A stretch of DNA of 64,000 nucleotides, taken from Bacillus weihaiensis. Its GTDB lineage: Bacteria; Bacillota; Bacilli; Bacillales; Bacillaceae. Below the pieces are notes generated by a model, which searched no databases, was not told the DNA's origin, and saw nothing but the letters and a program-made list of their open reading frames with translations. Made by a program: the position numbers and the translations under genes. The stretch covers positions 1,834,501 through 1,898,500 of the forward strand of contig NZ_CP016020.1 in assembly GCF_001889165.1 (NCBI RefSeq), read 5' to 3'. Positions 1 through 64,000 of this stretch are shown piece after piece (the first letter of the stretch is position 1; the number at the start of each line of letters is the position of its first letter).

Positions 1-123
1 CTTCCTAATCTAAATGATCAGACGTTTGTTATAGCGTGAGAGATAAAAATTGATCGGCTCATTCCCCTTATTTCTCCATATTTTAGCTAGAAACGAAGGT
101 GAATTTTTGAAGCCAATAGCATT

Positions 124-163
124 AAAAACACCAGGAAGACTTCAAACTCTCACTGGTGTTTTT
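124..163. terminator. Rho-independent terminator (bidirectional)
   Basis: The arms AAAAACACCAG and CTGGTGTTTTT pair perfectly around a loop of about 17 nt. A-run and T-run flank both sides, so it can stop transcription from either side. It closes the leftward fdhD-moaA-small gene operon. The 123 nt before it show no gene I can support. Confidence 0.8.
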
Positions 164-177
164 GTTATTCTAGTATA

Positions 178-411
178 CTAAATAGTTAAAAATGAAAAGA
201 ATTTCTCATTTCGTATTTTTTTATCTTCTTCAGATGCAAGGTCATATTTTTTTAGTAAATGAAATAGTTCATTTAATTGCTTTTGATGACAACCTTTTTG
301 TAGGTATAACTCTGTATGCTTCATAATTTCGTTAGGTAAGTGAGACGATTGTTCAGCGAGCTTTTTCTTTACGTCTTCTAATGTGTGATCGAGCTTGCAA
401 GTTGAACTCAT
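178..411 (-). CDS. Small conserved-looking protein, last gene of fdhD-moaA operon
   Basis: This is a 77-residue, charged, mostly helical protein with no membrane segment or signal peptide. It has two cysteines, one near the N-terminus (SSTCKLDH) and one mid-protein (KGCHQKQ). I do not recognise a named family. Its GGAGG ribosome site lies 9 nt before the ATG, and only 12 nt separate it from the moaA stop, so it is almost certainly co-transcribed with moaA and fdhD. That placement suggests, but does not show, a role in molybdenum cofactor or formate dehydrogenase assembly. The terminator at 124-163 follows it. Confidence 0.7.
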   Translation of the reverse strand: MSSTCKLDHTLEDVKKKLAEQSSHLPNEIMKHTELYLQKGCHQKQLNELFHLLKKYDLASEEDKKIRNEKFFSFLTI

Positions 412-423
412 GTAAAATTCCTC

Positions 424-1446
424 CTAGCCTCCGATGTGTGACATCTCTATTTTCTTACGTGTTGCTGAAGTTTCACTACGTTCTAAAGAGTATTTATCGT
501 CTCTTTTAAACCAGATGTTTTCAAGGAGTTCGGTTAACTCGTCATTTGATAAATCAGAGCGGATTGGTTCACGTAAATCATGTCCTTTAGAAGCAAAGAG
601 ACAAGTATATAACATACCATTTGCTGATAATCTTGCTCGGTTACAGGTCGAACAAAATGCGTCTGATACAGAAGAGATAACGCCAATTTCATCGTTAGCC
701 CCTTGATAACGATATCGTGTAGCCACTTCTCCTGTATAGTTAGGTTCAATTGGTTCGAGTGGCATAATTTTGTGAATATCCTCTATGATCTCTTTCTTAG
801 AATAAACATCTTTTAAATTCCATTTATTTGTATTTCCGACGTCCATAAATTCAATGAATCGTAAAATATGACCTTTTTCTCTAAAGAATTTTGCCATAGG
901 AACAATTTCATGATCATTCATTCCGCGTTTCACTACCATGTTTATTTTTACTTTTAAACCGGCTTCTGCTGCTGCATCAATACCATCAATAACTGTCTGA
1001 ACAGTAACCCCTCTACCATTAATCTTTCCAAATACTTCATCTTGTAGGGAGTCGAGACTAATTGATACACGATTTAATCCTGCAGCCCTTAGTTCTTTAG
1101 CGTATTTTGGAAGGAGGGAACCATTTGTAGTCATGGCAATATCTTCTACCCCTTCAATCTCATTAAGCTTTCTAATGAGGGAGGGTAGATCTTTTCTCAT
1201 TAAAGGTTCTCCGCCTGTTATTCTTATCTTTTGAACACCGAGCGATGAAACAAAGATTTTAGCTAGTCGTTCAATTTCTTCGTAAGATAAAAGTTCCTTC
1301 CTTTTTAAGAAAGGATAATCCGGTCCAAAAATTTCAGCAGGCATACAATATGTACACCTAAAATTACATTTATCCGTTACCGATATTCGTAAATCACGAA
1401 GGGGGCGATTGAAGTAATCGTATATTGGGTTTTTTGAAGAGTTCAT
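424..1446 (-). CDS. moaA: GTP 3',8-cyclase MoaA
   Basis: MoaA is a radical SAM enzyme that carries out the first step of molybdenum cofactor synthesis, rearranging GTP to the precursor that MoaC turns into cyclic pyranopterin. The 340 residues match the usual length. Near residues 25-35 is the radical-SAM cluster motif [11 protein letters not shown] follows in [10 protein letters not shown]. The C-terminal second cluster reads [14 protein letters not shown] and then YTCLF. The protein ends in the required Gly-Gly tail (SHIGG). A GGAGG site precedes the ATG. It lies 25 nt after fdhD on the same strand, so the cofactor supply and the FdhD sulfurtransferase are made together, next to a molybdopterin oxidoreductase. 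Confidence 0.97.
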
Positions 1447-1471
1447 TCTAATACCTCCTTCACTGTACTTT

Positions 1472-2257
1472 CTAGTTTTCTACAATTCTTTCTGGGTGGG
1501 AATACACATTAAATGCATTTCCTCGTATAAAGCCAACTGCCGTTATATTTAAGTCATGCGCCATTTTAATAGCTAAGTCTGTAGGAGCGGACTTTGATAA
1601 GACAATGCCAACCCCAATTTTTGAGGCTTTTACCAAGACCTCAGAAGATATTCGCCCACTAAAAACGATGATTTTATCTCTAACGGGCATTCTTGTTAAA
1701 ATACTATATCCAAATAATTTATCTAATGCATTATGTCGACCAATATCTGTACGACTGACTAATAATTCATCAGCTGTACATAGGGCAGCATTGTGAACGC
1801 CACCTGTATGTTGGAAGACCTTACTACTTGCTTGCATATCATTCATTAATTGAATGCAAGTACTAGCGTTAATCTTTATAGTTGAGGTCGATGTTTTAGC
1901 TGTTTTAACATCATTTTGCAAGTAGAATTGGCGACTTTTACCACAGCAAGATCCGATAAAACGTTTTGAATATTGTTGTTGATGAACGGTTATGTTGTGG
2001 TTTAATGTCACATACGCGAAGCCTGCATCTTCATCGATTCGTAAATCTTTGATGTCATCGTGAAATCTAATAACCCCCTCAGAAGCAAGGAAACCAATAA
2101 CCATTTCATCAAAGTGTGTTGGTGTACAAACCAGTGTTGCGAATTCCTCGTCATTCACAAATAGTGTTAAAGGATATTCTGATACAATGGTATCTTCTGT
2201 TTCGTATAGTCGATCATTCTGAAATTTAATAATCTTGTAGTTGTTACTAACATTCAT
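1472..2257 (-). CDS. fdhD: Formate dehydrogenase accessory sulfurtransferase FdhD
   Basis: FdhD carries sulfur from a cysteine desulfurase to the molybdenum cofactor of formate dehydrogenases and related enzymes. The 261-residue protein shows the family core: [14 protein letters not shown], the [12 protein letters not shown] block, the cysteine loop [11 protein letters not shown] and the C-terminal [19 protein letters not shown] with SKSAPT. The cysteine loop has two adjacent cysteines rather than the CxxC of the E. coli protein. It heads a leftward operon with moaA. Its client is most likely the FdhF/YdeP-type enzyme at 4780-7140. Confidence 0.95.
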
Positions 2258-2780
2258 AATTCCATCACCTTAGATTGTAAGATTACTAAAGTATAAACAC
2301 ATTCTGTTTTTTTAAACAAGTAGAAAAGTTAGCTAAACACAATTGCCAAGGTAAGAGGAGGAATAAAAAAATTTAAATAGCTTATTGCATATTAGGAATT
2401 GCCATGTTAAGATTTTTTTACAAAGTTCATGATTTTGTAACATCTTGTTCTCCGTGATAGCGATCCTGTCTACGGTTCAATTTGTTATGAAAATGTAAGC
2501 GATTAACTGTTGGTCCGATAGTAGCGATTCCTGCTTGAAACTAACCGTCAATCACCGAAGGCTTGTAAATGTATCATTTACACCTTTTGGAGATTGGCGG
2601 TTTTCTTTGTTGTTTAGAAGTTTTATAGCTTCTAGTAGCGTGCACGATAAGATTTGCTTTTATTTTGATAAAAAATGGTTCATATAACAAACTACATAAC
2701 CTCCAAATAGGTCGAATGTAGTTCACCTTCTTTAAGTTGAAGGTTCAAATGAATGTATGAAGTAGATAGGGGATGTATTT
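2258..2780. other. Intergenic region between fdhD and OFA transporter
   Basis: This 523-nt divergent gap has no coding region I can support. It must hold promoters for both sides, but I could not pick them firmly. At 2446-2470 a partial match to the block at 2516 (GATAGCGATCCTG) may be a decayed or tandem piece. The structured RNA candidate at 2516-2612 is the only clear element. Confidence 0.5.
2516..2612 (+). ncRNA. Candidate structured leader RNA/terminator, copy 1
   Basis: A block GATAGTAGCGATTCCTGC is followed by AACTAACC and a long stem: AACCGTCAATC (2543-2553) pairs with GATTGGCGGTT (2592-2602), then a T-rich tail. Inside the loop TGTAAATG and CATTTACA form a second hairpin. A block of the same design with different stem bases lies at 4495-4580. 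The stem change with kept pairing suggests a folded RNA. It lies about 170 nt before the OFA transporter gene, where it could act as a leader that controls read-through. No known riboswitch class was recognised. Confidence 0.45.
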
Positions 2781-4052
2781 GTGAAAAAGACAAAAAATCG
2801 TTGGCTTATTGCAGCTTCTGCTGTAGGAATTCACATTTCAATTGGATCAGTTTACGCATGGAGTAACTTTACAAATCCATTAATGAATGAATTTGGATGG
2901 ACATCACAGCAAGTTCAACTAACATTTAGTTTAGCAATTTTATTTCTTGGTTTATCAGCTGCGTTTTTAGGACATTTTGTTGAAAAATATGGTCCAAAAG
3001 CAGCTGGACTTCTTGCGGCAGGCTTTTTTGGAGTGGGCGTGATTGGTGCAGGTTTAGCTGTAAATCTAGGATCACTACCATTTTTATATATTACTTATGG
3101 TGTCCTTGGAGGAATAGGTCTTGGAGTAGGGTATATTGCACCTGTTTCCACACTAGTTAAATGGTTCCCTGACCGAAGAGGTCTAGCAACTGGACTTGCT
3201 ATTATGGGTTTCGGATTTGCAGCAGCCATTAGTAGTCCTATAATGGAAGTATTAATCAATTCTGTTGGTACAGCAAACACTTTTTATATTCTAGGGGTTT
3301 CTTATTTAGTCATTATGACGTTATCTTCATTATACCTAGAAAAACCACCAGCTGGTTGGGCTCCTGCAGGTTTTAATGATAAAGTAAAAGCAGGAAAATC
3401 AAGAATCAAAGAAGATTTATCTCAATTAACTGCTAATGAAGCGATTAAAACATCAAGATTCTACTATTTATGGTTGATGCTTTTCATAAATGTTACATGT
3501 GGTATCGCCATTCTATCTGCTGCAAAGCCTTTAGCCCAGGAAAGTATAGGGTTAACAACAGCAGAAGCGGCAGCACTTGTTGGAATATTAGGGATTTTTA
3601 ATGGACTTGGGAGAATAGGTTGGGCCTCTGTCTCTGACTTTATCGGTCGTCCCAATACATATACAACGTTCTTCGTCTTACAAATTATTTTATTTGCCAT
3701 TTTGCCTCATACACAAGAAGCATTTCTATTCCAGGTTATGCTAGCAATCGTATACACGTGCTATGGTGGTGGTTTTGCTGCTATTCCTGCCTACATCGGG
3801 GATTTATTTGGAACAAAACAGCTTGGTGCCATTCATGGCTATATCTTAACTGCTTGGGCAGCTGCAGGTTTAGCGGGTCCAATGTTTGCTGCTTGGATGA
3901 AGGATACGACGGGAAGCTATGCAACTAGCTTAACTTTCTTTGCAGGTATGTTTGTTATTGCTTTAGCTATTTCCTTGTTAATACGTCGTGATATTAATAA
4001 GCTTCGAAGAGAGAATGCTGTTAAGGCTTCAAGTAACACAATAGCAGGTTAA
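2781..4052 (+). CDS. OFA-type MFS transporter (oxalate/formate antiporter family)
   Basis: The 423-residue protein is a 12-helix major facilitator carrier. It opens with a family-typical block, RWLIAASAVGIHISIGSVYAWS, and has the MFS loop signature near residue 65 (GHFVEKYGPK) and PDRRGLATGLAIMGFG around residue 135. These match the OFA family, named for the Oxalobacter oxalate/formate exchanger. The start is GTG at 2781, with GGGGATG upstream. Its place between fdhD-moaA and a formate-dehydrogenase-like gene supports formate or a similar small carboxylate as substrate, but family members also move oxalate, lactate or pyruvate. The substrate is inferred, not shown. Confidence 0.85.
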   Translation: MKKTKNRWLIAASAVGIHISIGSVYAWSNFTNPLMNEFGWTSQQVQLTFSLAILFLGLSAAFLGHFVEKYGPKAAGLLAAGFFGVGVIGAGLAVNLGSLPFLYITYGVLGGIGLGVGYIAPVSTLVKWFPDRRGLATGLAIMGFGFAAAISSPIMEVLINSVGTANTFYILGVSYLVIMTLSSLYLEKPPAGWAPAGFNDKVKAGKSRIKEDLSQLTANEAIKTSRFYYLWLMLFINVTCGIAILSAAKPLAQESIGLTTAEAAALVGILGIFNGLGRIGWASVSDFIGRPNTYTTFFVLQIILFAILPHTQEAFLFQVMLAIVYTCYGGGFAAIPAYIGDLFGTKQLGAIHGYILTAWAAAGLAGPMFAAWMKDTTGSYATSLTFFAGMFVIALAISLLIRRDINKLRRENAVKASSNTIAG

Positions 4053-4124
4053 TTCTTCTTTCCAATTCGTACTACTTATGATAAAATACCTCATGCTAAT
4101 ACCTCTATTAGGTAGGAGGGGACC

Positions 4125-4484
4125 ATGAATAAGTACGAAGCAGAATTTAGTAATATAGTTCGTTCCTTCAGAAAAAAGCATATGGGAAAAGGACCTAGTA
4201 AGATTACAACGACCTTTTGTAAAAACTGGGCAATATGTGAAATGGAAGGGAATTTATCGCCTGTTGAAAAATTTATTGCTAGTGCAGATGAGGGGAAACA
4301 AGCCTTACGTGCAGCAAGAACTGAAATGGTTAAACAAATGTATAAAAAAAATCCGCCGATAGAGATGGAAGAATTTCTAGGGTGCAAATACGTAGATCTT
4401 TTTGTAGATATCGATATTGATCGAGATTTTGGAATGTCAATATTCGTTTTTAATGAAGATATACAGGAAAAATTTAATAAATAG
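4125..4484 (+). CDS. DUF2294 / MpsC-family protein
   Basis: This soluble 119-residue protein matches the DUF2294 family, in which the Staphylococcus MpsC protein of a sodium-linked membrane-potential system was described. Family marks seen are an N-terminal VRSFRKKHMGKGPSKI, the central LSPVEKFIASADEGKQALRAAR and a C-terminal segment ending in VFNEDI. B. subtilis has a homologue (yrhF) beside formate dehydrogenase genes, as here. The start ATG follows TAGGAGGGG. The structured terminator at 4495-4580 begins 10 nt after its stop. Its biochemical role is unknown. Confidence 0.8.
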   Translation: MNKYEAEFSNIVRSFRKKHMGKGPSKITTTFCKNWAICEMEGNLSPVEKFIASADEGKQALRAARTEMVKQMYKKNPPIEMEEFLGCKYVDLFVDIDIDRDFGMSIFVFNEDIQEKFNK

Positions 4485-4494
4485 GTATGGCACT

Positions 4495-4580
4495 TAGTAG
4501 CGACCCTGCAAAAGACTAACCACCGTTATAAGCACAACTTCATTAGGATCTGGAGGTGTTTGACGGTGGTTTTATTATTT
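4495..4580 (+). ncRNA. Candidate structured RNA/terminator, copy 2
   Basis: The sequence TAGTAGCGACCCTGC followed by GACTAACC repeats the design at 2516. AACCACCGT (4518-4526) and ACGGTGGTT (4563-4571) form a perfect 9-bp stem followed by a T-rich run, so it certainly can act as a terminator for the gene before it. Its distance to the next gene (about 200 nt) is similar to that of copy 1, which leaves a leader role for the oxidoreductase gene possible. Confidence 0.5.
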
Positions 4581-4646
4581 TTTTAGATGGAAAGACTAAG
4601 AAGTTAGCTGATTGAGAAATCTATTTTATTTACTTAGCTGACGAGG

Positions 4647-4693
4647 AAATCTAGCCTACTGCTAATATGACAAATTGTCAGTAGGCTAGATTT
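4647..4693. repeat. 15-bp perfect inverted repeat upstream of fdhF-like gene
   Basis: AAATCTAGCCTACTG at 4647-4661 is the exact complement of CAGTAGGCTAGATTT at 4679-4693, with a 17-nt loop. The right arm is followed by TCTCTAC, not a clean T run, so it is a weak terminator at best. It lies 86 nt before the oxidoreductase start and may be an operator, an RNA leader hairpin or a second stop signal. Confidence 0.6.
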
Positions 4694-4779
4694 TCTCTAC
4701 TTATAGTATTGGAAGATATGAAAGCAACACTTCATCTTAAACGTTTCTTTCATAGTTTAATAGACAAGGAGTGATTTTA

Positions 4780-7140
4780 ATGGGAGAGACAAAACATCAA
4801 GGACCAATTAAAGCAACGAAAACACCACAACCAAAGCATTGGGTAAGCCCAGTTCCGTTTGGACTAGGAAAAGTTAAGCCACAACATTTTCGCGACACAA
4901 TGAAAATAGCATGGGATAACCGAGATAATCTTGGATATGCTACAAGAATTGTTACACAAGGTGTTTGTGATGGCTGTGCTTTAGGTGTGTCTGGTTTATA
5001 TGATCAAACCTTAAAAGGACCACATATGTGTACGACTAGATTAAACGTGTTACGTCTAAATACAATGCCTGCTTTAAAAGAGGAAATTGTCCATGCGGAT
5101 ATAGATGAATTGCGTAAGTATAGCAGTACTGAGTTAAGAAAATTGGGAAGAATCCCTTATCCGCTCATTCGTAGAAAAGGTGAACGAAAATTCTCTCGAC
5201 TCACGTGGGATGAAGCAATGGATATTATTGCAAAAAAAATGAAACAGCTAGATCCAAAGCAATACGGGTTTTATTTAACTTCACGAGGTATTACTAATGA
5301 ATCTTACTATGTGGCAGCTAAAGTCGCAAGATTTCTAGGTACAAATAATATTGACAATGCGTCAAGGATTTGTCATTCACCAAGTAAAACAGCATTAAAG
5401 CGTTCTATTGGAGTAGGTGCTTCAACGGCAAACTATCAGGATTGGTTTGGAACAGATGTCTTATTATTCTGGGGAAGTGTTGCTTCAAATGCATCACCAG
5501 TATCCACAAAATATATGCTGGAAGCAAAAAAACTCGGAGCGAAAATCATTGTTGTTAATCCATATAAAGAGCCTGCATTAGACAAATACTGGATTCCATC
5601 CAATATGGAATCTGCGTTATTCGGAACAAAATTGGCTGATGATTTCTACCAGGTTAATATTGGTGGTGATATTGCCTTTATGCATGGAATTATGAAGCAT
5701 TGGTTTGAAATGGAAGAGAAAGAATATGGTTCAGCGATTAATCATGAATTCGTCCAACAGCATGTGAATGGATTTGATGAATTAAAAGAAACTGTTATGC
5801 AGCAATCTTGGGAGGAGATTGTGAAATCTTCTGGGGTTTCAAGAGAACGTATTGCTGAGTTAGCTGTATTACTAGCCAATAGTAAAAATGCTGTATTTGC
5901 TTGGGCGTTAGGCTTAACAATGCATTCATTTGCGACAGATAATATTTCACAGGTTGCAAACCTTGCCCTTTTACGTGGTTATTTAGGACGCAAGTATAAT
6001 GGGTTAATGCCATTCCGTGGACATTCTTCTGTACAAGGATCGGGTGAAATGGGAGCAGATCCATTTGTTCTTCCTGGTAGTGGCTTTGATCCGGAAAATG
6101 CTGAACGTATGGAACGTATATGGGGCTTTGAACTTCCTAAATGGCAGGGTGATATAGTTGGTGTTACTTTAGAGAATATCATGCTACCAGAGGATCATGA
6201 AAGAAAAATTAAGCTCTATTACTTATCTGGAGGTAACTTCTTAGAAACGATGCCGGATCCTGATTTTATTGAAAAAGCACTAGCTGAGCTAGATATTCGA
6301 GTTCATCAGGATATTATTTTTAATACTTCAACACTTGTTGATGCAAAAGAAGCGGTCATCGTACTACCTGCAAAAACAAGGTACGAACAAGATGGTGGTG
6401 GTACTTCAACATCTACAGAACGAATGGTTTATTTCTCTCCTGAAATTGAAGGGAATAAAAATCTTATTGAAGAAGCTCGTTCTGAATGGAAAATATATAT
6501 CGATCTTGCAAAACGTGTAAAACCTGATACAGCCCACTTAGTTGACTTTCAATCAGGTCAAGAGATTCGAGACGAGATTGCGATTGCCAATCGGGACTAT
6601 GATGGAATCCAGCATCTGAAAAAGCAAGGAGATGTGTTCCAGTGGGGGGGAGCATGGCTTTGTGAAGGTGGAATATGCCCAACTCCTGATGGAAAAGGCA
6701 ACTTAATTTCTGTTGAAATTCCTGACTTAAACAAAAAAGATGGTCAATTTATAGTGACTTCTAGACGTGGGAAACAATTTAATTCAATGGTGTACAAAGA
6801 AGTAGATCCTTTTAATAAAGCAGAACGTTATGATGTATTAATGAATGCTCAAGACGGTAAAAGATTAAGTGTAGCAGATGGTGAAGGAATTGTTGTTTAT
6901 AATGGATTTGGTGTCTTCCAAGGAAGAGCGAAGTTTGTTGATATAGCACTTGGAAATATTGAAGTTCATTTCCCAGAAGGTAACTTCTTATTACCGAGAG
7001 GACGTTATGAAAAGTATGCAGGAATACCAGATTATAATATCACCGCAACTGTTGAAAAAGCTGATCGATATAATGCACGTAAAGATGTTCAATATCAAGA
7101 GAAGCATATTGAAGATCTAGAAGTAAATGCACCAATGTAA
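4780..7140 (+). CDS. FdhF/YdeP-family molybdopterin oxidoreductase
   Basis: This is a 786-residue molybdopterin-dependent oxidoreductase of the FdhF/YdeP group, related to the catalytic subunit of formate dehydrogenases. Near residues 60-75 it has GVCDGCALGVSG, the cysteine motif of this group. Cofactor-binding segments include LTWDEAMDIIAKKMK, WGSVASNASPVSTKYM and FRGHSSVQGSGEMG, and a C-terminal molydopterin-dinucleotide domain starts around FIVTSRRGKQFNSMVY. I place the start at ATG 4780, 6 nt after AAGGAGTG, rather than the GTG inside that ribosome site. No separate electron-transfer subunit lies nearby. Formate oxidation is plausible from context (fdhD, moaA, OFA carrier), but YdeP-type enzymes have no firmly known substrate. 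Confidence 0.9.
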   Translation: MGETKHQGPIKATKTPQPKHWVSPVPFGLGKVKPQHFRDTMKIAWDNRDNLGYATRIVTQGVCDGCALGVSGLYDQTLKGPHMCTTRLNVLRLNTMPALKEEIVHADIDELRKYSSTELRKLGRIPYPLIRRKGERKFSRLTWDEAMDIIAKKMKQLDPKQYGFYLTSRGITNESYYVAAKVARFLGTNNIDNASRICHSPSKTALKRSIGVGASTANYQDWFGTDVLLFWGSVASNASPVSTKYMLEAKKLGAKIIVVNPYKEPALDKYWIPSNMESALFGTKLADDFYQVNIGGDIAFMHGIMKHWFEMEEKEYGSAINHEFVQQHVNGFDELKETVMQQSWEEIVKSSGVSRERIAELAVLLANSKNAVFAWALGLTMHSFATDNISQVANLALLRGYLGRKYNGLMPFRGHSSVQGSGEMGADPFVLPGSGFDPENAERMERIWGFELPKWQGDIVGVTLENIMLPEDHERKIKLYYLSGGNFLETMPDPDFIEKALAELDIRVHQDIIFNTSTLVDAKEAVIVLPAKTRYEQDGGGTSTSTERMVYFSPEIEGNKNLIEEARSEWKIYIDLAKRVKPDTAHLVDFQSGQEIRDEIAIANRDYDGIQHLKKQGDVFQWGGAWLCEGGICPTPDGKGNLISVEIPDLNKKDGQFIVTSRRGKQFNSMVYKEVDPFNKAERYDVLMNAQDGKRLSVADGEGIVVYNGFGVFQGRAKFVDIALGNIEVHFPEGNFLLPRGRYEKYAGIPDYNITATVEKADRYNARKDVQYQEKHIEDLEVNAPM

Positions 7141-7288
7141 CAATATATCCTAATTAGATAGGAAGAGGTGTTCTCCCTATATAGAGATAAACCTTGTAGG
7201 CACAAGGAAAATCGACACTTAGGTAGAATCGTTAATGCAAACAGTCTTTTACAAAGGAACTGGAATGAACTAGTTTTATTTAAGGAAA

Positions 7289-7412
7289 AGAGGCTGGGAC
7301 AGAAGTGCCTGGCACCTTATCGTAACGACTATATGTACGCACTGATTTATCTAGTGCACACAATAGTTTGTATCGGAGGGTGCCTGGTTCTTTGTTTTGT
7401 CCCAGGCTCTTT
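7289..7412 (+). repeat. Inverted-repeat element R1, copy A
   Basis: This copy runs from AGAGGCTGGGAC to GTCCCAGGCTCTTTTTT; the two ends are inverted copies. Inside are AGTGCCTGGCAC, a block around CGTAACGACTATATGTACGC and GGGTGCCTGG. Near-identical copies lie at 32466, 38788 (reverse) and 58084 (reverse), and a short deleted form at 21457. It follows the oxidoreductase gene and ends in a T run, so it can serve as its terminator. Short reading frames through it are not genes. The rest of the 7141-7560 gap shows nothing else. Confidence 0.9.
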
Positions 7413-7560
7413 TTTCATTTTCTTACATTTATTAATTGTCACAATCGATGCTCCTCATCATTCATTTCATGGAGAAAGATATTTAGAGTTCCGAAGCATT
7501 TTACTTTCCTTTTACCTGCTAGAAGTCGTATGATATGTAGGGTTAATTTTAAAGAAAAAG

Positions 7561-8928
7561 GTGATTCATATATCTTCTCAAACGTTAGAAAAAACAACAT
7601 CCAATGAAACCATTGATGAAAATAAGGTAATCTTATTATGGAGTTTTACAGTATGGCTTGTTGTTATGAACACAACGATGTTTAATGTAGCACTGCCTAG
7701 TGTGTTAAGTGATTTGTCTCTTAAAACTGCAACAGCATCATGGATTGTTTCTGGATATTCTATTGTATTTGCTATTGCAACTTTAACATTCAGTCGTTTA
7801 TCAGATTTTATTCCTATTTCAAGATTATTATTTATTGGTTTAGGTCTCTTAAGTATAGCTTCAATTGTCGGTTTTTTATCAAACTCATTTAGTATCCTTC
7901 TCCTAGCACGATTATTTCAAGCAGCAGGTGCAGGGGCTGTGCCTGGATTAGCGATGGTCCTAGCTAGCCGTTATATTCCTGTTTCGCGACGAGGGAAGGC
8001 TATGGCATTAATTGCTTCTGCTTCATCGTTAGGGTTTGGTTTAGGTCCGGTACTTGGTGGAGCGATAACGAAATACCTAGGGTGGAATTATTTATTTGCA
8101 GTAACCGGATTAGTTGTACTTATGATTCCAATTTTTAAGAAGCTTTTACCTTTAGAAGAGGTGAAAAAAGGAAAGTTTGATACCGTCGGTGGAGTGCTAA
8201 CTGCTGTAGCCGTTACAGGATCACTCTTGTTTCTATCAACCTTTTCTTATCTTACTCTTTTTATCACACTCTTTTTTTTGGTATTGCTATGGAAACATGT
8301 AAAGAAAGTAGACCTACCGTTTATACAGCCTAGATTATTAAAAAATAAGCAATATTTAAAATTGTTATTTATCGGATTCACTGCATTTATTACTCATTTT
8401 TCTGCCTTATTTTTAATGCCTATTATCTTAACAAATGAATTTAATAAAGATGCAGCCGAAGTTGGTCTGATCATTTTTCCAGGAGCAATCCTTTCTGCCG
8501 TGGCAGCACAGTTTATTGGGCGAGTAATCGATCAATTTGGTAACAAGCCAATCATTCTTTTTGGTCAATTCTTTTTATTACTATCTACCATATTGTTTGC
8601 TTTTCTATCGACAATCACACCTTATTTTATACTCTTTACTTACATGTTTATGAGTACCGGCTTTTCTGCGTTAACATCTAGTGTATCAAATGAAGTCTCG
8701 AGAATTCTTCCCAAGGATGAGATTGGTACTGGAATGGGAATGGCACAGTTAATTCAATTTTTTGGTGGGGCATTTGGTGTTACATTGACAGGTATGTTAA
8801 TGACGATTCAAAAAGGAATTGAGGTACATTTGATTTATCGTAATATATTTTTGTTCCTTTTACTCCTTATTATTTTAGCAGTTGTAATGTTTAGTTTATA
8901 TATGAAAACAGAAAAGAAGACAGGGTAA
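7561..8928 (+). CDS. MFS exporter, 14-helix DHA2 / TetL-like
   Basis: The 455-residue membrane protein has the 14-helix pattern and motifs of drug:H+ antiporter-2 carriers such as TetL. Seen are LVVMNTTMFNVALPSVLSDL in helix 1, WIVSGYSIVFAIATL with SRLSDFIPISRLL (loop A), RLFQAAGAGAVPGLAMVLASRYIP (motif B region) and GLGPVLGGAI (motif C, the mark of exporters). The start is uncertain: GTG 7561 sits in an A/G-rich stretch with no clear spacer to a ribosome site. It stands alone between repeat-rich gaps. The substrate is unknown; drug or toxin export is the family expectation. Confidence 0.85.
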   Translation: MIHISSQTLEKTTSNETIDENKVILLWSFTVWLVVMNTTMFNVALPSVLSDLSLKTATASWIVSGYSIVFAIATLTFSRLSDFIPISRLLFIGLGLLSIASIVGFLSNSFSILLLARLFQAAGAGAVPGLAMVLASRYIPVSRRGKAMALIASASSLGFGLGPVLGGAITKYLGWNYLFAVTGLVVLMIPIFKKLLPLEEVKKGKFDTVGGVLTAVAVTGSLLFLSTFSYLTLFITLFFLVLLWKHVKKVDLPFIQPRLLKNKQYLKLLFIGFTAFITHFSALFLMPIILTNEFNKDAAEVGLIIFPGAILSAVAAQFIGRVIDQFGNKPIILFGQFFLLLSTILFAFLSTITPYFILFTYMFMSTGFSALTSSVSNEVSRILPKDEIGTGMGMAQLIQFFGGAFGVTLTGMLMTIQKGIEVHLIYRNIFLFLLLLIILAVVMFSLYMKTEKKTG

Positions 8929-9816
8929 TATATCCTTCAATGTAAAATGAGATAAAACCTCTTTCTTATTGCATACAGTGGTAGAAACAGATAAAGGGAG
9001 AATGGAATAATATCCAAAAAAAGAGAAGACCAACCCTTCATGCTGAGCCTTGTAATGATTCCTATAGATGAATCAATTGTGACTGAAGCGAATGATAGAA
9101 GAAGCCATCGACTGCATAACGCTCCTATAGCTGGAGTAGAAGATAGAAAAAGTGAGAAATCGAAGGTCTAGGTGATAAAGATTGTCGTAAAGCCATTCAA
9201 TTTAGTAATGAATGGGAAATAAATATTCATGGAGAGGCTGACCCAATAGTCTAGGTTTTAGACCTTGGGTTAGCTTTTTTTCTTCCTCACTTCCCGGAGG
9301 AGTCAAGTGTCTTCCGCTCCATTCCACTAACAATTTAACATCAATATTGTAACAATCTATGAATACACAGTCATCTATTCACTGAGTGGCTTCCATAAAA
9401 ATACGAGTAAATGGGGGCTTCTTTATGTTGCCTATATTTTGTAAACTGAAAGCAATAAAATGAAAGAGCGACTCAAATGGTCGTTAATTAACAACCTTTT
9501 TTAGTCACCCTCTTTTTATTATGCTTAGCGTAATTTAATAGGTATAGGTTGTTCAAAAGCGCTTAGACATCTAGCTCACCGCCTAGCTCCTTCGAAGTTT
9601 TAAGCCATTTTAGTATTGAAGGAAAAGAATTCCTTCTATCTTAAATCGTCTTATTGCACGAGACTTACCAAGTGGCTTCTTAACTCGCTTATGATCGATG
9701 CCAATATGTATTGAACTTCAAATTAAATTGCAACCGAGAGTGAGAAAAGAAGTTGGAAACAAAATGGGCATTTAACATATTGTATGGTGTTAAATAATTT
9801 TTTAGGGGTGGATACT
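8929..9816. other. Gene-poor gap with decayed DNA
   Basis: Apart from the IS1182-like relic, this 890-nt gap has no supported gene. From about 9010 to 9171 one frame stays open (containing MLSLVMIPIDESIVTEAND) but it lacks a usable start with a ribosome site and is not recognised; it may be a gene scrap. From 9470 to 9780 I see only degenerate sequence. Confidence 0.5.
9231..9470 (+). mobile_element. Decayed, internally deleted IS1182-like element
   Basis: Three pieces seen together at 47261-48008 recur here in shrunken form. First, a nested hairpin at 9231-9281 (GCTGACCCAA pairing with TTGGGTTAGC, then seven T). Second, a GC-rich scrap, CTCACTTCCCGGAGGAGTCAAGTGTC. Third, from about 9385, a match to the transposase tail: ATGGGGGCTTCTTTATGTTG against ATGGGGGCTTCTTTGCGTTG at 47919. 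The tail frame is broken by a stop. It is a relic without activity. Confidence 0.7.
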
Positions 9817-10602
9817 ATGCATAATCAACATGAAACTTCATTAGTATTGGAAGCTGCAAAATATGACATGCTCGCTAACTTCTACAAATATTCAAATCCT
9901 TCTTTATCAATGATGTACGTTCAAAAACATCTGATGTGTGTTAGTCAACTTGCTGCGGTGGAGATACAAGGTTATCAAGTGAATCAGAATATGATGTATC
10001 CGATGTATCAGCGTACAGCACAATCAACTGCTTTTGTAAGAGTATTACATGCATCTCCTGACGCACCTGCAGTAGATGTTTATGTGAATGGTCAAAAGGC
10101 AGTTGCAAATTTAACCTTTAAAGAGACAACTGAATATCTTCAATTACCTCCTGGTCAGTATTTAGTAGAGGTATATCCTGCAGGTGAGATGACTACCCCA
10201 GTTCTTAGTGAAAGAGTTGCATTAACCAGAAACACTTATTATACGGCGGCTGCTACAGGAGTACTTTCTACTTTAATGTTAGATGTATATGTTGATAAAC
10301 CTTATGTAAGTCCTAATCAAAGTAAGGTGAGAGTGATTCATTTATCTCCAGATGCACCGAATGTAGACATTGCTGTTAAAGGTGGAGATGTCATTTTTAA
10401 GAACGTTCCGTTTAGAAAAGCAACAGAGTACTTAACTTTATCACCTATGACAGTTGATTTAGAGGTGAGGGTAGCTGGCACAAATAACGTAGTATTAACG
10501 ATCCCTCAAGTGGAGCTTGAAGCTGGTAAAACATATACAGGTGTAGCGGTAGGTCTTGCAAATGGCATGCCAGCATTAGAGGCTATTTTTTTAATGCCTT
10601 AA
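9817..10602 (+). CDS. DUF4397 domain protein with two repeats
   Basis: The 261-residue protein has two copies of the DUF4397 beta-sandwich-like unit: AFVRVLHASPDAPAVDVYVNG at about residues 72-92 and KVRVIHLSPDAPNVDIAVKG at about 170-190. Each is followed by an aromatic-rich TEYL block. The first 70 residues are helical and Met/Tyr-rich. No signal peptide is visible, although related DUF4397 proteins are often surface proteins. The ATG at 9817 has AGGGGTGG just before it, which argues against the upstream GTG-type start. It stands alone among decayed mobile DNA. The function is unknown. Confidence 0.85.
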   Translation: MHNQHETSLVLEAAKYDMLANFYKYSNPSLSMMYVQKHLMCVSQLAAVEIQGYQVNQNMMYPMYQRTAQSTAFVRVLHASPDAPAVDVYVNGQKAVANLTFKETTEYLQLPPGQYLVEVYPAGEMTTPVLSERVALTRNTYYTAAATGVLSTLMLDVYVDKPYVSPNQSKVRVIHLSPDAPNVDIAVKGGDVIFKNVPFRKATEYLTLSPMTVDLEVRVAGTNNVVLTIPQVELEAGKTYTGVAVGLANGMPALEAIFLMP

Positions 10603-10799
10603 CTAAGCGGCGGATATAAAGTGGTTAGGACATATTTCAGCCAATGGTAAACCCGAACTATTAGATTATTTTCGTTAGAACTTCCCTAATAATTCGGGTC
10701 TTTACTTTTATCTTTAAATGTTTGTACTTGAGTCAATTTTATAAATCTCAGTCGAATGGTCACAAGTCTTTCACAATATAAAAAAAGGAGTACCTCCCC

Positions 10800-11200
10800 A
10801 AACCCATTGGGTTCGATAAACACTTCGATCCGGCTTATGTTCGAGAAGATTCTTATCGATATGATAGTTACGATTAGAAGCATGAAACGTTAAAGTACAC
10901 ACGACCATAAGAATACCGTAGAATCCTTTAGCTAAGGATTCTCTCTGTCAAAAGGTTTTATAAAGTGAAAATCACTACTGATTTACGCCGTTATACTCCC
11001 CCAGCTCGATACTCTCAAAATGGAAAGAGATGTATAAGCAGAGAACGGCCGTTGAACGAGTTATTGCCTATTTAATAGAGTAATTCGAATTGAACCAGGT
11101 TCGTTATCGAACAGGAAAGCGAGAGAACGTACATTTTGATTTGGTTCATCTTGTGTATAATGCATCAAAATTGGCTGCAGATCGTATTAATGCCATGTGA
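10800..11200 (+). pseudogene. Transposase remnant, frameshifted
   Basis: Conceptual translation over about 10970-11200 gives VKITTDLRRYTPPA-like text, then KWKEMYKQRTAVERVIAYLIE, a stop, then LNQVRYRTGKRENVHFDLVHL and VYNASKLAADRINAM. The ERV...Y.K... and RYRTGKR...FDLV..VYNASKLAADR pattern is that of the C-terminal third of DDE transposases of the IS4/IS5-like kind. Frames change and stops break it. Upstream to about 10800 the text HFDPAYVREDSYRYDSYD may be an earlier part. It is a relic. Confidence 0.7.
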
Positions 11201-11282
11201 AATCAGCAACAATCTGTTTAGGATTTATAAATCTGAGCTCTTTTCAAAGAGATGGTTGCCTTTAAATAGATTCTTTGAACGT

Positions 11283-11500
11283 AAACTGAGTGGGACAGGT
11301 GAGACCCCACAGGCGCGTTTACGCCGTGGAGGCTTACCGCCCGCCCCGCTAAAAAGCGAGCAACTGGAGCGGAATTCAACCAGATCGGACACTTGATAAA
11401 TAGCCACAAGTTTACGAAATTAGCAAAATTTAAAAGGTATCTAACATTCCGTGGGTCTGTGTTTATTTAAAATAAAAAATTATTAAATTGATTCACTTAT
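11283..11500 (+). repeat. GC-rich repeat R2, copy 1
   Basis: A GC-rich stretch (GAGACCCCACAGGCGCG, CCGTGGAGGC, AAAGCGAGCAACTGGAGCGG) stands out from the AT-rich surroundings and is followed by CACTTGATAAATAGCCA and GGTATCTAAC. The same order of pieces lies at 41945-42165. A related GC-rich palindrome lies at 47347-47478 in reverse. These look like remains of one small mobile element, here next to a transposase remnant. Short frames through it are not genes. Confidence 0.7.
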
Positions 11501-11607
11501 GTTTTAAAACAAAACTTTCAGTAAATTTGTTCTATATTATCCTAACATATCCTTTAAATCATGATAAAATAAGAGAGTTGTGTCATAAGGACTAGGGGGT
11601 AAATGAA

Positions 11608-11724
11608 ATGGATGCAATGGCTAAAAGATACATAGAATTATATGTTTATTTTTCTGAAGATTTAGGTAGATTTCTTACAGAGTCAGAGCAAGATTTTTTA
11701 AAGTGGCTCGTTATTAAAGAATGA
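11608..11724 (+). CDS. Small protein, 38 residues
   Basis: A short frame starts at ATG 11608 after TAGGGGGT and encodes an acidic, aromatic-rich peptide beginning MDAMAKRYIELYVYFSED and ending LKWLVIKE. An AT-rich promoter-like stretch lies just upstream (TATATT, then GATAAAATAAG). An 18-bp perfect terminator follows at 11736. Good ribosome site, promoter-like region and terminator together make it a likely real gene. I do not recognise a family. Confidence 0.6.
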   Translation: MDAMAKRYIELYVYFSEDLGRFLTESEQDFLKWLVIKE

Positions 11725-11735
11725 AAAATTGATAG

Positions 11736-11779
11736 CATGGAAAAAAGGTTAACGATCTAAAGTTAACCTTTTTTCCATG
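11736..11779. terminator. Strong rho-independent terminator, 18-bp arms
   Basis: CATGGAAAAAAGGTTAAC and GTTAACCTTTTTTCCATG are perfect complements around an 8-nt loop. The T run lies inside the right arm. It closes the 38-residue gene. The 270 nt between it and the response regulator hold no gene; TATAAT near 12020 may be the operon promoter. Confidence 0.85.
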
Positions 11780-12049
11780 TTATAACAAATTAGTATTATT
11801 TAATTAGCAGAATTAATTATAGGTTGTACATCTTAATTGTTGAATTTCAAGACAGGCATTCGTTTATGCAATCGCTCCTGGAGCCGCCAAGGGCCTATGC
11901 TCTTAAGTGGTCCCATGCCCTCGACTTCAATCAACAAAGAGAAAAAATAAATAGTAAACAGTAGCACAGCCAAATTATAAAGAGATTATAAAGAAAAAAA
12001 AAGATCGGTTCCTTAACGTTATAATGGTCGTTGAAAGAGAGATGATATC

Positions 12050-12757
12050 ATGAATAAAGGGTCTATTTTATTAGTAGAAGATGATAAAGAAATTGCAAGG
12101 ATTATTTGTGATTATCTAAGACATGAAGGCTATCATGTTACTTGGTCATCAACTGGTAAAGAAGGGTGGGAAGATTATAAACAAGGAATTTATCAATTGG
12201 CTTTGGTTGATATTATGCTTCCAGAACTAGATGGTTTATCCCTATGTAAGAAGATCCGTTTAGAAAGTGATCTTCCGCTTCTACTCATTAGTGCGAAGCA
12301 TGAGGATGAAACAAAGGTTATTGGCTTAGAGCTCGGTGCAGATGATTATATAACAAAGCCTTTTAGTTTAGAAGAATTGGCTGCCCGGATTGCCTCTCAC
12401 CTGAGAAGATATCGAAGGTACATGGGGAAGGAAGAACAGACAACGGTGAAAACGTATACGGATGGACTGAAAATTGATTTTAGTAAAAAAGTTACATATA
12501 TAAAAGATCAGGTTGTACATTTAACAAATAAAGAATGGGAAGTTCTTTTTTTACTAGCAAATAATCCTTTTGAAACCTTTTCTAAAGCATCTATTTATGA
12601 ACATATTTGGCAACAAGAGGAAGTGGAAGGAAACAACACGGTTACCGTTCACATCAAAAGCTTGCGCATGAAATTAAATGATGTTAGTAGAGAAGCTAGT
12701 TTTATTCAGACTGTTTGGGGAGAAGGCTACAGGTTTATTGGTGAGGAGCCTTTATGA
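12050..12757 (+). CDS. OmpR/PhoB-family response regulator
   Basis: The 235-residue protein has an N-terminal receiver (ILLVEDDKEIARII acid pair; phospho-acceptor Asp in LALVDIMLPELDG near residue 53; Lys in DYITKPFSLEEL) and a C-terminal winged helix ending in VTVHIKSLRMKLND and VWGEGYRF. It is the DNA-binding half of a two-component system. Its stop overlaps the kinase start (ATGA), so the two are translationally coupled. The probable targets include its own operon, with the lipoprotein and M48 protease downstream. Confidence 0.95.
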   Translation: MNKGSILLVEDDKEIARIICDYLRHEGYHVTWSSTGKEGWEDYKQGIYQLALVDIMLPELDGLSLCKKIRLESDLPLLLISAKHEDETKVIGLELGADDYITKPFSLEELAARIASHLRRYRRYMGKEEQTTVKTYTDGLKIDFSKKVTYIKDQVVHLTNKEWEVLFLLANNPFETFSKASIYEHIWQQEEVEGNNTVTVHIKSLRMKLNDVSREASFIQTVWGEGYRFIGEEPL

Positions 12758-14208
12758 AATTAAAGACCTGGTTAATGATAAGTTATCTTACCATAATGCT
12801 TTTACCAGTCGTTTTTCTTTTTCTTTTGTATATCAGTATTAATAAATACGATGAACAACAAGATCTTACTGAATATGTGAGCATTTATAACCAAGTAGAA
12901 GGGGTAAGTGACACATTAGAAAATGGAGATCTCTATACATTATCCTCAAAAGAGCATTATCGAGAGGTTAAGAGATTAGCATCTGATCAAGTTAACTTAT
13001 CGCTCTATCGATATGATGGGATCGCGCTTTTTTCTACGAAAGAACCTCCTACAAGTCAGAAGTATTTTCGAGTAAATGTTGAACAGCTATATCAGAATTT
13101 AAATGAGTTTCAAAAACGACATTCATCCTACCTTATAAAAAAACCAGTATTTAAAGAAGGGGAAATGGTTGGAATTTATGAGGTAACGGTTCAGCGTAAA
13201 AAATGGGTTGAAGAAGTTCATAATCGAACCATTCTTTTTATTGCTTGTGCAATCATCTTTTTTATTGTGTTATATACACTCGTTCTTTATTTTCTCCACC
13301 ACCGATTAAATAAGCCCTTGAAGAGATTACAAGAGGAAATGACTAATTTTGCGAATGGCATAAATACGGAGAATCAAATAAAGTTTCGTCGTGATGAAAT
13401 AGGAATTTTATCGTCACATTTTGAAAAGATGAAAACTCAAATTGAACAGTCTCGTAAAGCTCTAGAGGAAGAACAAAAAGAAAAACAATTTATTGTTGCA
13501 GCACTTACTCATGATTTGAAAACCCCGCTAACTGTTATCCAAGCTTACTCAGAGGCTCTAGAACGGAATGATATGGTAGATGAAAATCGCCAAGAATACA
13601 AAAATATTTTAACTGAAAAGTTAAAACTAATGAAACAAATGCTAAATGATTTGTCCATTTATACATCGTTACAATCACCTCAGAATTCGTTGGAGCTAGT
13701 TTCTGTCGAAGGACAAGAGTTTTTTGACATGGTTTTTTCCGGTTACGATGAGCAATGTGTTAATAAAAACCTTAACTTAACGGTTCAGCAACATATATCT
13801 GGGGTTTATCAAGTTGACGTAAAACAAATAACGAGAGTAATAGATAACCTGATGATCAATGCGATCCGTCATACAAAACAGGGGCAAAGAGTTTGGTTAG
13901 CGGCAATTAGTTCGGAATCATCTCTACCTAATTGGGTTTTCCACCCTTTTAAAGAGAAGATTGAGTTATGGAGGATGAAGGGAACTGTTATCCTTATACA
14001 AAATGAAGGAAGCTATATTCCAAAACAAGATGTGAAAAGGGTATTTGAGCCATTTACTCAAGTAGATGGTGCTAGAGGATTAGGTGGAAGTAGTGGGTTA
14101 GGATTGAGTATTTCAAAAATATTAATGGAAAAACATCAAGGCAAGATAGGGCTGTGGTCAGAAGAGAACTACGGTACTCTAGTAGCCTGCTGGATAAAGG
14201 AAGGATGA
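12754..14208 (+). CDS. Membrane sensor histidine kinase
   Basis: The 484-residue kinase has a first membrane helix at about residues 8-28, an extracytoplasmic sensor region to about 158, a second helix at about 158-182, a HAMP linker, then a HisKA domain with the phospho-acceptor in AALTHDLKTPLTVIQAY, and a HATPase domain with the N box NLMINAIRHTKQG and a G box GLGGSSGLGLSIS. The HATPase carries an insert between these. It is the partner of the regulator at 12050. The sensor region matches no ligand domain I know. The lipoprotein encoded 4 nt downstream might be part of sensing. Confidence 0.93.
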   Translation: MKLKTWLMISYLTIMLLPVVFLFLLYISINKYDEQQDLTEYVSIYNQVEGVSDTLENGDLYTLSSKEHYREVKRLASDQVNLSLYRYDGIALFSTKEPPTSQKYFRVNVEQLYQNLNEFQKRHSSYLIKKPVFKEGEMVGIYEVTVQRKKWVEEVHNRTILFIACAIIFFIVLYTLVLYFLHHRLNKPLKRLQEEMTNFANGINTENQIKFRRDEIGILSSHFEKMKTQIEQSRKALEEEQKEKQFIVAALTHDLKTPLTVIQAYSEALERNDMVDENRQEYKNILTEKLKLMKQMLNDLSIYTSLQSPQNSLELVSVEGQEFFDMVFSGYDEQCVNKNLNLTVQQHISGVYQVDVKQITRVIDNLMINAIRHTKQGQRVWLAAISSESSLPNWVFHPFKEKIELWRMKGTVILIQNEGSYIPKQDVKRVFEPFTQVDGARGLGGSSGLGLSISKILMEKHQGKIGLWSEENYGTLVACWIKEG

Positions 14209-14212
14209 TCTC

Positions 14213-15283
14213 ATGATGAGGTTTAGAAAATGTTGGCTTAGTATCTGTTTAATTTTAAATGTTGGCTTCATTTCAGGATGTTCAGACGAAGTGTCTGCTT
14301 CATCTGAGGAAATAATGATGAATGCTCTAGAATCTAGTAAGGAAGTGAAGGAATATTATGGCGAAGCAACGCTGAATATCTCTATGGATTCCGAAGAGTC
14401 AGCAAACATAACGATGGAAGAATATGTAGATAAAACAGGTAAACGGAAAATTATTACAAGGGATGAACAAGAAAATACTACTTATACGTTAAATAATGGG
14501 GAAGAAGTAATAACATACGATGAAAAAATGAAGCAAGCATTTTCGATCAATATACAACAAGACGAACTACCATCATCCATGAGTCCTAAAGATCAAGTAA
14601 CGACACTCTTAAACGGATTAAGCGAAACCCATTCTATAGAAGTAGTAGGAGAAGAGGAACTAATTGGGAGAGAAACGTTTCATCTAAAAGCTTCTCCAAA
14701 AAAAGATGATTCACTATTAGGTATAATGGAATTTTGGGTTGATAAAAAAAGCTGGTTTACTTTAAAAAGCATCTCTTATTCTGGTAATTCTCGCTCTGAA
14801 ATAATCTATGACAAGATTAACTTTGATCCTAGTTTTTCGAAAGATACCTTCACTTTAGATATTCCTAAGGATATTGAAGTAGAGGTGCTAGATGTGGGTA
14901 ATCAATCTCAAACCTCTTCACTTGAAGAAGCAGAAAAAGCGCTCGGAAAGAAAATCCTTTTATTTACTGGTGAGTCTACCACATTAGAATCCATAGAGAT
15001 TGAAAAAATAGGGGGAGAACTAAATCGTACAGAAGTCTATATGACATACTTTGAAGATTCCATACCGGCTTTTAGTGTTTCGGTTTTTGAGACACCGAAT
15101 GGCGAAGGTATGTCCTTACATTCGTCAAAATGGAAGGTGCGGGGGCATATTACTGAGTATGACGAATTGATACGCACCTTAAGTTGGGACGAGAATGGAC
15201 TACGTTATGTTGTGATGATTCAAAATCCAGATCTATCTGTTGATGATGTGGTCCAAAAAACTGAAACAATGAAGATTCAATAA
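14213..15283 (+). CDS. Lipoprotein with LolA/YdcC-like domain
   Basis: The 356-residue protein has a lipoprotein signal peptide with lipobox ISGC, the Cys being near residue 23, so it should be lipid-anchored on the outer face of the membrane. The mature part resembles the LolA/RseB-type beta fold seen in Bacillus YdcC-like proteins: alternating strands with TYTLNNGEEVITYDEKMKQ, then IMEFWVDKKSWFTLKSISYS. It overlaps nothing but follows the kinase by 4 nt and precedes the protease by 11 nt, so it belongs to the operon. A role in envelope-stress sensing is inferred from the fold and neighbours. Confidence 0.75.
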   Translation: MMRFRKCWLSICLILNVGFISGCSDEVSASSEEIMMNALESSKEVKEYYGEATLNISMDSEESANITMEEYVDKTGKRKIITRDEQENTTYTLNNGEEVITYDEKMKQAFSINIQQDELPSSMSPKDQVTTLLNGLSETHSIEVVGEEELIGRETFHLKASPKKDDSLLGIMEFWVDKKSWFTLKSISYSGNSRSEIIYDKINFDPSFSKDTFTLDIPKDIEVEVLDVGNQSQTSSLEEAEKALGKKILLFTGESTTLESIEIEKIGGELNRTEVYMTYFEDSIPAFSVSVFETPNGEGMSLHSSKWKVRGHITEYDELIRTLSWDENGLRYVVMIQNPDLSVDDVVQKTETMKIQ

Positions 15284-15294
15284 GGGGTGACAAG

Positions 15295-17001
15295 ATGATC
15301 CCTAGCTTACAAGAGTCATTCCTATATATAGTTGCTGGTTGTATCATCCAAGTAATAGGTAGAATGCTAAGCCATTTTCATAGAAAGATAGGAATCGTCC
15401 TTGAAATTTTTATTGCTTTAGTTGCTGTAGGAGTTGTTTTTTATCTTCATTCATTCGTTGATGGCTTTATTTATCTTGCTCTACTTTCTACGAGTTATTT
15501 CGCCTTTCAGATGTTAACGATTGAACAAAAGAAATACAAGGAAGTAAAGGGAAAATTACTAACCATTTCAACGGAAAAAATTATTCTTACTCGTCACAGT
15601 AAAAGAATCGTAGCTGACGTAGGAATATCATTGTTCATTTTAAGTGCTGGGCTGATATTTCTATATGTTGGCCCTAATGAAAGTCCTTTGAAATACTTCA
15701 TTTTAATCAGCTTAGTTTCTGCAGGTAGTGAAATTTACAAGAGAATCTATACGTTCTATGATTTACAGGTGTTTATTGATAGAGAAAATGATAGGTTATA
15801 CTTTCTATCAAGGTATCAAACCCGAGAAGTAGACCTACATGATTGTGAGTTCTCTCAAATAGAATCATCAGCAGATTTATTAAAGCTTCACCCTTATTTG
15901 ACGTTATTTACCACAAATACAGACTTTACGACGAGTTTTACTTCTACTCTTAGGTTGAGTTTACCAGGAGAGACAATTTATTTTACAGTAGAGAATATTC
16001 AAAAATGGAGTGTGTTTTTTAAGCAGTACGATCCTGCAAATAGGAAAGAAACAATTGAGGTTCTCCCGTTTTATCATGTGAAAAACATCAAAAGATTGCT
16101 AAGTAAGCTTTATTTTGCAGCAACGATAAAAGGTGTATCAGCTTATTCCGGAGTGATACTTTTATTATACCTTTTACATGCACCTCCTTGGGTTTATATC
16201 TTGTGTGTAGGAGGTTATTGGGGAATAAACCTATGGATATCCGATAAAGTTTTAAAGGTTGCAATGGATGCCAAAGAAATCGAAGATCAAGAACTTCAAA
16301 TCCTCGCAAGTACTATATTTAAAAAGGCGAAGATTAAAAATGTAAAACTATATGAAACAGAATCAGCACAATACAATGGACTAGCTACAGGGATGAATAT
16401 AGGGAGAGCGATGATTACGTTAACATCTTCAACTTTAACATTACCAAAACAAGCTATAGAGGGAATTCTCGCACATGAAGCGATTCATGTTCAAAAAAGA
16501 GATGTACTCTGGATGCAAATTTGGAAGTCTATCTATGTAGGATTTGTTATTCTCATGGTCCTTCTTATACAAAATTATGTTGATGATATTGACACAGTTA
16601 AAGTCCCGGTCTTTATAGGAATCTGGCTAATGATGATTCTTTTTCCGCTTTCACAATCGTTTGTCTCTCAATGGATGGAAGTGAGAGCAGACCATAAAGC
16701 AAGTGAATTGCTCCCCCAAAAGCAGGAGCAAATGGCAAAAAGCTTAATTCTTTTAGCTGAAAAACATGATTACGCTATGAATAAAGCGACTTCTTATAGC
16801 ATGGTTGAATCCGAAAAAACAAAACAAATTTCTTCATTAGAGCGAGACAGCTGGATTTGGAGATTTATTGAATTTCAATTTATGGCACATCCACCTATGT
16901 ATTGGCGAATAAGAACGTTAAAAGAAATTCAAGATGGGTGGGGACGGAGAATATGGATGAAATGGCTGATCGATCGATTTAAAGAATCCGTAACAAAATA
17001 A
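15295..17001 (+). CDS. Membrane M48-family zinc metalloprotease
   Basis: The 568-residue protein has several N-terminal membrane helices, then a soluble stretch of about residues 160-245 with beta-strand pattern, another helix pair near 270-315, and a C-terminal M48 peptidase domain. The zinc motif HEAIH lies near residue 393 in LAHEAIHVQKRD; the third ligand Glu is in MEVRADHKASEL. A membrane hairpin lies between the two, as in HtpX-type enzymes. Catalytic residues are intact. Long N-terminal extension is unusual against HtpX (about 290 residues). It ends the two-component operon and may be an envelope quality-control protease. Confidence 0.85.
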   Translation: MIPSLQESFLYIVAGCIIQVIGRMLSHFHRKIGIVLEIFIALVAVGVVFYLHSFVDGFIYLALLSTSYFAFQMLTIEQKKYKEVKGKLLTISTEKIILTRHSKRIVADVGISLFILSAGLIFLYVGPNESPLKYFILISLVSAGSEIYKRIYTFYDLQVFIDRENDRLYFLSRYQTREVDLHDCEFSQIESSADLLKLHPYLTLFTTNTDFTTSFTSTLRLSLPGETIYFTVENIQKWSVFFKQYDPANRKETIEVLPFYHVKNIKRLLSKLYFAATIKGVSAYSGVILLLYLLHAPPWVYILCVGGYWGINLWISDKVLKVAMDAKEIEDQELQILASTIFKKAKIKNVKLYETESAQYNGLATGMNIGRAMITLTSSTLTLPKQAIEGILAHEAIHVQKRDVLWMQIWKSIYVGFVILMVLLIQNYVDDIDTVKVPVFIGIWLMMILFPLSQSFVSQWMEVRADHKASELLPQKQEQMAKSLILLAEKHDYAMNKATSYSMVESEKTKQISSLERDSWIWRFIEFQFMAHPPMYWRIRTLKEIQDGWGRRIWMKWLIDRFKESVTK

Positions 17002-17137
17002 AGAATTGGGAACAACTGAAGAACAAGCTCTCTTCCTTTTCATTTTTAATAAATTAAGATAAGATATAGGTATAAGATATTAGAACCAAGTCCTAATTAT
17101 AATTATAAGTAAAATCATGTAAAGAGGAGAGCTAAAT

Positions 17138-18376
17138 ATGAAAAAACGTGTCGTTATTACAGGCATCGGAGCCATTACACCATTAGGGAATACAGTTCAA
17201 GCATCATGGGAAAAGGTGAAAAACGGAATTTCTGGAATTTCTCTAATGGAAAGAGTAAATGCAGATCAATTTCAAGTAAAGGTGGCAGCTGAAGTAAAGA
17301 ACTTTGATCCTGCGGAATATATGGATCATAAAGAAATAAAGAGGATGGCAAGGTTCACCCATTTAGCGGTTGCAGCTAGTAAAATGGCAATTGAAGATGC
17401 AGGAGTTACTGTTGGAGACAATGTAGAACCTGATCGTGTTGGAGTATGGATTGGGTCAGGTATTGGGGGGCTAGATGAATTTGAAGAACAGCACAAAAAG
17501 TTTCTAGACAAAGGACCAAGGCGTGTTAGTCCGTTTATCATTCCTATGTTTATTCCAGATATGGCGTCTGGTCGAGTTTCAATTGAGCTTGGAGCAAAAG
17601 GGATCAATAATTGTTCTGTGACGGCCTGTGCATCTGGAGCAAATTCAATTGGAGATTCCTTTCGAGTTATTCAAAATGGGGATGCGGATATGATCGTAAC
17701 AGGAGGTACGGAGGCTGCGATTACAGATATGACAGTAGCGGGTTTTGCGAATATGACGGCACTTACGACAAATCCAGATCCAAAAACAGCAAGTCGACCG
17801 TTTGACAAGAACCGAAATGGTTTTGTAATCGGAGAAGGAGCCGGGATTCTTATATTAGAAGAATTAGAGCATGCAAAAGCTAGAGGAGCTAAAATATATG
17901 GAGAGCTAGTTGGCTATGGTGCTACAGGTGACGCGTACCACATTACAACACCTGCACCTCAGGGTGAAGGTGGACAACGAGCAATGAAAATGGCCCTAAA
18001 GGATGCACAGTTACAGCCATCTGAAATTCATTATATCAATGCTCACGGAACGAGTACTTTCTATAATGACCTATACGAAACAATGGCAATTAAAGAAGTT
18101 TTTGGTGACCATGCCTACCAATTAGCCGTTAGCTCTACTAAATCAATGACAGGACACACGCTAGGGGCAGCCGGTGCAATTGAAGCAATCTTTTCTCTAT
18201 TAGCAATAAAGGAAGGAATGCTACCTCCAACCATAAACTATGAAACACCTGATGATGAACTAGATTTAGACTATGTTCCAAACAAAGCTCGAGAAGCAAA
18301 TATTTCGACTGTATTATCAAATTCTCTTGGCTTTGGTGGACATAATGCAACGTTAATTTTTAAGAAGTTTTCATAG
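17138..18376 (+). CDS. fabF: Beta-ketoacyl-ACP synthase II (FabF)
   Basis: FabF condenses malonyl-ACP with acyl-ACP in fatty acid elongation. The 412-residue sequence has full family length and the Cys-His-His catalytic set: Cys in [12 protein letters not shown], His in [11 protein letters not shown] and His in [14 protein letters not shown]. The start has GAGGAG upstream. It stands alone: no fabH gene precedes it, unlike the fabHA-fabF pair of B. subtilis, so it may be a second copy or a separately placed one. An A/T-rich spacer and a two-way terminator follow. Confidence 0.95.
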
Positions 18377-18496
18377 TATATATGTTCATAGTATATATGT
18401 ACAAAGAACGTGAAAAATCCTTTGCTTTGTTTTGGTGTCTAGCTACTGTAGGCTGACTTTTTTTAAAAAAGTCAAATGTTCTAGCCTTTTCGAATG

Positions 18497-18550
18497 ATAA
18501 GCCAATTTAGAAGGGAGGCAAAGTATGCCACCTTTGTTAGATTGGCTTAT
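18497..18550. terminator. Terminator between fabF and epimerase gene
   Basis: ATAAGCCAAT (18497-18506) and ATTGGCTTAT (18541-18550) pair, and an inner GGCA/TGCC stem stiffens the loop. T-rich sequence follows. It lies between two convergent genes and can serve both. Confidence 0.6.
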
Positions 18551-18604
18551 TTACCCAAGGAAGATCTATGTGTGCCTTTGTGCTTTTGTTCCAACCCCTC
18601 CTGC

Positions 18605-19024
18605 TTAATCGAGCTCAGGATAATCACAATACTCAATAATAGTTCCTTCTGAATCTGCTGGATTCACATAGATTAGTCTTCTTCCATGCTTGTTCTGCCT
18701 AAGTGTATCCTTTAAAACGCGCACTCCTTGTTGTTCTAATTCATTAATTGCTTCGTCTAAGTTGTCAACACGATAGGCGATATGATGCACGCCTTTTCCT
18801 TTTTGCTTAATAAATCGTGCAATAGGAGAGGTTGTGTTATTTGTAGGGGATAAAAGCTCAATACGATCACCGTTCAAATCAATGACAGCAATTTCACTTT
18901 CTACCCCAGGAGCATGACTACTGTATCGGTCAAGTAACGTTCCATTCATAATAGTTACGTAAAAATTGATACTACTATCTAAATCTCTAACCGCTATACC
19001 TATGTGGTCTAATTTTTTCTTCAT
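18605..19024 (-). CDS. mce: Methylmalonyl-CoA epimerase
   Basis: The 139-residue VOC-fold protein starts KKLDHIGIAVRDLDSSINFY and has the second half-site VHHIAYRVDNLDEAINELEQ and the metal-binding Glu in TIIEYCDYPE. This order (His, Gln/Glu, His, Glu) fits methylmalonyl-CoA epimerases, which interconvert the two methylmalonyl-CoA epimers in propionyl-CoA breakdown. No methylmalonyl-CoA mutase lies in the window. The gene follows a small gene by 8 nt on the same strand. Confidence 0.88.
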   Translation of the reverse strand: MKKKLDHIGIAVRDLDSSINFYVTIMNGTLLDRYSSHAPGVESEIAVIDLNGDRIELLSPTNNTTSPIARFIKQKGKGVHHIAYRVDNLDEAINELEQQGVRVLKDTLRQNKHGRRLIYVNPADSEGTIIEYCDYPELD

Positions 19025-19032
19025 TCTTAACC

Positions 19033-19341
19033 CTACCGATCACTTTTCTTCATTTTTAGGATTTCTTCTGTTATTACGAATGCAAGATCTTCGTTCCCAT
19101 ATAAAGATAATACACTCATTAATGTGTCATTTGCTATTTCACCGGCCTCTTCCTTTGGTACAGTAAGGTCAACCATTTGCTTTAAAGCAGCATTTTCCTC
19201 TTGGCTAGGGTAAGCCTTTTGGTATATTTCAATTGGATTAAGATCATGATTAACGCACCATTGTGCAAAAATTAAAATCATCATATTCTCATCTTTTTGA
19301 TAATTTTCAATTATTTTTTTTTCAACTTCTTTTGAATTCAT
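19033..19341 (-). CDS. Small helical protein upstream of epimerase
   Basis: The 102-residue protein is acidic and helical (MMILIFAQWCVNHDLNPIEIY; LKQMVDLTVPKEEAGEIAND) with no membrane segment. I do not recognise a named family. An AAAGGAG site precedes the ATG. It is the first gene of a two-gene operon with the epimerase, which suggests a link to that pathway only by position. Confidence 0.7.
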   Translation of the reverse strand: MNSKEVEKKIIENYQKDENMMILIFAQWCVNHDLNPIEIYQKAYPSQEENAALKQMVDLTVPKEEAGEIANDTLMSVLSLYGNEDLAFVITEEILKMKKSDR

Positions 19342-19536
19342 GAATTCATTCTCCTTTAAGACTAATCAATAGATTCTATTATAACGAAAGTACAGACACT
19401 GGACCAACAGTTTTTAAGAAAATAAGACGTATCAGCTCTACTAGAAGTCACCATCTGCTAATAAAAGAGGATTAGGCATTCACCCTTGTTAGATTATCTA
19501 CATAAAGTAAGAGTAAAGCATGAAAGGGTGATGTTT

Positions 19537-20634
19537 ATGAGTAAAGTTCGTCATTATTATGCTGGAGGAAACACGGCAAAAGGTTTTTTTAGCTTTTACG
19601 ATTCAGTCCTACAAGATCTTGATAGATTATTTATTTTAAAAGGGGGACCTGGTACAGGAAAATCCTCTATAATGAAGAATATTGGGGCAATAATGGAAAA
19701 AAAGGGATTTGACATTGAGTATCTACATTGTGCCTCCGACACGCAATCCATTGATGGAGTCATTTTACCTAATGAGAAAATTGGGATTGTCGATGGAACC
19801 GCACCACATGTCATTGAACCTAAAGCACCTGGTGTAATAGAAGAGTATGTAAATCTCGGTGATGCTTGGGATTCTAAAAAATTAATGAAAGATAAGAATG
19901 AAATACTTACTTTAAATGATCGTATTCAAATTAAATTTTCTGCAGCATATGAAACATTTGCAGAGTCTTTACGCGCACATGATGATATCGAAGATGTTTA
20001 TATCGAAAATATGGACTTTAAGAAAGCAAATCAACTAACAGATCAGCTCATTACAGCTTTTTATGGTGATGAGAAACTAAAAAAAGAATCAAAAGTAAAA
20101 CATCGTTTTCTTGGTGCAGCAACACCTGATGGAGCAAGAGATTTTATACCAAATTTAACAGAGGATGTCAAGAAACGTTATTTTATTAAGGGGAGAGCAG
20201 GTTCAGGAAAATCAACCATGCTTAAAAAAATTGTTGCAGCAGGTGAGGCTAGAGGCTTTGATGTAGAAGTTTATCACTGTGGATTTGATCCGAATAGTCT
20301 TGATATGGTCATTCTACGAGAAAAAGGAATTGCCATCTTTGATAGTACGGCTCCTCATGAATATTTTCCAGATCGAGAGTCTGATGAGATTGTTGATATG
20401 TATGACTTATGTATTACACCTGGAACAGATGAGAAGTATGCAGAAGAAATAAAAAGAACGACAAAAGCTTATAAAGATAAAATGAAGGAAGCAATTGCGT
20501 ATTTATCGGAGGCAAAGCAGCTTAGAGATAAGCTAGAAGCTTATTATGTGGAAGCAATGGATTTTTCAAAAGTAGAGGCAATGCAAGAACAAATTCTTTA
20601 TCAAATGGATGCTTATATCAATCGAAACGTATAA
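19537..20634 (+). CDS. Double P-loop ATPase (PRK06851-like)
   Basis: The 365-residue soluble protein is a tandem duplication: a first Walker A, GGPGTGKSSIMKN, near residue 40 and a second, GRAGSGKSTMLKK, near residue 220. Each is followed by a matching block, DIEYLHCASDTQSIDGVI and DVEVYHCGFDPNSLDMVI, and by DGTAPHVIEP and DSTAPHEYFP. This is the layout of the PRK06851 family of uncharacterised ATPases. I choose ATG 19537 because AAAGGGTG ends 6 nt before it; a TTG further upstream has no site. It is monocistronic. The function is unknown. Confidence 0.85.
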   Translation: MSKVRHYYAGGNTAKGFFSFYDSVLQDLDRLFILKGGPGTGKSSIMKNIGAIMEKKGFDIEYLHCASDTQSIDGVILPNEKIGIVDGTAPHVIEPKAPGVIEEYVNLGDAWDSKKLMKDKNEILTLNDRIQIKFSAAYETFAESLRAHDDIEDVYIENMDFKKANQLTDQLITAFYGDEKLKKESKVKHRFLGAATPDGARDFIPNLTEDVKKRYFIKGRAGSGKSTMLKKIVAAGEARGFDVEVYHCGFDPNSLDMVILREKGIAIFDSTAPHEYFPDRESDEIVDMYDLCITPGTDEKYAEEIKRTTKAYKDKMKEAIAYLSEAKQLRDKLEAYYVEAMDFSKVEAMQEQILYQMDAYINRNV

Positions 20635-20640
20635 TGCGTC

Positions 20641-20696
20641 AGAGGGTGACTCTAAAGGTTGTTCAATAACCACCTATAGAGCACTCTTTCTTTTTA
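20641..20696 (+). terminator. Terminator after P-loop ATPase gene
   Basis: CTCTA...TATAGAG and the inner GGTT...AACC form a two-part hairpin, followed by CTTTCTTTTT. It lies 6 nt after the stop. Confidence 0.6.
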
Positions 20697-20875
20697 TTGC
20701 TCTATGCATTTTTTACAGGTATGTGCAATGCAATGAAGCCCTTATTCAATCTTATTTTTGGGGCCACACATAAAAAATGGCTCTGTTTGTAGAGTGTTGC
20801 AGGTAATTATTTTAAATAGATAGTGGAATGTTGCGGATTTTTCGTTTAACTGAATGAAAAAGATAAATGTATGAA

Positions 20876-20915
20876 AAAAGGCTAGCCCAAGGTCAAAAAT
20901 TATAGGCTGGTAAAA
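20876..20915 (-). repeat. Scrap of IS1182-like end hairpin
   Basis: AAAGGCTAGCCCAAGGTC matches the reverse complement of the hairpin at 47261-47310 (AGAGGCTAACCCAAGGTC). Nearby, at about 20818, GATAGTGGAATG matches the reverse of the GC-rich repeat end at 47470. Together they mark another heavily decayed copy. The remaining sequence from 20916 to 21080 shows nothing I can name. Confidence 0.5.
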
Positions 20916-21095
20916 TAGCTACAAATCCTTAGGGAGGGACTCTCTTTTCTCGTCCTGAAAGCCTTGAGGCTTTAAGTATTCCATTTATGAAATTCATTCA
21001 CTTAGCAACAAGTTTAAGTAGAGAATGAAATAAAAAACTGTACGAATGAAACCTTATCCAAATTACATCGTCAATATGTAATGAGGGGGGATATC

Positions 21096-21452
21096 TTGAA
21101 TAAGCTGTTTTCTATATTAATATTTGTTTTATTAGCCATTATTTTGAGTGGCTGTAAGTTATCTCATTCTAATGATGATGTTCCAATCGAAATGGTTGCG
21201 TACAGTAGTCTTACTGATAAAGAAACAGATTTAATTCAGGTTAGTCCTAAAGATTCAGACGTTGAGAAACTACCCGTTAACAAGAAGATCAGACCTTTTA
21301 TTGATAAGGACTATAACAAAAAGGAGGTTTATTCAGTTATTTTTCATCATACTGAAACAGAATCTTCGGGGAAACTGACTGTTTTCATTGATATAGATAG
21401 GAAAACAGTTGTTGGAAAAGGTTACACCGATAACTGGACAAAGAATTTATAA
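21096..21452 (+). CDS. Small lipoprotein
   Basis: The 118-residue protein starts at TTG 21096, 5 nt after AGGGGGG, and has a clear lipoprotein signal: a Leu/Ile-rich helix ending in the lipobox LSGC with Cys near residue 20. The mature 98 residues are mixed alpha/beta with VYSVIFHHTETESSGKLTVF and a C-terminal VVGKGYTDNW. I do not recognise the family. It is monocistronic; repeat copy E follows its stop by 4 nt and acts as a terminator-like hairpin. Confidence 0.75.
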   Translation: MNKLFSILIFVLLAIILSGCKLSHSNDDVPIEMVAYSSLTDKETDLIQVSPKDSDVEKLPVNKKIRPFIDKDYNKKEVYSVIFHHTETESSGKLTVFIDIDRKTVVGKGYTDNWTKNL

Positions 21453-21456
21453 GGAT

Positions 21457-21503
21457 AGAGGCTGGGACAAATCAAAGAGGCAGGCACTGTCCTAGCCTCT
21501 TTT
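21457..21503 (-). repeat. Element R1, short deleted copy E
   Basis: AGAGGCTGGGACAAATCAAAG joins directly to GGCAGGCACTGTCCTAGCCTCTTTT. The terminal inverted repeats and one core half match the 123-bp copies, but the middle is missing. The result is a compact hairpin with a T run lying between convergent genes. Confidence 0.8.
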
Positions 21504-21585
21504 ATTAATGGCTAACATGTTCATAGCTAAATAAAGAGTCTTTAAAAAGGAATATCCTACACCATCTCTAAAAAAATGATGAAAA

Positions 21586-22260
21586 TTATTGACCATAATA
21601 ATAAAGAACATCTAGTGTTGCTTCTATCTTTATATCCCTTTCCTGAATAGGGGGAGCTGTTTCCATTGATGAGTAGTGAATTGGCGAGCTTTTAGCAGTA
21701 TGTGGGCTTGAATTTTCTGTGATTTTAATAGGGATAGGCAAAAGGCTGACACCAAGAGAATGTGTGATTGTTTGAGCTTTTAATGTGGCTTGATTTAAGG
21801 CCAATATAAGTGCTTGTTGGTAAGATTTTTCCTTCATTTTGTCCGATAGATCATAGCGTATATTATCAACGATGTTGGCACCTACTGAAATAGCGGCCTG
21901 ATAGATTTCACCTGTTTGTGATAAATCTGTTACAGTGATCTCCAGTATATGTTGAACTTTATAACCTTTAAATATTTGCTCACCATCAACATATTGATAA
22001 ATAGGTTGGATGGTAAATGTTAATGTTTGAATTTGTTCTTGGTTTACTCCTACTTCATCTAATGCTTGTAGGACTTTATTCATTTTCATCGTGTTTTGAG
22101 TTTGTGCATTTTGGACATTCTCTGACTCAGTTATAACTCCTAACGTAATTATCGCGATATCAGGTTTCACTGAAATACTCCCTACACCTTCAACCTCTAG
22201 TTTATGATGACCTGGTTGAGGTTGATTTCGTAGCAAATTAGGATGTGAAAAGTAAACCAT
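21586..22260 (-). CDS. SIMPL domain protein (DUF541)
   Basis: The 224-residue protein matches the SIMPL/DUF541 family: VEGVGSISVKPDIAIITLGV at the start of the domain, NVQNAQTQNTMKMNKVLQAL, then YQVEHILEITV-like strand text and a C-terminal strand IKIEATLDVLYYY. Unlike many members it has no signal peptide, so it should stay in the cytoplasm; Bacillus has such forms. Family function is unclear (stress and membrane roles have been proposed). The start has AGGAGG upstream. Monocistronic. Confidence 0.85.
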   Translation of the reverse strand: MVYFSHPNLLRNQPQPGHHKLEVEGVGSISVKPDIAIITLGVITESENVQNAQTQNTMKMNKVLQALDEVGVNQEQIQTLTFTIQPIYQYVDGEQIFKGYKVQHILEITVTDLSQTGEIYQAAISVGANIVDNIRYDLSDKMKEKSYQQALILALNQATLKAQTITHSLGVSLLPIPIKITENSSPHTAKSSPIHYSSMETAPPIQERDIKIEATLDVLYYYGQ

Positions 22261-22424
22261 TTCTTATCCTCCTTTTATTATTGATCTACTTTTAAGATGA
22301 ACTGCAGGACAACGATTCATAAAAAAGAATCATGCTTATGCTTTGAGTGGATGAAACGGTTGGTAAATTGGTAAAATAAGATAGGTAATGGTACTATATG
22401 TACGTAGGAAGGGAGTTTTTATAC

Positions 22425-22697
22425 ATGGAAAACATTGAAGTTGGAGAAGTTTTTACGATTGCAGATGATCAAGGCGAGGAAAATGAAGTTGAAGTGTTAG
22501 CAGCTATTGAATTAGAAGGTAAGAATTATGTAGCTGTTGGTTTTGTTGAAGATATTCAAGATGACTCAGAAGAAGATATCGATGTTTTCTTTTTAACAAT
22601 TGATCAAGAAGGTGACTTTTCACCTATTGAAAGTGATGAGGAATTCGAAAAAGTATCAGTGGCTTTTGAGGAATTAATGGACGAAGAAGATGAGTAA
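22425..22697 (+). CDS. DUF1292 family acidic protein
   Basis: This is a 90-residue, very acidic protein with the DUF1292 pattern seen in Bacillus YrzB: EVGEVFTIADDQGEENEVEV, an acidic middle DDSEEDIDVFFL and a C-terminal EFEKVSVAFEELMDEEDE. The ATG at 22425 has AGGAAGGGAG 9 nt upstream; an earlier in-frame ATG-like start is less likely. A compact terminator follows immediately. The function of the family is not known. Confidence 0.85.
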   Translation: MENIEVGEVFTIADDQGEENEVEVLAAIELEGKNYVAVGFVEDIQDDSEEDIDVFFLTIDQEGDFSPIESDEEFEKVSVAFEELMDEEDE

Positions 22698-22719
22698 GAG
22701 GGCATTAGCCCTCTTTTTT
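22696..22719 (+). terminator. Rho-independent terminator
   Basis: GAGGGC and GCCCTC pair around a 4-nt loop, followed by TTTTTT. The stem starts at the DUF1292 stop codon. Confidence 0.85.
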
Positions 22720-22814
22720 AAATGAAACGAAAAAATCGTCTGAGGATAAGCACATCGATACCCTTCGCCAGCCATCTATTTTTTTCGATGAATATAATAG
22801 GGACATATTTATTT

Positions 22815-23705
22815 TTAGTTCACTACAAAGCTTTTAATTTCATTATCTTGAACTGTATAGCCAAGCCTCTTCAAGTGCTTTCGAATACCACATCGTTCCC
22901 ATGTATAGAGAAGCATATTGTCTAACGTTCGTGGAGGATAAAAAATACCAATCTTTGTTAGCTCTTCAAATGTTAGTCCATTCTTAATAGATTGTTTTAT
23001 TTTTTCATCTCTTGTTTCAATTATCGATAAAAATTGAGTCATTGCTTCTTTAAACTCTTTGTTTGAGTATATTCCTTTTTGGTGGCCAGTAATATAGGTG
23101 TCCGCTTCAATGGTCAGAAGTCTTTTTCCTGATGATATAAATTCATCAATATCCCCATCAGTACCGTTATACCAAGGACCAAAGGTTGTCATGTCATAGT
23201 CTCCAGTATAGACAACACCAAGGTCAGGGAAATACGGGCAAGAGAACCCTTTTGTATGACCGGGAGTATGTAGAAATACAACATTTACTCCATCGAAACA
23301 ATAGGTTTTTTCATATTCATAGCTTTTGTCGATGATTGAAAGACTCTCAATCCATTCATTCGGAATGGTTTTTACCCATTTCTCTACACCTACAGATCCC
23401 CATTCCTGGTAAATTCCATTTTGCTCAGCTACTTTCTCTATGGAAGATACAGTTTCCATTTCAATTGGATTTATCCATTTCTCTGCCTGTGGAAATAAAT
23501 AATTATGACATGTATGATCTGGATGATAGTGTGTGTTCACCACATAATGAATGCCTTTTTCTTTCTGAATGGTTTTTAACAACGTAGGTTCTGCACCTGT
23601 GTCAATTAACACTTTTTCAGAAGAATCTATATATAAGCTTCTTGAAAAAGGAACTTTGCTTTTGTTGGGTCCTTCGAGAATCATTAGTGGTCCAATTTTT
23701 TTCAA
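22815..23705 (-). CDS. MBL-fold metallo-hydrolase
   Basis: The 296-residue protein has the metallo-beta-lactamase zinc set: HYHPDHTC (motif 2), the HTPGHTKGFSCPYF motif 3, GDYDMTTFGPWY (motif 4 Asp) and a late TGHQKG. It should hydrolyse a thioester, ester or phosphodiester; the substrate is unknown. I place the start at TTG 23705 because GGAGGTGG lies 5 nt before it on this strand; the upstream ATG would fall inside a perfect palindromic operator and lacks a ribosome site. It is divergent from the DMT transporter. Confidence 0.85.
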   Translation of the reverse strand: MKKIGPLMILEGPNKSKVPFSRSLYIDSSEKVLIDTGAEPTLLKTIQKEKGIHYVVNTHYHPDHTCHNYLFPQAEKWINPIEMETVSSIEKVAEQNGIYQEWGSVGVEKWVKTIPNEWIESLSIIDKSYEYEKTYCFDGVNVVFLHTPGHTKGFSCPYFPDLGVVYTGDYDMTTFGPWYNGTDGDIDEFISSGKRLLTIEADTYITGHQKGIYSNKEFKEAMTQFLSIIETRDEKIKQSIKNGLTFEELTKIGIFYPPRTLDNMLLYTWERCGIRKHLKRLGYTVQDNEIKSFVVN

Positions 23706-23721
23706 GATTCCACCTCCGTGT

Positions 23722-23747
23722 ATAATGAATGAATACTCATTCATTAT
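23722..23747. promoter_or_regulatory. Perfect 11-bp-arm palindrome, TetR/FadR-type operator
   Basis: ATAATGAATGA and TCATTCATTAT are exact inverted copies separated by ATAC. The core TGAATGAATACTCATTCA agrees with the consensus I recall for the B. subtilis FadR box (TGAATGAMTANTCATTCA). It lies 17 nt before the MBL hydrolase start, inside its leader, and in the space shared with the divergent transporter. Binding by FadR or another TetR-family repressor is inferred. Confidence 0.7.
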
Positions 23748-23875
23748 ATCTTACCTGTCACGTATATTCAATTGATGAAAGTGAGGAATTGTAAAAAGAG
23801 AAAAGAACTTTTTCGCATGAATGAGAGGGACAAGCATACGTTAACTAATAGAATATGGTTAGAAAGGAATCGAGG

Positions 23876-24799
23876 ATGAACTTTCCTATGAAAAAATCAG
23901 CAGCCTCACTTTATGCTTTACTATCCATCACTTTTTGGGGTGTTTCATTTGTATCAACAAAGGCCGTTTTAGATAAACTAGATCCCTATACATTACTAGT
24001 AATTAGGTTCGGTATTGGCTCTGCGTTTTTATTTGTCCTCTTAGTGATCTTACGAGAGAAGATAAAAATCGGCCTATCCTATCTGCCACATCTTATTATT
24101 TTAGGCATCCTAGGAGTATTTATTCATCAAGTGATTCAGGCTACTGCCTTACTCACGATTGATGCTTCAGCGGCAGGATGGATGATTTCGTTCTCACCTG
24201 TTTTCACCGTTATTTTATCAATGATTTTCCTGAATGAAAAGTTGAGTCTAACAAAAGTAATCGGAATGATTCTTGCCATCTTTGGTGTGTTTTTAATTAC
24301 GACAGTAGGTGCAGATCAAGACCTTAAGGGTAGTTTACATATCGGGTATTTTTTGATGATATTAAGTACGTTAAATTGGGCTGTGTATTCGGTTTTATTA
24401 AAAAAATTACGTATTCCGTTTTCACCTCTTGTGATTACTTTTTATATGAGTTTTCTGGGCTTTTTACTAACTTTACCTTTTCTCCTTCGTAATCGAGGTT
24501 GGGAGGCAATAAGTACGTTAGATCGAACAGAGTGGGGGCATTTATTTTTTTTAGGTATATTTGTATCAGGTGTCGCATATTGGTACTGGGCTAAGGCACT
24601 GTCTGTTTTAGAAGCTTCTCAAGTTTCGGTTTTTTTATATTTAGAGCCATTAGCAACCTTGCTAGCTGCCATCTTTTTTTTACAAGAAAAAATAATGCTC
24701 ATAAGTGTGATAGGCGGGATCATAATTATAATTGGAGTTATCTTTGTCAATGGGCAAGTTAAGAGAATTCCCCCTTTTTTTACGGACAAAAGGAAATGA
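23876..24799 (+). CDS. EamA-family (DMT) transporter
   Basis: The 307-residue protein has ten membrane helices in two EamA halves. The first half opens ALLSITFWGVSFVSTKAVLD and the second TLNWAVYSVLLKKLRI; each ends in a helix with a Glu/Leu-Glu motif (FLNEKLSLTKVIGMILAIFG; LYLEPLATLLAAIFFLQEK). It belongs to the drug/metabolite transporter group, usually exporters of amino acids or metabolites; the substrate is unknown. The ATG at 23876 has AAAGGA 8 nt upstream. It shares a control region with the MBL gene. Confidence 0.85.
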   Translation: MNFPMKKSAASLYALLSITFWGVSFVSTKAVLDKLDPYTLLVIRFGIGSAFLFVLLVILREKIKIGLSYLPHLIILGILGVFIHQVIQATALLTIDASAAGWMISFSPVFTVILSMIFLNEKLSLTKVIGMILAIFGVFLITTVGADQDLKGSLHIGYFLMILSTLNWAVYSVLLKKLRIPFSPLVITFYMSFLGFLLTLPFLLRNRGWEAISTLDRTEWGHLFFLGIFVSGVAYWYWAKALSVLEASQVSVFLYLEPLATLLAAIFFLQEKIMLISVIGGIIIIIGVIFVNGQVKRIPPFFTDKRK

Positions 24800-24847
24800 A
24801 GGTCGGTCACCAGTCATCTCAGGGTACTAGCATGGAGGTTGATTTTG

Positions 24848-25414
24848 ATGAATGTAACGGAGAGAATTTCAATTGTTCTTAGTCAATTGAAAGATTACGG
24901 AAAAGACACACTTTTAAAAACAATAACAGACTTAGATATAAGTAGTAATGAGTTAAATTTTTCTATAGAGGAGAAAGGGAAGAAGAGACCATACGAACGA
25001 AAGCTGTTATATAAAGATGAAAATGTAGAATTATTGGTAATGAATTGGTCCGATTTGGAGTGTGCTCCACATGATCATGGTCAATCTTTTGGATGGATTA
25101 AAGTGCTTGAAGGAAAAGTTAAAAATACCGTTTACGAGGTAAAAGAAGATTTTCTACCAACAGAACTATTCGAGGAGCAGCAAGATGTAGGTAGCACATT
25201 TTATGCTCCGATAGAGGGGGTTCATAAAATGTCGGGATCCTCCAAAGAACAAAAATTAGTTACTCTTCACTTATATTCTCCTCCCATTACAGGAATGAAA
25301 GTATATGATTTAGAGAAATGTGCTGCATGTGTTGTATCAGATGACTGTGGCGCATGGTGGCCTGAGGAACAAGTCCAAAAAGTAAAAGAGATAAAAATGA
25401 AAAAAGCGGAGTAA
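24848..25414 (+). CDS. Cysteine dioxygenase family protein
   Basis: The 188-residue cupin matches cysteine dioxygenase type I, an iron enzyme that oxidises the cysteine thiol to cysteine sulfinate. The iron ligands are visible as the HxH pair in CAPHDHGQSFGWIKVLEG (near residues 76-78) and the later His in VTLHLYSPP. A Cys-rich tail CAACVVSDDCGAWW follows, as in Bacillus YubC-like proteins. The start is ATG 24848 after GGAGG. It lies 48 nt after the DMT transporter on the same strand and may share its transcript. A related thiol dioxygenase function cannot be excluded. Confidence 0.85.
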   Translation: MNVTERISIVLSQLKDYGKDTLLKTITDLDISSNELNFSIEEKGKKRPYERKLLYKDENVELLVMNWSDLECAPHDHGQSFGWIKVLEGKVKNTVYEVKEDFLPTELFEEQQDVGSTFYAPIEGVHKMSGSSKEQKLVTLHLYSPPITGMKVYDLEKCAACVVSDDCGAWWPEEQVQKVKEIKMKKAE

Positions 25415-25732
25415 GCACATTTTTTTCCACACAGATTGTACAGGTGAACGAAACGAAATGTTTTGTATTAAGTTACTAAGGGGGAAGGCAGAACGTCTTC
25501 ATATCTTTGGTAGCTTTTTTATTTGTTAGCGTTTCATGGTATAGATTGATTGTGAATAAATGCCTATCATCCAGCATCGTCACTATGCTTGTGGATGGTG
25601 ACAATGATGACCTGAGCCTTTGTACAATTTAAGACTAATACATGTACAATGGATCAAATCTATTTCACTTTATGGACAAATTAGTTATGATAGAAATCTA
25701 GCAAAAAAGGTGATAGGGGTAGTTGATAGACG
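25415..25732. other. Intergenic gap with a likely terminator
   Basis: GTTACTAA (25472-25479) can pair with TTGGTAGC (25507-25514) including two G-T pairs, followed by TTTTTTATTTG, a probable terminator for the cysteine dioxygenase gene. I see nothing else in the 318 nt except the presumed exoA promoter. Confidence 0.45.
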
Positions 25733-26488
25733 ATGAGATTTGTATCTTGGAATGTTAATGGAATAAGAGCGTGTGTGAAAAAAGGATTTTTAGATTACTT
25801 TCATAAAGTCGATGCAGACATATTTTGTATACAAGAATCTAAGCTTCAAGAAGGTCAAATACAGTTAGAGCTTGAAGGCTATGAGCAGTATTGGAATTAT
25901 GCCGAAAGAAAAGGATATTCAGGGACAGCCATTTTTACTAAAATAAAGCCTCTTTCCGTTTCGTACGGAGTTGGGGATTTGGACACGGAAGCAGAGGGAA
26001 GAATTATCACGCTTGAATTTGAGTCGTTTTATTTTATTACGATGTATACTCCTAATTCTAAACGTGACTTAGCTAGGCTTGATGAAAGGCTAGAATGGGA
26101 AGATGCTATTCGTACTTATCTCCTTCAATTAGAACAAGTAAAGCCGGTTATTTTATGCGGAGATTTAAATGTTGCCCATCAAGAAATCGATTTAAAAAAT
26201 CCAAAATCTAATCGAGGTAATTCAGGATTTACAGTTGAAGAACGAGAAAAAATGACCAAGCTGTTAGATGCAGGCTTTGTTGATAGTTTTCGATATAAAT
26301 ATCCAGAGAAAACCGATGCATTTACATGGTGGTCTTATATGAGTAAAGTACGAGAAAGAAATATTGGATGGAGAATTGATTATTTCATAGTCTCGTCATC
26401 GTTAGCAGATAAAATAGGTGATGCACAAATCCATTCAGAGGTGCTAGGAAGTGATCACTGTCCAATCCTGCTCGAACTAGAACAATAA
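25733..26488 (+). CDS. exoA: Exodeoxyribonuclease III (ExoA)
   Basis: The 251-residue AP endonuclease/3'-5' exonuclease acts in base-excision repair. Conserved active-site parts are MRFVSWNVNGIRACVKKGF, the metal-binding Glu in FCIQESKLQ, the Tyr in YFITMYTPNSKRDLARL, Asp-Asn in CGDLNVAHQEIDLKNPKSN and the C-terminal GSDHCPI. Length is normal for the family. It is monocistronic or leads into the next gene, which begins 158 nt later. Confidence 0.96.
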   Translation: MRFVSWNVNGIRACVKKGFLDYFHKVDADIFCIQESKLQEGQIQLELEGYEQYWNYAERKGYSGTAIFTKIKPLSVSYGVGDLDTEAEGRIITLEFESFYFITMYTPNSKRDLARLDERLEWEDAIRTYLLQLEQVKPVILCGDLNVAHQEIDLKNPKSNRGNSGFTVEEREKMTKLLDAGFVDSFRYKYPEKTDAFTWWSYMSKVRERNIGWRIDYFIVSSSLADKIGDAQIHSEVLGSDHCPILLELEQ

Positions 26489-26645
26489 TTTTTATTTTTG
26501 TCCTTAATTAGGTATAGTAGGACTAGAACAATGAATGTACTATAAAATATTGTTGGCAACAGGTAGTTTCTTTTATGTTTGGATGAAGCTACCTGTACGA
26601 GCAGCCTTGCATTAAAAAATGATCTAATGAAACGGAGGTCTAACC

Positions 26646-27233
26646 TTGTTAAAAGATAAAATGAACGAAGTATTTGTTCCATTAATGAAGGAGCAAAAGG
26701 TAAGAGAACTTGGAAAGAACGAAGCAGCCTATGTAAAAGAACTTGAAATTTCTATTGATCATGTCCAAATTGTTGAAGACATTTCTTCTCGATTTCAAGA
26801 GGCTTATCTCGAACGAAGTCATAAGGAAACAGATGAGACAATTGCAATTGAAAGGGCCACTTTTTTGAAAGAAAAAATTCAGTACTTCAAAAATAATATG
26901 TCAGAATTCCTATACATAGAGTCAAAATGGTTTGAGGTTCTTGGCATAGAGTCAATTTCTTTAGAAGTAGATGATGTTTTCGGTACATATGAGATAATGG
27001 GTGGCCTGTTCCTAAAGAAGAAACAAGGTGATAAGATGAGAGAATTTCTTAATGCCCATCTACTCGATCTAGATAAAAAATACAATCTCATGTTTAATGA
27101 TAAAGATGGGTTATGGGACCTCAACCTTACGTTGGATGCAGTTAAGGATTTTAGTGATGAGCATTCCATAGGAGAGGTTTTATCAACCGTCTATCAATTA
27201 GTATTTAATTTGGTTGAATTTGTCGAGAAATAA
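26646..27233 (+). CDS. Uncharacterised 195-residue protein
   Basis: This soluble, acidic protein of mixed helix and strand has no family I can name with confidence. Its second half contains FLYIESKWFEVLGIESISLE, then DDVFGTYEIMGGLFLKK and a C-terminal GLWDLNLTLDAVKDF. The start is TTG 26646, 6 nt after a perfect GGAGGTC, so it is well supported as a gene. A hairpin (about 26561-26598) with arms CAGGTAG and CTACCTG lies upstream without a T run. A terminator follows at 27243. Confidence 0.7.
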   Translation: MLKDKMNEVFVPLMKEQKVRELGKNEAAYVKELEISIDHVQIVEDISSRFQEAYLERSHKETDETIAIERATFLKEKIQYFKNNMSEFLYIESKWFEVLGIESISLEVDDVFGTYEIMGGLFLKKKQGDKMREFLNAHLLDLDKKYNLMFNDKDGLWDLNLTLDAVKDFSDEHSIGEVLSTVYQLVFNLVEFVEK

Positions 27234-27242
27234 ACAAGGGAA

Positions 27243-27278
27243 AGATGGGTCTTCTTAGAAACGATCCATCTATTTTTT
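27243..27278 (+). terminator. Rho-independent terminator
   Basis: AGATGGGTC and GATCCATCT pair (one G-T) around an 11-nt loop, followed by ATTTTTTG. It lies 9 nt after the stop of the 195-residue gene and just before the methyltransferase promoter. Confidence 0.7.
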
Positions 27279-27280
27279 GT

Positions 27281-27312
27281 TATAATGAAAAGAAAAAGTG
27301 TAAGCGTTTGCA
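27281..27312 (+). promoter_or_regulatory. Promoter -10 and CcpA cre site before methyltransferase gene
   Basis: TATAAT at 27281-27286 is a good -10 box. TGTAAGCGTTTGCA at 27299-27312 fits the catabolite-responsive element consensus TGWAARCGYTWNCW at every position. It lies just after the expected transcription start, a placement typical of CcpA repression. A clear -35 box was not found. Confidence 0.65.
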
Positions 27313-27344
27313 AGGTAATCCCCCTAAAAGGAGGCAGTTTGCAT

Positions 27345-28391
27345 ATGGGTACTGAGAAACGACTAGGTGAAGAAGAAGGAGTAAGCAATCATCAATTCCA
27401 TACTACACGCTTAACCCCTAGCTATCGTATTGACTTGAGAAATCCTACTAATGAATATGTAGACCAATTTTTTAATGCGAATCAGGTGTCAGATTGGTCG
27501 AATTTATCATGGAAGGAAATAGGAAAACCTTATGAAGTAAAATCATTAGCTAGCTCAAAAAAAGAATGGGAAAAGAAGCATGGAGAAATGTCTGTAAAAA
27601 CATCTTGGGAGTTCTTTAATCGCTCGTTTCATAACTGGTTTGTTAAGGATATACCTGCTGAATTGAAGAATTCGAAAAAACAACTACTATCATATTTTTC
27701 AAGATTTCAACTTCGTGAGGTAAAACATGCATTAGGGGAGACTGCTAGACTATCTCTTTGGAATTATGCTCACCGTATAGAAGACGGAGTTTGGGATCCA
27801 AGAGGAAAAAGGGCTCTTTTTGAAGGGTTAGATGTTAAAAAGCCTAGGATTCTCTTTTTAGGAGCAGCGGAAGGGTATGAAGCTATGCAACTATATGCGA
27901 TGTATCCAGAAGGTGAAGTTGTTATGGTAGATTACGATGAATTTTGTCACACAGATCGATTTGGTCATTTTCCTACCACTTATCCGTTCTTAGGCATTGA
28001 TCCGGCAACAAATCACCATAAGGTATGGTACAAAGATCAAATGAATATCCATTACATGGTTGAAGATATTCGTAATCTACCTTTTGGTAAGGAGTTTGAT
28101 ATTGTCTTAAGTGTTGGATTGTTAGAGCATTTTCCTGATGAATATAAAGAGGCAGTGATGGATTGGCATCGGAAATTCTTAAAGCCTGGTGGATATGTTA
28201 TTATGACCACACCAAGACTGCAGCTAAAATCTCGACTGTTTTATAAAATTATGGCAGATGTGATGAATCATACGTATCGTGAATTAATGGATATTCGACA
28301 AATGGGGCTATATGTGTATGAAGGAGGCTTTAATATAAAAAGACATGGATATATTAAAGTACACAATGGAATCGTTGCTCAGCCAAGATAA
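27345..28391 (+). CDS. SAM-dependent methyltransferase (class I)
   Basis: The 348-residue protein has about 140 N-terminal residues of unknown fold and then a Rossmann methyltransferase domain: motif I ILFLGAAEGYEAMQLYA, an acidic end of strand 2 EVVMVDYDEFC, motif post-II EDIRNLPFGKEFDIVLSVGL with LEHFPDE, and LKPGGYVIMTTPRLQ. The target is unknown. I choose ATG 27345 after AAAGGAGG over an upstream in-frame ATG that would lie across the catabolite control site. Control by CcpA is suggested by that site. Confidence 0.85.
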   Translation: MGTEKRLGEEEGVSNHQFHTTRLTPSYRIDLRNPTNEYVDQFFNANQVSDWSNLSWKEIGKPYEVKSLASSKKEWEKKHGEMSVKTSWEFFNRSFHNWFVKDIPAELKNSKKQLLSYFSRFQLREVKHALGETARLSLWNYAHRIEDGVWDPRGKRALFEGLDVKKPRILFLGAAEGYEAMQLYAMYPEGEVVMVDYDEFCHTDRFGHFPTTYPFLGIDPATNHHKVWYKDQMNIHYMVEDIRNLPFGKEFDIVLSVGLLEHFPDEYKEAVMDWHRKFLKPGGYVIMTTPRLQLKSRLFYKIMADVMNHTYRELMDIRQMGLYVYEGGFNIKRHGYIKVHNGIVAQPR

Positions 28392-28451
28392 TGAGGAAAG
28401 ACGAGCTAAAAAAATTCGTTTATTTACCATATTGAAATAACTAAATGAGCT

Positions 28452-28496
28452 GTGAAGAGGAAGCCAATCCAAGTTTAGTTTCTCTTCACTCTTTAG
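28452..28496 (+). terminator. Likely terminator after methyltransferase gene
   Basis: GTGAAGAG and CTCTTCAC pair perfectly around a 22-nt loop, followed by TCTTTAGTTTC. The T run is imperfect. Confidence 0.5.
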
Positions 28497-28596
28497 TTTC
28501 ATTAAAACTCTCTAAATCAAAATGACAAATAAAATAGTGTATAATGAAATTAGACAGATATAGCAAATGAAATACTTAAATAGAGGTGTTAATATT

Positions 28597-29511
28597 TTGG
28601 AGAGTTTTAACCTACAATTCCTCTATTGCATCATGATTATTGCAATAGGATATGGTTTGAAAAGAAGCAATCTCATTAAAGAAAAAGATGGTGAAGGTTT
28701 ATCTCGACTACTATTTAATCTAACACTTCCTTGTTTATTAATCGTGACTTTCAACGGAATAACTATACAATCATCCCTTATTGTCCTTATCATTGCAGGC
28801 TTTGTATATGGTCTTATTATAGCCTCAGTTGGATTCCTCTTTTTTAGAAAATCTCCTAGGAAAATAAAAGGAATGGTAAGAATGATGCTGCCTGGTTTAA
28901 ATATAGGCTTATTCGCTTATCCGTTAGTTGAAGTAATCTTTGGTCATGAGGGGATCACCTATTTTGCCATGTTTGATGTAGGGAATGCATTTATTATTTT
29001 TGGGTTAAGCTATTTTATTGCTAGCTTTTATTCAGAAGTGGAAGAGGTAAAGCTAGAGGCCAAAACAATTTTAGTAAAGATGTCAAAGTCGGTTCCCTTG
29101 ATGACGTACCTACTAGTTCTCATACTAAGTATCATAGGAATAAGGTTGCCTCAGCCTATCATTGATGTTTCAGAAATTATTTCAAAAGCTAATATGCCAT
29201 TGTCTCTTTTATTATTAGGGATTTTTCTTACGTTTACATTTGAAAAGAAGAATTTAAAGTTGATGGGTCATTATTTAATCGTTCGGTATGCGGTAGCATT
29301 AGCCTTTGGGCTTGCTTGTTATTTACTCTTGCCGTTTAATGAAATGGTGAGATTAACAATCGTATTAGGTGTATTACTACCAGCGTCGGTCTCTGTGTTA
29401 ACCTATTCAGTAGAATTTAAGTATGATAAGAGATTTGTAGGCACGTTGTCTAATCTAACAATGGTCATCAGTTTTCTTTTATTATGGGGTGCGGCGAATT
29501 TCCTGCTTTAA
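28597..29511 (+). CDS. AEC-family transporter (auxin efflux carrier-like)
   Basis: The 304-residue protein has about ten membrane helices and the AEC layout: IAIGYGLKRSNLIKEKDGEGLSRLLFNLTLPCLL at the start, MLPGLNIGLFAYPLVEVIFG in the middle and helices ending in LPASVSVLTYSVEFKYD. AEC members in bacteria move malate, malonate or other carboxylates; the substrate here is unknown. I prefer TTG 28597, about 9 nt after AGAGGTG, to the ATG 30 nt upstream that precedes that ribosome site. Confidence 0.82.
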   Translation: MESFNLQFLYCIMIIAIGYGLKRSNLIKEKDGEGLSRLLFNLTLPCLLIVTFNGITIQSSLIVLIIAGFVYGLIIASVGFLFFRKSPRKIKGMVRMMLPGLNIGLFAYPLVEVIFGHEGITYFAMFDVGNAFIIFGLSYFIASFYSEVEEVKLEAKTILVKMSKSVPLMTYLLVLILSIIGIRLPQPIIDVSEIISKANMPLSLLLLGIFLTFTFEKKNLKLMGHYLIVRYAVALAFGLACYLLLPFNEMVRLTIVLGVLLPASVSVLTYSVEFKYDKRFVGTLSNLTMVISFLLLWGAANFLL

Positions 29512-29711
29512 TACGTAAGTTGTGGTAATTATCTCTTTTTCTGTCGTGAGTTGTTAACCTATAAAATGAGTAATTTAATAGAATAAAGTTTTAAAATGCC
29601 TGCTTTTGATTAAAATAAAAAGAAAAAACCGATTAGGAAATCCATAGAATCGTAATGTTAAACCTGGATGTGCAATTATGAAAAAGATTTAGCCTCTTAT
29701 CACTTCCTTTT

Positions 29712-29864
29712 ATGGGGATAGGTTTCCTACTGTATGGATTATGTTGGATCATCGATGTCTATTCTGAACTCGTTATCCTATTGGGCTTTGTGATATTCAT
29801 TGTGAGTTTCTCTAAAGTCGACTGTGAGTTGAAAGGAGTATATCTTGACGCCTCATATAAATGA
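29712..29864 (+). CDS. Possible small membrane protein or gene remnant
   Basis: A 50-residue frame encodes two hydrophobic helices (MGIGFLLYGLCWIIDVY; ELVILLGFVIFIVSF) and a polar tail ending LDASYK. No good ribosome site precedes the ATG, and an upstream ATGAAAAAGATT lies in another frame, so a frameshifted remnant is at least as likely. The rest of the 29512-30032 gap shows no other gene. Confidence 0.3.
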   Translation: MGIGFLLYGLCWIIDVYSELVILLGFVIFIVSFSKVDCELKGVYLDASYK

Positions 29865-30032
29865 CCATTTCATCCGGTTTCATTTTAAATGTTCTTACAA
29901 AAACTGTTTTCTTCTGGTAAAATCTAATAATAAAGTTATGTAAACTGTTTGAAAAATAATATATGGATTCGTCATTTGACAAAGAAAGCGATGCAGGTAG
30001 TCGTTCTGAAAGAGAAAGAAGGAAAAGGTAAG

Positions 30033-31175
30033 ATGGAATCGTTTTTAAAGCAGCAAGAAAATGCAATGCTGCACTTTATTGAAGAGCTTGTAAATATCGA
30101 TAGTGGTTCTTATGATAAGCAAGGTGTAGATAAAATCGGGGAAATATTGATCTCACATTATAAAGAGTTAGGCTTTCAAATTGAAGTCGAAAAACAAGAG
30201 GAATTTGGAAACCACCTTTTGATTCAGCATCGAGATGCAATTGATCCTCAAATTATTATTCTAGCCCATATGGATACGGTTTTTCCTGTTGGTACAGCGG
30301 CAGAACGTCCATTTTCTATCAAAGACGATCGGGCTTATGGTCCGGGTGTTATTGATATGAAGTCTAGCCATGCTTCACTCCTTTATGCCATAAAGGCATT
30401 GATGCATGAAGGTCTTATTGGATATAAAGACATAAAAATTGTTATAAATAGTGATGAAGAAATCGGTTCACCTTCTTCCAAATGTATGATTGAACGTGAA
30501 GCTAAAGGGAAAAAATACGCGCTTGTGATGGAACCAGCACGGAAAGATGGATCACTTGTTTCAGCAAGAAGAGGAAAAGGAAACTATACGTTAATTGTTG
30601 AAGGTAGAGCTGCACATTCTGGTATAGAGCCAGAAAAAGGACGGAGTGCCATTGAAGAGTTAGCTCATAAGATATTGCAGCTTTATGAATTATCTGATCA
30701 TGAAAATGGAATCAGTGTAAATGTAGGGTTAATTGAAGGCGGTTCTAGTGCAAACACTGTCTCCGATCATGCAGAAGCTCAGATTGATATTCGAATAAAG
30801 GAAATGGATCAAGTAGAATATCTTGAAGAAAGGCTTGAAGAAATTTGTGCCTCAACAGAGGTCTCTGGAACAAAGGTTTTATTAGAGGGTGAGATGAACC
30901 GTCCTCCTATGGAGAAAAACAAAAAAACACGTGCGTTGCTCCGTATTATTCAAGATGTTGGCGAAGAAATTGGCATTGAAATTGAGGATACGTCAACAGG
31001 TGGAGGATCTGATGCTTCTTTTACATCATCTCTTGGGATTGCAACGATTGATGGTTTGGGACCGGTAGGCGGAAATGCACATAGTGATAAGGAGTATTTA
31101 GAAATTCCGACTTTAGTGGAACGGACCTTATTATTGGCTTTATTAATTGAAAGGTTATCACATCGAACAAAATAA
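30033..31175 (+). CDS. M20-family zinc metallopeptidase (CPG2-like)
   Basis: The 380-residue enzyme has the M20 signature: AHMDTVFPVG (first zinc ligand and catalytic Asp), GPGVIDMKSSHAS (bridging Asp), NSDEEIGSPSSK (catalytic Glu pair), a dimerisation domain opening after RGKGNYTLIVEGRAAHSG and the last His in GNAHSDKEYLEI. These fit the carboxypeptidase G2 / peptidase T-like subgroup that cleaves C-terminal residues or N-acyl amino acids. The start at ATG 30033 follows AGAAGGAAAAGG; longer starts would add an unrelated basic stretch. Confidence 0.88.
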   Translation: MESFLKQQENAMLHFIEELVNIDSGSYDKQGVDKIGEILISHYKELGFQIEVEKQEEFGNHLLIQHRDAIDPQIIILAHMDTVFPVGTAAERPFSIKDDRAYGPGVIDMKSSHASLLYAIKALMHEGLIGYKDIKIVINSDEEIGSPSSKCMIEREAKGKKYALVMEPARKDGSLVSARRGKGNYTLIVEGRAAHSGIEPEKGRSAIEELAHKILQLYELSDHENGISVNVGLIEGGSSANTVSDHAEAQIDIRIKEMDQVEYLEERLEEICASTEVSGTKVLLEGEMNRPPMEKNKKTRALLRIIQDVGEEIGIEIEDTSTGGGSDASFTSSLGIATIDGLGPVGGNAHSDKEYLEIPTLVERTLLLALLIERLSHRTK

Positions 31176-31182
31176 GACATAG

Positions 31183-31228
31183 GTGATATAGGTGAATTCT
31201 TATGAATGAATCCTTATCACTTTTTTTT
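31183..31228 (+). terminator. Rho-independent terminator
   Basis: GTGATATAGG and CCTTATCAC pair with one bulge, and eight T follow. It closes the M20 peptidase gene. Confidence 0.7.
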
Positions 31229-31347
31229 ATCCTTAAACTAACAAGTTTATAATAATGCTTAGATATATTTCCGAGGTACTTGTTTCTCCGTTTGAAATAT
31301 GGCATGTTAGTAAAAGAAAGTAAGTTGAAGTGGTAAGGAGTCAAGTC

Positions 31348-31968
31348 ATGCTAGAACATTTAGATATAAGTAGAAAAGTCTGTTTTTTAGCACTAGGAGC
31401 TACTATACAAGGATTGGCTATGTCACTTTTTTTATTTCCGCATTATATCCCTTCTGGCGGTGCTGCTAGTATTAGTGTGTTAGTCAATCATTTCTTTGCA
31501 ATTCCTTTCTCCATTACATTAATTATTGTAAATGGTAGCTTGCTATTAGCAGCTGTCAAGTGGCTCGGGAAAGAAAATGCTTTATGGACCATGTATTGTG
31601 TAACCATTACCTCTATTATCATTCAAGTTCTTAGCCCTTTTATTCAGAAGCCTTTCTCATTTATCTTACTTGACTTAGGAATAGGATCTGTATTGTTTGG
31701 TTTGGGATTAGGTATCTTATTTAGAATGGGAGCTTCATCTGGTGGTATGGATATATTAGCATTGGTAATGTCCAAAATAAGCAAAAGATCACCAGGTAAA
31801 CTTTTATTCGGTATTAACGGGTTGTTATTATTGTCAACAGGTGTTTTAGTTGATATGAAAATTATCCTCTATGCACTTGGTTGTCAATTTATAAGTACAC
31901 GGATAGTGGATATCATTTATCATCTTCAATTGAAGCAAAATTCACGAATAGTGAAGAAAGCTAGCTAA
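31348..31968 (+). CDS. YitT-family membrane protein (short form)
   Basis: The 206-residue protein has five or six membrane helices of the YitT/DUF161 kind: FLALGATIQGLAMSLFLFPHYIPSGGAASISVL at the N-terminus and FGLGLGILFRMGASSGGMDILAL later. Usual YitT proteins (about 280 residues) have a C-terminal DUF2179 domain; it is missing here, so this is a membrane-only form. TAAGGAG lies 8 nt before ATG 31348. The function of the family is unknown. Confidence 0.8.
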   Translation: MLEHLDISRKVCFLALGATIQGLAMSLFLFPHYIPSGGAASISVLVNHFFAIPFSITLIIVNGSLLLAAVKWLGKENALWTMYCVTITSIIIQVLSPFIQKPFSFILLDLGIGSVLFGLGLGILFRMGASSGGMDILALVMSKISKRSPGKLLFGINGLLLLSTGVLVDMKIILYALGCQFISTRIVDIIYHLQLKQNSRIVKKAS

Positions 31969-31996
31969 ATTGGGCTTTTTAGGAGGGTAGAAAAAG

Positions 31997-32431
31997 ATGG
32001 ATAAATCAAAGGTGGACGACTATTTACAACAAGGAATTTATGGAAAGCGAGAAATAAATCCAGATGAACGTCGAAAATTCCTAGGCACGCTAAGAGAAAG
32101 AGTGGTCGTCGTCTTAACTAAGAAACAAGTTCGAGAAAAGGGAACCTATCAAGAAGTAGAAGAGCTAATGAAAAAGAATCAAGAAGCCACGTTGTTTTTA
32201 AACGGCACAATGAATTATTCTTTCTTGTCTGACTACATTAAATTGGCTAATAAAGTAGGAACTAAATTTCTTATCTCGACTGATAAGGAGCATGAGACAG
32301 ACTTAGGACTTGTATTAGCTTATGATTATGCCATCGATAAAGAAAAAATCTATATTACAAAAAAACAAGAGGTAGAAAGAGATAATAGTGAGGAGAAGAG
32401 TTTAAAAAATTTTTTCAAAAAGCTTTTTTAA
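31997..32431 (+). CDS. YueI-family protein (DUF1694)
   Basis: The 144-residue soluble protein matches YueI: it begins KVDDYLQQGIYGKREINPDERRKFLGTLRERV and has LTKKQVREKGTYQEVEELM and NYSFLSDYIKLANKVGTKFLI. Its ribosome site is AGGAGGG. It is 28 nt after the YitT gene and probably co-transcribed. The function is unknown. The repeat element R1 copy B follows and provides a T-run hairpin. Confidence 0.88.
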   Translation: MDKSKVDDYLQQGIYGKREINPDERRKFLGTLRERVVVVLTKKQVREKGTYQEVEELMKKNQEATLFLNGTMNYSFLSDYIKLANKVGTKFLISTDKEHETDLGLVLAYDYAIDKEKIYITKKQEVERDNSEEKSLKNFFKKLF

Positions 32432-32465
32432 GCTTCACTATTATTTCTTCTTTTGTATGAATCGG

Positions 32466-32592
32466 AGAGGCTGGGACAGAAGTGCCTGGCACCTTATCGT
32501 AACGACTATATGTACGCACTGATTTATCTAGTGCATACAATAGATTGTATCGGAGGGTGCCTGGCTCTTTGTTTTGTCCCAGCCTCTTTTTT
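32466..32592 (+). repeat. Inverted-repeat element R1, copy B
   Basis: Starts AGAGGCTGGGACAGAAGTGC and ends GTCCCAGCCTCTTTTTTT; terminal arms pair exactly. Only a few bases differ from copy A at 7289. It begins 35 nt after the yueI stop and can act as its terminator. Confidence 0.92.
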
Positions 32593-32624
32593 TGATTCTC
32601 ATTCACAATATACTCATGGAAAAG

Positions 32625-32651
32625 TGAGAATTATTCAAAAATTCATTCTCA
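32625..32651. promoter_or_regulatory. Inverted repeat upstream of leucine-degradation operon
   Basis: TGAGAAT and ATTCTCA form a 7-bp dyad with a 13-nt spacer in the promoter region of the operon. A similar ATTCTCATTC lies at 32595. It could be an operator, but no regulator gene is nearby. Confidence 0.35.
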
Positions 32652-32720
32652 ATACTAACTACAATTCTTCTTGAATAAGATAGTTATAGGTTTTGATCTT
32701 ATTTTTATGGAGGTGTGATT

Positions 32721-32936
32721 ATGCAACAACAGATTTATTCAAATATGGCAGGGAGTGTATGGAAGATCACTGTGAAAGTAGGAGATGTAATTAAAGTAGG
32801 TCAAGAAGTGGTGATTTTAGAATCAATGAAAATGGAGATTCCTATTCTATCTGAGTATGAAGGACGTGTAAAAACCATTCTTATTCAAGAAACTGATTTC
32901 GTAAATGATGGTGATATTCTTCTAGAGTTAGAATAG
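32721..32936 (+). CDS. yngHB: Biotin carboxyl carrier protein (YngHB-like)
   Basis: This is a 71-residue stand-alone biotinyl domain. The biotin-accepting lysine is in ESMKMEIPI, flanked by the half-barrel strands SVWKITVKVGDVIKVGQEV and VKTILIQETDFVNDGDIL. It carries CO2 between the biotin carboxylase (36631) and the carboxyltransferase (33881) of an acyl-CoA carboxylase. GGAGGTG lies 5 nt before ATG 32721. It opens a six-gene operon whose contents match B. subtilis yng genes. Confidence 0.9.
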   Translation: MQQQIYSNMAGSVWKITVKVGDVIKVGQEVVILESMKMEIPILSEYEGRVKTILIQETDFVNDGDILLELE

Positions 32937-32950
32937 AAGGGAGAGGTATT

Positions 32951-33853
32951 GTGTATTTACCGAAAAAGGTCACCGTGAAAGAAGTTGGACCAAGAGATGG
33001 ATTACAAAATGAAAAAAAACAAATTAATACGGATGATAAGGTCAAATGGATTAACATGCTCTCTCATACAGGTTTATCTTTTATTGAAGTAACTTCATTT
33101 GTTCATCCAAAATGGATTCCATCATTAGCGGATTGCTTTGAAGTGGCAAAAAAAATCGATCGAGTTGAAGGTGTTACTTATAGTGCCCTTGTTCCTAACC
33201 AAAAAGGGCTGGAAAAAGCCTTAGCTGCAGAAATAGATGAAATAGCTATTTTTATGTCAGCTAGTGAAACACATAATCAACACAATGTAAATCGTTCAAG
33301 AGAGGATTCTTTTGCGATCCTAAAAGGAGTAATCAACGATAGTCTTACTGAAAATAAAAAAGTACGAGGTTATATATCAACTGTTTTTGGTTGTCCATAT
33401 GAAGGCGCTATTGAAGTAGCTGAAGTACTTCGCATTTGTGAAAAGCTCTTTAGTATGGGAGTATATGAGATTTCCTTAGGCGATACCATTGGTGTTGCCA
33501 CCCCAAAGCAGGTAAACGAGGTGCTATCTCTCATCTTTAGAGAATTTCCAGAAGGACAATTTGCGATGCATTTTCATAATACGAGAGGAACTGCACTAGC
33601 AAATGTAAACGCTTCCTTAGAGCTTGGTATTACGTCGTTTGATAGTTCTCTAGGTGGCTTGGGGGGCTGTCCTTATGCACCAGGTGCCTCCGGTAATGTT
33701 GCAACGGATGATTTGTATTATCTCTTAAATACAATGGGCATTCAAACTGGTATCGAAGAAAAGAAGTTAAAAGCTGCAGTAAGATATATTCAAGAAAAAA
33801 TTGGAAGACGTTTAGATAGTCATTCAAGTAGGTTACTAGAAGAATTTCTTTAA
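32951..33853 (+). CDS. yngG: Hydroxymethylglutaryl-CoA lyase
   Basis: This enzyme splits 3-hydroxy-3-methylglutaryl-CoA into acetoacetate and acetyl-CoA, the last step of leucine degradation. The 300 residues show KEVGPRDGLQNEKK (metal and substrate residues), the TIM-barrel block EISLGDTIGVATP, MHFHNTRGTALANV and the catalytic Cys loop GGLGGCPYAPGASGN. The GTG start at 32951 follows AGGGAGAGG. It is the second gene of the operon, 14 nt after the carrier protein. Confidence 0.93.
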   Translation: MYLPKKVTVKEVGPRDGLQNEKKQINTDDKVKWINMLSHTGLSFIEVTSFVHPKWIPSLADCFEVAKKIDRVEGVTYSALVPNQKGLEKALAAEIDEIAIFMSASETHNQHNVNRSREDSFAILKGVINDSLTENKKVRGYISTVFGCPYEGAIEVAEVLRICEKLFSMGVYEISLGDTIGVATPKQVNEVLSLIFREFPEGQFAMHFHNTRGTALANVNASLELGITSFDSSLGGLGGCPYAPGASGNVATDDLYYLLNTMGIQTGIEEKKLKAAVRYIQEKIGRRLDSHSSRLLEEFL

Positions 33854-33880
33854 ATTTAATGAGAGTGGGAGGGAGCTATA

Positions 33881-35410
33881 ATGTCGTTAGAAGAAACGCT
33901 ACGAAAACGAGTTGAACACATCAAAAAAGGTGGTCCAACTAAGTATCAGGAGAAAAATGAGTCCCAAGGGAAATTATTTGTTAGGAAACGACTTGAGCTT
34001 CTCTTTGATCATGGCTTAGAAACTGAGGATGGACTGTTAGCAAACTGTTTAGAAGAAGGCTTGCCAGCAGATGGTGTAATTACAGGGATAGGAAAAGTGC
34101 ATGGCAAGAATGTTTGCGTTATTGCGAATGATTCTACGATTAAGGCAGGTTCCTGGGGAGCAAAGACAGTTGAAAAGATCATTCGAATGCAAGAAACGGC
34201 TGAAAAGTTACAAATACCTCTTCTTTACTTAGTGGATTCAGCTGGAGCAAGAATTACGGATCAGATTGAGATGTTTCCCGGGAGAAGGGGGGCTGGAAGA
34301 ATCTTTTATAATCAAGTAAAGCTTTCTGGCCAAATTCCTCAAATCTGTATCTTGTTCGGTCCATCAGCAGCAGGAGGTGCATACATACCAGCCTTTTGTG
34401 ATATTGTCATTATGGTCGAAGGGAATGCTTCTATGTATTTAGGTTCACCACGAATGGCAGAGATGGTTATTGGTGAGAAGGTATCTCTAGAAGAGATGGG
34501 TGGAGCTAATATGCATTGCTCCGTTTCAGGATGTGGTGATATTTTAGCGAAATCAGAAGAAGAAGCTATACAGCTTTCTAGACAATACCTCTCATATTTC
34601 CCAGCAAACTACTCAGAAAAACCACCTGAAGCTAAGAAAAGATCTCTAAAAGCTTTTGACCAACCCCTGGAAGAAATACTGCCGGAAAATCAGAATGCCC
34701 CTTTTAATATGATGGAACTTATTGAAAGAATCATTGATGAAGATTCTTTTTTTGAAATAAAAAAGCTTTTTGCACAAGAGCTAATTACTGGCTTATGTCG
34801 AATAAATGGCCAGTCAGTTGGTATTATTGCTAATCAGCCTCGTGTAAAAGGTGGTGTATTATTTCATGATTCCGCAGATAAAGCAGCAAAATTTATTACT
34901 CTATGTGATGCATTCCATATACCCTTATTATTCTTAGCGGACATCCCTGGATTTATGATCGGAACAAAGGTAGAAAGAGCTGGAATCATTCGTCATGGTG
35001 CAAAAATGATTGCGAGTATGTCCCAAGCAACTGTACCCAAGATCTCAATTATCGTTAGAAAAGCTTATGGGGCAGGGTTATATGCCATGGCTGGACCTGC
35101 CTTCGAACCGGATTGTTGTTTGGCACTACCGACCGCATCGATTGCAGTTATGGGACCGGAAGCGGCTGTTAACGCTGTTTATGCCAAGAAGATTGCAGAA
35201 CTACCAGATGAGGAACGTCAGGAATTTATTAAGAGGAAGCGTGAAGAATATAAGGAAGATATAAATCTTTATCGTCTTGCATCAGAGATGATTATTGACG
35301 GAATTATATCACCTAATACCTTAAGAGATGAGTTGATTAGTAGATTTGACGTCTACCAATCCAAGTATATGCCATTTTCAACTAGGAAGCATCCGGTTTA
35401 TCCTGTTTAG
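33881..35410 (+). CDS. yngE: Acyl-CoA carboxylase carboxyltransferase subunit (methylcrotonyl-type)
   Basis: The 509-residue protein has the two crotonase-like halves of carboxyltransferases. The N half contains LVDSAGARITDQIEMFPG and FGPSAAGGAYIPAFCD; the C half contains GVLFHDSADKAAKFI, PLLFLADIPGFMIGT and RKAYGAGLYAMAGPAF. In this operon it most likely transfers CO2 to 3-methylcrotonyl-CoA, giving 3-methylglutaconyl-CoA; propionyl-CoA is the alternative substrate. Length and domain order are complete. Confidence 0.9.
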   Translation: MSLEETLRKRVEHIKKGGPTKYQEKNESQGKLFVRKRLELLFDHGLETEDGLLANCLEEGLPADGVITGIGKVHGKNVCVIANDSTIKAGSWGAKTVEKIIRMQETAEKLQIPLLYLVDSAGARITDQIEMFPGRRGAGRIFYNQVKLSGQIPQICILFGPSAAGGAYIPAFCDIVIMVEGNASMYLGSPRMAEMVIGEKVSLEEMGGANMHCSVSGCGDILAKSEEEAIQLSRQYLSYFPANYSEKPPEAKKRSLKAFDQPLEEILPENQNAPFNMMELIERIIDEDSFFEIKKLFAQELITGLCRINGQSVGIIANQPRVKGGVLFHDSADKAAKFITLCDAFHIPLLFLADIPGFMIGTKVERAGIIRHGAKMIASMSQATVPKISIIVRKAYGAGLYAMAGPAFEPDCCLALPTASIAVMGPEAAVNAVYAKKIAELPDEERQEFIKRKREEYKEDINLYRLASEMIIDGIISPNTLRDELISRFDVYQSKYMPFSTRKHPVYPV

Positions 35411-35463
35411 TTCCACATGATCTTAAAGAACGTACGATCTATTAAAGAGGGGATGGAAGTGGA

Positions 35464-36612
35464 ATGAACTTCGATTTAACTAAAGAACAAAAAATGATAC
35501 GAAATGTTATGCGTGATTTTGCTGATAAGGAGGTTGCTCCTGATGCAGATGAACGTGATAAATCGGGGCAGTTTCCTAAAGATATTTTTAAAAAGCTCGC
35601 AACGCTTGAGATGATGGGTTTACCTTTTCCTGAAAAATACGGTGGTGGTGAATCGGATAGTGTGAGCTTCGCGATTGTCGTTGAAGAATTAAGTAAAGTG
35701 TGCGCTTCAACAGGAATTACTTACTCTGCTCATATCTCACTAGGTGCAGCTCCGATTTATGCTTTTGGTACGGAAAAACAAAAACAAGAGTATTTAACGC
35801 CACTATGCAAGGGGGAATACTTAGGTGCGTTTGGATTGACAGAACCAAATGCTGGATCTGATGCTGGCGGAACAGAAACAACTGCGACATTGAATGGAGA
35901 TCATTGGGTAATTTCTGGGTCAAAATGTTATATTACAAATGCAAGCTATGCAAATTATCTTGCCATTACAGCGGTAACAGATCGATCAAAGGGTACAAAT
36001 GGGATAAGTGCTTTCATCGTTCCAACTCATGCAAAAGGCTTTACGGTCATTGATCAGTACGAGAAGATGGGACTTCATTCCTCTAATACAACAGAGCTGA
36101 TTTTAGATTCTGTAATAGTTCCTAAGGAGAATTTATTAGGGGTAGAAGGACATGGATATAAGCAATTTTTAGCCACGTTAGATGGAGGACGAATTGGAAT
36201 TGCAGCCATGGCAGTTGGAATTGCACAAGGTGCGTATGAGAAGGCACTAGCCTACTCAAAAGAAAGAAAACAATTTGGCAAACGTCTTTCAGCATTTCAG
36301 GCGATACAATTTAAGCTCGCTGATATGGCAATGAATATAGAGATTGCAAGAAATATGGTGTATAAGACTGCCTGGTTAAAGGATGAGGGAAGAAAATTCA
36401 AAAAAGAAGCGGCCATTGCTAAATTATTCGCATCTGAAATGTGTATGAGGGTGTGTGACCAGGCGATTCAAATTCATGGAGGGTATGGGTACATGAAGGA
36501 ATATCAAGTGGAGCGTTTTTTCCGTGATGCTAAGCTACTTGAAATCGGAGAAGGTACTTCAGAAGTCCAGCGAATGGTCATTGCGCGTCAGATCGGCTGT
36601 GAAAATAAATAA
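35464..36612 (+). CDS. yngJ: Acyl-CoA dehydrogenase (probable isovaleryl-CoA dehydrogenase)
   Basis: The 382-residue flavoprotein has the acyl-CoA dehydrogenase marks AFGLTEPNAGSDAGGTETTA (FAD/substrate), WVISGSKCYITNASYAN and the C-terminal QIHGGYGYMKEYQVERFFRDAK with GEGTSEVQRMVIARQIG. It should remove two hydrogens from a short branched acyl-CoA. With the carboxylase, hydratase and lyase around it, isovaleryl-CoA is the best guess. Electrons would pass to ETF, which is not in the window. Start ATG 35464 follows GAGGGGATGG. Confidence 0.9.
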   Translation: MNFDLTKEQKMIRNVMRDFADKEVAPDADERDKSGQFPKDIFKKLATLEMMGLPFPEKYGGGESDSVSFAIVVEELSKVCASTGITYSAHISLGAAPIYAFGTEKQKQEYLTPLCKGEYLGAFGLTEPNAGSDAGGTETTATLNGDHWVISGSKCYITNASYANYLAITAVTDRSKGTNGISAFIVPTHAKGFTVIDQYEKMGLHSSNTTELILDSVIVPKENLLGVEGHGYKQFLATLDGGRIGIAAMAVGIAQGAYEKALAYSKERKQFGKRLSAFQAIQFKLADMAMNIEIARNMVYKTAWLKDEGRKFKKEAAIAKLFASEMCMRVCDQAIQIHGGYGYMKEYQVERFFRDAKLLEIGEGTSEVQRMVIARQIGCENK

Positions 36613-36630
36613 CGAGAGGAAGAATATTGG

Positions 36631-37971
36631 ATGTTTTCTAAAGTGCTTATTGCAAATCGTGGTGAAATAGCGTGCAGAGTGATACGTACTTGTAAAAAAA
36701 TGGGCATAAATACAGTGGCAATTTATTCAGAAGCGGATCATGATGCTCCACATGTGAAACAGGCAGATGAAGCCTATCTTGTCGGTGGTCCTCGAGTAGC
36801 TGATAGCTATTTAAATGTCGATACCATCATGAGAATTGCCAAGGAAAGCAAAGTAGAAGCCGTTCATCCGGGGTACGGTCTCCTCTCAGAGAATGAACTG
36901 TTTGCTAGACGATGTGAACAAGAAGGACTTTCTTTTATTGGTCCGACACCGGACGTTATTTTAGCTATGGGGGACAAAATTGAAGCTCGAGGCTTGATGA
37001 TAAAAGCTGGGGTTCCAGTTGTGCCTGGAATTCTTCACGAACTAAAGAATGCGGATGAAGCGATCGAAGTTGCTGAAAAAATTGGATATCCTATCATGCT
37101 GAAAGCGTCGGCTGGTGGTGGAGGAATTGGCATGCAATTTGTAACTTCGAATGAAGAGATGAGAAAGGCATTTGAAGGGAATCAAAAACGGGCTCATTCC
37201 TTTTTTGGAAATGGAGCCATGTATATTGAAAAGTTTATTGAAAATCCGAGGCATATTGAGATTCAAATACTAGCCGATTCCTATGGGAATATTGTTCATC
37301 TTTGGGAGAGAGAATGTTCGATTCAAAGACGGAATCAGAAGGTGATTGAAGAAGCGCCATCTTTATTTCTAAATGATGAAACGCGGTTACAAATAGGGGA
37401 AACGGCAGTCAAAGCAGCTAAAAGCCTAGGATATCGGAATGCAGGAACGATTGAGTTTTTAGTTGACGCAAATCAACACTTTTATTTCTTAGAAATGAAC
37501 ACGAGAATACAAGTGGAGCATCCTGTCACAGAAGAAATCACAGGAATTGATATTGTCGAAGAGCAAATAAAAATAGCAGCTGGTATGTGCCTGTCTTTTT
37601 CTCAAAAAGAGGTGAAAAGAGAAGGTCATGCATTGGAAGTTCGTATTTATGCAGAAGACCCTGTTACATTTTATCCTTCACCAGGAAAGCTAACGTCATT
37701 GGTAATTCCAGATGGGGATGGAATAAGACATGAATTAGCTGTCCATCACTCATCAACTGTAACACCATACTATGATCCTTTAATTGCTAAATTAATTGTA
37801 AAGGGAAAGAACAGAGAAGAGGCCATTTCGAAAATGAAGGAAGCATTAGATCGCTATAAAATAACAGGAATCAAAACAAATATTCCGATGCTACAAAACG
37901 TTTTATTACACGAAAAGTTTAGAAAAGGGGAAACTACCACTTCATTTGTAAAAAACTATTTGCAGGAGTGA
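36631..37971 (+). CDS. yngH: Biotin carboxylase subunit
   Basis: The 446-residue ATP-grasp enzyme carboxylates biotin on the carrier protein. Features are the N-terminal FSKVLIANRGEIACRVIRTC, ATP-binding glycine loop KASAGGGGIGMQF, RHIEIQILAD, the active site EMNTRIQVEHPVTEEITGID and a C-terminal domain ending in TSFVKNYL. The glycine loop reads GGGGIGM where most family members have GGGGRGM. It contains no fused biotinyl domain, which agrees with the separate carrier gene at 32721. Confidence 0.92.
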   Translation: MFSKVLIANRGEIACRVIRTCKKMGINTVAIYSEADHDAPHVKQADEAYLVGGPRVADSYLNVDTIMRIAKESKVEAVHPGYGLLSENELFARRCEQEGLSFIGPTPDVILAMGDKIEARGLMIKAGVPVVPGILHELKNADEAIEVAEKIGYPIMLKASAGGGGIGMQFVTSNEEMRKAFEGNQKRAHSFFGNGAMYIEKFIENPRHIEIQILADSYGNIVHLWERECSIQRRNQKVIEEAPSLFLNDETRLQIGETAVKAAKSLGYRNAGTIEFLVDANQHFYFLEMNTRIQVEHPVTEEITGIDIVEEQIKIAAGMCLSFSQKEVKREGHALEVRIYAEDPVTFYPSPGKLTSLVIPDGDGIRHELAVHHSSTVTPYYDPLIAKLIVKGKNREEAISKMKEALDRYKITGIKTNIPMLQNVLLHEKFRKGETTTSFVKNYLQE

Positions 37972-37980
37972 GGTGCGAGA

Positions 37981-38760
37981 ATGAGTGAACTGGTAAAAGT
38001 GTCGATTGATGAAGGTATTGCTACATTCATACTTAATCGTCCGAAAGCGGCTAATTCTTTATCATTGGAGCTAGTAAGAGAATTTAGTGAAGGCTTAATG
38101 ATGTGTAGGAGAAATCAAGAGGTACGTTGTATTGTTTTAACGGGCGCAGGAGATAGAGTATTTTGTGCAGGAGCAGACTTAAAGGAACGGGCAAGTATGA
38201 ACGATCAACAGGTACAAGAAACAGTCGCTACTATTGGAGAAGCAGTATCTTTAGTCGAAAAAATACCTCAGCCAGTAATTGCGGCTATTAATGGAACGGC
38301 ACTTGGAGGTGGAATGGAACTCATTCTAGCTTGCGACATTCGGATCGCTAGTGAACAAGCACTGTTTGGATTACCTGAAACTTCGCTCGGGATTATTCCT
38401 GGTGCAGGTGGCACACAGCGATTGCCTAGATTAATAGGAAGTGGTCGTGCGAAAGAGCTTATCTATACAGGGCAAAAGATAACAGCACATGAAGCAAGAG
38501 AATATGGACTAGTAGAATATATTACACATCAGAATCAAGTACTAGAAAAAGCACATGAAATGGCTGCATGTATTTCTAGAAATGCTCCAATCGCTATTAG
38601 GCAGGCTAAGCGTGTAATCAATTGTGGTGTAGAGGTAGCATTAGAAGATGGGCTTGAACTAGAAAAAGAAGCATACCATTACACCATTCCGACTGATGAT
38701 AGAAAAGAAGGATTACTTGCATTTAAAGAAAAACGAAAACCTGTTTATAAAGGCAAATAA
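37981..38760 (+). CDS. yngF: Enoyl-CoA hydratase (probable methylglutaconyl-CoA hydratase)
   Basis: The 259-residue crotonase-fold enzyme has the oxyanion-hole segment VFCAGADLKERASM, the glycine-rich AAINGTALGGGMELILACDIRIA and the catalytic segment ETSLGIIPGAGGTQRLPRLIG. It should hydrate 3-methylglutaconyl-CoA to HMG-CoA, feeding the lyase at 32951. It is the last gene of the operon, 9 nt after the biotin carboxylase. Unlike B. subtilis, no AMP-forming acyl-CoA synthetase gene (yngI) is in this operon. Confidence 0.9.
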   Translation: MSELVKVSIDEGIATFILNRPKAANSLSLELVREFSEGLMMCRRNQEVRCIVLTGAGDRVFCAGADLKERASMNDQQVQETVATIGEAVSLVEKIPQPVIAAINGTALGGGMELILACDIRIASEQALFGLPETSLGIIPGAGGTQRLPRLIGSGRAKELIYTGQKITAHEAREYGLVEYITHQNQVLEKAHEMAACISRNAPIAIRQAKRVINCGVEVALEDGLELEKEAYHYTIPTDDRKEGLLAFKEKRKPVYKGK

Positions 38761-38787
38761 ACAGGTAAATGAATAAATTAGCAATTG

Positions 38788-38914
38788 AGAGGCTGGGACA
38801 AAACAAAGAGCCAGGCACCCTCCGATACAATCTATTGTGTGCACTAGATAAATAAGTGCGTACATATAGTCGTTACGATAAGGCGCCAGGCACTTCTGTC
38901 CCATCCTCTTTTTT
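38788..38914 (-). repeat. Inverted-repeat element R1, copy C
   Basis: Reverse orientation copy between the convergent yngF and a small membrane gene. It runs from AGAGGCTGGGACAAAACAAAG to TTCTGTCCCATCCTCTTTTTT; one arm has a base change (CCCATCC instead of CCCAGCC). It can fold into a long hairpin with a T run on each side. Confidence 0.9.
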
Positions 38915-38967
38915 ATCTGTGGCATATTTTCTTCAAACTGCGTAATAAAAAGAAGTATTTCCCATTA

Positions 38968-39162
38968 TTAATTCGATGCTTCTGAACGTAGAAGAAACTT
39001 TTCAAGCAATGAAATTAGAGAGACTGTAACACATACCACAAGTAATCCAGTTATTAACGAAGATGTATTTAACCCGTAATGAGCGAAAGCGGATGTTAGG
39101 AGATAACTTACAACGAAACTGAGTAGTAAAACAAACACGTAAATACCGATTTTCTTTTCCAT
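38968..39162 (-). CDS. Small two-helix membrane protein
   Basis: The 64-residue protein has two membrane helices (IGIYVFVLLLSFVVSYLLTS and SSLITGLLVVCVTVSLISLL) and a short basic tail. GGAGG lies 8 nt before ATG 39162 on the reverse strand, which supports it as a gene. I do not recognise a family. It is monocistronic and convergent with the leucine operon. Confidence 0.65.
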   Translation of the reverse strand: MEKKIGIYVFVLLLSFVVSYLLTSAFAHYGLNTSSLITGLLVVCVTVSLISLLEKFLLRSEASN

Positions 39163-39868
39163 TAATTTCACCTCCGTCTATATACGTTTATAAATAGAAC
39201 AAAGTTTCAAAAAACTATAATTAAAAATATCTTTCCCTCGTTCATCCTTCAATACACTATTGTACAAGATACCCTATTTTTTTGATTCACAGTATGAGTC
39301 TAAACTTATATTCACTATTTCTGTTTTAGAGCCCATTAGAAGATGTCTAAGTTCTTTTTCTATGTTTAGTTTCAATTCTTTAAACTTTTATTACTTTTAA
39401 TTTATTCAACACTATTATTATACAGAAGTGAATTTCTTGGTAAGTTAGAAAGAATGAGATACACTTTCAGTTGAATACAACTGGAGTCACTTGCAGAAAA
39501 TGGTACAATAAAGTAAACCAATAAGGGGTATCACCTTAATTCAACAGTCGATAGAAAATAAATAACATGTGAAAACATAAAGTAACCTGCTCTTCAAATC
39601 AATACCCCCATTAGGTTGTGAATGGTTATTTTGAAGGAAACCTACGTAATGAGTTTCACTACATTAATTGGAAGTCAATACTGTTTTTGGTACTTCTAAT
39701 GATGAGCTTACAGCATTTGTTCAAGAGTCAGCAGCCTGATTTAATCAGAATACATAGCAAGGTTTTCATAATAACAAGAGCTTTTACAGGTACAGAACAA
39801 GCGAGAGAGCGTTATGAAGAGTCAAAAAATACGTATACTAAAAGAAAGTACTTATTAGGAGGGTTCGA
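39163..39868. other. Intergenic region upstream of pepF
   Basis: This 700-nt stretch is very AT-rich and shows no gene I can support. A frame from about 39618 to 39872 stays open but has a weak start without ribosome site and no recognisable content. The pepF ribosome site AGGAGGG lies at its end. Confidence 0.45.
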
Positions 39869-41662
39869 ATGAAATATTATAAAAGTCGAGAAGACGTACC
39901 TACACATGAAAAATGGAACTTAGAAGACTTATATAGTTCTCATGAGCAATGGGAAAATGACGTTCAAGCTGTAGAAGAAAAAGCCACGTTGTTAAAAGAA
40001 TTTGATCAAAAAATATCAAATGGTGAAACACTATACCAATTTTTAAATATGCAAGAAGAGCTATCGTTTACATTTAATCAACTCTATGCCTTTGCCATGC
40101 TTAAGGGGGATGAGGATACGCGTGAAACAAAGTCACAGGCCTTACTTGACCGCGCGAAACAAGTAAGTGTGAAAGTAAGCTCGGCCACTTCTTTCTTTAT
40201 GCCATATCTTTTAAGTTTAACAGAGGAAACCCTAAAGGAATACATAAGCGAAGAACCGAGGTTAGCGTATTTCGAACAAGATCTATTTGATTCCTTTCGC
40301 TACAAAAATCATGTGCTGAGTAAGGAACAGGAACAAGTTATATCTCAGCTAGGAGAGGCTTTATCAGCGCCTGCAAACACCTTCGGAATGATCAATAATG
40401 CAGATATTAAATTCGGTGACATTACGAATGAAGATGGAGAAAAGGTTGAGTTAACAAGAGGAATGTATGCAAAAATAATGGAGGGTGAAGACAGAGATAA
40501 GAGAAAAGAAGCGTATAAAGCATATTATATGCCATATGTACAAATGAAAAATTCAATTGCTTCTACCTTATCAGCAAGTATAAAGAATAATGTAACTCTT
40601 GCTAAACTAAGACAGTATCCATCTGCGTTAGAAAAGGGGTTATTTGGAGATTTTGTTCCAAAAGAAGTATATGAGAAATTAATTTCAACAACTAAGTTAA
40701 ACCTCCCTGTTCTCCATTCTTATACTAAAATTCGAAAGGACATATTAGACGTCGAGGAATTAAGACAATATGACCTTAGTGTTCCATTAGTAAAAGGGGT
40801 AAAGAAAGAAATTACCTATGATGAAGCTTATGACATCATGTTAAAAGCATTAGCTCCGCTAGGCGAGGAGTATTTACAAACATTAAAAGAATTTAAGGAG
40901 TCAAGATATATTGATGTAAGGGAAACTCCTGGAAAACGATCTGGAGCATATAATCTCGGGGTTTACGGTGTGCATCCATATATCTTATTAAATCATCAAG
41001 ATGACCTTAATAGCTTATTTACCCTTGTTCATGAATGTGGGCATGGAGTTCATAGTAAGCTCAGCTCCTTACATCAGCCGCAGATTACTGCGCGGTACAG
41101 TATTTTCGTAGCTGAGGTAGCGTCCACTGTTAACGAAATCTTACTCATTAACTATTTACTAAATCATGAGAAGGATCTTCATGTACGAAAGTATTTACTT
41201 AATCATTTTATTGATCAATTTAAAGGGACTTTTTTTACACAAGTCATGTTTGCTGAATTTGAATGGAAAACACATGAAAAAGCTGAAAAAGGTGAAGCGT
41301 TAAATGCTGATGTGTTTAATACCATCTATGAAAGCTTATTTAGAGAATATTATGGCCCGGAGCTTGTTTTTGATGAAGAGGTTAAATATGGATGGAGTCG
41401 AATTCCACATTTTTATCGACCTTTTTATGTGTATAAATATGCTACTGGCTTTGCCTCGGCTATTTCTATTGCAACAAGAATTTTAGATGGAGATCAAGAT
41501 ACGCTTAAGAATTACCTACATTTCCTCTCAAGTGGCAGTGTTGATTATCCACTTGAATTATTGAAAAAGACAGGTGTAGACTTAACAACACCTGAACCCA
41601 TTGAGAGTTCACTTAAAAAGTTTAAAGAATTGGTCGAAGAATTTTCGTCATTAGGAGAGTAG
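39869..41662 (+). CDS. pepF: Oligoendopeptidase F (M3 family)
   Basis: The 597-residue zinc peptidase cleaves short peptides in the cytoplasm. The zinc site is HECGHGVHSKLS near residue 388, with the third ligand Glu in FVAEVASTVNEILL about 25 residues later. The N-terminal domain is helical (WNLEDLYSSHEQWENDV) and the C-terminal end has SRIPHFYRPFYVYKYATGFA, all as in PepF. Length is typical. The start follows AGGAGGGTTCG. It is monocistronic. Confidence 0.96.
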   Translation: MKYYKSREDVPTHEKWNLEDLYSSHEQWENDVQAVEEKATLLKEFDQKISNGETLYQFLNMQEELSFTFNQLYAFAMLKGDEDTRETKSQALLDRAKQVSVKVSSATSFFMPYLLSLTEETLKEYISEEPRLAYFEQDLFDSFRYKNHVLSKEQEQVISQLGEALSAPANTFGMINNADIKFGDITNEDGEKVELTRGMYAKIMEGEDRDKRKEAYKAYYMPYVQMKNSIASTLSASIKNNVTLAKLRQYPSALEKGLFGDFVPKEVYEKLISTTKLNLPVLHSYTKIRKDILDVEELRQYDLSVPLVKGVKKEITYDEAYDIMLKALAPLGEEYLQTLKEFKESRYIDVRETPGKRSGAYNLGVYGVHPYILLNHQDDLNSLFTLVHECGHGVHSKLSSLHQPQITARYSIFVAEVASTVNEILLINYLLNHEKDLHVRKYLLNHFIDQFKGTFFTQVMFAEFEWKTHEKAEKGEALNADVFNTIYESLFREYYGPELVFDEEVKYGWSRIPHFYRPFYVYKYATGFASAISIATRILDGDQDTLKNYLHFLSSGSVDYPLELLKKTGVDLTTPEPIESSLKKFKELVEEFSSLGE

Positions 41663-41944
41663 TCAATTATTTTATTATTTGAATGAATTACCTAAATTGA
41701 ATACGTAGAGTCTCAGAGCTCTCAAGACGCAAAAAAGGTGACCTTTCCAGCAAGTAAGCCTGTTTAATCTACAAGAAGGATATGATTTAGGACCTACCCA
41801 ACGTGTTGTAGCTATGTTTTCAACTTTTTGGTAGATCGTATCATTGCCATGTTATTTCAGCCATAAGCTGATTAAATTCCTTTTCTAAGAGAGTGTTGGC
41901 TTATAAATATTTTTTGAACGAAATGACTAAAGATTGAATGGTAG

Positions 41945-42165
41945 AAAAGTGCGAGACTCCTGGGGGAGGAGAGGGATAAGTGTGATCCAAACGGCGGTTG
42001 CGCCGAGGAAGGCTCCCCGCTCGCCCCTCAGAAAGCAAGCAACTGGTGCGAAATTAAACCAGACCGGATACTTGATAAATAGCCAAAATGTAAATGGTAT
42101 CTAAATTCTGTAGGTCTTTGTTCTTTAAAATAAGCATGTATAAAGTTGATTTATTAGTTTAAGGT
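41945..42165 (+). repeat. GC-rich repeat R2, copy 2
   Basis: GCGAGACTCCTGGGGGAGG, GCGCCGAGGAAGGCTCCC, AAAGCAAGCAACTGGTGCG, then ACTTGATAAATAGCCA and GGTATCTAAATTCTG follow in the same order as at 11283-11500. The stretch between pepF and this repeat (41663-41944) shows only degenerate sequence. Confidence 0.7.
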
Positions 42166-42174
42166 ACTAACTTA

Positions 42175-42232
42175 AAAAACCCAAACTAAGATGGACTCTT
42201 CTATTGAGTAACACATCCAAGTTTGGGTTTTT
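42175..42232. terminator. Bidirectional terminator
   Basis: AAAAACCCAAACT and AGTTTGGGTTTTT pair perfectly at the base, with GATG/CATC further in. Poly-A and poly-T lie on each side, serving the convergent pepF and RpiR-type genes. Confidence 0.8.
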
Positions 42233-42349
42233 ATATTACGTAGTAAACGCTAACTTGCAGCGAATGTAGGAAATCGCTTATCCAGCATAGTTACATTAAG
42301 GCAAGCGGCCTAGAGCTTTATTTCTAGAAATTAGAAGTGATTCTACTTA

Positions 42350-43204
42350 TCAAATTCTTTTCACTAATATTGCTTCGCGCATTTTTTTTAATGCTTCTTT
42401 CCCTTCATTTCCGAGCTTCATTAACACATTCACATACAAGACATCGATAATACTTAGCTGGGCAATTCGTGAAGATAACGCTTCTGATCGATAGTCTGTT
42501 TCCTCTGAAACGGTATAAAGAGGGATATGGACAGCACCACTTAAAGGTGATTTAGCATAATTAGTAATCGCAATCATCTTTGCACCGGTCTCTTTCACAA
42601 CATTTAGAATATGGAGAATATCCTTTGAAGAACCAGAATGCGAGATAAGAATGGCACAATCTTTTTCTGTCATTTGTGAAGCAGCCATGAGCTGAAAATG
42701 TGTATCAATCGTTGCTTGCACCTTTAATCCAGTTCGGACAAATTTGTGATAAGCATCAAGAGCAATAATACTAGATCCACCGCTTCCAAAAAACTGAATT
42801 GATTGAGCTGATAGAATACTTTCGACTGCCAGCTGGATTTGCTCTTCGCTTATAATACTCAACGTGTCATCAAGCGTTTTCATATTGGAACGAAAAACTT
42901 TGGACGCAATTGTTTCCATTGTATCACCCTCAGATACTTTTTCATGAATATCCTGAAGGGGAGAAACAACCTCTGTTGCAAGTGCGATTTTCATTGCTTG
43001 ATATCCTTTATAGCCAAGTCGTTTGCAGAAGCGAAAAACCGTCGAATCAGCTACTTCAAGGTCTTCTGCTAGCTGGTTTATTGAAGAATGAATAATTTTA
43101 TTCGGATATTTCAACATATAATCCGCAATTTTTCTCTCTGTAATACTAAACTTCGGATAAAGCTTACGTATCGTGACTAAACAAGGCTCCTGGGTCTTTT
43201 TCAT
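42350..43204 (-). CDS. MurR/RpiR-family transcriptional regulator of gluconate genes
   Basis: The 284-residue regulator has an N-terminal HTH_6 domain (SITERKIADYMLKYPNKIIHSSINQLAEDLEVADSTVFRFCKRLGYKGYQ region) and a C-terminal SIS sugar-phosphate-binding domain (IQFFGSGGSSIIALDAYHKF; AILISHSGSSKDILHILN). It probably senses 6-phosphogluconate or a related phosphate and controls the divergent gnd-gntP-gntK operon; in B. subtilis that job is done by the unrelated GntR. I choose the ATG at 43204, 8 nt after AGGAG. Confidence 0.88.
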   Translation of the reverse strand: MKKTQEPCLVTIRKLYPKFSITERKIADYMLKYPNKIIHSSINQLAEDLEVADSTVFRFCKRLGYKGYQAMKIALATEVVSPLQDIHEKVSEGDTMETIASKVFRSNMKTLDDTLSIISEEQIQLAVESILSAQSIQFFGSGGSSIIALDAYHKFVRTGLKVQATIDTHFQLMAASQMTEKDCAILISHSGSSKDILHILNVVKETGAKMIAITNYAKSPLSGAVHIPLYTVSEETDYRSEALSSRIAQLSIIDVLYVNVLMKLGNEGKEALKKMREAILVKRI

Positions 43205-43255
43205 ATACATCTCTCCTGATAGGGCTTTCTTTTATTATACTAAAAAGATCAAAAA

Positions 43256-43331
43256 GAAAAAATATTTTTCTGGAATCGCTTGCAAAAAGAAATTTTTTTC
43301 TTATAATGAAACTATCAAGAAAATTTATTTC
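43256..43331 (+). promoter_or_regulatory. Gluconate operon control region: promoter, cre site, three dyads
   Basis: TTGCAA (43280-43285) and TATAAT (43302-43307) form a promoter with a 16-nt spacer. TGGAATCGCTTGCA (43271-43284) fits the loose cre pattern TGNAANCGNWNNCA and overlaps the -35 box. Three dyads of GAAA...TTTC type lie at 43256-43270, 43289-43300 and 43319-43331, likely sites for the RpiR-type regulator. So both catabolite and inducer control are expected. Confidence 0.65.
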
Positions 43332-43354
43332 GTAACGAGAAAAGGATGATATGT

Positions 43355-44257
43355 ATGCAAATTGGAATGATAGGGTTAGGGAAAATGGGATATCAGCTAT
43401 CTCTTAATCTTTCAAATAAAGGATATGAAGTTGTAGCAAATGATGTAAATCTAGATGCTATGAAAAAAATTTCCGAAGATGGTGTGCAAATAGCAGAAAC
43501 AATTGAAGCTCTTGTTAGTAAACTAGCAAATCCTCGTAAAGTTTGGATGATGGTACCAGCGGGTGAAGCGACTGAACAAGTCTTTCAAAAATTGCTTCCA
43601 TTGTTAGAAGAAGGAGATTATATCATTGATGGAGGAAATGCCCACTATAAGGATTCTTTAAGAAGAAATGAAGAATGTGAAGCAAAGGGGATTTATTTCT
43701 TTGACTGTGGAACTAGCGGTGGTGTAGATGGTGCTCGAAATGGAGCTTGCACAATGGTGGGTGGAAATAAAGACGCATTCATTGAGATTGAGCCAATTTT
43801 TAAAGATATTACTGTTGAAAACGGTTACCTTTATTCTGGGAAAGCTGGAAGTGGTCACTTTTTAAAAATGGTTCATAACGGTATTGAGTATGGAATGATG
43901 CAAGCAATTGGAGAAGGATTTGATCTTCTTGAAAAAAGTCCGTTCGACTACGATTATGAAAAGGTTGCTAAAGTTTGGAATAATGGATCTGTTATTCGTT
44001 CTTGGTTAATGGAGTTGACGGAAAATGCCTTTTCTAAAGACCAAAAGCTAGAGAGTATAAAAGGAATCATGCACTCATCAGGTGAAGGAAAATGGACGGT
44101 AGAAACAGCTCTCGATCTTCAAACAGCGGCACCTGTTATTACGATGGCGTTAATGATGCGTTACCGCTCATTAGAAGAGGACACGTTTACTGGAAAAGTT
44201 GTAGCAGCTCTTCGTAATGAATTTGGCGGTCATGCGGTTGAAAGGAAAGAAGGATAA
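43355..44257 (+). CDS. gnd: 6-phosphogluconate dehydrogenase, decarboxylating (short type)
   Basis: The 300-residue enzyme has the N-terminal nucleotide fold MQIGMIGLGKMGYQLSLNL, substrate-binding IIDGGNAHYKDSLRR, CGTSGGVDGARNGACTMVGG and the catalytic Lys/His segment GSGHFLKMVHNGIEYGMMQ. It is the short (about 300 residue) form rather than the 470-residue GntZ type; short forms are often NAD-linked. It converts 6-phosphogluconate to ribulose-5-phosphate, CO2 and NAD(P)H. The ATG at 43355 has AAAGGAT upstream; first gene of the gluconate operon. Confidence 0.94.
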   Translation: MQIGMIGLGKMGYQLSLNLSNKGYEVVANDVNLDAMKKISEDGVQIAETIEALVSKLANPRKVWMMVPAGEATEQVFQKLLPLLEEGDYIIDGGNAHYKDSLRRNEECEAKGIYFFDCGTSGGVDGARNGACTMVGGNKDAFIEIEPIFKDITVENGYLYSGKAGSGHFLKMVHNGIEYGMMQAIGEGFDLLEKSPFDYDYEKVAKVWNNGSVIRSWLMELTENAFSKDQKLESIKGIMHSSGEGKWTVETALDLQTAAPVITMALMMRYRSLEEDTFTGKVVAALRNEFGGHAVERKEG

Positions 44258-44281
44258 CAATAAGGAAAGGTAGTGAACTAC

Positions 44282-45625
44282 ATGTCAGATCAAATGTTAA
44301 TATTAGTCGCATTAGCTGGAATTTTTCTTTTATTATTTTTAGTGATACGTACAAAGCTTCACGCATTTGTCGCTTTATTATTAGTAAGTTTAATTGTTGG
44401 GATTCTAGCAGGAATGCCGTTAAATGAAGTTGTCACCTCGATGCAAAATGGTATGGGAGGAACCCTTGGCTTCGTAGCTGTAGTCGTTGGTTTAGGTGCG
44501 ATGTTCGGTCAGATGCTAGAAGTATCTGGTGGAGCAGAACGATTAGCGCAAACGCTTGTAAAAAAATTCGGTGAAGATAAATCACAATGGGCTCTTGGTT
44601 TAACAGGTTTCTTAGTAGCCATCCCAGTTTTCTTTGATGTAGGGTTTATTATTCTTGTTCCAATTGTTTATGGATTAGCAAAGAAAACAGGAAAGTCACT
44701 TTTATATTATGGGATTCCATTGTTGGCTGGATTAGCTGTTACACATAGTTTTATTCCTCCAACACCAGGACCAATTGCTGTAGCTGATTTAATTGGGGCT
44801 GAGCTTGGTTGGGTGATTTTATTCGGAGCGATTGCAGGGGTACCAGCTATGATTCTTGCAGGGCCGCTATTTGCAACATTCATATCGAAAAAGTTACATG
44901 TTGTCGTTCCGGATTATATGAACCTCGAGGAAATTGAATATGATAAAGATTTACCTAGCTTTAAATTGATTGCGTCTCTTATCATGGTTCCTTTAGTGTT
45001 AATTTTACTGAATACGGTTTCAGGTGTTCTATTAGAAGAAGGAGATATCGTTCGTGAGATTTTAACGTTTTTAGGACATCCATTCGTCGCGTTAACGATT
45101 GCAACAATTTTAACATTTGTTTTACTTGGAACAAGACGTGGATATTCTCGTCAAGAAGTTCAAGACATTGCAACGAAAGCATTAGAGCCTGCTGGTATCA
45201 TTATTTTAGTAACAGGTGCTGGTGGTGTGTTTAAGCAAATCTTAATTGATTCTGGTGTAGGTCAAGTGTTAGGGGATATGATGGCAGGATCATCTTTACC
45301 TCCAATTTTATTAGCCTTCCTGATTGCTGCAGTTGTTCGTGTAGCTCAAGGTTCTGCTACTGTTTCAATGGTTACTGCAGCTGGCTTAATGGCACCGCTT
45401 ATTTCAATTCTAGGCCTTGAAGGTCCTGTCCTTGGATTAATTGTTATTGCGATTGCATCTGGAGCGACAGTTCTTTCACACGTGAATGACTCTGGCTTCT
45501 GGCTAGTTGGACGCTATTTTGGTTTAAGTGTTAAAGACACATTAAAAACATGGACTGTAATGGAAACAATTATCGGATTAGTTGGTGTGAGTGTCGCCCT
45601 TATTTTAGGTCTATTCATTTCATAA
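44282..45625 (+). CDS. gntP: Gluconate permease GntP
   Basis: This integral membrane carrier of the GntP family has about 12 to 14 helices. Typical segments are HAFVALLLVSLIVGILAGMP, NGMGGTLGFVAVVVGLGAMFGQMLE, PVFFDVGFIILVPIVYGLAK and the late HVNDSGFWLVGRYFGLSVKDTLKTW. It imports gluconate with protons. The start could be GTG 44273 or ATG 44282; both follow GGAAAGG and differ by three residues. It lies between gnd and gntK in one operon. Confidence 0.93.
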   Translation: MSDQMLILVALAGIFLLLFLVIRTKLHAFVALLLVSLIVGILAGMPLNEVVTSMQNGMGGTLGFVAVVVGLGAMFGQMLEVSGGAERLAQTLVKKFGEDKSQWALGLTGFLVAIPVFFDVGFIILVPIVYGLAKKTGKSLLYYGIPLLAGLAVTHSFIPPTPGPIAVADLIGAELGWVILFGAIAGVPAMILAGPLFATFISKKLHVVVPDYMNLEEIEYDKDLPSFKLIASLIMVPLVLILLNTVSGVLLEEGDIVREILTFLGHPFVALTIATILTFVLLGTRRGYSRQEVQDIATKALEPAGIIILVTGAGGVFKQILIDSGVGQVLGDMMAGSSLPPILLAFLIAAVVRVAQGSATVSMVTAAGLMAPLISILGLEGPVLGLIVIAIASGATVLSHVNDSGFWLVGRYFGLSVKDTLKTWTVMETIIGLVGVSVALILGLFIS

Positions 45626-45630
45626 ACGAG

Positions 45631-45662
45631 GAAAAGGGGAAGCCGTTTGGTTCTCCCTTTTC
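45631..45662 (+). terminator. Hairpin between gntP and gntK
   Basis: GAAAAGGG and CCCTTTTC pair, with GAA/TTC above a one-base bulge, followed by a short T run. It probably attenuates read-through or stabilises the upstream message rather than stopping it fully, as gntK follows closely. Confidence 0.45.
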
Positions 45663-45683
45663 TTTCATTAGAGGAGGATAACA

Positions 45684-47222
45684 ATGGGAAACTATATGAT
45701 TGGTGTAGATATCGGCACAACAAGTACGAAAGCGGTTGTATTTAATCAAAAAGGAGAAGCTCTAAGTCGATATGGTGTTGAATATCCATTACATACTCCA
45801 ACACCAGCAACGGCAGAACAAGATCCGGATGAAATTTTCCAAGCAGTCCTTACTGCAATAAAAAATAGCATACTTGAGGCTTCTATTTCTGGACATGATA
45901 TAAAATTCGTTTCCTTTAGCTCTGCGATGCATAGTGTGATCGTTGTTGATGGAGAAGGTAAGCCTTTAACACGATCCATTACATGGGCTGATAATCGAAG
46001 TAGTGATTATGTAGACGAGATTCTAAAAAAACATGATGGGCACTCTATTTATTTGCGTACAGGTACACCAATTCATCCAATGTCGCCTCTTGTTAAGCTG
46101 GCATGGCTAAAGGCTGAACAACCAGAATTATTCAAGTCTGAGCACAAGTTTATTTCAATAAAAGAATATATTTTTTATCACTTATTCGGTCAATACGTTG
46201 TTGATTATTCCATTGCATCTGCGACAGGTATGTTTCACCTTGGAAAATTAGAGTGGGATATGGAAGCTTTACGTGTAGCTGGTGTAACGAAAGAGCAGCT
46301 TTCAACTCCTGTTCCCACAACGGAAATAGTAACAGGGTTACCTAAAACATACGCTATGGAATTAGGGCTTTTAGTTGAGACACCGTTTATTGTAGGTGCG
46401 AGTGATGGTGTATTATCGAATTTAGGTGTGAATGCCATTGAACCAGGTGTTGTTGCGCTAACAATTGGGACAAGTGGGGCCATTAGAGCTGTGACAGATC
46501 GTCCTATAACAGATCCAAAAGGAAGAATTTTTTGTTATGCCTTAACAGATAAGCATTGGGTTATAGGTGGTCCTGTTAACAATGGAGGAATGATATTCCG
46601 CTGGCTTCGTGATGAATTTGCGAGTTCAGAAGTTGAAACGGCAAAACGTCTCGGAAAGGATCCATATGATGTATTAACAGAGATTGCAAGTACTGTCGCT
46701 CCAGGCTCGAATGGTCTTCTGTTTCATCCCTATTTAGCGGGAGAACGTGCTCCTCTATGGAATGCTAATGCGCGTGGAAGCTTCTTTGGATTAGGTATGC
46801 ATCATAAAAAAGAGCATATGATACGAGCCGTTCTTGAAGGTATTATGATGAATTTATATAGTGTGTTACTTGCTTTAGAAGAATTAATAGGAACGCCAAC
46901 ACGTATTCAAGCAACGGGTGGTTTTGCTCGCTCTATTTTCTGGAGGCAAATGCTTGCAGATATATTTGACCAAGAAGTTGTTATACCTGAAAGCTTTGAA
47001 AGCTCATGCTTAGGGGCAATCGTGTTAGGAATGTATGGGATCGGTGATATTGAATCATTAAGTGACGTTCAAGAGATGGTGGGTTCTATTCACACGCACC
47101 AGCCTAACCATGAAGCTACGTTAGCCTACCGTGAATTAATGCCACTATTTATTCGTCTTCCAAGATTACTAGAGAAAGAATACGAAGTAATCAGTACCAT
47201 TCAAAAAAAGGAGGAAAAATAA
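45684..47222 (+). CDS. gntK: Gluconokinase GntK (FGGY family)
   Basis: The 512-residue FGGY kinase phosphorylates gluconate to 6-phosphogluconate, the substrate of Gnd. It starts MIGVDIGTTSTKAVVFNQKG (ATP site) and shows ITWADNRSS, GASDGVLSNLGVNAIEPGVVALTIGTSGA, WRDEFAS-like text and the C-terminal RIQATGGFARSIFWRQMLAD. GAGGAGG lies before the ATG. It completes a three-gene import and catabolism unit. Confidence 0.94.
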   Translation: MGNYMIGVDIGTTSTKAVVFNQKGEALSRYGVEYPLHTPTPATAEQDPDEIFQAVLTAIKNSILEASISGHDIKFVSFSSAMHSVIVVDGEGKPLTRSITWADNRSSDYVDEILKKHDGHSIYLRTGTPIHPMSPLVKLAWLKAEQPELFKSEHKFISIKEYIFYHLFGQYVVDYSIASATGMFHLGKLEWDMEALRVAGVTKEQLSTPVPTTEIVTGLPKTYAMELGLLVETPFIVGASDGVLSNLGVNAIEPGVVALTIGTSGAIRAVTDRPITDPKGRIFCYALTDKHWVIGGPVNNGGMIFRWLRDEFASSEVETAKRLGKDPYDVLTEIASTVAPGSNGLLFHPYLAGERAPLWNANARGSFFGLGMHHKKEHMIRAVLEGIMMNLYSVLLALEELIGTPTRIQATGGFARSIFWRQMLADIFDQEVVIPESFESSCLGAIVLGMYGIGDIESLSDVQEMVGSIHTHQPNHEATLAYRELMPLFIRLPRLLEKEYEVISTIQKKEEK

Positions 47223-47260
47223 CTTAAGCTGTTCTAATAGGAAAAATATGATTTTTCAAA

Positions 47261-47310
47261 AAGAGGGTGACTCAAAAGTCTAGATTTTAGACCTTGGGTT
47301 AGCCTCTTTT
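47261..47310 (+). repeat. IS1182-like end hairpin, doubles as terminator
   Basis: AGAGGGTGACTCAAAAGTCTA is followed by GATTTTAGACCTTGGGTTAGCCTCTTTT. AGTCTA/TAGACC and AGAGG/CCTCT can pair. Copies lie at 9231 and (reverse, decayed) 20876. It lies after gntK and can end its transcript. Confidence 0.65.
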
Positions 47311-47346
47311 CATACTTTTATCTTTTTAATTCAGTTAACGTAAAAA

Positions 47347-47478
47347 CCGGGACGTTCCATTGCGCTCCAGTCACTTGCTTTCCGCGGGGAGGAAGCTGAG
47401 CCTCCTCGCTGCGGCTGTGGGGTCTCAGCCTTTCCTCACTTCCCGCAGGAGTCAAGTGTCTTACGCTCCATTCCACTA
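47347..47478 (-). repeat. GC-rich palindromic repeat R2-like, copy 3
   Basis: GGAACGTCCC-type ends (GGGACGTTCCATTGCGCTCC on the + strand), then CTTGCTTTCCGCGGGGAGG, GAGCCTCCTCGCTGCGGC, CTTCCCGCAGGAGTCAAGTG and CGCTCCATTCCACTATCG. Read in reverse it follows the same order as R2 copies at 11283 and 41945. It lies inside the remains of an IS1182-like element. Confidence 0.65.
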
Positions 47479-47574
47479 TCGATCTAAAATTGTATTCATA
47501 GAAGCAAAACCCCTACGAAAACAGTCTTTTTAAAGAATAATTAAACAACAAAAAAATCGGGTAGTCAAACTCCT

Positions 47575-48008
47575 GATTTTCGAACGATCAATCGGTTTCG
47601 ATCTGATCGTATGAAAGACATTATCTATCAAGTCTTCTTTTCAATTGTAGAGTTACTACGTGAAAAAGGATTGGTAAAGCTGGGGCACTATTTTGTTGAT
47701 GGGACTAAGATAGAAGCAAATGCAAATCAATATACATTTGTTTGGAGAAAAGCGACAGAAAAATACGAAAAAAGATTCGTGAACGTCTTCAGAGTGAAGA
47801 AGGACGAAAATTATATAGCCAACGAACATGTGATGTAGAAAGTGTATTTGGACAAATAAAACATAATCAGCAGTTCAGACGCTTTTCAATTCGTGGCCTC
47901 CAAAAAAATACGATTGAATGGGGGCTTCTTTGCGTTGCACATAACTGTAAAAAAATGCAGAAAACAATAAAAAGAACGAAAGAAAAAGAGGAAAATGGAA
48001 ACCAATAA
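47575..48008 (+). pseudogene. IS1182-family transposase remnant, internal deletion and frameshift
   Basis: The first part reads FRTINRFRSDRMKDIIYQVF and then LGHYFVDGTKIEANANQYTF, the well-known N-terminal region of IS1182-type transposases. The frame then shifts, and the next part reads RERLQSEEGRKLYSQRTCDV, ESVFGQIKHNQQFRRFSIRG and EWGLLCVAHNCKKMQ, the C-terminal end. The middle (most of the DDE domain) and the very start are missing, so it cannot work. A short scrap of the same tail occurs at 9385-9460. Confidence 0.85.
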
Positions 48009-48231
48009 GGGGAAGGAATCCCTCTTTATTCATTAAAAAAGCCTAATTATTTGTTTCTACACGAAAGATATCGAGTAGGTGTCTGTCATTCCTAATCATT
48101 AAAAGTCTGCCTGTTAGGAAAATTCGTTTATCTTTACGCTTGGATCTATCAAGAAAATCTGGTGTAGCCCAAACCCTCAATTACCAGTTTGAATACAATG
48201 TAACGATTTAAACGAGAAAGGAGTGAGAAAA

Positions 48232-48414
48232 ATGTCTAACAATGAAAAAGTTATAAAAGTTGATACGTTAGTTATTCATGCAAAAGAAGTTAAGGTTATT
48301 GAGGAAAGAAGGGAAAAAGACGATCGCCATGAAAGAAGGGACCCTTGGGGATTATTCTGGGGGAAAAGAGCTGTAGAGGATGTTAGAGACGATGAAGAAT
48401 ATGATAAAGAGTAG
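48232..48414 (+). CDS. Small charged protein, 60 residues
   Basis: A short frame with AAAGGAG 8 nt before its ATG encodes a highly charged protein: NNEKVIKVDTLVIHAKEVKV, then a Lys/Glu/Arg stretch and DPWGLFWGKRAVEDVRDDEE. It could be a spore or surface protein, given the sporulation genes that follow, but I do not recognise a family. Confidence 0.6.
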   Translation: MSNNEKVIKVDTLVIHAKEVKVIEERREKDDRHERRDPWGLFWGKRAVEDVRDDEEYDKE

Positions 48415-48628
48415 TCAATTTTTATAAACTTAGAAGCTTGTCGACTACTTTAAATCATGTAATTTTTATTGAAGTTCACGATAAACTACCACTGAATTTT
48501 CCACTTAAACTTCTGTTATTCCTAATAAATGTAAACAAAATCATTCGAAAAAATAAGCCGTTTAACTATTCCATTTCTAAGCTACAAACATACGATATAG
48601 TATCCTTTTGAAAAGGTGGTGTATTGAA

Positions 48629-48718
48629 ATGGGCGCAGGTTACGGAAGTGGTTTCGCGTTAATCGTTGTACTATTTATTCTTTTAATCATTGTTGGTGCA
48701 GCGTACGTAGGATACTAA
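48629..48718 (+). CDS. YjcZ-family sporulation protein
   Basis: This 29-residue peptide reads [19 protein letters not shown] then [10 protein letters not shown], the glycine-rich start and single membrane helix of the YjcZ/YmaG-like spore proteins common in Bacillus. AAAAGGTGG lies 9 nt upstream. A good terminator begins 16 nt after the stop. It is too short for most gene finders but well supported. Confidence 0.85.
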
Positions 48719-48733
48719 TATAGTAAACAATAT

Positions 48734-48770
48734 CAAAACAGGGCAGGTCGTTGATGATCTGTCCTGTTTT
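48734..48770 (+). terminator. Rho-independent terminator
   Basis: CAAAACAGGGCAGGTC and GATCTGTCCTGTTTT pair with one mismatch around a 6-nt loop; the T run is TTTT. It closes the YjcZ gene. Confidence 0.75.
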
Positions 48771-48836
48771 AGTCATACATTTTTTCTCTATATGTAGGAA
48801 ACAATAAATAGGACTGCAAATAAGGAGGTCAATAGT

Positions 48837-48995
48837 GTGAATGAGAACAAAAACAATCAATTCCAACAAGATCTAGAGCAATATCAAATGCCTGATTCAC
48901 TAAAACAACAAGATGAAGCAACGTATAATGTTGGTTATGAAACCACTACAGGCAATAAAACAGCACCAAATCATGATATATCAAAAAAGAAGTAA
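48837..48995 (+). CDS. Small protein upstream of yozQ-like gene, 52 residues
   Basis: A GTG start at 48837 stands 7 nt after a perfect AAGGAGGT. The encoded peptide is Asn/Gln-rich and polar: NENKNNQFQQDLEQYQ, then LKQQDEATYNVGYETTTG and a basic tail. It has no membrane segment. It is 32 nt before the YozQ-like gene, so the two are probably one unit expressed in sporulation. The family is not recognised. Confidence 0.65.
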   Translation: MNENKNNQFQQDLEQYQMPDSLKQQDEATYNVGYETTTGNKTAPNHDISKKK

Positions 48996-49027
48996 CCAAA
49001 ACTACCTACATAAAAGGAGCGTTGAAC

Positions 49028-49231
49028 ATGTCAAAAAACGAACCAACTAATCAAAAGCAAGAACAAGAGCTAGCTGGAAAAACATATCGTGTAGAGGATT
49101 ATCAGAAAACTAATACAGTTTCTTCAGGAATGGCTACAAGTCATGAACAAGTATCAGATGCATATATGCAGGGAGAAATAACAGAGGTACCGGTAGAGAA
49201 TGAGAGCGATTTAGAAAACGAATCAAAGTAA
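49028..49231 (+). CDS. yozQ: YozQ-family protein (DUF4025)
   Basis: The 67-residue polar protein has the family core AGKTYRVEDYQKTNTVSSGM followed by ATSHEQVSDAYMQGEI. The start is ATG 49028, 9 nt after AAAGGAG. Such proteins are small Bacillus proteins found with sporulation genes; a molecular function is not known. A strong terminator follows at 49314. Confidence 0.8.
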   Translation: MSKNEPTNQKQEQELAGKTYRVEDYQKTNTVSSGMATSHEQVSDAYMQGEITEVPVENESDLENESK

Positions 49232-49683
49232 ATCTGCTTGAAATCCAGTACTTGCAAGTAAGGTACTTTATTAAGACTGTTTTCAAAAACTTTGTTGCTT
49301 TTTAGTAAAATAAAGAAAAGATGCCCTATAAACTGTCTAGTGGCATCTTTTCTGTTGTTTTCTTTGTAACAGGTAAAATACCGCTTTCTCAAATATTTAC
49401 ACGATCAAACCTACCTACCCGGTTTCTTCTCCTTTATCGATGCCGATTACCGCTAAGACCAAATCCAATCTAACTCCTTGACCAAGTAAAAGCATCATTT
49501 CAAGATTAAGCAGTAACACAGTCTTAAAGAAAGTAAATATTCTTTCTCCGCCTCATACAAATAAAAGCTTCTTATTAATAGGGGAAAAGTGGATTTTTCA
49601 CTAAACTAGAAGATAGATGACGATACATGGTATATAGTTTCTCCATAAGATAGTTTTAGTTTCTTATGAAAGGAGGGAGATAG
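49232..49683. other. Intergenic gap with terminator
   Basis: Apart from the terminator at 49314-49353 and the ribosome site AAAGGAGGGAG just before the SpoVIF gene, I see nothing in this 450-nt gap. Confidence 0.5.
49314..49353. terminator. Bidirectional terminator
   Basis: AGAAAAGATGCC and GGCATCTTTTCT are exact inverted copies, with CTA/TAG further in. It ends the YozQ-like gene. Confidence 0.85.
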
Positions 49684-49944
49684 ATGTTAAATCCTAAAAT
49701 GCTTCGAAAAATGGAAAAGAAGACAGGCTTAGATTTAAGTGAAATCATGGAAGTAACACAATCAATTAATAAGTCTAAGATTCAAGATGAAGATGGAGTT
49801 AGAAGGATAGTGAATAAGCTTTCAAAGGTTTCTCCAAAGCCAATTGATCAAGAAATGGAAGAAATGATTGTGCACACAGTATTAAATAACAAGGTTCCAA
49901 AAGGTTTAGTTAAATTTTTAGATAACATGAACTTCGGTAAGTAA
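49684..49944 (+). CDS. spoVIF: Stage VI sporulation protein F (SpoVIF)
   Basis: The 86-residue soluble protein matches SpoVIF (YjcC), needed in B. subtilis for late spore coat assembly and GerE-dependent gene expression. The family text is visible: MLRKMEKKTGLDLSEIMEVT, then DEDGVRRIVNKLSKVSPKPI and VPKGLVKFLDNMNFGK. Length agrees with the family. A perfect AAAGGAGGGAG site lies just before the ATG. A terminator follows at 49958. Confidence 0.9.
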   Translation: MLNPKMLRKMEKKTGLDLSEIMEVTQSINKSKIQDEDGVRRIVNKLSKVSPKPIDQEMEEMIVHTVLNNKVPKGLVKFLDNMNFGK

Positions 49945-49957
49945 AAAGAGTTACAAG

Positions 49958-49990
49958 CAGAGAAAGCCAAGTACCTTTGACTTTCTCTGT
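49958..49990 (+). terminator. Likely terminator after spoVIF
   Basis: CAGAGAAAG and CTTTCTCTG pair perfectly around a loop with CAAG/CTTTG pairing; the T run after it is weak. Confidence 0.55.
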
Positions 49991-50153
49991 TCCCTCAGTT
50001 AAATTGTTGAGTAGAATGAGCGCCTAATTTTACGTTGTATTCTAGTGAGATTAATCATTTCTTAAGAAAGTTAGTAAATAATGGTAACACTCTTGCGATA
50101 TGTGAATAAATTAACTTCTGTGTGAGAATATCCTTGAAAGGGAGTTAATAGAA

Positions 50154-50297
50154 ATGAATGTAATCAGTATGAAAGAACTAAACGGCGAGAATCTTAAAAG
50201 CACCACATCTGGATTAAAGGTAATTGAATGGAATGTCTCCGATTGTACGGAAAAATTATATGCCGTTGTTACACCAGTAAAGAATAGTGATAATTAA
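50154..50297 (+). CDS. Small protein, 47 residues
   Basis: A frame with AAAGGGAG 9 nt before the ATG encodes MNVISMKELNGENLKSTTSG, then LKVIEWNVSDCTEKLYAVVT and a short polar end. A clear terminator follows 14 nt after the stop. Ribosome site plus terminator make it a likely gene. No family is recognised. Confidence 0.6.
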   Translation: MNVISMKELNGENLKSTTSGLKVIEWNVSDCTEKLYAVVTPVKNSDN

Positions 50298-50310
50298 TGT
50301 TTAATTTCAA

Positions 50311-50352
50311 GCACCACCCTTTTCTTACATACATAGAGGGTGGTGTTTTTTA
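50311..50352 (+). terminator. Rho-independent terminator
   Basis: CACCACCCT and AGGGTGGTG pair perfectly around a 16-nt loop, followed by TTTTTTATT. Confidence 0.85.
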
Positions 50353-50716
50353 TTGGTAAGAAACAATAAATGCATCGATTGTGGATAAAAGCCTCAACAT
50401 CCAACTTTAGCTCCTAGCCCTTCAAAGACATAAACCATTTAGAATGGATGGTAACGTACACCTTTTATTCTAAATTGTGAGGCGGATCAAGGCGCCCTTT
50501 TGCATTTGTTCATTTTTTATATTTTTTGATGTTATCTATAAAAAGACCCATAAAAGCTAGTTATCACATTTTACATTTATAGCCATATGTTAATGAATAT
50601 ACATATGTTATTTGATCATTCAAAACGATGAGGAAATGGATTACCGAAGGAAAATATCTACATAGTATAGAGAGTGTGTTGAAGGAACTATGCAATTTGG
50701 AAAGAGGTGAAAAAAG
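50353..50716. other. Intergenic gap before membrane protein gene
   Basis: This AT-rich 364-nt stretch shows no gene, RNA or repeat that I can support, apart from the ribosome site GAGGTG at its end. Confidence 0.5.
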
Positions 50717-51280
50717 TTGTGTAAACGTGAGAACCGCCTAACCAACTACTGGCTTGCACCTATTATTATACCAAGCTATACAATTTATGGTCATCAGGCA
50801 CCATATGTAGCTTTATTTGCAGGTTTGTCTTGTTTGTTACAACTTTGCGGAAACTTTATCCCATTATTCGGTCTATTTATTGGTCCATTTGCCGCACTTC
50901 CTATTTTAGTCGCGTCACTTATATCATTATCATCCGTCTTTTATACATACTTTTTATCTTTTCTATTATTAGTGATCATTCAACCAACTGAATTATTTAC
51001 TTTTCCTTTTACAACTGGCTTGCTTGGAATCTGCTATGCACTAGGAGTGAAATGGCTGAAAAGAAGGTTATTTATCGTGTTATGTTCATCAGGATGCTTG
51101 TTATCGGGAGTCATGTTCCTTCTTAGCCTTTTTCAAGTTCCAATTTTAGGAGCAATGAGCTTTAGTGCAATTAGCCTTATGGGATGGTTAACGATCGTTC
51201 TGTTTTTTACAACCTATAGCTGGGTATTTTTCGATATTTGCCTTGTGCTATTTTTAAAAATACGTACCAAGCTACGATAG
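50717..51280 (+). CDS. Uncharacterised membrane protein, 187 residues
   Basis: The protein starts at TTG 50717 after AGAGGTG. It has five or six membrane helices (FAGLSCLLQLCGNFIPLFGL; ALPILVASLISLSSVFYTYF; LIVLCSSGCLLSGVMFLLSL region; LMGWLTIVLFFTTYSWVFFD). I do not recognise the family; the layout resembles small Bacillus integral membrane proteins of unknown role. It stands alone. Confidence 0.7.
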   Translation: MCKRENRLTNYWLAPIIIPSYTIYGHQAPYVALFAGLSCLLQLCGNFIPLFGLFIGPFAALPILVASLISLSSVFYTYFLSFLLLVIIQPTELFTFPFTTGLLGICYALGVKWLKRRLFIVLCSSGCLLSGVMFLLSLFQVPILGAMSFSAISLMGWLTIVLFFTTYSWVFFDICLVLFLKIRTKLR

Positions 51281-51380
51281 CTTTTTTTACGCTTTATTTT
51301 ACTAGAATAATATCGCCAACCTTTTTGAAAATAATGTAAAATATAGGTGGTGTTAATTACATGTAAAGTAGGGTGAACGT

Positions 51381-51884
51381 ATGATTTCTATATATGAAAT
51401 AAACAAAGCTGATGTAAACGAACAGTTAGTAGGATTATCTCAATTATTGTGTCTTGTAGTTAATGAAGGAGCGTCCCTTGGGTTCTTACCTCCACTATCA
51501 AGTGATGAGGCTGTAAAGTATTGGGAAAATGTCATACAAGAAGAGGTAAAACTATATATCGCATTGCATGAGGAAACGATTGTTGGAACCGTTCAGCTAC
51601 AATTTTGTACGAAGCCTAATGGAAGACATCGAGTAGAAATTGCAAAACTTATGACCCACCCTAGCTATAGAAGAATGGGAATTGCAAGAAAGCTTATGGC
51701 GAGAGCAGAAGAAGGTGCAAAACAGAATGAGAAAAAATTAATTGTTTTGGATACGAGAGATGGTGATTCATCTAATGATTTATACCAATCATTAGGCTAT
51801 ATCATTGCAGGAAAAATACCAAACTATGCGAAATCTGCTAATGGAGATTTAGATGCAACGGTCTTATATTTCAAAGAGATCTAA
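51381..51884 (+). CDS. GNAT-family N-acetyltransferase
   Basis: The 167-residue enzyme has the acetyl-CoA-binding motif A as VEIAKLMTHPSYRRMGIARKLMARAEE and motif B as LDTRDGDSSNDLYQSLGYI. It transfers an acetyl group to an amine; the acceptor is unknown. The start has GTAGGGTG upstream. The following YunG-like gene begins 33 nt later and may be in the same operon. Confidence 0.88.
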   Translation: MISIYEINKADVNEQLVGLSQLLCLVVNEGASLGFLPPLSSDEAVKYWENVIQEEVKLYIALHEETIVGTVQLQFCTKPNGRHRVEIAKLMTHPSYRRMGIARKLMARAEEGAKQNEKKLIVLDTRDGDSSNDLYQSLGYIIAGKIPNYAKSANGDLDATVLYFKEI

Positions 51885-51917
51885 CCTGCTTTAGATTAAG
51901 ATTGAGAGGGATAGTGG

Positions 51918-52268
51918 ATGATTGATGTGAACATATTAGAACAAATTTTCAAAAATTGTTGGTCAATAGATTCTAGTTCAAAATGGACAAAAGAGAATCC
52001 AGCTAATGGACAATGTGGTGTTACATCACTAGTTTTACATGATTTATACGGAGGTGATATTGTGAAAACATGGACAAATGACGGTTGGCATTTTTACCTA
52101 TACATAAATGGTGATCGTATTGATTTAACCAAGTCTCAATTCCGTGAACCAATTGACTACCGTGATAATCCTTCCTCTAGGGAAGAAGCTTTTTTAGATA
52201 CAAACATGGAGCAATATCGATATTTAAAGGGTTCAGTGTTGACAAAGATAGTCAACTTTTTTTCATGA
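51918..52268 (+). CDS. YunG-family protein
   Basis: The 116-residue protein matches Bacillus YunG: SSKWTKENPANGQCGVTSLV at about residues 20-40, then HDLYGGDIVKTW, HFYLYINGDRIDLTKSQF and a C-terminal RYLKGSVLTK. The GQCG...T, H..LY and D.T order resembles a papain-like Cys-His-Asp arrangement, so a peptidase or transglutaminase-like fold is conceivable, but this is inference. Its 3' end contains a terminator hairpin. Confidence 0.82.
   Translation: MIDVNILEQIFKNCWSIDSSSKWTKENPANGQCGVTSLVLHDLYGGDIVKTWTNDGWHFYLYINGDRIDLTKSQFREPIDYRDNPSSREEAFLDTNMEQYRYLKGSVLTKIVNFFS
52239..52264 (+). terminator. Terminator overlapping the 3' end of yunG-like gene
   Basis: GTTGAC and GTCAAC pair around AAAGATA, followed by TTTTTTT. 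The stem lies within the last codons. Confidence 0.65.
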
Positions 52269-52323
52269 GTATATGGTCCACTACTCAAAACTAGTAAAAA
52301 TAAACTATTTCCTTTGTAAAATA

Positions 52324-52352
52324 TTGACACAAAACCCATATATGGTTAATAT
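52324..52352 (+). promoter_or_regulatory. SigA-type promoter of the HMA2 cluster
   Basis: TTGACA (52324-52329) and TAATAT (52347-52352) are 17 nt apart, an optimal vegetative promoter. Transcription should start near 52359, so the coding start must lie after that point, at 52372 or 52387. Confidence 0.7.
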
Positions 52353-52386
52353 TAGTAAAAATATAATATTTATGGGTGATGATGGG

Positions 52387-52683
52387 TTGTTAACTAAAAT
52401 TAAAAATACACTTGTACATACTAAAATTGAAAAACTACTTAAAAAATATGAAATAATAGTTAAACATTATTTACCTGGAAGAATTCGTCTTGGTTTTTCA
52501 GAATGGGAAGAAAAATCTGAAAGCGTTATAACTATGTTAGATGAATTAAGAAAAGATCCAGATATCTATTCTATAGAATTTACAAAAGAAACGGGATCAG
52601 TTCTTATTCTTTTTAATAAAGAGGAGATGAATAATCGATCGACTCTAGAACGATGGCTTAGAACAATTGAAAAGTATGCGTAA
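52387..52683 (+). CDS. HMA2-type domain protein, first gene of metal cluster
   Basis: This 98-residue soluble protein consists of a basic helix (KIEKLLKKYEI) and one domain opening with VKHYLPGRIRLGFSEWEE and ending in a strand SVLILFNKEEM, the fold order of ferredoxin-like heavy-metal-associated domains but without the CxxC metal site. The same LPGRIRL signature recurs in three genes downstream. The start is TTG 52387, 6 nt after GGTGAT; ATG 52372 is the alternative. The next gene follows by 18 nt. I infer a part in metal handling from the cluster. Confidence 0.75.
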   Translation: MLTKIKNTLVHTKIEKLLKKYEIIVKHYLPGRIRLGFSEWEEKSESVITMLDELRKDPDIYSIEFTKETGSVLILFNKEEMNNRSTLERWLRTIEKYA

Positions 52684-52701
52684 GAACAAGGGGTTTTTGT
52701 T

Positions 52702-53223
52702 ATGATTCAATCGATCTTAACCTTTGGTGCTTCATTTCTAGCGCCAAAGCTTATGGCAGGAATTCAAAATGAAAAGGTACAAGTATTACATGCGTTACCT
52801 GGTAGAGTACGGTTACAATGTGATCGCTGGAAGAACAATTATACTGCAACAAATTTAGAGAAAGCATTTAAGACTATACCACTTGTAACGGATGTAAGGG
52901 CATCGCCTATTACAGGGAGTTTATTATTAACTTTTGCCACACAAAAACTTACTCCAGAACAATTTGACAATATTGTAAAAAGTGCTGTACAAGTCTCTGT
53001 AGCCTCTTATCCTGAATTGCAGGCTGATTTAATGAATATTCTCAAAAATGTCATTCAAACAATAGATGTTACGATGAAAAAACAAACAGGTGGAAAAGTT
53101 GATATAGATTCCTTACTTTCTGTCGTATTAATGATAAATGGGATCTTGAAATTTCCTGCACAACCAGCTTTTTCGAGTAGTTTACTTTACTGGGCATACA
53201 CAATTATTACAAAGAAAAAGTGA
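52702..53223 (+). CDS. HMA2-type domain protein with C-terminal hydrophobic segment
   Basis: The 173-residue protein has a short hydrophobic N-terminus (IQSILTFGASFLAPKLMAGI), an HMA2-type domain from VLHALPGRVRLQCDRWKNN to SLLLTFATQK, a helical middle (LMNILKNVIQTIDVTMKK) and a C-terminal hydrophobic part (DSLLSVVLMINGILKF; SLLYWAYTIITKKK). No CxxC is present. AAGGGG lies 9 nt before its ATG. The domain is a paralogue of those at 52387, 53493 and 55588. A 270-nt gap then separates it from the ATPase. Confidence 0.75.
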   Translation: MIQSILTFGASFLAPKLMAGIQNEKVQVLHALPGRVRLQCDRWKNNYTATNLEKAFKTIPLVTDVRASPITGSLLLTFATQKLTPEQFDNIVKSAVQVSVASYPELQADLMNILKNVIQTIDVTMKKQTGGKVDIDSLLSVVLMINGILKFPAQPAFSSSLLYWAYTIITKKK

Positions 53224-53393
53224 TTGTTAAAAATATTGCTAAAAGGAAATGGTGCATTTTTTTTCATATTGTTGATTGTTAAAAAGGACTTCTGTAATTG
53301 AATTTTCTAAAAAGAGGTAGGTGGATACAGAATCAATGCTTGTTAAGGAAGTAAACAAACAAGTTTATAGACCTTCATGCTAAAGAATATAAG

Positions 53394-53409
53394 TTGAAGA
53401 ATACTTCAA
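53394..53409. promoter_or_regulatory. Short dyad in the gap before the P-type ATPase
   Basis: TTGAAG and CTTCAA flank AATA about 85 nt before the ATPase start. TTGATTGTTAAAAA also occurs at 53271, and nearly the same at 53221. These may be control sites of the ATPase gene; no known metal-regulator box was recognised. The rest of the 53224-53492 gap shows nothing. Confidence 0.3.
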
Positions 53410-53492
53410 GATTTAACACAATATCCATATAAAAAGGTGTAATACGTTTCGTGGAATTAAGCATTAAGAAGAAAATATGAAGGGATTATCCT

Positions 53493-55682
53493 ATGAGGAA
53501 TGTTTGTAAAGTTATTCATTCAATACCTGGCAGAACAAGAATAAAAATTAATCAATGTCCTTATAATCCAAATGAAATTGAAGCAAGATTAAGATCTATT
53601 CCGGGAATTACTTCGGCAACATATTCACAGATTACACAAAATGCTTTAGTGTATCATAGCTCCAGTCAATTACAATCTATGAGTCTTGCTTATTTACAAT
53701 CTTTATTTAATCGTAGAGAAGAAGTTGCGTTGTCGTCGGGATTAAAGGATAAAGAAGGATTCAATGAAATCAAGAAGCAGGCTAAAGAAGTTGGGTTTGT
53801 TTTAGCTACACTTCTACTTGAAAAGTTATTACTATCAACATCACCGACAACAATGTTAAAGCTAATTACACCATCATCAATTGCTGTTTTAATCGCTTCA
53901 AGGAAAACAATTAGAACAGGGTTGTCTTCTATATTTAATCCAAATCCTGAAACTTTGACTACAGCTGCTCTTATTGCATCGCTACTAAAGGGTAGTCCTC
54001 AATCAGCACTAGTTATCTATTTTATGTCCACAATAAGTGAAATTTTAACAGAATACACAATGAACCGAACTCGTGGTTATGTGAAAGAAATGATGGAAAT
54101 TGATACACCGTTTGCCTGGTTAATGACCGAAGAGGGTCATGAAGTGAAAGTGCCTACAAATCAAGTAAGAATTGGCGATAAAATTATAGCATTTCAGGGA
54201 GAGAAAATTCCATTTGATGGGACCGTATTATCTTATTCAGCACAGGTTGACCAGTCTTCTATTACTGGGGAATACCAACCAGCTCATGTAATAAGTGGTC
54301 ATTATGTGTATGCAGGAAGCATCATCACAGAAGGGAAAATTGTCATTGAGGTTGATAAGATTGGTGAAGACTTAGCCGTCAATCGAATGATTAAACTTAT
54401 TGAAGAAGCCCAAGACAAACAAGCACCTATTCAAATGATGTCTGATCGATTTACTCGAAAGGTCGTACCTATCTCATTTGCCATGGCAGCATTAATATTC
54501 ATCGTTACAAAAGATTGGAATCGTGTATTGAACATGCTAGTCATTGATTATGTGTGTGGCGTGAAGCTATCAACTGCTACAGCTATCTCAGCTTCAATTG
54601 GTAAAGCTGCAAGAAAGGGGGTACTCATTAAAGGCGGGCAAACCCTTGAAACATTAGCTAAGGTAAATACGGTTATTTTTGATAAAACGGGTACGATTAC
54701 TGAGGGAAGACCAATCGTTACAAATATTCAAACATTTAATGGCTATTCTGAACAGGAAATATTAGGGCTAGCAGCTTCAGCAGAAGAACATTCTTCTCAT
54801 CCAATTGCTGAGGCAATTACCTTAGAGGCAAAATCTAGAGCAATTGACATTCCAGAACACGACGATGAAACCCTTGAAAATATTATTGGTAAAGGCATTT
54901 CCGTTCTAGTGCAGAAGGAAAAGGTAATTGTCGGAAGTCGAAGCTTTATGGAAGACAATGAAATTACAATTGATACAACTGAAACAACAGGAGTATATGT
55001 TGCGAAAGAAGAGCAATTAATTGGCATTATCGAGATTGAAGACCAGGTACGGCAAGGGATGAATCGTTGTATGAATCAAATGCGCCGACACGGGATTGAC
55101 GAAGTTATTATGCTTACAGGAGATTATAAGCAATCAGCGAAAAATATAGCAAATCGTACTTCAATAGATGAATATATTGCTGAAGCAATGCCACAAGAAA
55201 AAGCAAGCTTTGTACGATTCCTAAAGAAAGAAAAAGATCGAACAATCATGATGGTTGGAGACGGAATTAATGATGCACCTGCCCTTGCGTATGCGGACAT
55301 TGGTGTTACGTTAGGTGCGAAAAAGACGGATATTGCAATTGAAACAGCAGATGTTGTGATTCATTCAGATAATCCTTTACTACTCTCCGATGTTGTTAGA
55401 CTATCTCAACAAACAATGAATACGATCAAGCAAAATGTTCTAGCAACTCTCATCATTAATACAGCAGCTATCGCGTTAGGCACTTTTGGAAGGATTCAGC
55501 CTATTACAGGTGCAGCCATTCATAATGCCGCAACGATTGGCGTCGTCTTGAATAGCGCAAAATTAATTGTAACGGGAGGAAGAATGAATGTATTTCAAAT
55601 ACAAAATCATTCACTTAATACCAGGAAGAATAAGACTAACAGTCCCGGCATTAGCGAACACAAGCGAGTATTCAGCTATTGA
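53493..55682 (+). CDS. P-type ATPase with N-terminal HMA2-type domain
   Basis: The 729-residue pump has an HMA2-type domain at residues 1-75 (VIHSIPGRTRIKINQCPYN), membrane helices, an A domain with DQSSITGEYQPAHV, the P domain DKTGTITEGRPIV (phospho-Asp near residue 397), TGDYKQSAKNIA, MVGDGINDAPALAYADIG and two last helices. It belongs to the heavy-metal P1B type. The membrane metal motif is not CPC/SPC/TPC but VCGVKLSTATA (Cys near residue 355), without proline, so the metal cannot be assigned. The last 32 residues overlap the next gene in another frame. Transition-metal export or loading of an iron compartment are candidates. Confidence 0.88.
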   Translation: MRNVCKVIHSIPGRTRIKINQCPYNPNEIEARLRSIPGITSATYSQITQNALVYHSSSQLQSMSLAYLQSLFNRREEVALSSGLKDKEGFNEIKKQAKEVGFVLATLLLEKLLLSTSPTTMLKLITPSSIAVLIASRKTIRTGLSSIFNPNPETLTTAALIASLLKGSPQSALVIYFMSTISEILTEYTMNRTRGYVKEMMEIDTPFAWLMTEEGHEVKVPTNQVRIGDKIIAFQGEKIPFDGTVLSYSAQVDQSSITGEYQPAHVISGHYVYAGSIITEGKIVIEVDKIGEDLAVNRMIKLIEEAQDKQAPIQMMSDRFTRKVVPISFAMAALIFIVTKDWNRVLNMLVIDYVCGVKLSTATAISASIGKAARKGVLIKGGQTLETLAKVNTVIFDKTGTITEGRPIVTNIQTFNGYSEQEILGLAASAEEHSSHPIAEAITLEAKSRAIDIPEHDDETLENIIGKGISVLVQKEKVIVGSRSFMEDNEITIDTTETTGVYVAKEEQLIGIIEIEDQVRQGMNRCMNQMRRHGIDEVIMLTGDYKQSAKNIANRTSIDEYIAEAMPQEKASFVRFLKKEKDRTIMMVGDGINDAPALAYADIGVTLGAKKTDIAIETADVVIHSDNPLLLSDVVRLSQQTMNTIKQNVLATLIINTAAIALGTFGRIQPITGAAIHNAATIGVVLNSAKLIVTGGRMNVFQIQNHSLNTRKNKTNSPGISEHKRVFSY

Positions 55683-56160
55683 AGAGATGTTTGAATCAAT
55701 TAAGGGGATAGAGAACGTAAGAATTGAACCGATCATACAAGGAATGATTATTCACTATAATCAAACTGAATTGAATCATAAGCATGTATTAAGATATATT
55801 AGTCTTTTTTTTCAACAAGCGCAGGCTGATATCCATACATTACTTCCAGGTAGGGAGGAATTGAGGAAGGACTTAATTAGATCCTTTATTTCAGGATCGT
55901 TATTACTGGCTGCTTTTCTTAGAAATAATGTGAAGCATCGACCAGATGCTTTTGATTATTTAGTCGTGATTTCAACTTCATATACGGTCCTATCTCATGG
56001 TGAAAATAAACTAAGTCATCCTGATGTAATTACAGGTATTATTTCAATGTTGTCCCTAGGGGCTCAAAATATATTACAAGTAGCTATGGTAACGTGGGTC
56101 GTAAATTTAATTGAAGTTTTTAATGATATGAGAAGAAGCTCTCAGCTTCTTTATCTATAA
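55588..56160 (+). CDS. HMA2-type domain protein with membrane helices
   Basis: The 190-residue protein starts at ATG 55588, after GGGAGGA, inside the end of the ATPase gene (95-nt overlap, different frame). Its HMA2-type domain opens YKIIHLIPGRIRLTVPALAN and ends MIIHYNQTELNHK; two or three membrane helices follow (SFISGSLLLAAFLR; DYLVVISTSYTVLSHG; DVITGIISMLSLGAQNILQV). It resembles the N-terminal part of the ATPase, as if derived from the same kind of gene. It probably forms a complex with the pump. Confidence 0.8.
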   Translation: MYFKYKIIHLIPGRIRLTVPALANTSEYSAIEEMFESIKGIENVRIEPIIQGMIIHYNQTELNHKHVLRYISLFFQQAQADIHTLLPGREELRKDLIRSFISGSLLLAAFLRNNVKHRPDAFDYLVVISTSYTVLSHGENKLSHPDVITGIISMLSLGAQNILQVAMVTWVVNLIEVFNDMRRSSQLLYL

Positions 56161-56191
56161 ATATTTCTACTAATATAGGGGGAAAATAATC

Positions 56192-56422
56192 ATGACTTTT
56201 AACAAAGATTTTTTAATGGGATTTGTATCTGGAACAGTAGTTGGGGCGGTAGGATACCGTTTGTATGAACAAAACAGTGGTCAATTACAAAACTTAATTC
56301 AACAGGGTGCTCCGCAGCTAAGCTTTACTCCTAATAAAGCGGAACCAAGCGTTGAAGATTTAGTCTCTCAAAAAGAAAGATTAGAAGATTTAATTGCGGA
56401 AAAGCAAAGTTCTTCAAATTAA
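56192..56422 (+). CDS. Small single-helix protein of the metal cluster
   Basis: The 76-residue protein has one glycine-rich membrane helix (MGFVSGTVVGAVGYRLYE) near the N-terminus and a soluble tail with a helix EDLVSQKERLEDLIAEKQ. The Gly-zipper helix plus tail recalls the small PacL proteins that accompany P1B ATPases in mycobacteria, but the His/Asp metal motif of PacL is absent. ATG follows TAGGGGGA. It ends the cluster, with a terminator behind it. Confidence 0.7.
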   Translation: MTFNKDFLMGFVSGTVVGAVGYRLYEQNSGQLQNLIQQGAPQLSFTPNKAEPSVEDLVSQKERLEDLIAEKQSSSN

Positions 56423-56454
56423 TAGTATATTGAACTGGAAATAAGCTAAATAAG

Positions 56455-56487
56455 AAAAAACGACTAATCTAAGTGTTAGTCGTTTTT
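56455..56487. terminator. Bidirectional terminator after metal cluster
   Basis: AAAAAACGACTAA and TTAGTCGTTTTT pair perfectly around an 8-nt loop. Confidence 0.85.
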
Positions 56488-56608
56488 CGCTATTAAATAA
56501 AGGTCTTTTTTTTATATGCATTGTAATATTCATCCATCAAGAGAAGCTTCTATTCGAGCTAGCTCTTCATAGAAGGATTAAACGACTTGATTTACACTTA
56601 AGTAAGGA

Positions 56609-57838
56609 CTACCTCGGAACCGCAATCGGTATTCTAATCGTAAATGTTGTACCTTGACCAAGATTACTTGAAATGGCAATCGTTCCTTTCATCGCTTTAA
56701 TAATACTATATACGACCATCATTCCAAGACCAGTTCCTTTTTCCTTCGTTGAAAAATAAGGCTCGCCAATACGATTCAACTGCTCTTTCGTCATACCAAT
56801 ACCTGTGTCAGAAATCTGAATCAATACATGTTTTTGAAAAATAGAAGTGTAAATAGTTAAGACTCCTCCATCCGGCATTGCCTCAATACAGTTTTTCGTA
56901 ATATTTAAAAAGCATTGATGGAATTGTTGTTTATTTCCTTGAATGACGCATGATACGAGCTCTGATTCGATCCTAACAGAATTCATATGCGCATAAGTTG
57001 ATATGATATCTTCAATATGTTTTAAATGAATGCCGATATCTAATAGTTCCCAGTAGGCTGGGGCAGGCTTTGCAAAGGTAAGATAATCATTAATAATATT
57101 TGAAGCGGTATCAAGTTCCTCAAGCGCCAATCGGATATACTCTTTCCTTTTTTCAAGCGGAAGATCTTCACTCTCCAATACAAGCTGAAGAAAGCCCTTA
57201 GTAACAGTTAATGGATTTCGCACTTCATGTGAAACACTAGCAGCTAGCTGACTAACAACCTCTGATTTCTCTGCTTTAATAATTTGCTGTCGTAGAGAAA
57301 CTGTTTCTCTCATAGCTTCCATAATATATCCAACGATAATCATTGCAATAACAGGTGTGATTAACAGAAAAACAGTATGATATGAATCTATCTGATGATC
57401 ATTCATGAAAAAGAACATGAATAAAGGAACAAGACATGCGAAAGCTACCATGGCTTGAAGTTTTTTTGTCATTGTCCATTTAAAAAATCTAGGTGAAAGT
57501 AGGCCACAAGCAAGTCCGACACTTCCAAAGATAAGAAAAAAAGGAATGAAAGTAGAAGTGAGACCGTAAACGAAAAGATAGACAAGTAACATAATGATAA
57601 ATAATAGAATAGAAACAAAGATGCCTCCGTACAAACTACCAATGATAAATGGAATGAATTTTAAATCCTGTATAAAAGAGTGATCTAATTGTAACAGTAT
57701 ACAAAGGATAATCGTTACTGCTGTCACGACAGTAATGACTATTTTACTATGATCATTACCAGTTTTTTCAGCCCATAAGTGTTGTAGGAAAATACCTACT
57801 AAAATGAAGAGTAAATTTAATAAAAGTCCATATAGCAT
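56609..57838 (-). CDS. KinB-like membrane histidine kinase
   Basis: The 409-residue kinase has six N-terminal membrane helices to about residue 175 and no large external domain, then HisKA (QLAASVSHEVRNPLTVTKGF with the phospho-His) and HATPase (NCIEAMPDGGVL; SDTGIGMTKEQL; GTGLGMMVVYSIIKAM). This layout matches the sporulation kinase KinB and its relatives, which feed phosphate to Spo0F. No response regulator gene is adjacent, as is usual for such kinases. KinB's lipoprotein partner KapB is also not seen here. Confidence 0.85.
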   Translation of the reverse strand: MLYGLLLNLLFILVGIFLQHLWAEKTGNDHSKIVITVVTAVTIILCILLQLDHSFIQDLKFIPFIIGSLYGGIFVSILLFIIMLLVYLFVYGLTSTFIPFFLIFGSVGLACGLLSPRFFKWTMTKKLQAMVAFACLVPLFMFFFMNDHQIDSYHTVFLLITPVIAMIIVGYIMEAMRETVSLRQQIIKAEKSEVVSQLAASVSHEVRNPLTVTKGFLQLVLESEDLPLEKRKEYIRLALEELDTASNIINDYLTFAKPAPAYWELLDIGIHLKHIEDIISTYAHMNSVRIESELVSCVIQGNKQQFHQCFLNITKNCIEAMPDGGVLTIYTSIFQKHVLIQISDTGIGMTKEQLNRIGEPYFSTKEKGTGLGMMVVYSIIKAMKGTIAISSNLGQGTTFTIRIPIAVPR

Positions 57839-58083
57839 AAATCAACCTAGCTTTCCTGAAGAAATTTAGAATTCGTGTTAGTATGAACGCGGATAATAGA
57901 GGAATCATCTATTTTTGTATTATATGGATATTCCATTTGAAAAATGGAATTACCTGTTTAATCTCTTTAAATTTACAATTCTTTAAAATTATTTACGATG
58001 AATTTACATTCAGAGGCTAGTAAAGAGACAAGGAGGGGGGGATGATTATTAAGTATTCACTCATTCAATCTAAAAGACAAAGA
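57839..58083. other. Intergenic gap before repeat copy D
   Basis: This 245-nt stretch lies upstream of the kinase gene (which is on the minus strand). It should hold that gene's promoter. I see no other feature, and AAGGAGGGGGGATG at 58030 is not followed by a long frame. Confidence 0.4.
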
Positions 58084-58205
58084 AGAGGCTGGGACAAAAC
58101 AAAGAACCAGGCACCCTCCGATACAAACTATTGTGTGCACTAGATAAATCAGTGCGTACATATAGTCGTTACGATAAGGTGCCAGGCACTTCTGTCCCAG
58201 CTTCC
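58084..58205 (-). repeat. Inverted-repeat element R1, copy D
   Basis: The reverse-oriented copy reads AGAGGCTGGGACAAAACAAAG to TTCTGTCCCAGCTTCC on the + strand and abuts the glutaminase stop codon directly. It differs from copy C at a few positions. It can form a long hairpin after the glutaminase message. Confidence 0.92.
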
Positions 58206-59135
58206 TTAAAACATACTCAATTGATATTTTTTGGATAGGTGTTCTAAAAGAGCAATACCTGCGATGCTATTCCCTTTTTTATCAAGAGAAGGACCATAAA
58301 TACCAATGCCGAATTTACCTGGTACTGCCGCCATAATTCCTCCAGATACACCACTTTTAGCAGGGATGCCAATTTTAATGGCGAATTCTCCTGATGCGTT
58401 ATACATACCACAAGTGACCATGAAGGTTTTACAGATTTTAGCGATAGAAGGGGGCATTCGTTCCTCACCAGTTATAGGATCAACACCATTCATAGCGAAA
58501 ACTAAGCCTATTCTTGCTAAATCAAGGCAGTTTAGTTCAATAGCACATTGCTTTGTGTATAAATCAATTAAATCATCAATATTTTCATCAATTAAGTGAT
58601 GCTGCTTTAAGAAATAACAGAGGGAGCGATTTAAATCAGCGGTGTCGTATTCAGATTTTGCCACTTCTTCATTGAAGGAAATGGCAGAGTTATTAGCCAT
58701 TTTTCGAATAAACTTAAGGAGTTTTTCTAACCTAGCTGCTACAGATTCTCCACTTATTAAATGGGTCACGACTAATGCACCAGCATTAATCATCGGATTC
58801 AGTGGTTTGGAAGGTACCATGGACTCTAATCTAGCGATGGAGTTGAAAGGATCTCCTGTGGGTTCCATTCCAACCTTTTCAAAAACAGCATCAGGACCGT
58901 TTTCAATTAGAACCATTGCTAAGCTAATAATTTTAGAGATACTTTGAAGCGTCATTTTTTCAATAATGTCTCCTGCGAAAACACAATGACCGTCAGGATA
59001 GGATATGGCAATTGATAAATCTTCGACATTAGCTCTCCCTAGTGCAGGAATATAGTCTGCTACATTTCCATCTTTCGTTACTTTTTTTGCCTCGTATACA
59101 AATGCTTGTAATTCTTCGTTTTTTCGACAAAACAT
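58206..59135 (-). CDS. glsA: Glutaminase A
   Basis: The enzyme hydrolyses glutamine to glutamate and ammonia. The 309-residue sequence has the serine-dependent beta-lactamase-like fold with the catalytic SxxK in LQSISKIISLA, plus PTGDPFNSIARLE, PLNPMINAGALVVTHL and the C-terminal GIPAKSGVSGGIMAAVPGKFG. I place the start at ATG 59135 (MFCRKNEELQAF), matching where other Bacillus glutaminases begin, 4 nt after GGTGATC. Monocistronic. Confidence 0.94.
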   Translation of the reverse strand: MFCRKNEELQAFVYEAKKVTKDGNVADYIPALGRANVEDLSIAISYPDGHCVFAGDIIEKMTLQSISKIISLAMVLIENGPDAVFEKVGMEPTGDPFNSIARLESMVPSKPLNPMINAGALVVTHLISGESVAARLEKLLKFIRKMANNSAISFNEEVAKSEYDTADLNRSLCYFLKQHHLIDENIDDLIDLYTKQCAIELNCLDLARIGLVFAMNGVDPITGEERMPPSIAKICKTFMVTCGMYNASGEFAIKIGIPAKSGVSGGIMAAVPGKFGIGIYGPSLDKKGNSIAGIALLEHLSKKYQLSMF

Positions 59136-59261
59136 CATGATCACCATTCTTAGTATGGCAACTACATGAGTGGGATTATACTCTCTTTTTAATATGAAAA
59201 TAAATGGATAAAAACAAGAGAACTAACAAAGAGTAAATTTGTACAGAGAGGAGGGAATATG

Positions 59262-59447
59262 ATGGCTAACTTAAATGAATTAGAGCTTCAAAATCTTCGT
59301 CATTTAATCGGTGGACACGATACTGTTGCTACGAAGCTTGATACATATGCGCAACAATGTACGGATCCACAAATTAAATCAATGCTTCAGAACCATGCAA
59401 ACAGTGCACGTCAAACAAAGCAGCAATTAATGACATTTTTAGGATAG
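59262..59447 (+). CDS. Spore coat CotF-like protein, N-terminal-type half
   Basis: The 61-residue helical protein reads ANLNELELQNLRHLIGGHDT, then VATKLDTYAQQCTDPQIKSM and LQNHANSARQTKQQLMTFLG. It fits one helix pair of the CotF-like ferritin-type bundle found in many Bacillus spore coat proteins. ATG 59262 lies 6 nt after GAGGAGGG. It is 12 nt before a second gene of the same type, so the two products may pair to make a four-helix bundle. Confidence 0.8.
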   Translation: MANLNELELQNLRHLIGGHDTVATKLDTYAQQCTDPQIKSMLQNHANSARQTKQQLMTFLG

Positions 59448-59459
59448 GAGGGATTTTAT

Positions 59460-59714
59460 ATGTTAAGTGAAAAAACAATGGTAGCAGACTATTTGTCAGA
59501 GTTAAACGCAAGTTTAGGAACATATGCTCAAATTATTTCTCAATGTGATAATCAACAGCTTCGTCAAACAATCATTCAAATTCGTAACGGTGATGAGCAG
59601 AAGCAATGGGAGCTTTATCAAGCAGCACTTCAGCACAATTACTACACACCTGCTTCTCAAGCTGAAACACAAGACATCCAGCAGGTGAAGCAACAATTCA
59701 TACAAGGGAACTAA
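59460..59714 (+). CDS. Spore coat CotF-like protein, second half
   Basis: The 84-residue protein reads KTMVADYLSELNASLGTYAQ, then ISQCDNQQLRQTIIQIRNGD and LYQAALQHNYYTPASQAETQ, the pattern of the CotF family C-terminal part. AGGAGGG precedes the ATG. A terminator follows. It is co-transcribed with the gene at 59262 and is expected in the mother cell during sporulation; the sigma factor site was not found. Confidence 0.85.
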   Translation: MLSEKTMVADYLSELNASLGTYAQIISQCDNQQLRQTIIQIRNGDEQKQWELYQAALQHNYYTPASQAETQDIQQVKQQFIQGN

Positions 59715-59721
59715 TCCTAGT

Positions 59722-59750
59722 AAAAAGGTCCTTAACAGGATCTTTTTTTA
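59722..59750 (+). terminator. Rho-independent terminator
   Basis: AAAAAGGTCCT and AGGATCTTTTTTT pair (one G-T) around TTAAC. It closes the coat gene pair. Confidence 0.8.
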
Positions 59751-59885
59751 CTTATAAAATCGAAACTAGTTTAAACGCCTCAATTTCAAAATCAGGAAAT
59801 ATATCCAAGCCGACTAGTATTCGTTGCATATATATACCATTGTGATGGCCGTAATAGGAGGTGATAGTGTATAAGTAGCAGTAGA

Positions 59886-60365
59886 GTGACAGGGAATCAT
59901 CCTATGCATATGCTCCTCACCAGTAATAGGAGAACAACAGATCTTCTAGAACGTGAGATAGGAGAAAGCGTGAAAATTAAGGTGGTTAATCAATTCTATA
60001 ACTTAGATAAAGAGTCACACACCCTGCGGTTAATTAGGGAGAGTGTAACAATTTCTCCTAACCAAACTAGCATGGTCGCCCATAACTATGTTTGTATCAA
60101 TCCGTCATTCATTCCGAAAAGTGTCTATTATAGTATGATTCAAAAACAAAGTGGAATTGGTCATTATCTTCGAGAAAATCAAATAAAGGCTAACAGAGTC
60201 ATTATAGAATATGGCATCATCAATACCTCTTCTATCCCTTATCAGCATAAATTAAGAATTACCGGAAAACTCATTCCTTATAAGCGCTATCAGCTAACCT
60301 TTTTAGGTAGTTCACAACCTGGTTTTAACATCACTGAATATTTTCACCCAAACCTATTTAAGTAA
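59886..60365 (+). CDS. Chorismate pyruvate-lyase-like protein (DUF98)
   Basis: The 159-residue protein matches the DUF98 / chorismate lyase family, which makes 4-hydroxybenzoate from chorismate. Seen are LLEREIGESVKIKVVNQFYN, then HTLRLIRESVTISPNQTSMV, PKSVYYSMIQKQSGIGHYLR and ENQIKANRVIIEYG, in family order. The start is unclear: GTG 59886 lies far from the strong AGGAGGTGAT (59856-59865), whereas the codon at the right distance is ATA 59871. It precedes two adenylate-forming ligases, so it may provide their aromatic acid. Chorismate lyase activity is inferred. Confidence 0.7.
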   Translation: MTGNHPMHMLLTSNRRTTDLLEREIGESVKIKVVNQFYNLDKESHTLRLIRESVTISPNQTSMVAHNYVCINPSFIPKSVYYSMIQKQSGIGHYLRENQIKANRVIIEYGIINTSSIPYQHKLRITGKLIPYKRYQLTFLGSSQPGFNITEYFHPNLFK

Positions 60366-60581
60366 ATGAGTTTTCAACACAAATCTATCTACTAGAATGG
60401 TAGGCGTATTACTAGTTTTTTACATTCTCTATCACTTTTTACATTCCTTTTCATAAAGTAGATGTAGCGGGTAGAGGCATAATTTGAAGCCAAGTCTATG
60501 GTACATCTTGAAAAAAATTTTTTAACTAGTTTCAAAGTTAATGAAAAAGTATCTATGAAACAATCAGGAGGGTTTTCAAGC

Positions 60582-61919
60582 ATGACTTCAATATTTGAAG
60601 AAAAACTTCGTAAGTTAAAAAAACCGATGCCAATGTCACGTCATTTTGCATCTAACACGCTACATCCAGACTCAATGTCACCGCAAAAAATTCAGCAATA
60701 TCAACTTGATTCCTTAAAGGAAATCTTAAAACGATCATACGATCAAAATGAATTTTATCGCGCAAAAATGGAAGAGGCAGGATTTTCTCCTAAAGAATTT
60801 AAAAAGTTGGAAGATATTCAGAAGATTCCGTTTTTAAATAAGGATGAGTTAAGAGGAAATCCTTATATCTTATTAACTTGCGATAAAGAAGATGTTGCAT
60901 TAGTTCAGGTTTCCACAGGTACAACAGGTGGAGAAGAAATATATATGCTTTATACGTGGAATGATTACTATTTACATGACTTAGCTCCACGATATCCAAA
61001 GCTCTTCCCAATTGACCCACCTGATGTTTGTTTAAATGGCTTACCTTATGAAATGAGTGCTGCTGGCTTGGCTTTTCATAAAACATTTATGGAAGGCTGT
61101 AATGCAACCGTCATTCCAGCTGGAAAAGGGGGAGCTTACTCTACCCCAGCAAAAACATTAAAAATGATTAAAGACCTAGAGCCAAATGTGATCATTACTA
61201 GTCCATCATGGGCCATTATGTTAGCGGAGGAAGCTAAAAAACAAGACTTTGATTTTACTAGCCTAGAACTAAAAGCAGTCTATTTGACAGGTGAAGGCTG
61301 TTCTCCAGCTTTTCGTCGACGTGTAGAAAAAATCTTTGGTGCAACAGCTAACTTTTTCTACGGTTCATTAGAATGTGGTGTGCTGGGAATCGAATGTGAT
61401 GATCATAGTGGTTATCACTTAACAGAAGCACATGTCTATATGGAAATTGTTGATCCTACTTCTGGAGAAGTCCTTGAGCCAGGGGAAATTGGTGAAATTG
61501 TTATCACAAGTATGTTACGTTATGATGCACCAATTTTACGCTTTAGAACAGGAGATTTAGGTTATATTGAAACAGATCCGTGTGAATGTGGAGTAACGTT
61601 ACCGAAGTTCCATTTACGTGGAAGAGTTCGTGATCAGATTAAGTACAACGGAACATCGTTCTCTCCTTTTTATTTAGAAGAGTTTTTAATGAGTCAGCCA
61701 GAAGTAGGAAATTGGTATGAGTTTGTGATTGATCCTATAGAAGATAATGAAGAAATCCACGTTCGTTGTGAGTTAGCAGAAGGTGTGACTCCTTCAACAG
61801 ATCTTGCCGATGAGTTAGCAAGTAAGATGGAATACTCTACGGGTATACCTTTTTCATTCGAGTTTGTTAAGGAATTACCACGACCAACAGGAAAGACTAT
61901 TCGAGTTGTACACAAATAA
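60582..61919 (+). CDS. Phenylacetate-CoA ligase (PaaK)-type enzyme 1
   Basis: This 445-residue member of the adenylate-forming superfamily has the AMP-binding motif VQVSTGTTGGEEIYMLYT, LNKDELRGNPYIL, FFYGSLECGVLGIECDD, the RFRTGDLGYI block and a zinc-type DPCECGVTLPKFHLRGRVRD, ending with PRPTGKTIRVV (catalytic Lys). These are PaaK marks, so it should activate an aromatic carboxylic acid. The substrate is unknown. ATG 60582 lies 9 nt after AGGAGGG. It is 24 nt before a second such gene. Confidence 0.85.
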   Translation: MTSIFEEKLRKLKKPMPMSRHFASNTLHPDSMSPQKIQQYQLDSLKEILKRSYDQNEFYRAKMEEAGFSPKEFKKLEDIQKIPFLNKDELRGNPYILLTCDKEDVALVQVSTGTTGGEEIYMLYTWNDYYLHDLAPRYPKLFPIDPPDVCLNGLPYEMSAAGLAFHKTFMEGCNATVIPAGKGGAYSTPAKTLKMIKDLEPNVIITSPSWAIMLAEEAKKQDFDFTSLELKAVYLTGEGCSPAFRRRVEKIFGATANFFYGSLECGVLGIECDDHSGYHLTEAHVYMEIVDPTSGEVLEPGEIGEIVITSMLRYDAPILRFRTGDLGYIETDPCECGVTLPKFHLRGRVRDQIKYNGTSFSPFYLEEFLMSQPEVGNWYEFVIDPIEDNEEIHVRCELAEGVTPSTDLADELASKMEYSTGIPFSFEFVKELPRPTGKTIRVVHK

Positions 61920-61943
61920 TTAGCATGGTAAGGGTGTAATGCA

Positions 61944-63203
61944 ATGGAAGAACAAAAACTCCTTTTAAGGTTACAAAAGTCAATTGACCATGCAAAATCC
62001 TCTCCATTTTATAAAAGGCACCTTATGAATACGAACATTCACTCACTTGAGGATTTTAAAAGGATTCCATTTTTAACAAAGCGACATCTGAGAGAGAACT
62101 CCCCATTTGGATTACTTGCCGTATCAAAAGATCAAACGGTTCAATACCATGAATCGTCTGGAACAACAGGTCAACCTATCTCAATTTGGTATAGTGAAAC
62201 AGATTTAAATAGCATCATAAAACGGACGAGTGAAACAGGTGTTCATTTTTCAAACCAGGATACAATGGTTGTTCGGTTTCCATATGCCATGTCAATCATT
62301 GCTCATACGATGCAAGACACAGGAAAACAACATGGAACATGCATCATTCCAACAGATAGCAGGACAACAATCACACCCATGACACGTGTGATAGAGTTGT
62401 TACGGAAATGTGAGGCTACCATATTAGCTTGTATGTCCCTTCATGCAGTGATGCTTGCGGAAGTGGCTGAGGGTGTAGGGCTTAATCCGAGAAAGGATTT
62501 CCCCCATTTAAGGGCTATCTGTACAGCAGGTGAGCCTATCACTGTATACAGAAGAAGGTTGCTTGAACGGATATGGGGTGTTCCTGTTTATGATAATTAT
62601 GGCATGACAGAAACAGGGACAATTATGGTTGATTGCAAGGATCAACATCTTCACCAGGTAAATGATGACTTCTATCTTGAAATTCTAGAAGATGATCTTC
62701 AAACGGCTACTCAACAAGGGGAGATAGGTAATCTGGTCATTACCTCATTATCACAATCAGCAACACCTATGATTCGATATATAACAGGTGATACTGTTCG
62801 AATTTCTACTGAGTTGTGTACGTGTGGAAAACCTTATTATGAAATACATGGGCGAAAAGAGGCTAAATGGAGCGTAAAGGATATAGAATTTGATCTATGG
62901 GATATAGAAGAAATCATTTCTCCATTGAACAGTAATAAATATTGGGCGGCAGCAACTCGTGATGATGCTCTCCATCTTGTGATTGAAAAAGAAGAGCAAG
63001 AAAGTGAAGCGAATAGGATGTCTAAATATGAACAAGAATTAAAAGAAAAGTTCGGAGTTAGCATTTACATTCACTTTGTTGAAAAAGGTGCGTTATATGA
63101 CCGTCGAGAACCGCTATCCTTTGGGATGAAGGGGAAGCCTATTTATGTTTTACCTGCTCATGAGTTAGATTATGTGCTTAATCGACTAGATGTGAACGAA
63201 TAG
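61944..63203 (+). CDS. Phenylacetate-CoA ligase (PaaK)-type enzyme 2
   Basis: The 419-residue paralogue has YHESSGTTGQPISIWYS, DNYGMTETGTIMVDCKD, MIRYITGDTVRIS and a zinc-type ELCTCGKPYYEIHGRKEAK, with a C-terminal FGMKGKPIYVLP. It differs clearly from its neighbour, so the two likely have different substrates or work in series. The start follows AAGGGTG. No acyl carrier or thioesterase gene is seen nearby. Confidence 0.85.
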   Translation: MEEQKLLLRLQKSIDHAKSSPFYKRHLMNTNIHSLEDFKRIPFLTKRHLRENSPFGLLAVSKDQTVQYHESSGTTGQPISIWYSETDLNSIIKRTSETGVHFSNQDTMVVRFPYAMSIIAHTMQDTGKQHGTCIIPTDSRTTITPMTRVIELLRKCEATILACMSLHAVMLAEVAEGVGLNPRKDFPHLRAICTAGEPITVYRRRLLERIWGVPVYDNYGMTETGTIMVDCKDQHLHQVNDDFYLEILEDDLQTATQQGEIGNLVITSLSQSATPMIRYITGDTVRISTELCTCGKPYYEIHGRKEAKWSVKDIEFDLWDIEEIISPLNSNKYWAAATRDDALHLVIEKEEQESEANRMSKYEQELKEKFGVSIYIHFVEKGALYDRREPLSFGMKGKPIYVLPAHELDYVLNRLDVNE

Positions 63204-63211
63204 AAGATAAA

Positions 63212-63252
63212 AAAGGATGACTTAAGTGCCAGGCACTTACGAGTCATCCTTT
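63212..63252. terminator. Terminator with nested GTGCCAGGCAC core
   Basis: AAAGGATGACT and AGTCATCCTTT form the outer stem; AAGTGCC and GGCACTT form an inner stem around one A. The inner core equals the core of repeat R1, although the arms differ. Confidence 0.85.
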
Positions 63253-63263
63253 ACTAAAAAGTG

Positions 63264-63449
63264 TTATCGATTCTTTAGCTGACTTTCACCTAACGCTACT
63301 AGACGCTTAGTCATTTCGCCACCTACAGAACCGTTAGCTCGAGCTGTCGTATCGGCACCAAGTTCAACTCCTAATTCATTCGCAATTTCCTCTTTCATGG
63401 AATGGAGAGCATTTTCTGCACCAGGCACCAACAGTTTTTGTCTTGCCAT
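63264..63449 (-). CDS. Small acid-soluble spore protein, alpha/beta type
   Basis: The 61-residue protein has the SASP signature: the germination protease site in [20 protein letters not shown] and the DNA-binding block [19 protein letters not shown]. It coats DNA in the spore core and protects it from UV and heat. Its N-terminus reads [24 protein letters not shown]-rich ribosome site AAAGGGGTG precedes the ATG. Expression in the forespore under SigG is expected from the family. Confidence 0.96.
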
Positions 63450-63596
63450 CGTACAACACCCCTTTGAATGGTTTTAGGAACTGTGAGCACCGATTGATGC
63501 TCATTTCTTAGGTTCTCCGATTGACCAGTTTTTATTCTTTCCCTGTATTTTCATGATATTTATCAATTGCAACTTTTTTAACATCATTTCCCTTAC

Positions 63597-64000
63597 TTAT
63601 GAGGCGGATTGGGTTAGATTTGCCCCCTTTCCTTTTTTCGGTTTTGTGAAATAGCTATGTAGAATCATCCCAAGCATAATCAGGACTAAACCTAGCATTG
63701 TTAAGCCTGTAGGAAGTGGGGCTGATAATAATACTGTTTCACCTATGATGACAAAGACAACTTGTAACGATTGTGTGGCTTCAACTGCAGCTAATTTCCC
63801 TTGGTAATTCTTCGTCCTGTCTGTCGCGAGGAAGAACAAAGTAGTGGCAATGACACCTGAGCTTACACCAACGATAAAGCATTGCAGAACTTGCTGAGAA
63901 GAAGGCAAACCAACATGAATATAAGCAAAAAGGCAGAGGAAGAGCCAAAATGGTAAACTCATAAGGGTCATACCTAGAATACGTTGGAAGGTGTCGATCT
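63597..64000 (-). CDS. Multidrug/DMT-type efflux transporter, C-terminal part (cut by window end)
   Basis: The frame is open to the window edge and lacks its start. The visible 134 or so residues have four hydrophobic helices: TLMSLPFWLFLCLFAYIHVG, VGVSSGVIATTLFFLATDRT, SLQVVFVIIGETVLLSAPLP and LTMLGLVLIMLGMILHSYF. This pattern fits the PF13536-type multidrug resistance efflux family. It ends with a basic, polar tail. The stop is at 63597. Confidence 0.75.
   Translation of the reverse strand, partial: IDTFQRILGMTLMSLPFWLFLCLFAYIHVGLPSSQQVLQCFIVGVSSGVIATTLFFLATDRTKNYQGKLAAVEATQSLQVVFVIIGETVLLSAPLPTGLTMLGLVLIMLGMILHSYFTKPKKGKGANLTQSAS

Follow-up and report, generated by a model that had tools for sequence, protein, structure and literature searches.

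A five-gene operon built around a P-type ATPase and three stand-alone HMA_2 proteins (ORF1, ORF2, and ORF4) was characterized in a 64-kb window, the whole stretch of DNA analyzed in this study. The operon encodes, in addition, a one-helix glycine-zipper protein (ORF5) and fairly probably constitutes a membrane metal-handling platform of the ferrosome or effluxosome type for Fe(II) or, as the second candidate, Mn(II). Domain homology, gene order, the class and clade of the pump, linkage to neighboring genes, binding-protein ligands, and enrichment of Fur-like boxes were computed in this work and form the basis of this reading.

Organization and conservation of the operon

All five ORFs are present in the window, where they form an apparent single transcription unit (52324-56488). 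Its 5' boundary is marked by a terminator-like hairpin found by sequence scan (52238-52256, plus strand), which ends an upstream gene of the yunG family (YunG match in Pfam). A sigma-A-type promoter-like site identified in the same way (TTGACA-17-TAATAT, 10/12; 52324-52352, plus strand) is placed here tentatively, since such sites are not above expectation in the region (16 compared to a shuffle mean of 19.4). ORF1 (52387-52683, plus strand) starts with TTG and encodes an HMA_2-only protein of 98 aa; the start at 52387 is preferred over that of the longest ORF at 52273 because the promoter-like site would fall inside the longer ORF and because a Rossellomorea homolog shares both the 98-aa length and the start. 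ORF2 (52702-53223, plus strand) is followed by a spacer of 269 nt (53224-53492, no strand), which was considered as a repeat element and rejected, as a genome search returned a single copy; in most fetched relatives ORF2 and ORF3 abut or overlap, and gaps are also seen in a few Succinivibrionaceae-type loci. ORF3 (53493-55682, plus strand) overlaps ORF4 (55588-56160, plus strand) by 95 nt. A programmed frameshift linking the two was rejected and the overlap is taken as ordinary, because many relatives show such overlaps, which differ in length. ORF5 (56192-56422, plus strand) encodes 76 aa, and a terminator-like hairpin of 13 pairs (56455-56488, reported by the scan on the minus strand) closes the unit.

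The operon recurs in Bacillaceae, Negativicutes, and Succinivibrionaceae. Among the 98 loci examined, the order ORF1-2-3-4-5 was found in 40, ORF5-1-2-3 in 26, and ORF1-2-3-5 in 12, the remaining 20 being variants or truncated contigs. Three stand-alone carrier domains per pump had initially been regarded as unusual; two such HMA_2 proteins are in fact the rule (89/98 loci), with ORF4 as the third in 47/98, and the five-gene set is thus a conserved operon. ORF5 was present in all 15 loci retrieved through HMA_2 and not through ORF5 itself (L065-L079). Occurrence is sporadic and partly plasmid-borne: all five genes lie on pBM400, a named plasmid of Priestia megaterium, where they bear the locus tags BMQ_RS25875-25895 in the laboratory strain QM B1551. 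This species is a tractable host in which to ask whether Bacilli possess ferrosome-like storage and what role HMA_2 domains devoid of CxxC play for a pump. Our literature search, whose coverage did not extend to the primary ferrosome papers, found no paper on the five-gene operon.

HMA_2 domains

The initial annotation proposed that four neighboring proteins share one domain, and motif count, Pfam, and profile-profile comparison agree with this. The motif H-x-[LI]-PGR-x-R-[LI] is present in 4 of the 172 window ORFs of at least 50 aa, exactly ORF1-ORF4. Pfam HMA_2 (PF19991, curated cut-off 30 bits) matches ORF1 (35.3 bits), ORF2 (83.8 bits, near full length), and ORF4 (43.3 bits), whereas the ATPase N-terminus (residues 2-66) scores 24.2 bits, under the cut-off, and is related by profile. 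In profile-profile comparison, for which the ATPase rows had been pre-selected for having the motif, ORF1 matched ORF2 (99.3%, E 2e-20), ORF4 matched the ATPase N-terminus (98.4%, E 5e-15), and high probabilities were also obtained for ORF2-ORF4 (98.3%), ORF2-ATPase (98.1%), and ORF1-ATPase (98.1%), compared to 0.07% for the negative control, ORF5-ATPase. This comparison settles that ORF1, ORF2, ORF4, and the ATPase N-terminus are related domains. The four HMA_2 matches of the genome all lie inside the cluster.

The CxxC metal site of canonical HMA domains (PF00403), already reported as missing, was found by motif scan in none of the four window domains, and across loci it occurs in 0/84 ORF1, 1/94 ORF2, and 1/47 ORF4 proteins and in 0/89 ATPase N-termini. 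The conserved HMA_2 residues are arginines, not thiols: R-x-R is invariant in 137/137 aligned ORF1, ORF2, and ORF4 domains, and cysteine is absent from ORF1, ORF4, and ORF5 and occurs once in ORF2. Both features would suit HMA_2 proteins that bind no metal and instead use paired arginines to bind phosphate, phospholipid, or polyphosphate, thereby anchoring or regulating the pump, as would the description of ferrosomes, in the title of a published study, as rich in iron and phosphorus. Such anchoring, a sub-mechanism that fits either direction of transport, is plausible but somewhat doubtful, given that invariant histidine and acidic residues in the ORF4 sequence could bind metal. The pump's own PGRxR is found in 39/39 ATPases from Bacilli compared to 2/50 others, so docking on this domain cannot be general, and its restriction mostly to Bacilli slightly lowered our confidence in the platform reading.

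ORF1, ORF2, and ORF4 belong to the family whose product name in the pBM400 record is 'HMA2 domain-containing protein', an annotation with no function recorded; the platform reading would tie this annotated, functionally unnamed family to Fe/Mn homeostasis. The earlier term 'carrier domains' is correct as regards the presence of HMA_2 but falls short for ORF2 and ORF4, whose predicted models (ORF2, mean pLDDT 84.8, pTM 0.56; ORF4, mean pLDDT 74.0, pTM 0.43) show a helical block added after the HMA_2 unit, at the C-terminus in ORF2, which makes both, as modeled, more than carrier domains. A search for solved-structure relatives of ORF2 gave none that was convincing. The helical region of ORF4 contains the invariant residues H137, H144, D146, W170, N173, and E176. 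Without HMA_2, this region scores 16.0 against the ATPase, compared to at most 14.7 in six shuffles, so its likeness to the pump is only suggestive; the idea that ORF4 duplicates the entire N-terminal half of the ATPase was rejected, only the HMA_2 part being certain.

ORF5 and its relation to DUF6110

ORF5 proved to be the small one-helix, glycine-zipper protein described at the outset. G10, G14, G18, and G21 are invariant in 14/14 sequences, and the protein carries a conserved tail, QKExLEDxIA. No Pfam or NCBIfam family matched ORF5 over cut-off, and it defines a small-protein family still lacking such an entry. DUF1490 gave no Pfam match in the window ORF5 or seven relatives, and DUF6110 (PF19605) matched neither ORF5 in Pfam nor any protein of the window's genome. 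Comparison of profiles revealed a weak relation between ORF5 and DUF6110 in the glycine-zipper helix (probability 42%, E 2.7e-4, 22 columns), with a score of 25.5; none of 20 column shuffles scored higher than 13.0.

In two papers, PacL is described as clustering through conserved transmembrane glycines, and DUF6110 proteins as co-encoded with P1B6 ATPases (PMC9374683, PMC13043812). Together with the resemblance of ORF5 to the PacL-like DUF6110, this speaks for a pump that simply exports Fe(II)/Mn(II) and would act in detoxification at the cell membrane, clustered as in mycobacterial effluxosomes and with no internal compartment.

Class and phylogeny of the ORF3 ATPase

Fusion of one copy of the domain to a P1B-type ATPase was corroborated. 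ORF3 contains the P-type catalytic core motifs DKTGT (phosphorylation motif, residues 397-401; 54681-54695, plus strand), TGE, and GDGINDAP; it scores 527 bits against the heavy metal family TIGR01525 (cut-off 346) and also exceeds the cut-off of TIGR01512 ('cadmium family'). Motif scans located VCGVKLST in TM4 (residues 354-361; 54552-54575, plus strand), which contains no CPC, and IHNAATIGVVLNS with the HN pair in TM6 (residues 676-688; 55518-55556, plus strand). C355-G356 and H677 with N678 are each at least 97% conserved among 89 ATPases. CPC in TM4 is described as characteristic of P1B1 and P1B2, and HN in TM6 is presented as a P1B-6 feature in the part of the source consulted (PMC9374683); by these sequence motifs, the ATPase is classed as P1B-6-like. 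In the tree, ORF3-type ATPases form their own clade (support 0.98), whose sister is the group of DUF6110-linked P1B-6 ATPases (support 0.999) and which stands apart from six other P-type ATPases.

By generic annotation, ORF3 would be a P1B ATPase for resistance to Zn/Cd/Pb or Cu, and the other ORFs its accessory proteins. The scores over both TIGRFAM cut-offs are compatible with this, and sporadic, partly plasmid-borne occurrence suits resistance genes, but TM4 without CPC, HMA_2 domains without CxxC, and the separate position of the ORF3 clade argue against it.

Metal-importer neighbors

In a survey of 92 loci, in which FeoB, ABC-3 permease (MntABC-type), and ZIP genes were counted, an importer was found within 3 kb of the cluster in 21 and at 4.5-9 kb in 0; the other 71 loci have no such gene within 3 kb. 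FeoB (9/9), FeoA (9/9), permease (16/16), and binding-protein ORFs (10/10) lie on the cluster strand, as does ZIP in only 1/4. FeoB occurs near the cluster in 4/19 genomes (4/25 FeoB genes) compared to 0.09 expected, in a post hoc test made after FeoB had been seen. No metal-import neighbor was found in the 64-kb window, and FeoB searches of its genome and of two others (G065 and G078) gave no match. Ferritin-superfamily genes were detected in 8/8 genomes tested, in two at weak scores only.

The neighboring binding proteins carry an H-H-E-D set in 12/12 aligned sequences, that is, Mn/Fe-type ligands. Zn-type binding proteins have H where Mn/Fe-type proteins have E, which further lowers the Zn/Cd resistance pump, and we consider a Zn/Cd/Pb or Cu function very unlikely. 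The initial annotation held that the metal could not be told from sequence; importer linkage and binding-protein ligands narrow it to Fe(II)/Mn(II), and the operon, given its uptake-gene neighbors in other bacteria, probably moves or stores iron or manganese.

Regulation

Fur-like boxes were found in 12/94 upstream regions compared to 2/470 shuffles (11/53 in non-Bacilli, 1/41 in Bacilli), in a scan based on longest-ORF starts, with over-long starts kept at loci other than the window. The window's upstream region (52140-52420) was rescanned and gave no operator match above 10, the best being Fur (10/14) and MntR (10/15). MntR boxes gave a weak signal (6/94 compared to 9/470 shuffles), three of the six being the same 15-mer in Neobacillus loci, and PerR and Zur boxes were not enriched in the upstream regions. 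A k-mer search for an operator shared by Bacilli yielded none and returned mainly Shine-Dalgarno-like words. Scans for Mn and NiCo riboswitches likewise found none, either among 17 loci at gathering threshold or around the operon in the window with E values up to 0.1. This result, and the co-directional importers and Fur-like boxes, which suggest expression under metal scarcity, weigh against the plain efflux pump, which we regard as unlikely.

Proposed function

In the preferred platform reading, the P1B-6-like ATPase would remove divalent metal from the cytosol via a site in TM4 that has Cys-Gly rather than Cys-Pro-Cys, together with the conserved HN of TM6. ORF1, ORF2, ORF4, and, in Bacilli, the N-terminus of the pump, all without CxxC, would assemble partners on or beside the pump; the ORF4 helices may hold an extra metal site, and the ORF5 glycine zipper would bring pumps together in the membrane, in the way that PacL acts on CtpC. 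Since Fe/Mn importers run in the same direction as the operon in relatives, some of which are preceded by Fur-like boxes, the pump more likely loads a ferrosome-like store or balances uptake than serves stress-induced detoxification. Substrate, direction, complex formation, and compartment are what we infer. A more specific proposal, which appears quite improbable, is that Bacilli use the operon to make a membrane-bound store of Mn(II)/Fe(II), equivalent to the ferrosome but holding manganese or both metals, in which MntABC-type import feeds the pump and HMA_2 domains and ORF5 shape the store.

Comparison with known systems

Ferrosome (fez) clusters and PacL-CtpC pairs, initially named as the nearest described systems, remain so. 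The fez systems of Desulfovibrio magneticus, Rhodopseudomonas palustris, and Clostridioides difficile likewise pair small membrane proteins with a P-type ATPase that transports metal, FezB; the locus tags reported are CD630_05910-05920 for C. difficile and RPA2333-2338 for R. palustris (PMC11651100, PMC12016538). Compared with the Fez systems as described, the operon differs in its three extra HMA_2 proteins. No cytochrome of the D. magneticus FezC type (DUF4405) is encoded among the five genes; DUF4405 occurs in 10/19 cluster-bearing genomes, never near the cluster, and not in the window's genome. FezC may not be universal, because the C. difficile system has been described as comprising FezA and FezB. 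Both are reported as Fur-repressed in the part of a review consulted (PMC12574912), to which the Fur-like boxes preceding some operon relatives may be comparable.

With the mycobacterial PacL1-CtpC effluxosome, as far as the portions consulted describe it, the operon shares a small one-helix protein with a glycine motif, encoded next to an ATPase that carries HN in TM6 (PMC9374683, PMC13043812). Unlike PacL1, ORF5 has no DUF1490 and, containing neither His nor Cys, no C-terminal metal-binding motif of the PacL kind; unlike CtpC, ORF3 lacks CPC. The DUF6110 and P1B-6 pairs of Firmicutes contribute the sister ATPase clade, likewise with HN, and 2/4 of these ATPases carry GR-x-R at the N-terminus. 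Their TM4 reads D[FY]SCAxKL[AS][MT]P, in contrast to CGxKLSTATA in the ORF3 family, and no extra HMA_2 genes were called alongside them, unlike in the operon. DtxR-like and FeoA-like genes were seen by eye near one DUF6110-pair locus (L172).

Gene content and shared domain of the cluster

All five ORFs placed here by the initial annotation were recovered at their positions on the forward strand, namely ORF1 (98 aa, starting with TTG at 52387), ORF2 (173 aa), ORF3 (729 aa), ORF4 (190 aa), and ORF5 (76 aa). A terminator-like hairpin belonging to yunG, the gene upstream, precedes them (52238-52256), and a second one follows (56455-56488). A TTGACA-17-TAATAT site 5' of the cluster may be its promoter, in a region where promoter-like sites do not exceed shuffle expectation. 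Purifying selection is apparent on all five genes (dN 0.16-0.42, dS 1.5 or saturated, compared with the Rossellomorea copy, L086). The 269-nt spacer between ORF2 and ORF3 (53224-53492) is single copy in the genome; in most relatives the genes abut or overlap. A short ORF at 47742-48008 resembles, by eye, an IS transposase end.

The repeated domain proposed for four neighboring proteins was confirmed by profile-profile comparison, which related the four HMA_2 domains with a probability of 98-99% (negative control, 0.07%). Their HMA_2 scores were 35.3 (ORF1), 83.8 (ORF2), 24.2 (ORF3, below the cut-off), and 43.3 bits (ORF4), and these are the only four HMA_2 matches of the genome. Of the 172 ORFs of the window, exactly four, ORF1-ORF4, contain the motif H-x-[LI]PGR-x-R-[LI], whose R-x-R is invariant in 137/137 aligned domains (ORF1, n = 30; ORF2, n = 65; ORF4, n = 42), a count that excludes 33 ATPase rows chosen for having R-x-R. 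The AlphaFold models of ORF2 (mean pLDDT 84.8, pTM 0.56) and ORF4 (mean pLDDT 74.0, pTM 0.43; first 80 residues confident) both contain a beta-beta-alpha-beta-beta-alpha unit, probably ferredoxin-like as modeled, followed by helices. In the helical part of ORF4, the invariant residues H137, H144, D146, W170, N173, and E176 could form a site for metal or for interaction. ORF5 combines a G-x3-G-x3-G-x2-GY helix with a QKExLEDxIA tail; its family search returned no match above the cut-off, and comparison with DUF6110 across the helix gave a probability of 42% (E 2.7e-4; score 25.5 vs at most 13.0 in 20 column shuffles).

The ATPase and its DUF6110-linked relatives

ORF3 contains the P-type catalytic motifs, with D-x-x-C-G-x-[KQT]-L-[SA]-T in place of CPC in TM4 and HN in TM6; C355, G356, H677, and N678 are each at least 97% conserved among 89 cluster ATPases. 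According to PMC9374683, HN in TM6 is a feature of P1B6 ATPases, and P1B1 and P1B2 ATPases typically have CPC in TM4. FastTree analysis of 56 sequences placed the cluster ATPases in a single clade (46/46, support 0.98). Its sister group is made up of four ATPases whose genes adjoin those of DUF6110 proteins (50/50, support 0.999); two HMA_2 ATPases with CPC and four further sequences fall outside these 50. DUF6110 was present in 5/299 genomes; an HN-type sister ATPase adjoins it at four of the five loci examined (four genomes), and at the fifth (L173) no ATPase was called beside it. At L172, which belongs to those four, genes resembling DtxR (one) and FeoA (several) lie nearby, identified by eye rather than by Pfam.

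The pump's own PGRxR motif was found in 39/39 Bacilli ATPases vs only 2/50 others, which indicates that its N-terminus lost or changed the motif outside Bacilli. In Bacillus sp. T33-2 (L099:6309-8444), the ATPase lies in three overlapping frames, through decay or sequencing error, and was kept as separate pieces. Other P-type ATPases reached via HMA_2 matches (L080, L083, L084) are distinct from the cluster, two having CPC plus HN and others being around 1,500 aa.

Distribution and gene order

The cluster is sporadic in its GTDB family, being found in 3/80 genomes (the window, G065, and G078). An HMA_2 match over the cut-off occurred in 47/398 phylum genomes, from which 20 regions were taken; the 15 picked for strong HMA_2 scores (L065-L079) all contained ORF5-, ORF1-, ORF2-, and ATPase-like genes, and the cluster was not present in the remaining five (L080-L084). 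An ORF5 profile scan of named genomes yielded 146 relatives, the best 80 of which were kept and include Bacillaceae, other Bacilli, Negativicutes, and Succinivibrionaceae. Since the loci share ancestry and these 80 were chosen by ORF5, independent evidence for ORF5 linkage comes only from the 15.

Among 98 loci, which include the window, one duplicate (L109, of L033), and two with identical stretches in common (L132 and L133), the order was ORF1-2-3-4-5 in 40, ORF5-1-2-3 in 26, and ORF1-2-3-5 in 12, the other 20 being variants, extra copies, or truncated contigs. ORF4 was present in 47/98 loci, and ORF1 and ORF2 together in 89/98. Some Succinivibrionaceae-type loci (L123, L124, L128, L130, L136, L137, L139, L142, L143, L159) carry, behind the first ORF5-like match, another that is weak (19-31 bits). 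Extra HMA_2 genes surround some ORF5-first clusters (L073:4897-5379, L076:4675-5166, L075:9053-9637), in two cases directly behind the ATPase, and are possibly the counterpart of ORF4. In L145, L146, L147, L150, L161, and L078, the ORF5-first cluster has a divergent gene of the YibE/F family upstream of it.

Genomic neighbors and the putative metal

Recurrent neighbors, characterized by Pfam scans of ten family representatives, include FeoB, FeoA, a ZnuA-family binding protein with ABC-3 permeases, ZIP, FecCD, and DtxR-type repressors. With importer profiles derived from genes within 6 kb of the cluster, FeoB, ABC-3 permease, or ZIP was found at most 3 kb away in 21 of the 92 loci whose ATPase is intact (345 flank bins, each 1.5 kb). 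Between 3 and 4.5 kb there were a few ORFs for permeases and binding proteins, and from 4.5 to 9 kb (142 bins) no such importer gene occurred. Within 3 kb, all FeoB (9/9), FeoA (9/9), permease (16/16), and binding-protein (10/10) ORFs lay on the cluster's strand, as did 1/4 ZIP and 2/4 DtxR. In 19 whole genomes, 4/25 FeoB genes were by the cluster vs 0.09 expected (P 2.8e-6; P 1.2e-4 with one genus counted once); the test was prompted by the earlier sighting of FeoB at those loci. An H-H-E-D ligand set was present in 12/12 aligned binding proteins, one from an ORF5-only locus (L122), the much longer thirteenth (L121) having been dropped for length; E rather than H in this set presumably marks Mn/Fe over Zn. 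Fur-like sites scoring 12 or more of 14 occurred in 12/94 upstream regions vs 2/470 shuffles, 11 of the 12 outside Bacilli.

Several results count against this link. In 71/92 loci no FeoB, ABC-3, or ZIP importer lay within 3 kb, and the window had no such neighbor; in its true upstream region, none of the operators tried scored above 10, and a search for a shared operator in Bacilli yielded none. The pump would most likely export Fe(II) or Mn(II) from the cytosol, delivering it either to a store or to the cell exterior; the HMA_2 proteins would assemble with it as partners lacking a thiol site, and ORF5 would act as a clustering helix. The co-directional linkage to importers favors storage or balance over detoxification.

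Relation to known systems and plasmid copies

The component parts belong to known families. Among the papers listed by literature searches on ferrosomes and on HMA2, P1B-6, and DUF6110, none showed a bacterial HMA_2 operon. Within that coverage the operon is undescribed as a system; it may overlap with the fez clusters of the primary ferrosome papers. None of 19 genomes had FezC-type DUF4405 close to the cluster.

ATPase matches on plasmids (E at most 1e-100) comprised 20 records, 14 from Priestia, with about 43% identity to the ATPase in the 12 matches listed. The copy on pBM400 of P. megaterium QM B1551, a laboratory strain (L176, 5129-8955), is possibly a mobile form of the cluster. Its five genes, annotated on this one plasmid examined as three "HMA2 domain-containing protein", a "cation-translocating P-type ATPase", and a "hypothetical protein", each match their own ORF profile (91 to 1013 bits). 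They follow an IS256-like element and a TIGR03943 protein/permease pair.
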